From Chitinophagaceae bacterium UBA3961 (GTDB taxonomy: Bacteria; Bacteroidota; Bacteroidia; Chitinophagales; Chitinophagaceae), in the NCBI GenBank assembly GCA_002385265.1, contig DGDD01000128.1:1-14459 (forward strand): DNA of 14,459 bases. Reading direction: 5' to 3'. A program made the translations under genes and the position numbers. Positions 1 to 14,459 of the stretch are shown piece after piece (the first letter of the stretch is position 1; each line of letters begins with the position of its first letter). The notes below the pieces were generated by a model. The model was not told the origin of the DNA. It saw nothing but the letters and a program-made list of their open reading frames with translations, and made no database searches.

Positions 1-27
1 ACAGATTAGAACCCGATATTCAATCAA

Positions 28-62
28 CCTAAGGCCTAACACCTAAAGCCTAACACCTACCT
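28..62 (-). repeat. Heptamer array (CCTAANN on +, TTAGGNN on the sense strand of the protease gene)
   Basis: Five consecutive 7-bp units can be read on the plus strand at 28, 35, 42, 49 and 56; the first four are CCTAA followed by two variable bases and the last is CCTACCT. On the minus strand, the sense strand of the adjacent metalloprotease gene, they read TTAGGNN or TAGGTAGG and start inside the TAG stop codon of that gene (63-61). Further TAG triplets lie 4, 11, 18, 25 and 32 nt beyond the start of the stop codon, so they fall in all three frames. The array may belong to a longer element cut by the window edge. Confidence 0.85.
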
Positions 63-2193
63 ACTGCTTCACAATCTTCCTCACCAACACCTTATCCCCA
101 AACACCGCTCTCACATAATAAATTCCTGCAGCAGCGCCACTAATATTGAATTGATAATAGTTATTACCTCCAATGGTCGCTTTGTCGATGATCTTTTGTC
201 CCGATGCACTGAAAACCTGAATCGCTTTTAAATTTGTTGGATTCGGGAAAAATTGCACGAGCATATTGCCGGAAGTTGGACTCGGTGTTACCATGAATCC
301 CTTCGCCTTCAAATTCGGGTTGATGGTAATGGTGTACAAATTGATATCGTCTAAATAGATATTGTTCTCGTATCCATTCGTATTTCTAAAAGCAATTAAA
401 ATAGGTCCCGATGAAATGTAATTAATCAAATTCACCGAGTCTTTTCTCCATTCTGTAGGTGCCGGTAAAAAGGCATTGGTGGTAGTACCTGTGCGGGTGA
501 TCAAACTGCTACCCCATTTTTTGTAGAGAGAAGTATAGGTGGCGCCACAGTCAGTACTTACCAGCACTTCCAAGGTATCCCAAACCGTGTTGGTACCATT
601 AACGGACGAATACACTGCCGCAGCAACTTGAAAAGTTAAATAGGCAGAGTCAACACCCGTTAAGTCTACCCTTGGTAAACGCAAATCATCTTTAGTACCT
701 ACATTATTGTTGTTGTAATTGTCAATCATTGCCGATGCAGATCCTGTTTTCGAAGCATTCAACGAACGGTTCCAAGTGCCTTTTGAATCATTGTTTACAA
801 TGTCCCAACCACTTGGTGGGAAGGTGGTGGTTTCAAATCCTTCGGTGATTGAAGCAACGGGACTATCGTACAAAAAGGATTTGCTGGCGTTGTCATTACT
901 AGTATCACCGTCTGTAGCTCCATTGGGATTGCTAATTGTGATCGCAATGATATGAGAGCCGGTAGCAACGGTTTTTGCGGGCAAACTAATGTTTACAGTG
1001 GCACTGTTGGCTACAGAACCGGTCCAAGTATAACTGGTGCTGGTACCATTGTCCAAAGTAGTGGTTACCACCAAACTGGTTAACACATTGCTTCCTTTGT
1101 TCTTCACCGTTATAGTAGGTGTGATGGTAGAAGCACAAACGCGGATATCCGGATTGTTAATTGAAATCAAAGCTGCATTGTTTGGATACAAAACCGGTGC
1201 GCTACAAGCATTCGAGCTAAGTAAAGACGAACGATAGGTGAGCAAAGCGGCTTCCATTCTTGTTACTTGCTGTGTAGTGAACATTACCAAACATTGGTCG
1301 TAGCTATAGTCCATATAGTTCTGATACATGATACCGTTTCCAGTGGCAGTGCATGCATCGAGCTTTATACCTGTGCCACATCCTGAAGTGGCGTCTGTTT
1401 GATTCGGAGTATCATCAACATAGTCGGTTCCGGTGCATGCACCGTTATCATCTCCCCAAATATGGTAGAGATTGAAATAATGCCCCAGTTCATGGGTCAA
1501 TGTTTTTCCTCCGTTGTATTGTGCATATGATCCTCCGGGTAATGAATTGTAGTCAACCACTACGCCTTGTGCCAAGGGGTCGCCATCGTTCGGGAAGGTT
1601 GCATATCCTAGTACACCGCCCGCCAGGGTACAGATCCAAATGTTTAAATAGCGATCGGGGTCCCAACTGTCAATACCGCCTGCCACACTGTATTTCACGC
1701 CATCATCGGTATAATTAAAAGAGGATTGAGAGGTGGTAACGCGATTGATACCGGTGGTTGGGTCACCATTTGGATCTTGCTGAGCCAAACAGAATTGTAT
1801 AGACGATTTGCCTAAGAGCGATTTGAAATAACTCGGTATACGGCTTGTATCGCCGTTGGTGCCACTATAGTCTTTATTCAAGGTATCGAGCTGCGCTTGA
1901 ATTTGCGCGGTCGTAACTGCATTCGGATTGGTGAGTACGATGTGAAACACCACGGGTATGGAATACACTTGATCGGTTTTCAATTGTATGGAACCGTTAC
2001 GAAGTTTTGTATTGAAAACATCACGTTGCTGCTCAAACTGTTTCTGCAAATTGGCGTTGCGCTGGAAGCGGCTTTGCAGTCGGTCCATGGTACCGCATTT
2101 GGCAGCCGAGTTGTTCTTGATTTTTTGGGCGAAAGAATGAAGAGAGCATCCAATTATTATTAGAAAAGCTAAAAAAGTACATTTTGATCGCAT
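61..2193 (-). CDS. Secreted M43-family zinc metalloprotease with T9SS sorting domain
   Basis: A 710-residue secreted protease. Residues 1-22 form a signal peptide ending SFA before Gln23; Cys16 in IIGC resembles a lipobox, but the C-terminal sorting domain favours ordinary signal peptidase I cleavage. The catalytic domain (about 80-330) has the extended zinc motif HELGHYFNLYH at 234-244 (His234, His238 and His244 as ligands, Glu235 catalytic) and a Met-turn NYMDYS around Met294, which fits the pappalysin/cytophagalysin family M43. The usual Gly of HExxHxxGxxH is Asn241 here. A CARDB-like or Ig-like domain follows (about 345-445), then a jelly-roll 'choice-of-anchor J'/cleaved-adhesin type domain (about 450-625, starting EGFE and FPPSGW). 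Residues about 633-710 are a type A T9SS tail (FFPNPT, GIYYVRA, KIVKQ). It is likely exported and anchored or released at the cell surface to degrade proteins. The start is the only Met before the signal peptide. Confidence 0.93.
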   Translation of the reverse strand: MRSKCTFLAFLIIIGCSLHSFAQKIKNNSAAKCGTMDRLQSRFQRNANLQKQFEQQRDVFNTKLRNGSIQLKTDQVYSIPVVFHIVLTNPNAVTTAQIQAQLDTLNKDYSGTNGDTSRIPSYFKSLLGKSSIQFCLAQQDPNGDPTTGINRVTTSQSSFNYTDDGVKYSVAGGIDSWDPDRYLNIWICTLAGGVLGYATFPNDGDPLAQGVVVDYNSLPGGSYAQYNGGKTLTHELGHYFNLYHIWGDDNGACTGTDYVDDTPNQTDATSGCGTGIKLDACTATGNGIMYQNYMDYSYDQCLVMFTTQQVTRMEAALLTYRSSLLSSNACSAPVLYPNNAALISINNPDIRVCASTITPTITVKNKGSNVLTSLVVTTTLDNGTSTSYTWTGSVANSATVNISLPAKTVATGSHIIAITISNPNGATDGDTSNDNASKSFLYDSPVASITEGFETTTFPPSGWDIVNNDSKGTWNRSLNASKTGSASAMIDNYNNNNVGTKDDLRLPRVDLTGVDSAYLTFQVAAAVYSSVNGTNTVWDTLEVLVSTDCGATYTSLYKKWGSSLITRTGTTTNAFLPAPTEWRKDSVNLINYISSGPILIAFRNTNGYENNIYLDDINLYTITINPNLKAKGFMVTPSPTSGNMLVQFFPNPTNLKAIQVFSASGQKIIDKATIGGNNYYQFNISGAAAGIYYVRAVFGDKVLVRKIVKQ

Positions 2194-2350
2194 TCGCAGG
2201 AAATTTAAAGTGTGGCCGGATCTATACTAGAACCTGATTCCAGTATCATTTGTTTAAATAGATACGTAGAAATTAAGCAAAAGATAGCCCGGAAATTGGA
2301 ATGTATATAAAATGATGATGAAAAGGGCGATTTGGTGGGGAAGGGAGGTG

Positions 2351-2385
2351 ATAATTAATAATTAAGAATTAATAATTAATAATTA
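2351..2385. repeat. AT-rich heptamer array (ATAATTA)x5
   Basis: Five uninterrupted 7-bp units start at 2351, 2358, 2365, 2372 and 2379. Four are ATAATTA and the middle one is AGAATTA. A second copy in opposite orientation lies at 8766-8800 next to htrA; aligned by reverse complement the two agree at 33 of 35 positions, and the middle unit is variant in both. Unlike the other arrays this one is not at a gene end; it is between two gene starts. Confidence 0.85.
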
Positions 2386-2422
2386 AACGGCCGGCAGGCG
2401 GGTTGACTGAATATCGGAGGCT

Positions 2423-2452
2423 AATCTGTGGGAATCTGTAAAAATCTGAGGT
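2423..2452. repeat. Decamer array with AATCTG core
   Basis: AATCTG recurs at 2423, 2433 and 2443, an exact 10-bp period, with four variable bases between the hexamers. The spacing is close to one DNA helical turn. I recall similar AATCTGTG-type intergenic repeats from other Bacteroidota, but that is recollection and not a search. Confidence 0.65.
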
Positions 2453-2490
2453 CAAAATCGAAGTATTGCAATGTTGAGAAAGAGGAGAGA

Positions 2491-2528
2491 CTTTGCGACA
2501 TCTTGGCGCTCTTCGCGGTCGTTGCGGT
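2491..2528. repeat. Nonamer-like GCG repeat block
   Basis: GCG recurs at 2495, 2506, 2515 and 2524 (spacings 11, 9, 9) inside repeated CTTTGCG/CTTCGCGG/GTTGCGGTG text. The reverse complement resembles the CCGCNNAGA nonamers at 5378-5404 in the accC-ispH spacer, so both belong to one dispersed family. Confidence 0.6.
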
Positions 2529-2545
2529 GAAAACTTCCTCGCCCC

Positions 2546-2575
2546 TCTGAAATCCCGAATTTTTCCCTAGTTTTG
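2546..2575 (+). promoter_or_regulatory. Probable efp promoter (Bacteroidota type)
   Basis: TAGTTTTG at 2568-2575 matches the -7 consensus TAnnTTTG exactly. TCTG at 2546-2549, 18 bp upstream, is a one-mismatch version of the -33 TTTG. The predicted transcription start near 2581 leaves a leader of about 46 nt before the ATG at 2627. Confidence 0.6.
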
Positions 2576-2626
2576 CCCTCCGCAAAAAGCGGAAACGATT
2601 CATTTTACAATAAAACAAACAATACA

Positions 2627-3193
2627 ATGGCAAGTACATCAGATATCAGCCGTGGTATGATCATCAAATTAGACGGTAGCTTGTATTCAATTGTAGAGTT
2701 CGGGGAGAACAAAACTGCCCGCGCTGCTGCAAAAGTATGGGCGAAATTGAAAGGTGTAGACAACTCACGTAGTATCGAAAAAACCTGGAACAGTGGCGAT
2801 ACCATCTATCCAGTACGCGTAGAACGCAAAAACTATCAATACCTCTATAAAGACGATACCGGCTACAATTTCATGGACAGCGAAACCTTCGAACAAATTG
2901 CTGTTCAAGAATCTATGGTTGACGCACCTCAGTTCTTAAAAGACGGTCAGGAAGTAAGTGTTCTGGTAAACACTGAAACAGAAACTCCGATGAGCGTGGA
3001 ACTTCCCGACAAAATTGTTTTGAAAGTAACGTATAGCGAACCCGGTATTAAAGGTGATACCGCTACCCGTACTTTAAAGCCTGCTACCCTCGAAACAGGA
3101 GCCACTATCAACGTGCCTTTGTTCGTAAATGAAGGGGAGTTGATCCGTGTAAACACCAAGTCAGGTGAATACGTAGAACGCGTAAAAGAATAA
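2627..3193 (+). CDS. efp: Translation elongation factor P (Arg-type loop)
   Basis: EF-P binds between the ribosomal P and E sites and relieves stalling at polyproline stretches. The 188-residue product has the family's usual length and three domains: an N-terminal KOW-like domain (1 to about 62), an OB domain (about 65-127) and a C-terminal OB domain with the signature GDTATRTLKPAT (about 143-154). The loop that reaches the peptidyl-transferase centre reads KTARAAAKVWAKLK (29-42). A gapless alignment to the common KPGKGQAF-type loop puts Arg32 where most bacteria have the modified Lys, and Pro and both Gly are absent. Arg32 is the residue rhamnosylated by EarP in Pseudomonas. No modifying enzyme is encoded in this window. 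An in-frame ATG at 2573 would add 18 residues, but it overlaps the predicted -7 box, and MAST at 2627 matches the family start. accB follows after a terminator. Confidence 0.96.
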   Translation: MASTSDISRGMIIKLDGSLYSIVEFGENKTARAAAKVWAKLKGVDNSRSIEKTWNSGDTIYPVRVERKNYQYLYKDDTGYNFMDSETFEQIAVQESMVDAPQFLKDGQEVSVLVNTETETPMSVELPDKIVLKVTYSEPGIKGDTATRTLKPATLETGATINVPLFVNEGELIRVNTKSGEYVERVKE

Positions 3194-3222
3194 TTAGCAT
3201 AATTTATTATACCTAAGTCGTT

Positions 3223-3252
3223 AAAAGTGTTACTTTTAGTAACACTTTTTTT
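3223..3252 (+). terminator. Rho-independent terminator after efp
   Basis: A perfect 11-bp stem, AAAAGTGTTAC (3223-3233) with GTAACACTTTT (3239-3249), has a 5-nt loop TTTTA and runs into seven consecutive T (3246-3252). It suggests efp is transcribed largely apart from accB. Confidence 0.9.
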
Positions 3253-3263
3253 GATAAGGGCAT

Positions 3264-3297
3264 TTTGTGTCCAAATGGCGATTTTGCCTTATCTTAG
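3264..3297 (+). promoter_or_regulatory. Possible accB promoter
   Basis: TATCTTAG (3290-3297) matches TAnnTTTG at all but one fixed position. TTTG at 3264-3267 could be the -33 element, but its spacing of 22 bp is long. The position, after the efp terminator and about 40 bp before the accB start, is sensible. Confidence 0.4.
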
Positions 3298-3339
3298 CCG
3301 CCAATTTTAACAGAACCGATCACTTAAAAACCCATTCTG

Positions 3340-3834
3340 ATGGATTTCAAACAAATTCAGGAGTTGATTAAAATGATCAACAAATCCAACATCGGTGAAG
3401 TATCGATTGAGGAGAAAGGTTTCAAATTGACCATCAAACAAAAAGAGGAGCCCGTACAACAAGTGATTGCTGCTCCTACGATGGCGATGCCTGCCGCTGC
3501 TTCTTATGCTGCCGCTGCTCCTGCAGCTGCACCCGCTTCCGCCGCTGCACCTGCAGCCGATAAGCCAAAAGCTGCTGAAGCGAGCACCGATAACTTAGTT
3601 ACCATTAAGAGTCCCATGATTGGTACCTTCTACCGTAGCCCATCTCCAGGTAAACCCGTGTTCGTTGAACCCGGTTCTGAGATCAATGCAGGCTCTGTAG
3701 TTTGTATCATCGAAGCGATGAAACTTTTCAATGAAATTGAAAGTGAAGTCAAAGGAAAAATCGTGAAAATTTTGGTTGAGGACGCTTCTCCAGTTGAGTA
3801 CGATCAACCGTTATTCCTGGTAGAACCTGCCTAA
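3340..3834 (+). CDS. accB: Biotin carboxyl carrier protein of acetyl-CoA carboxylase
   Basis: A 164-residue BCCP that carries carboxybiotin between biotin carboxylase and carboxyltransferase in the first committed step of fatty acid synthesis. Residues 1-32 are the conserved N-terminal segment. Residues about 45-80 form an Ala/Pro-rich flexible linker. Residues about 87-164 are the biotinyl domain, with SPMIGTFYRSPSPG and the biotinylation motif EAMKL; Lys128 is the acceptor, 36 residues from the C-terminus, as usual for the family. accC follows 85 bp downstream, the usual pairing. An inverted repeat lies in the gap. The start MDFKQIQELI is the family's normal N-terminus. Confidence 0.97.
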   Translation: MDFKQIQELIKMINKSNIGEVSIEEKGFKLTIKQKEEPVQQVIAAPTMAMPAAASYAAAAPAAAPASAAAPAADKPKAAEASTDNLVTIKSPMIGTFYRSPSPGKPVFVEPGSEINAGSVVCIIEAMKLFNEIESEVKGKIVKILVEDASPVEYDQPLFLVEPA

Positions 3835-3853
3835 GAAAATAGCTACTTGAATG

Positions 3854-3880
3854 AATCCCTTTTCATAAAAGAAAGGGATT
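3854..3880 (+). other. Inverted repeat between accB and accC
   Basis: AATCCCTTT (3854-3862) pairs with AAAGGGATT (3872-3880) around a 9-nt loop. The stem may extend through TGAA and TTCA with a small bulge. No strong T-tract follows (TGTTCATTGT), so it looks more like an mRNA-stabilising, processing or partial attenuation hairpin than a full terminator. Confidence 0.55.
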
Positions 3881-3919
3881 TGTTCATTGTACCCCCATTT
3901 TCAACTTTAATTAAACTCC

Positions 3920-5257
3920 ATGTTCAAGAAAATATTGATCGCTAATCGTGGCGAAATCGCCCTTCGTGTGATCCGCACTTGTAGAGAAATGGGCATCAAA
4001 ACGGTTGCCGTATATTCAACTGCCGATAAAGACAGTCTTCACGTGAAATTCGCTGATGAAGCCGTTTGTATTGGTAAGCCCTCCAGCTCTGATAGTTATT
4101 TGAATATCCCTCATATTATGGCCGCTGCCGAAATCACCAATGCCGATGGTATTCACCCCGGTTATGGTTTCTTGGCAGAGAATGCCAAGTTCGCTGAAAT
4201 CTGTGGCGACCATGGCATCAAATTCATCGGACCTACTCCCGATCAAATTCGTTTGATGGGTGATAAAATCACCGCTAAAGATACTATGATCAAAGCCGGC
4301 GTTCCTGTGGTTCCCGGTGGAGAAGGTTTGTTAGAAAGCCTCGAACAAGCGAAAAGCTTGGCAAAAGAAGTAGGCTATCCTGTTATCTTAAAAGCAACTG
4401 CCGGCGGTGGTGGTAAAGGTATGCGTGTGGTATGGAGCGAAGACGAAATGGAACGCGCCTACAATACCGCTCGCGCTGAAGCCGGTGCCGCTTTCAAAAA
4501 CGACGGTGTATACCTCGAAAAATTCGTAGAAGAACCTCGCCACATCGAAATTCAAGTGGCCGGCGACCGCTACGGTAAAGTATGTCACTTGAGTGAGCGC
4601 GATTGCTCTATTCAACGTCGTCACCAAAAATTAGTAGAAGAATCTCCCTCACCTTTCATGACTCCCGAATTGCGTCACCGCATGGGTGAAGCTGCTCGCA
4701 AAGCTGCCAGCGCCATCGGATATGAAAGCGTAGGTACCATCGAATTCCTCGTTGATAAACACCGCAATTTCTACTTCATGGAAATGAACACGCGTATCCA
4801 AGTAGAGCATTGCGTAACCGAAGAAGTAACCAATTTCGATTTGATCAAAGAACAAATCAAAATTGCCGCAGGTGACCCTATCAGCGGCGCCGATTACGAA
4901 CCAGCGATGCACGCCATCGAATGTCGTATCAATGCTGAAGATCCTTATAACGACTTCAGACCTTCTCCGGGCAGAATTACGGTGTTGCACCAACCCGGTG
5001 GTCACGGTATTCGTATCGACTCTCACGTATATGCAGGCTATACCATTCCGCCTTACTACGATTCAATGATCGCAAAAATTATTGCGGTTGCTCGTACACG
5101 TAAGGAGGCAATTGATACCATGAGCCGCGCATTGAGTGAATACGTTATTGAAGGAGTGAAAACAACCATTCCTTTCCATCAACAACTCATGAAGAATGAG
5201 AAGTTCATCAGCGGCGATTTCAATACGAAATTCCTGGAGAGCTTCAAAATGCAGTAA
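3920..5257 (+). CDS. accC: Biotin carboxylase subunit of acetyl-CoA carboxylase
   Basis: A 445-residue ATP-grasp enzyme that carboxylates biotin on BCCP using ATP and bicarbonate. The N-terminal biotin carboxylase domain starts [15 protein letters not shown]. The ATP-grasp domain has a Gly-rich loop [12 protein letters not shown] (Lys158 onward). The catalytic segment [10 protein letters not shown] begins at Glu288, so Glu288, Asn290 and Arg292 fall at the same numbers as in the E. coli enzyme. Cys298 replaces the common Pro of EHPVTE. The C-terminal domain includes [16 protein letters not shown]. Length is close to the family norm of about 450. It is the last gene of its group: an octamer array starts 8 bp after the stop codon and leads into a strong terminator. 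Confidence 0.97.
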
Positions 5258-5265
5258 TAGCTTGA

Positions 5266-5305
5266 AGTTGTTGAGTGGGTAAGTTATTTAGTTTTTTAGT
5301 TGGGG
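5266..5305 (+). repeat. AGTT octamer array after accC
   Basis: AGTT or AGTG recurs at 5266, 5274, 5282, 5290 and 5298, an exact 8-bp period over five units. The array starts just after the accC stop codon and its last unit runs into the terminator stem. A 17-nt stretch (5280-5296) recurs exactly at 14342-14358 after the rhodanese gene, also just before a terminator. Confidence 0.8.
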
Positions 5306-5329
5306 GGCCGAATTAGGCCCCTTTTTTTT
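5304..5329 (+). terminator. Rho-independent terminator after accC
   Basis: GGGGCC (5304-5309) pairs with GGCCCC (5316-5321) around loop GAATTA, followed by eight T (5322-5329). It is oriented for plus-strand transcription from accBC. Confidence 0.92.
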
Positions 5330-5347
5330 GAAGTTGCGTTGCTGGGT

Positions 5348-5371
5348 TTTAGGCCTTAGGCTTTGGGCTTT
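5348..5371 (+). repeat. TTAGGNN heptamer array downstream of accC
   Basis: About three 7-bp units on the accC sense strand. These 24 nt are identical to 8281-8304 downstream of the GH13 gene. A 17-nt part is also the exact reverse complement of a stretch in the array at 5547-5658. GG or GGG tracts at 5344-5346, 5352, 5359 and 5365-5367 are 4-5 nt apart. Confidence 0.85.
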
Positions 5372-5377
5372 TCATCA

Positions 5378-5404
5378 CCGCAGAGGCCGCCAAGACCGCA
5401 ATGT
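5378..5404 (+). repeat. CCGC nonamer repeat
   Basis: CCGC recurs at 5378, 5387 and 5396, an exact 9-bp period, in units of the type CCGCNNAGA. A further CGCAAAGAG at 5408-5416 looks like a displaced unit. Related text in the opposite orientation lies at 2491-2528. Confidence 0.65.
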
Positions 5405-5436
5405 ATTCGCAAAGAGTTATTTTTTTCTCACCGCAG

Positions 5437-5485
5437 CTGCGAAGCATCCTTCGACTGTGCCTTCGGCCCGCTCAGGAACCTTCGC
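5437..5485 (-). repeat. Dispersed GGTTCCTGAGC repeat, copy 1
   Basis: On the minus strand this reads GCGAAGGTTCCTGAGC, then GGGCCGAAGG and GTCGAAGG. It matches the plus-strand block at 8352-8405, which has GCGAGGTTCCTGAGC, CGAAGG and GTCGAAG in the same order. I recall TCCTGAGCTTGTCGAAGG as a repeat seen in many environmental bacterial genomes; not searched. Confidence 0.65.
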
Positions 5486-5524
5486 AGCGATAACTCAGAG
5501 TTAGCACTCTGTTTAGAAGCGAAG
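5480..5524. other. Possible two-level hairpin in the spacer core
   Basis: CTTCGC (5480-5485) can pair with GCGAAG (5519-5524), and CAGAG (5496-5500) with CTCTG (5507-5511) around a 6-nt loop. There is no T-tract and no sign of a known RNA family; it could be a chance product of repeat sequence. Confidence 0.35.
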
Positions 5525-5546
5525 TCGTGTTCTTCACAACAAACGG

Positions 5547-5658
5547 CCTAAAGCCTAAAGCCTAAGGCCTAAAGCCCAACACCTAAAGCCTAAGGCCCAA
5601 CACCTAAAGCCTAACGCCCCAAAACTTAAAACTAAAAAACTCAAAACTTAAAACTTAA
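5547..5658 (-). repeat. Sixteen-unit heptamer array entering the ispH 3' end
   Basis: 112 bp divide into sixteen 7-bp units. The first ten (5547-5616) are CCTAANN or CCCAACA without interruption; the remaining six drift to ACTTAAA/AACTTAA types. On the minus strand (ispH sense) they read TTAGGNN and TTAAGTT. The ispH stop codon (5650-5648) and its last codons lie inside the array, so the array forms the ispH C-terminus. Confidence 0.9.
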
Positions 5659-6856
5659 TACTCTCCGCCACTCCCCACTTACTCGCCACCTTATAAATCA
5701 CCTGCTCTACAATCGCATCCGGACAAGAAGCGCCGGAGGTAATTAAAATTCTTGTAGGCTTGTTCTCCGGAAGAAAATTTGGAGTAACACTTGAGGTTTT
5801 ATTATGAAAATTGAAATGCTCAATTGAAAAATCATCGCCAATTTTTTCGGGTCCGCTAATGAAATAGGTAGGTAATTTCTCTTCACACAATTCCACCAAA
5901 TGGGTTGTATTCGAAGAATTGTAACCACCCACTACAATGGCTAAATCGGCAGGGGTATCTAGCATAGCGGTTACTGCAGTTTGATTGTCCATAGTTGCAT
6001 AACACAAAGTATCTCTCGTGTCTGCAAAGCGAGTGGCAATGGTTTCAGCGGTTAATCCATAATGAGCAATCATCTGTTGTTTCAAATAATCGGCAATGGC
6101 TTGTGTATCGCTAGCGAGCTGTGTAGTTTGATTCACTACACCAATTTTTTGTAAGTCTTTGCTTGCATCAAATCCTTCCGAGTATCTTCCTTTGAATTCT
6201 TCATAGAAATCTTCAGAAGGTTTTTTGCCGGTGATATAATCGGCTAGTATGATGGCGTCGTTCATGTCATTCAATACTACAGCCGGAGCATTGGCACGTG
6301 CATGCGAAAACGTTGCGCGCGTTTCTTCGTGCTTGGGTTTACCATGAATGATGATGCTGTATCCTTTGTTCGCGATCTGTTCGCTTCTGTTCCAAACTTT
6401 TTCTACAAAAGGACAAGTAGTATTGTATTTTGATGTGGTGATTCCCAAACTGTTTAAATAAGCTTCCATTTCCAAAGTAGTACCGAAAGCAGGAATGATC
6501 ACCACGTCATCAGATGTCAAACTTTCAAAAGGAATCAATTGCTTTCCTAAAGTGTCTTGCAAGAACTGAACACCCATGGCTTGCAAATCGGCATTTACTT
6601 GCGGATTGTGTATCATTTCGCTCAACAGGAAAATACGTTTGCCGGGATTCTCTTCGATGGTTTGAAAAGCTATTTCTATAGCATTCTCCACTCCATAGCA
6701 AAAGCCAAAGTGGCGCGCCAAATAAATTTGTACGGGTCCAAGGTCTAAAAGGGTAGGACTGAAGTCTTTCTTCATTTTATCCGCCTCTTTTCTCGATTTT
6801 TTGATGGAGGCTATCAGAGGACTTCTATAATGAACCGGAACGTTAAATGATTTCAT
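5648..6856 (-). CDS. ispH: 4-hydroxy-3-methylbut-2-enyl diphosphate reductase (plant/cyanobacterial-type)
   Basis: IspH/LytB, a [4Fe-4S] enzyme, makes IPP and DMAPP from HMBPP, the last step of the MEP isoprenoid pathway. The 402-residue protein has cluster cysteines Cys53 (FGFCYGV), Cys148 (NTTCPFV) and Cys285 (TLCYAT), plus His83 (MIHN), His176/Glu178 (KHEETR) and the substrate motif GGYNSSNT near 310-317. GASCPD near the C-terminus has Cys where E. coli has Ala. The N-terminal extension, HGKxKHEET and the insertion with SEGFD at 226-230 resemble plant and cyanobacterial HDRs more than the shorter E. coli form of about 316 residues. An upstream in-frame ATG at 6904 is rejected because a perfect -7 box (6901-6894) lies just downstream of it. 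The final residues and the stop are encoded by a heptamer array. It is convergent with accC and divergent from GH13. Confidence 0.96.
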   Translation of the reverse strand: MKSFNVPVHYRSPLIASIKKSRKEADKMKKDFSPTLLDLGPVQIYLARHFGFCYGVENAIEIAFQTIEENPGKRIFLLSEMIHNPQVNADLQAMGVQFLQDTLGKQLIPFESLTSDDVVIIPAFGTTLEMEAYLNSLGITTSKYNTTCPFVEKVWNRSEQIANKGYSIIIHGKPKHEETRATFSHARANAPAVVLNDMNDAIILADYITGKKPSEDFYEEFKGRYSEGFDASKDLQKIGVVNQTTQLASDTQAIADYLKQQMIAHYGLTAETIATRFADTRDTLCYATMDNQTAVTAMLDTPADLAIVVGGYNSSNTTHLVELCEEKLPTYFISGPEKIGDDFSIEHFNFHNKTSSVTPNFLPENKPTRILITSGASCPDAIVEQVIYKVASKWGVAESIKF

Positions 6857-6893
6857 GTGCTTCGGGTGGCTTTCTTTAACACTATAACAAGCA

Positions 6894-6901
6894 CAAAGGT
6901 A
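6894..6901 (-). promoter_or_regulatory. ispH promoter -7 box
   Basis: On the minus strand TACCTTTG matches TAnnTTTG perfectly. The predicted start near 6888 gives a leader of about 32 nt to the ATG at 6856. No clear -33 TTTG was seen at the right distance. The box decides the start codon of ispH. Confidence 0.6.
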
Positions 6902-6943
6902 CAAAGTTGTGGCCAGCTAATGATTTATTCCGGTGGCAGGGCC

Positions 6944-6974
6944 TTTTAGCCTTGGCCTTCAAGTCTTATCTTTG
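6944..6974 (+). promoter_or_regulatory. Promoter of the GH13 gene, with little or no leader
   Basis: TATCTTTG at 6967-6974 is a perfect TAnnTTTG box. TTTT at 6944-6947, 19 bp upstream, is a weak -33 element. Transcription would start near 6979-6981, at the ATG (6980), so the message would be leaderless or nearly so. Confidence 0.55.
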
Positions 6975-6979
6975 ATGAT

Positions 6980-8248
6980 ATGACACTGAAATCATTCAAC
7001 CCGGTCCCTTGGTCAAAATCCACCACAATTTATGAGGTGAACGTGCGTCAGTACACTGTGGAGGGGACTTTCGAAGCATTTTCCAAGCATTTACCGCGGC
7101 TAAAAGACATGGGCGTTGGCACCCTATGGTTTATGCCCATAACGCCCATCAGCGTTCAAGGTCGATTAGGATCCTTGGGCAGCTACTATGCCTGTTCCGA
7201 TTATACCGCCATCAACCCCGAATTTGGTACCATTGATGATTTTAGGGAGCTCGTGGCTTATGCCCATTCTCTAGGTATGAAAGTGATCATCGATTGGGTG
7301 GCCAACCATACCGGACAAGATCATATTTGGACCCAAACCAATCCCGGCTTTTATAAGAAAAATGCGGAAGGTGCGATGTATGATAGCAATGGATGGAACG
7401 ATGTAATTGATCTGAATTATTACGACGGACTCATGCGAAAAGCTATGATCGATGCCATGCGCTTTTGGGTGCTGGAATGCGATATTGATGGATTTCGTTG
7501 CGATATGGCTCATTTGGTGCCACTCGATTTTTGGAGAAGAGCGCGTATTGAACTATCGGAGGTAAAAGACTTGTTCTGGTTAGGTGAAACAGAAGACATT
7601 CACTACCTCGAAGTATTCGATGCCTGCTATGCTTGGACCTGGATGCACGAAACCGAAAAGTTAGGCAAGGGCCAACTTTCGGTTAGTCAGCTCCGTAATG
7701 TATTGCAAAATTATCAAGTAAGTTTTCCCTCCAATACTACTCAATTGTTTTTCACAAGTAACCACGATGAAAACAGTTGGAACGGAACCGAGTATGAGAA
7801 ATACGGTCCCTTTGCAAAGCCCTTGGCCGTGATCAGCACCCTTTGGAATGGTATTCCTTTGATCTATAGCGGGCAAGAGCAACCCAATCACAAGCGACTC
7901 AAGTTTTTTGATAAAGATAGAATTGAATGGGGCGGTCAACCTGCCTTACATGAATTCTACAAAACCTTGTTTCAGCTTCACCGCGATCATCCGGCGCTCG
8001 CATTTGGAAATGAAGTGCAATGGATTCCTACCAATGCCGATGAATATGTGATGGCTTTTGTACGACGCTTTGAAGGAAGAGAAGTATTGGCATTGATCAA
8101 TCTTTCTCCCAATCATAGTTTTGTGCAATTGAAAGAAGGATACGTGAGTGGGGTATATGCGAATGTGTTCACACACGAAAAAGTGGACGTAATTCCTTTT
8201 CAGAGTTTTGAGTTGAGAGCGTATGAGAGTTTGATATTGGTGAAGTAG
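6980..8248 (+). CDS. GH13 alpha-amylase-family glycoside hydrolase, cytoplasmic
   Basis: A 422-residue GH13 enzyme acting on alpha-glucosidic bonds; the exact substrate cannot be read from the sequence. All four GH13 regions are present: DWVANHTG (105-112), GFRCDMAHL with nucleophile Asp175 and Arg173, LGETED with acid/base Glu203, and FTSNHDEN with Asp263. The TIM barrel starts at about residue 15 (TIYEVNVRQYT), and a short C-terminal beta domain begins near residue 340. There is no signal peptide, so it probably works on cytoplasmic maltodextrin or glycogen-type chains; a trehalose or transglycosylating role is possible. No sugar transporter or other carbohydrate gene is adjacent. No other start fits: ATG at 6975 is out of frame and soon stops. 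The TAG stop overlaps the first unit of a TTAGGNN array. Confidence 0.92.
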   Translation: MTLKSFNPVPWSKSTTIYEVNVRQYTVEGTFEAFSKHLPRLKDMGVGTLWFMPITPISVQGRLGSLGSYYACSDYTAINPEFGTIDDFRELVAYAHSLGMKVIIDWVANHTGQDHIWTQTNPGFYKKNAEGAMYDSNGWNDVIDLNYYDGLMRKAMIDAMRFWVLECDIDGFRCDMAHLVPLDFWRRARIELSEVKDLFWLGETEDIHYLEVFDACYAWTWMHETEKLGKGQLSVSQLRNVLQNYQVSFPSNTTQLFFTSNHDENSWNGTEYEKYGPFAKPLAVISTLWNGIPLIYSGQEQPNHKRLKFFDKDRIEWGGQPALHEFYKTLFQLHRDHPALAFGNEVQWIPTNADEYVMAFVRRFEGREVLALINLSPNHSFVQLKEGYVSGVYANVFTHEKVDVIPFQSFELRAYESLILVK

Positions 8249-8309
8249 GTTGTTAGGCGTTAGGTGTTAGGTTGTTAGGCTTTAGGCCTTAGGCTTTGGG
8301 CTTTAGTCC
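8245..8309 (+). repeat. TTAGGNN heptamer array at the GH13 stop codon
   Basis: About nine units of 7 bp, with two of 8 bp. The first overlaps the TAG stop at 8246-8248. TAG triplets at 8246, 8254 and 8268 lie in the three different frames. 8281-8304 is identical to 5348-5371 (24 nt), and 8267-8285 is identical to 14401-14419 (19 nt). Confidence 0.9.
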
Positions 8310-8351
8310 ATTCATTTTAAAGCGCGAATATTCACTTTCATATAAAAAAAC

Positions 8352-8405
8352 TTTGCGAGGTTCCTGAGCTTGTCGAAGGGCCGGCCAACCGAAGGTTGAG
8401 TCGAA
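8352..8405 (+). repeat. Dispersed GGTTCCTGAGC repeat, copy 2
   Basis: TTTGCGAGGTTCCTGAGC (8352-8369) is followed by CGAAGG (8374-8379), a GGCCGGCC palindrome and a second CGAAGG and GTCGAAG. It shares text and order with the minus-strand copy at 5437-5485. Confidence 0.65.
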
Positions 8406-8472
8406 GACCTTATTGACGGACGCTGCGCTGCCGCGGTGAAGGACACACTAAAAATTTCGATCAGTTTACTCT

Positions 8473-8515
8473 ACCGCAAAGAAAAGAAGAACGCAAAGGT
8501 ACGCAACGCATGACG
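8473..8515 (+). repeat. Degenerate CCGCAAAG block
   Basis: CGC recurs at 8475, 8492, 8502, 8507 and 8513 in CGCAAAG/CGCAACG text resembling the nonamers at 5378-5404, but the period is broken. Confidence 0.4.
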
Positions 8516-8565
8516 CTAAGTTGCTGCTGTGCTGACACAATTAAGAAAAAGAAACTCCACGAATA

Positions 8566-8620
8566 CTTTGCAAGGTTTCTCAGCTTATCCTTAGCCTGTC
8601 GCGAGCGAACAGCAGGTTCC
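8566..8620 (+). repeat. Dispersed GGTTCC repeat, degenerate copy 3
   Basis: CTTTGCAAGGTTTCTCAGC at 8566-8584 resembles the start of copy 2 (TTTGCGAGGTTCCTGAGC), and GCAGGTTCC follows near the end of the block. It is more diverged than the other two copies. Confidence 0.5.
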
Positions 8621-8664
8621 GCCGGAAGACGCTGCAGTTAAAAGACTTTTCAGTAATCAAAAAA

Positions 8665-8735
8665 CCTAAAACCTAAAGCCCAATAACCTAAGGCCTAATA
8701 ACCTAAGGCCCAAAGCCTAACAACCTAAAGCCTAG
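8665..8735 (-). repeat. CCTAANN heptamer/octamer array downstream of htrA
   Basis: Ten units on the plus strand start at 8665, 8672, 8679, 8687, 8694, 8702, 8709, 8716, 8724 and 8731; most are 7 bp and three are 8 bp. On the minus strand (htrA sense) they read TTAGGNN. The array lies beyond the htrA terminator and is inverted relative to the GH13-side array at 8245-8309. Confidence 0.9.
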
Positions 8736-8740
8736 TAAAA

Positions 8741-8766
8741 TAAAAAAGAGGCGCAAGCGCGCCTCT
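8741..8766 (-). terminator. Rho-independent terminator after htrA
   Basis: AGAGGCGC (8747-8754) and GCGCCTCT (8759-8766) form a perfect 8-bp stem with a 4-nt loop. On the minus strand it is followed by a T-rich tract (8747-8741). It ends where the AT heptamer array begins. Confidence 0.93.
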
Positions 8767-8800
8767 AATTATTAATTATTAATTGTTAATTATTAATTAC
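8766..8800 (-). repeat. AT-rich heptamer array at the htrA stop codon
   Basis: Five 7-bp units on the plus strand: TAATTAT twice, TAATTGT, TAATTAT and TAATTAC. The htrA stop (8795-8793) and its last Asn codon lie inside the array. It is an inverted near-copy of 2351-2385 (33 of 35 positions). TAA triplets on the sense strand fall in all three frames within 17 nt. Confidence 0.88.
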
Positions 8801-10295
8801 CCCCCAGATTAATCACTAACGGATACACTCCCTCATAACCGGGATATACACCCTCTAACTTCACTGTTCCGGTTTGACCTTCGAGTGATTTTTTGAATTC
8901 ATCGAGTGATTTTACTTCTTTGCCGTTCACTTTCGTAATCACATATCCTTCTTGCACACGCACACGGCTCAGGAGTCCATTTGATCCAATGGCTCTGATT
9001 TCAACACCACCCGCTACACCGAGTTCTTTCGCGAAGTCTTTGGTGATGGTTTGAAATTCTGCACCCAATTTATCGATGGTAGAATTCTTTACTACTTCGG
9101 TAGTGCCGGTAGAGTTGCGCAGGGTAATGGGAATGGTGTATTCTTTTCCATCGCGCTTATAGCTTACTTGAATTTTATCACCGGGACGGTAAGTAGCAAT
9201 TTGTCCCACCATTTCAGCACCGCTGGTTACTTCTTTACCGTTTACTTTCGTAATGATATCACCTTTCTTGATACCGGCCGATTCAGCCGCACCATCTTTG
9301 GTTACTTCCATTACATACACTCCTTCTCCTTCTTTGATGCCATTTTCTTTTTTCAATTCCTCGCTCAAATTTTCACGAGGGTATTGAATACCGAGGTAAG
9401 CTCTTTGAACGGTACCGAATTTCATTAAGTCGGCAATTACTTTCTTCACAATGTTCACCGGAATGGTAAATGAATATCCGGCAAACGCTCCTGTTGGAGA
9501 AGCGATGGCAGAGTTGATACCAATCAATCTACCATCGGTAGTGATTAAAGGACCACCACTATTACCGGGGTTTACAGCCGCATCGGTTTGTAAGAAAGAT
9601 TCTACGGGAGCCGCACTTTGACGTCTATTGATATCAAGGGTTCTTCCTTTCGCACTGATGATACCTGCTGTTACAGTGGTTTCCAATGTTAAGGGGTAAC
9701 CAACAGCCAATACCCACTGACCTACTTTCACTTCATCTGAGTTGCCATAGATGAGGAAGGGTAAGTTCTTGGCTTCAATTTTAATCACTGCAAGGTCTGT
9801 TGCAGGATCAGTACCTACCACTTTAGCAGTGAAGGTTTTCTTGTTGTTCAAGGTAACGCTGATTTCATCGGCACCATCTACCACGTGGTTGTTAGTAACG
9901 ATGTAACCATCATCGCTGATGATAGCACCGGAACCTGAAGCACTTTGAGGCATGGAGCGAGAACGATCACCAAACAAATCTTCCATATCAAAATCGGGGA
10001 ACATGTCTCCGAATGGTGATTTGCGTGGTAAATTATTGGTTTGCGTTCTTGTTACTTTGGTTTTGATGTGAACGGTAGCCGGTACAGCCGCATCTGCAGC
10101 TTTTGTAAAATCGATGGCTCCTTCAGGTCCAATTGCACCGGTGAATCCGGCATAGTTTGCAGGAACTTTTCCTTGCTCTGTGCTGCCACTGGATGGATAC
10201 TGATAGGTTCCGTCGTTCACGAAGCGGTTATAACCCCAAACACTTGCGATGGAGGTAGCCGCGCTGATTAAGATTACACTTAAAACCTGTTTCAT
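8793..10295 (-). CDS. DegP/DegQ (HtrA/Do)-family periplasmic serine protease
   Basis: A 500-residue envelope protease/chaperone that degrades or refolds misfolded exported proteins. The N-terminal hydrophobic segment (about 4-22) is a signal peptide or membrane anchor. The trypsin-like domain has the full triad: His137 (TNNHVV), Asp167 (ATDLAV) and Ser246 (NPGNSGGP). A low-complexity, Asp/Phe-rich LA-like loop lies at about 95-110. Two PDZ domains follow (about 298-388 and 408-498), as in DegP and DegQ rather than the one-PDZ DegS. The start at 10295 (MKQVLS) is chosen because a purine-rich GAAG lies 6-7 nt upstream; ATG at 10301 would add only two residues. A 17-bp imperfect palindrome lies about 50 bp upstream. 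The last codons fall in an AT heptamer array and a strong terminator follows. It is separated from the upstream acyl-CoA reductase gene by a terminator, so it is its own unit. Confidence 0.95.
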   Translation of the reverse strand: MKQVLSVILISAATSIASVWGYNRFVNDGTYQYPSSGSTEQGKVPANYAGFTGAIGPEGAIDFTKAADAAVPATVHIKTKVTRTQTNNLPRKSPFGDMFPDFDMEDLFGDRSRSMPQSASGSGAIISDDGYIVTNNHVVDGADEISVTLNNKKTFTAKVVGTDPATDLAVIKIEAKNLPFLIYGNSDEVKVGQWVLAVGYPLTLETTVTAGIISAKGRTLDINRRQSAAPVESFLQTDAAVNPGNSGGPLITTDGRLIGINSAIASPTGAFAGYSFTIPVNIVKKVIADLMKFGTVQRAYLGIQYPRENLSEELKKENGIKEGEGVYVMEVTKDGAAESAGIKKGDIITKVNGKEVTSGAEMVGQIATYRPGDKIQVSYKRDGKEYTIPITLRNSTGTTEVVKNSTIDKLGAEFQTITKDFAKELGVAGGVEIRAIGSNGLLSRVRVQEGYVITKVNGKEVKSLDEFKKSLEGQTGTVKLEGVYPGYEGVYPLVINLGGN

Positions 10296-10344
10296 ATGCA
10301 TCTTCTGTTTTTCTTTGAATGATTCTTAATTCGGTTCTTACGGG

Positions 10345-10361
10345 GGCACAAATTCTGTGCC
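10345..10361. promoter_or_regulatory. Candidate operator: 17-bp palindrome upstream of htrA
   Basis: GGCACA (10345-10350) and TGTGCC (10356-10361) are exact inverted arms around AATTC, 50 bp upstream of the htrA ATG. There is no T-tract, so this looks more like a dimer binding site than a terminator. No clear TAnnTTTG box was seen nearby. Confidence 0.4.
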
Positions 10362-10466
10362 TTTCCAAAACAAATTAACGAAGGCTTTCGATCATTTGTT
10401 CCCAACGATTTTCCATTTAACAATAAATTTACTAAAGTCTTCGTAGATCGTGATAGGGAAGATACG

Positions 10467-10510
10467 AAAAAATCCGCAATTGGCCTGCATTTGCTGCCAT
10501 TTGCGGATTT
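10467..10510 (-). terminator. Terminator after the acyl-CoA reductase gene
   Basis: AAATCCGCAA (10470-10479) pairs with TTGCGGATTT (10501-10510), and an inner TGGC/GCCA stem (10481-10484 and 10496-10499) adds to it after a T-T mismatch. On the minus strand the stem ends in six T (10472-10467). It lies about 100 bp past the stop codon at 10608. Confidence 0.85.
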
Positions 10511-10607
10511 ATTTGAGTTGGTTTATTAAGATTCCAATATCGGTCCTTTTGTGTTCGTTTTGAATACTTCAGCCCCTGTTTTATGCTTTTGGTTACTGTC
10601 AATTTGT

Positions 10608-11606
10608 TCAGATCGACCGCAAAAATTTCAGGGTATCCACTCCATCGGCAAAATCGGTGATGCCGGGGCACTGAGCCGATCCTAAGGGGAATTCCGGAGT
10701 TCCTACTAGTACCTGAAGGTCTTCTCTGTTCTGCAAAGACTGAATCACCGCTTCTTTCGATTCATAAAACTCATAATTGAGCTGGCTGATAGGGGAGAAG
10801 AGCGACGCATCTTCGTACAACAATACATTTCCATTGGTCATATAGAACTTCTTGTTGATGATCAAGATGGCCAATTGGTAATCGTAATTGTTTTTGAACT
10901 TGTGATGGTCGGCTAATGAAGCATATTTTTTGAAGGCTTCTAAAAGCGGGATAAAATCGTAGTTTTTTGGCACATAAAGCTTGGTAACATTTCTGCAACC
11001 CAATCCAAAGTACTGAAATACATCATCGGCGAGGCTCGATAGTTGTTCGGCTGTTTCAGTGCCGTCTAAGAGGGCCGCTGAAGTCCGGTTTTTACGGATA
11101 ATATGCGGATATTTTCCAAAGTATTGTTCAAAATAGCGAGCGGTATTGTTGCTGCCCGTAGCGATATAGGCGTCGCAACCCTTCAGCAGTTCGCCGATCT
11201 GGATCAATGACCCTGTTTCGGGCGCCCATTCGCCTAATTTTTGGATAATATGACGCATTAATACTTCATCTTTCGATGATAGTTTCACCATCGCCTGGTG
11301 ACCTGCTAAAAAACAGCAAAGCAGGTCGTGAAAACCTACCAAGGGTATATTACCGGCCATAATGATGCCCACTTTCTTTACTGCCGCAACAGGTTCATTT
11401 AGCTGATAGGCTACCACTACTTTTTGTAAGGCTTCGGGCGAAAGATAACCGACTGCAATATTATTGATGGCCAGTTCTATGAATTCAGGAATGAACCATC
11501 CATTCTGCTGAGATGCACGAAGTTTCACCTCCTCCCATTGGGCCTCATTCGACAAAATATAATTTCTCAGTTTTTCTAATAATTCAATTCGTTGTTGTAC
11601 ATTCAT
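10608..11606 (-). CDS. LuxC-family acyl-CoA reductase
   Basis: A 332-residue protein resembling the acyl-CoA reductase (LuxC) family, which reduces fatty acyl-CoA to aldehyde with NADPH. Visible motifs are GIIMAGNIPLVGFHD near residues 85-99 (nucleotide-binding region), ATGSNNTARYF and GLGCRN with Cys204, which fits the catalytic thiol forming the acyl-enzyme. No luxD, luxE or luciferase genes are present, so bioluminescence is not implied; the physiological substrate is unknown. It is divergent from a ferredoxin gene 59 bp away, a pairing I recall from other Bacteroidota. An upstream ATG at 11645 would give 13 more residues but overlaps predicted promoter boxes, so MNVQQR at 11606 is preferred, with AGGTGG just before the start. 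A terminator follows. Confidence 0.85.
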   Translation of the reverse strand: MNVQQRIELLEKLRNYILSNEAQWEEVKLRASQQNGWFIPEFIELAINNIAVGYLSPEALQKVVVAYQLNEPVAAVKKVGIIMAGNIPLVGFHDLLCCFLAGHQAMVKLSSKDEVLMRHIIQKLGEWAPETGSLIQIGELLKGCDAYIATGSNNTARYFEQYFGKYPHIIRKNRTSAALLDGTETAEQLSSLADDVFQYFGLGCRNVTKLYVPKNYDFIPLLEAFKKYASLADHHKFKNNYDYQLAILIINKKFYMTNGNVLLYEDASLFSPISQLNYEFYESKEAVIQSLQNREDLQVLVGTPEFPLGSAQCPGITDFADGVDTLKFLRSI

Positions 11607-11620
11607 TCCACCTAAATTTG
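11592..11620 (+). promoter_or_regulatory. Probable ferredoxin promoter
   Basis: TAAATTTG (11613-11620) matches TAnnTTTG exactly, and TTG at 11592-11594 is a -33 element 18 bp upstream. The leader would be about 40 nt. The -33 part lies inside the first codons of the divergent acyl-CoA reductase gene. Confidence 0.6.
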
Positions 11621-11625
11621 TAGTG

Positions 11626-11633
11626 CAAAAATA
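11626..11633 (-). promoter_or_regulatory. Possible acyl-CoA reductase promoter -7 box
   Basis: On the minus strand TATTTTTG fits TAnnTTTG. The predicted start near 11620 leaves a leader of about 14 nt to the ATG at 11606. A TTG lies only 13 bp upstream, so the -33 element is poor. It faces the ferredoxin -7 box, which is 5 bp away. Confidence 0.4.
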
Positions 11634-11665
11634 ATTGTATTCCACTCAATTAAATTTCTTTCCTT

Positions 11666-12013
11666 ATGGCTATTAAGATTACTGAAGAATGTATCAACTG
11701 CGGAGCTTGTGAACCTGAATGTCCCAATAATGCAATTTATGAGGGCGGTGTAGAATGGGCAATTGCCGACGGTACAACGGTAAAAGGTAGTTTTACCCTT
11801 TTAGATGGTTCTGTGATCGATGCAGACACAAAAAATGCTCCTATCAGCGTTGATACCTATTTCATCGTTCCGAATAAATGTACCGAGTGTCAAGGTTTCC
11901 ATGAAGAACCTCAGTGCGCCGCTGTTTGTCCGGTTGACTGTTGCGTTCCCGATGAAATGTACCAAGAAACGGTAGACGATTTGATGGCGAAGAAAGCAAA
12001 ACTGCACATCTAA
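11666..12013 (+). CDS. 2[4Fe-4S] ferredoxin
   Basis: A 115-residue cytoplasmic electron carrier. The first cluster motif is Cys9-x2-Cys12-x2-Cys15-x3-Cys19-Pro. The second is Cys72-x2-Cys75-x8-Cys84-x3-Cys88-Pro, with extra Cys92 and Cys93 in PVDCC. The 8-residue spacing in the second motif is that of Allochromatium (Alvin)-type ferredoxins. About 50 residues between the motifs (20-71), rich in Asp, Thr and Val, make the protein longer than clostridial ferredoxins of about 55 residues. The C-terminal helix is charged (DDLMAKKAK). Its own promoter and terminator make it a single-gene unit. The divergent acyl-CoA reductase is a candidate metabolic partner, by position only. Confidence 0.95.
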   Translation: MAIKITEECINCGACEPECPNNAIYEGGVEWAIADGTTVKGSFTLLDGSVIDADTKNAPISVDTYFIVPNKCTECQGFHEEPQCAAVCPVDCCVPDEMYQETVDDLMAKKAKLHI

Positions 12014-12037
12014 GCTATTTCTGATAAAAATTCATTA

Positions 12038-12080
12038 AAATCAGGTGGGGAATGCATTTTCTTCACCTGATTTCGTTTTT
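12038..12080 (+). terminator. Terminator after the ferredoxin gene
   Basis: AAATCAGGTG (12038-12047) pairs with CACCTGATTT (12064-12073), with further GAA/TTC pairing possible in the loop; CG and five T follow (12076-12080). Confidence 0.8.
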
Positions 12081-12180
12081 AGCTCGATTTTTGCCAATAC
12101 TAGGCACATTTGGGCGAAAAGGCCCTTCCAAAACGGATTCCTTTTCGTTTATTTGCCAAAATTAAACTAGGATCAGATCC

Positions 12181-13164
12181 ATGAAACCCGTAATTGCATT
12201 TGTAACCGGTGGCTATTCTACGGAAGCAGAAATTTCCTATAAAAGCGCCATCACCATTGAGAAAAACATCGATACTACAAAGTTCGATTTCTATAAAATT
12301 GACATCACTCCCACAAGTTGGAATTGCGTTCACAATGGATCTAAAATAGAAGTGAACAAACACGATTTCTCCCTTGAAATTGAAGGGGAAAAAATCAAAT
12401 TCGATGCTGTATTGATTGGGATCCACGGAACACCCGGTGAAGATGGGAAATTACAAGGCTATTTCGATTTAGTTGGGTTGCCCTATACTTCTTGTGATGC
12501 AGCAACTTCTGCGCTTACCTTTAACAAACGATATACTGTTGCCGTTGCCTCTTTCGGTGGCATTAAAACAGCCAAATCATTGCACCTCTTCAAACACAGT
12601 CCGGTGAGTGCTGAAGCCATCTTGGCTCAGCTAAAATTACCGGTGTTCGTGAAACCCAATAACGGAGGCTCCAGTATTGGCATGAGCAAAGTGAACGAAG
12701 CTGCTGAACTTCCTGCGGCATTAGACAAAGCGTTTAAAGAAGATACCCAAGTATTGGTGGAGGAATTTATTTCAGGTCGCGAGTTTACGGTGGGAGTATT
12801 CAAAACAACAGAAGACATTATTGTTCTTCCCATCACCGAGATCATTACCAAAAAAGATTTCTTCGATTACGAAGCCAAATATCAGGGGGCGAGTGAAGAA
12901 ATTACCCCTGCGAACATTACCGCTGAAATGCAAGAGCAAATTCGCAGTACGGCTAGAAAAGTTTATGAAGTATTCAATTGCAGAGGTGTAGTGAGGATCG
13001 ATTTTATTTACAATGAAGAAGCGAAACAGCCGTATATTCTTGAGATCAATACGGTGCCCGGTCAAAGTGCTGCCAGCATTGTGCCACAACAGGTTCAAAT
13101 TATGGGATGGAATTTGAAGGATTTCTATTCCTCTCTCATTGAAGAAGCATTGACAAGAAAATAA
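12181..13164 (+). CDS. ddl: D-alanine--D-alanine ligase
   Basis: A 327-residue ATP-grasp ligase that joins two D-Ala for the peptidoglycan stem peptide. The N-terminal domain has VTGGYSTEAEISYKSA, the family's GGxSxExxVS-type start, and IHGTPGEDGKLQGYFD. The ATP-grasp domain has KPNNGGSSIGMSK (Lys158 onward) and VEEFISGREFTVGV; the metal and substrate segment is EINTVPGQSAAS (Glu288, Asn290). Length is typical for the family. It is the first gene of a tight plus-strand group: the PASTA gene starts 29 bp after its stop and the rhodanese gene follows. No clear TAnnTTTG promoter was found in the 100 bp upstream. Confidence 0.96.
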   Translation: MKPVIAFVTGGYSTEAEISYKSAITIEKNIDTTKFDFYKIDITPTSWNCVHNGSKIEVNKHDFSLEIEGEKIKFDAVLIGIHGTPGEDGKLQGYFDLVGLPYTSCDAATSALTFNKRYTVAVASFGGIKTAKSLHLFKHSPVSAEAILAQLKLPVFVKPNNGGSSIGMSKVNEAAELPAALDKAFKEDTQVLVEEFISGREFTVGVFKTTEDIIVLPITEIITKKDFFDYEAKYQGASEEITPANITAEMQEQIRSTARKVYEVFNCRGVVRIDFIYNEEAKQPYILEINTVPGQSAASIVPQQVQIMGWNLKDFYSSLIEEALTRK

Positions 13165-13193
13165 CCAATACGAATCATCGAAAAAAAGACAGC

Positions 13194-14006
13194 GTGTTTA
13201 AATCCATTACATCAAAACCACTTTGGGTCAACATACTCTTCGCTTTTGGCGGATTGGCTGTTGTGTTAATATTGTTCATGTTTTCGTTGAACTTGGTAAC
13301 CCGTCATGGTAAAACCATGACCATTCCGGGTGTAGAAGGGAGAACTTTTGCCGAGGCAAAACGTATTTTGGAAACAGCAGGATTTGACGTAGAAATTCAA
13401 GACTCAATTTACAACGATACTGCTGTTGCAATGGCAGTGCTTCGTCAGTTTCCCGCAGCCGATGAAGTAGTAAAAGTAAATCGCACTGTTTATTTAACGA
13501 TCAACCGTTCTGTTCCTCCAACAATCGAAATGCCTTTATTGGAAGGTCTGAGCTTTCGAAATGCTCAGTTGATGCTGAAGCAATATGGATTGAGAATGGG
13601 AGATACGTTGTATCGTTCCGACTATGCAAAGAATTCAGTTTTGGAACAACAAATGGGCGGTGCCCGAATCAAGCCCGGCACTAAAATTAGCATGGGAACA
13701 AAGATTGATTTGATATTGGGCAGCGGTGCCGGAGCAGATCAGTTTTCAGTTCCTGAGTTGGTGGGATTGACCTATACAGAAGCTAAATTTGTATTGGAAT
13801 CGAATGGACTTGTATTGGGAACTGTAGTGGCGGATGGGGTATCGGACTCCGCTAGTGCATATGTGATCAAACAGAATCCGGAACGTTTTACGATGGACAA
13901 TCGCATCAATAAAATGCGTCAAGGCCAAAGCGTCGACTTGTTTTTAAGCATAGAACGTCCGGTGATTGCTCCTCCGGTAATTCCAGACACAACAATTAAA
14001 AATTAA
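13194..14006 (+). CDS. Membrane-anchored protein with three PASTA domains
   Basis: A 270-residue protein with a short cytoplasmic N-terminus, one membrane segment (about 10-32) and an exported part made of three PASTA-like domains: about 42-106 (starts TIPGVEGRTFAEAK), 112-180 (EMPLLEGLSFRNAQ) and 186-255 (SVPELVGLTYTEAK). PASTA domains bind uncrosslinked peptidoglycan or stem peptides. There is no kinase or transpeptidase domain, unlike PknB/StkP or PBP2x, so it is a stand-alone form; a sensor or scaffold role in wall synthesis is inference, supported by ddl just upstream. The start codon is GTG at 13194; there is no ATG ahead of the membrane segment in frame. The Pro-rich tail (about 257-265) is short. 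The rhodanese gene starts 13 bp after the stop. Confidence 0.9.
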   Translation: MFKSITSKPLWVNILFAFGGLAVVLILFMFSLNLVTRHGKTMTIPGVEGRTFAEAKRILETAGFDVEIQDSIYNDTAVAMAVLRQFPAADEVVKVNRTVYLTINRSVPPTIEMPLLEGLSFRNAQLMLKQYGLRMGDTLYRSDYAKNSVLEQQMGGARIKPGTKISMGTKIDLILGSGAGADQFSVPELVGLTYTEAKFVLESNGLVLGTVVADGVSDSASAYVIKQNPERFTMDNRINKMRQGQSVDLFLSIERPVIAPPVIPDTTIKN

Positions 14007-14019
14007 AACCCTTTCAATA

Positions 14020-14328
14020 ATGCAAACTATTTCTGCTGCTGATGTAAAAGCCCGATTGGATGCGGGTGAAGCATTGAATCTCGTAGATGTAAGAGAACCT
14101 TTCGAAAATGCTGATTTTAATATTGGTGGAGTATTGGTTCCCCTCGGAAAAATTCAAACCATGCAAACCGATGATATTGATGAACTGAAAGATCAAGAAG
14201 TAATTGTGTATTGCAGAAGCGGCAACCGCAGTGGCCAAGCTTGTCTTATCCTCGAAACCATGGGCTTTAGCAATGTAAAGAATTTGGTTGGCGGAATGAT
14301 GGGTTGGGAAGCAACTTACGGAAGATAA
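14020..14328 (+). CDS. Single-domain rhodanese-like protein
   Basis: A 102-residue protein consisting of one rhodanese domain, GlpE/PspE-like. Cys65 sits in the active-site loop CRSGNR (65-70), the persulfide-forming residue of active sulfurtransferases. DVREPFE (23-29) and NLVGGMMGW are the other conserved segments. There is no signal peptide, so it is cytoplasmic. It is probably cotranscribed with ddl and the PASTA gene, but a functional link is not evident. The stop codon overlaps the first unit of an AGTT octamer array that runs into the terminator. Confidence 0.94.
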   Translation: MQTISAADVKARLDAGEALNLVDVREPFENADFNIGGVLVPLGKIQTMQTDDIDELKDQEVIVYCRSGNRSGQACLILETMGFSNVKNLVGGMMGWEATYGR

Positions 14329-14361
14329 GTTCTCGAGTTATTAAGTTATTTAGTTTTTAGT
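14328..14361 (+). repeat. AGTT octamer array at the rhodanese stop codon
   Basis: AGTT recurs at 14328, 14336, 14344 and 14352, an exact 8-bp period, with AGTG at 14359 one base short. The first A is the last base of the TAA stop. 14342-14358 is identical to 5280-5296 after accC. Confidence 0.8.
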
Positions 14362-14362
14362 G

Positions 14363-14385
14363 GGCTCCGTGAGGGGCCTTTTTTT
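14363..14385 (+). terminator. Terminator of the ddl-PASTA-rhodanese group
   Basis: GGCTCC (14363-14368) pairs with GGGGCC (14373-14378), with one G-T pair and loop GTGA, followed by seven T (14379-14385). Confidence 0.88.
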
Positions 14386-14386
14386 A

Positions 14387-14437
14387 TTAGGTAGTAGGCT
14401 TTAGGTTGTTAGGCTTTAGTTGGTCTCTGTGAGAGGA
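14387..14437 (+). repeat. TTAGGNN array and decayed hairpin copy at the right edge
   Basis: Units start at 14387, 14395, 14401, 14409 and 14416 (6 to 8 bp) in TTAGG orientation on the rhodanese sense strand. They are followed by GGTCTCTGTGAGAGG (14422-14436), which resembles the terminator text GGGCTCCGTGAGGGG just upstream. A further composite spacer probably continues beyond the window. Confidence 0.7.
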
Positions 14438-14459
14438 TGCTGTTTTCTTACTTATGAAT

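Follow-up and report, generated by a model that had tools for sequence, protein, structure and literature searches.

Heptameric TTRGGYN arrays in the intergenic spacers of a Chitinophagaceae bacterium follow a rule of position and strand

What sets the strand of the tandem heptamer arrays that stand beside genes in a 14,459-nucleotide stretch of DNA (the window) from a Chitinophagaceae bacterium, and how might such arrays arise? The original prediction, made from the letters of the window, described six TTAGGNN arrays, each reading TTAGG on the sense strand of the gene that ends alongside, with an inverted pair at the convergent junctions and no array at the internal 3′ ends of the efp, accB, ferredoxin, ddl and reductase genes. 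An independent heptad scan, with which Tandem Repeats Finder concurs, recovered all six arrays at their places, and the internal 3′ ends were confirmed to be array-free. The unit is written here as TTRGGYN, with a period of 7 bases and sometimes of 8. The features of the window are listed below under gene names that are those of the original prediction or come from reading the sequences, without a family search.

28..59, minus strand: TTRGGYN array (heptad scan score 23.6), beside the TAG stop of the minus-strand gene 61-2193
2351..2386, strand not assigned: TAATTAT heptads (another family), in a divergent spacer
5345..5371, plus strand: short TTRGGYN array (heptad scan score 15.0), 3′ of accC, past a terminator-like hairpin at 5302-5323
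5542..5632, minus strand: long TTRGGYN array (scan score 44.6), near the 3′ end of the ispH-like gene; inward partner of 5345-5371
5621..5662, minus strand: AAAACTT/AGTTTTN heptads, adjoining array 5542-5632 and lying between it and the stop at 5648, with an extension into the end of the gene
8246..8306, plus strand: TTRGGYN array (heptad scan), starting inside the TAG stop (8246-8248) of the amylase-like gene
8661..8734, minus strand: TTRGGYN array (heptad scan score 38.7), inward partner of 8246-8306
8747..8766, both strands listed: terminator-like hairpin between array 8661-8734 and the end of the degP-like gene
8766..8799, strand not assigned: second heptad family, TAATTAT, extending into the stop of the degP-like gene (8793-8795)
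14387..14419, plus strand: TTRGGYN array (heptad scan), 3′ of the rhodanese-like gene; the preceding terminator-like hairpin was seen by eye only

Within the window, the heptad scan returned nothing beyond these six TTRGGYN arrays at its lowest cut-off of 8, and Rfam gave 0 matches. The TAG stop of gene 61-2193 is followed directly by GTAGG and TTAGG units. All six arrays are sense to the gene ending alongside, and both complete convergent junctions carry an inverted pair; neither statement extends to the genome, where the sense orientation fails in tandem spacers and just 4 of the 25 array-bearing convergent spacers contain such a pair.

The six arrays and the genome-wide family to which they belong are real and not due to chance. 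The three-unit pattern TTAGGNNTTAGGNNTTAGG occurs 162 times in the genome (4.12 Mb, 95.7% complete) versus 0 for the mirrored pattern, and 74 arrays were found at a cut-off of 13 in 774,592 bases (19% of the genome) versus 0 in reversed and complemented controls; chance is thereby excluded. The mirrored pattern is a clean control for this genome only, being itself a heptad family in two other genomes, G420 (94 four-unit matches) and G189 (87). A first array scorer with a weak mismatch penalty was dropped, its controls having scored as high as the data, and a stricter scorer was used. The sample from this genome consists of 61 stretches, namely 40 picked for an exact match on the contig, 20 picked blind to arrays (5 arrays in 184,541 bases) and the window itself; array densities are consequently inflated, and comparisons of orientation and spacer type are internal to the sample. 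Stretches of G010 (12 of 13, the first excepted), G420, G237, G134, G046 and G055 were also selected for arrays. With genes called by our own script rather than a standard caller, all 74 arrays could be assigned to spacers, and for a single one the start lies deeper than 10 bp within a called gene.

The positional rule emerged from the 64 arrays that remain when the 10 at stretch ends are excluded. In 55 of them, the G-rich strand runs from the nearest open reading frame (ORF) into the spacer regardless of the direction of that ORF, the ORF on the 5′ side being the nearer one (median distance 50.5 bp versus 269 bp). The original prediction had tied strand to gene direction, and the scan that it proposed, run on the sampled part of the genome, upheld an orientation bias but showed it to be set by the side of the nearest ORF: the 28 arrays of tandem spacers divide into 16 sense and 12 antisense (p 0.57), and of the 12 antisense ones 9 stand closer to the downstream gene and face back into the spacer. 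Since the strand is set by the nearest ORF whichever way that ORF points, it is not set by transcription or translation ends, which the original prediction had offered as one possible link. An ORF 3′ end lies on the 5′ side of 48 of the 64 arrays and an ORF 5′ end on that of 16. The predicted preference for convergent junctions held: among spacers of at least 100 bp, arrays occupy 23 of the 47 convergent ones, 21 of the 151 tandem ones and 4 of the 65 divergent ones, the tandem and divergent fractions not differing significantly (p 0.16). Convergent spacers, in which 28 of the 32 arrays have as their closest gene the one to which they are sense, are enriched and divergent ones are poor, and the majority of arrays therefore appear to be sense at gene ends. 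Most array-bearing spacers hold a single array, and inward pairs occur in 8 of 51. As a rule the array forms the outermost module in a polar mosaic made up of further intergenic repeats of this genome, whose modules retain their order and polarity within spacers. Shared sequence was seen in 109 of 233 longer spacers, with a median hit of 51 bp at 86% and a longest hit of 869 bp at 84%. The assignment to the class of heptameric intergenic repeat arrays and the positional rule are together very probably correct.

The unit combines a rigid core with variable linkers. Among 156 internal units, core positions 1, 2, 4 and 5 show 6 changes in 624 sites; position 3 is G instead of A in 20 units, C occupies position 6 in 107 units and T in 47, and position 7 is free. 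The core is constrained asymmetrically with respect to strand (A3G versus T1C and T2C, p 2e-9; T6 versus G4A and G5A, p 2e-25). Identical neighbouring linkers are rarer than in shuffled arrays (9/129 versus 14.9; in a second count, 20/233 versus 13.3%), an avoidance that was not significant in G010 and G420, and linker identity at lag 2 is slightly raised (14/63 versus 9.9, p 0.07; second count 33/161, p 0.016). Likeness of units within an array is 15% versus 18% in the pool, and linker order across loci is near shuffled, with 66 of 1218 pairs sharing a run of at least 3 versus about 50.5 in shuffles. A near-invariant core, shuffled linkers and arrays that are not copies of one another argue against both fresh slippage and a copied mobile element. 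That the core stays invariant while the linkers are shuffled suggests recognition of the core, perhaps by a factor that binds DNA or RNA or by the process from which the units arise; alternatively, the core may be kept by recent origin alone, the arrays being too young to have decayed. Most units contain two Gs in a row and only the TTGGG form (20/156) contains three, and from a TTRGG core of this kind a strong quadruplex would not be expected.

Many arrays at gene 3′ ends extend into the stop codon, the last base or bases of which match the unit (one stop listing behind this in-register observation includes two genes with a lone unit, and no array, nearby). In this genome, abutting stops are TAG in 18 of 21 cases versus 133 of 624 overall; TAG also accounts for 11 of 14 abutting stops in G237, G134 and G055 together and for 14 of 21 in G010, while in G420, where the units are GGATT, they are TGA in 13 of 19 and TAG in 0 of 19. 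The junction stop codon follows the unit (TAG for TTAGG, TGA for GGATT), which is a new observation. The idea that arrays are tolerated in general for carrying stops in every frame was rejected because GGATT units are free of stops. In relatives, five of the genes concerned end in 14 TAA, 5 TAG and 1 TGA (20 genes); at the corresponding codon, the DnaJ-like gene reads TAA in all 6 relatives and the GDP-mannose-dehydratase-like gene in 3 of 4. The predominance of TAA (14/20) favours overwriting of stops over nucleation at an existing TAG, although in G001, of the same genus, six such genes (the five and the amylase-like gene) have 3 TAA and 3 TAG, so that half may have begun as TAG. As far as these sequence comparisons go, the overwriting of stop codons by arrays appears to be partly shown; repeats that take over stop codons would be relevant to gene-end annotation and to assemblies that break there.

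Other genomes mostly follow the same side rule, which was obeyed by 30 of 35 arrays in G010, 41 of 44 in G420, 6 of 6 in G134 and 4 of 4 in G055, weakly in G237 (13/19), and was broken in G046 (7/13), where 11 of 11 tandem arrays are antisense. Heptads found de novo at 80 related loci fit the rule in 20 of 26 cases, with 6 against. A comparison of orthologous spacers, which the original prediction had also proposed, was made at the amylase-like gene: the corresponding gene end is array-free in the relatives examined, and the spacer measures 91 bp in the array-free same-genus genome versus 544 bp here.

The most likely explanation is that a lineage-specific heptad is built unit by unit against ORF edges, and taken as a whole this account is probably right; its component of unit-by-unit construction with a recognised core is more tentative and falls a little short of an even chance. 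Arrays would be assembled in place, one unit at a time, with T1, T2, G4 and G5 fixed, A or G at position 3, C or T at position 6 and any base at position 7. They would grow or be renewed against the ORF boundary and halt at coding sequence that cannot be dispensed with. Convergent spacers would be fullest because they hold no promoter to damage, and the enrichment there could reflect tolerance only. The unit-matched junction stop and the constraint of the core on a single strand provide testable handles.

Several other explanations account for parts of these observations. That sense-strand TTAGG serves to mark or to generate the 3′ end in transcription or translation, as first proposed, is very improbable: the sense arrays of convergent spacers and the extension of arrays to the stop codon would suit such a signal, but the near balance of strands in tandem spacers does not, nor do most antisense arrays there, which face the spacer from the next gene, and in the window arrays 5345-5371 and 8661-8734 lie past a terminator-like hairpin, as does a third judged by eye. 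Terminators were found at 2 of 12 abutted convergent gene ends and at 24 of 77 that lack arrays. Simple slippage of the polymerase on a 7-base repeat, retained where harmless, would be consistent with the pure arrays of other Bacteroidota ((GGATTAC)n among the matches listed of G189; (TTAGGGT)n in G134) and with 7 being the commonest intergenic tandem period at the 80 related loci (36 at 7, 24 at 8 and 3 at 9-12); it is nevertheless distinctly unlikely, as the original prediction held, because adjacent units resemble each other less than they do after shuffling, and slippage yields neither a strand-asymmetric core nor the side rule. Somewhat less unlikely is a boundary device that insulates neighbouring genes, either through the C-rich strand as a candidate Rho loading site or through paired arrays that form a 3′ hairpin. 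Under the side rule, transcripts entering an ORF read CCUAA and those leaving it read UUAGG, and both window spacers fold better as RNA than shuffles (z -4.9 and -5.0). Any two opposed arrays should, however, be able to pair, and the 16 arrays at ORF 5′ ends could affect the transcript of that very gene. A hairpin function supported by covariation was rejected for this genome and G010, where the two arms resemble each other no more closely than shuffled partners do.

To a similar degree unlikely is a mobile palindromic element of the MITE or REPIN kind, with inward arrays as its terminal inverted repeats. Such an element would agree with the inward pairs, with the ordered and shared modules of spacers, with the 3 Y1 transposases of this genome and with G420, where 21 inward pairs have linker-matched arms (0/20,000 permutations). 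Against it, arms match no better than shuffled partners here (10 pairs, p 0.73) and in G010 (7 pairs, p 0.37), linker order is barely common to arrays at different loci, and single arrays prevail. Y1 transposases, present in 44 of 59 genomes including this one, showed no tie to arrays. A further possibility, quite improbable, is telomerase-like, template-directed addition of repeats at 3′ ends of chromosome breaks followed by joining, the 3′ end of the G-strand facing the spacer. It predicts the inward rule, junctions in register at the T or TA of the stop codon, a fixed core with wobble-type changes at positions 3 and 6, and little shared linker order, and a bacterial reverse transcriptase making tandem-repeat DNA has been described in the available part of a report on DRT10 (PMC12632851). 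Yet the reverse transcriptase family RVT_1 has 0 matches in this genome; G010 has 4, but some array-poor relatives also have RVT_1, the wobble logic fails in the G420 units, whose position 6 is G or T, and selection could produce the same junctions. A link of arrays to reverse transcriptases was rejected, 14 of 58 other genomes having one with no tie to arrays. A bacterial version of telomere healing, with the arrays as scars left where repeats were added, as a template directs, to free DNA 3′ ends, is a long shot. Such an end, lying within or close to a spacer, would prime in register on the unit (the T or TA of a stop sufficing), TT(A/G)GG(C/T) units plus one untemplated base would be added, and the ends would then be rejoined. 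If true, this would jointly explain the inward rule, the unit-matched stops, the strand-asymmetric core and the near-absence of shared linker order, and the unit of each lineage would report its own template.

The preferred reading, a heptad built against ORF edges, can be set beside known repeats. The STRR heptanucleotide repeats of heterocystous cyanobacteria are seven-base, tandem and intergenic, as are the arrays here. The original prediction rightly chose cyanobacterial heptamers for comparison, but it knew of no described equivalent here, and one equivalent in kind exists: the available part of Rehm et al. (2015; PMC4692102) describes GGGNATC and GGGGAYT heptads in Xanthomonas and Nostoc, with a preference for four units, that are nearer the 5′ ORF irrespective of direction, sense by stops and antisense upstream of starts, with stop-codon overlaps, convergent inverted pairs and few arrays between divergent ORFs. 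Among the literature matches listed, with subscription literature largely outside them, no title or abstract opening named a TTAGG heptad in Bacteroidota. In the available part of MacGregor (2015; PMC4679880), TAACTGA direct repeats are intergenic and lineage-patchy in Beggiatoaceae, Cyanobacteria and five Bacteroidetes; in the main genome of that study they lie mostly just upstream of starts in forward orientation, whereas the arrays here lie at ORF edges with a preference for 3′ ends (48/64), G046 being a relative closer to the TAACTGA pattern. Extragenic location, mosaic structure and inward inverted arms in some spacers are shared with REP, REPIN and BIME elements as far as described in the sources available (PMC3116915, PMC2817692), but the arms here are unmatched (p 0.73, 10 pairs) and no transposase link was found, while those of G420 are matched. 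Copies of a common REPIN or MITE master would share linker order, which is near shuffled across sites here although other modules do share sequence, and, unlike in a slippage microsatellite, neighbouring units are no more alike than distant ones. DRT10, in the accessible part of a preprint (PMC12632851), makes short tandem-repeat DNA from an RNA template with protein priming; chromosomal occurrence of the product is not reported there, and this genome has no RVT_1 match.

The closest likeness is to the heptads of Rehm et al. (2015; PMC4692102), as far as the available part of that paper describes them. The TTRGGYN arrays likewise have heterogeneous 7-base units, are dispersed and intergenic, have a G-rich strand, lie nearer the 5′ ORF (55/64; weakly or not in G237 and G046) and are few between divergent ORFs (4/65 versus 23/47 in convergent spacers). 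They differ in a TTRGG core with two Gs in place of three or four, which falls outside a quadruplex-type unit, and in per-spacer enrichment between convergent rather than aligned ORFs; the unit-matched stop, the strand-asymmetric core and the polar mosaic are features of the arrays here that the available part does not describe. Because the same side rule holds with other units in Bacteroidota, it may be a general process and not the property of one sequence, and its occurrence with unrelated heptads in Xanthomonas, Nostoc and several Bacteroidota may reflect one such process. The TTRGGYN arrays belong to a known class, that of heptameric intergenic repeats, as a form specific to their lineage.

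The TTAGGNN arrays, runs of TTRGGYN heptads in spacers, emerge as real, non-random and partly new, and constitute a demonstrable class of repeat with a side rule, a constrained unit and stop codons matched to that unit. All six arrays of the original prediction were recovered at their predicted places in the window by a heptad scan and tandem-repeat detection. In the assembly that holds the window as contig 137 (4.12 Mb, 304 contigs, 95.7% complete), three exact units matched 162 times genome-wide and the mirrored pattern 0 times. Four exact units were found in 32 of 395 phylum-drawn genomes, including this one, which has 81 matches, the next highest count being 26; the mirrored pattern is frequent in two other genomes of this draw, G420 and G189, in which it constitutes a heptad family in its own right. 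At least one three-unit match was present in 12 of 59 close genomes (own included), chiefly G010 (149), G046 (37) and G055 (16), and the same-genus genome G001 (78% complete) contained none. A sample of 61 stretches of the own genome (774,592 bases, 658 called genes), comprising 40 from contigs with listed matches, 20 chosen blind and the window, yielded 74 arrays with a heptad scorer at a cut-off of 13, and reversed or complemented sequence yielded none. Both contig ends (window 1–60 and 14387–14459) fall at arrays or other dispersed repeats, and the assembly may therefore have been broken there; the last bases of the window are similar by eye to a stretch in locus L083.

The 74 arrays were located in convergent (32), tandem (28) and divergent (4) spacers and at stretch ends (10), and a single array began deeper than 10 bp within a called gene. 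Among spacers of at least 100 bp, arrays were present in 23 of the 47 between convergent genes, 21 of the 151 between tandem genes and 4 of the 65 between divergent genes, the frequency per spacer being higher in convergent than in tandem spacers (p = 3e-6; tandem versus divergent, p = 0.16). The original prediction was half right: array strand followed gene direction in convergent spacers, where 28 of 32 arrays are sense to their nearest gene, but this rule failed in tandem spacers, the decisive test, with 16 sense arrays among 28 (p = 0.57). The G-rich strand instead reads away from the nearest ORF, whatever its direction, in 28/32 convergent, 24/28 tandem and 3/4 divergent cases (55 of 64 overall, p = 4e-9), with a median array–ORF distance of 50.5 bp on the 5′ side versus 269 bp on the 3′ side. 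The gene-direction pattern is thus a by-product of this side rule and the surplus of arrays in convergent spacers. Inward pairs occurred in just 4 of 25 convergent and 4 of 22 tandem array-bearing spacers; their arms were not matched to each other in the own genome or G010, and were matched in G420. Both window spacers gave better RNA folding than shuffles, as expected of any two opposed arrays. Compact GGATT heptad palindromes in G420 (L235–L254), many flush with both flanking ORFs, have arms that match in their linkers site by site, as would a covarying hairpin or arm correction.

The side rule was also followed by 30 of 35 arrays in G010 (same family, TTAGGAR units; 36 arrays and 4 control hits in the scan) and by 41 of the 44 arrays, among 46 found, that were assignable to spacers in G420 (same class, GGATT units). 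Smaller sets gave 6/6 in G134, 4/4 in G055, 13/19 in G237 and 7/13 in G046, the last a clear exception in which tandem-spacer arrays were antisense in 11 of 11 cases (L275–L283, TTAGGAG units). A heptad search of 80 related loci without a preset unit identified 36 intergenic and 0 coding period-7 repeats; 32 had genes on both sides, and of the 26 orientable by G versus C, 20 followed the rule and 6 ran against it. At the end of the amylase-like gene, where the array 8246–8306 starts in the stop codon, the gain of the array was demonstrably lineage-specific; a TTAGG chain was absent from all 91 loci L092–L182. Judged by this protein, the nearest named relatives are Chitinophagaceae (the closest a MAG, 'ES-bin-34', at 66% identity). 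By eye, other heptad families occupy this gene end in other genera (L106, L108, L111): AACGCNN heptads in two Niastella loci and TCGTGAN-like heptads in another Chitinophagaceae locus.

Other modules recur in the spacers of the own genome, namely GACCACAGATT, GCAGCG, CCTCGT, CCCCCTGTTC, and CGGCTGTTTCAT plus AATTATT, and module order and polarity are preserved: TTAGG precedes GACCAC 13 to 2, GCAGCG precedes CCTCGT 18 to 5 and CCTCGT precedes CGGCTG 7 to 0, while TTAGG stands ahead of another same-polarity module 26 times and behind one 3 times. Sequence in common with another spacer was found in 109 of 233 spacers of at least 120 bp. In the L031–L090 spacers, dispersed intergenic modules thus make up a polar mosaic; among them are CTTCGACTGTGCC-type elements, which resemble widespread extragenic repeats. 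Two further families occur in the window:

2351–2386: second heptad family, TAATTAT, near-palindromic
8766–8799: the same family, running into the TAA stop of the degP-like gene
5265–5296, 5621–5662 and 14327–14358: third, heptad-like family, AGTTATT / AGTTTTN, between a stop codon and a terminator-like hairpin or array

Where a sense array begins no more than 8 bp from a stop codon, the abutting stop is TAG in 18 of 21 instances, versus 133 of 624 for all genes; a second definition of abutment gave 18/23 versus 109/588, and in 11 of these 18 TAG cases the first full unit lay 3 or 10 bases past the stop, that is, in a 7-base register. TAG was the abutting stop in 14 of 21 cases in G010 (background 51/149) and in 11 of 14 in G237, G134 and G055 (background 26/135). 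In G420, whose unit is unable to supply TAG, abutting stops were TGA 13, TAA 6 and TAG 0 (background 48, 92 and 65), many of them being TGATT, a partial unit (by eye). Orthologues of five abutted genes in relatives with 0 to 7 three-unit matches (20 genes) ended in TAA 14, TAG 5 and TGA 1 times, the DnaJ-like gene having TAA at the same codon in 6/6 relatives, and the amylase-like gene ended in TAA 43, TGA 13 and TAG 12 times in the 68 of 80 loci that were read. TAG in 3 of 6 abutted genes compared in G001 counts against pure overwriting. With TAA-rich relatives and these TAG stops in G001, comparison of orthologues indicates that, for some genes at least, the array took over a TAA stop; elsewhere, TAG may predate the array.

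Among 156 internal units, each flanked by exact units, the core is near-fixed (T1 in 151, T2 in 156, G4 in 156, G5 in 155). Position 3 is usually A (135 units), otherwise G (20) or, once, C; position 6 is mostly C (107) or T (47), with A in two units, and position 7 is free. Under ordinary double-strand mutation, A→G and T→C are expected equally often, as are C→T and G→A. The observed changes are strand-unequal (A3→G in 20/156 versus T→C in 1/312; T at position 6 in 47/156 versus G→A in 0/312), which rules out random decay as the source of this inequality; the core constraint could reflect factor recognition, or templated synthesis with wobble-type errors. Fresh slippage is opposed by adjacent linkers, fewer of which were identical than after shuffling within arrays (9/129 versus 14.9; second count, 20/233); units two apart were slightly more alike than shuffles (33/161, p = 0.016), and the neighbour-linker effect was not significant in G010 and G420. 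Linker order was barely more alike between loci than in shuffles, which counts against copies of a master. Construction in place, unit by unit, with a recognised core is a tentative reading to which we give slightly less than an even chance; the arrays would be pressed against ORF edges while being built. The most daring interpretation, that repeats are added to free DNA 3′ ends, is improbable, and the lack of any match to a reverse transcriptase domain in the own genome (95.7% complete) weighs against it.

What makes these observations valuable is the recurrence of the side rule in different phyla, together with the signature at stop codons; both lend themselves to direct tests. Rehm et al. 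(2015; PMC4692102) describe GGGNATC-type heptads as "almost exclusively" closer to the next 5′ ORF in any orientation: they are sense beside stop codons and antisense ahead of start codons, form inverted pairs at convergent genes and are few between divergent genes. This is the same side rule as that of the TTAGG arrays. TAACTGA heptads are placed mainly upstream of starts by MacGregor (2015; PMC4679880). Given this shared rule and the TAACTGA heptads, the TTAGG arrays are therefore a variation on a known class.
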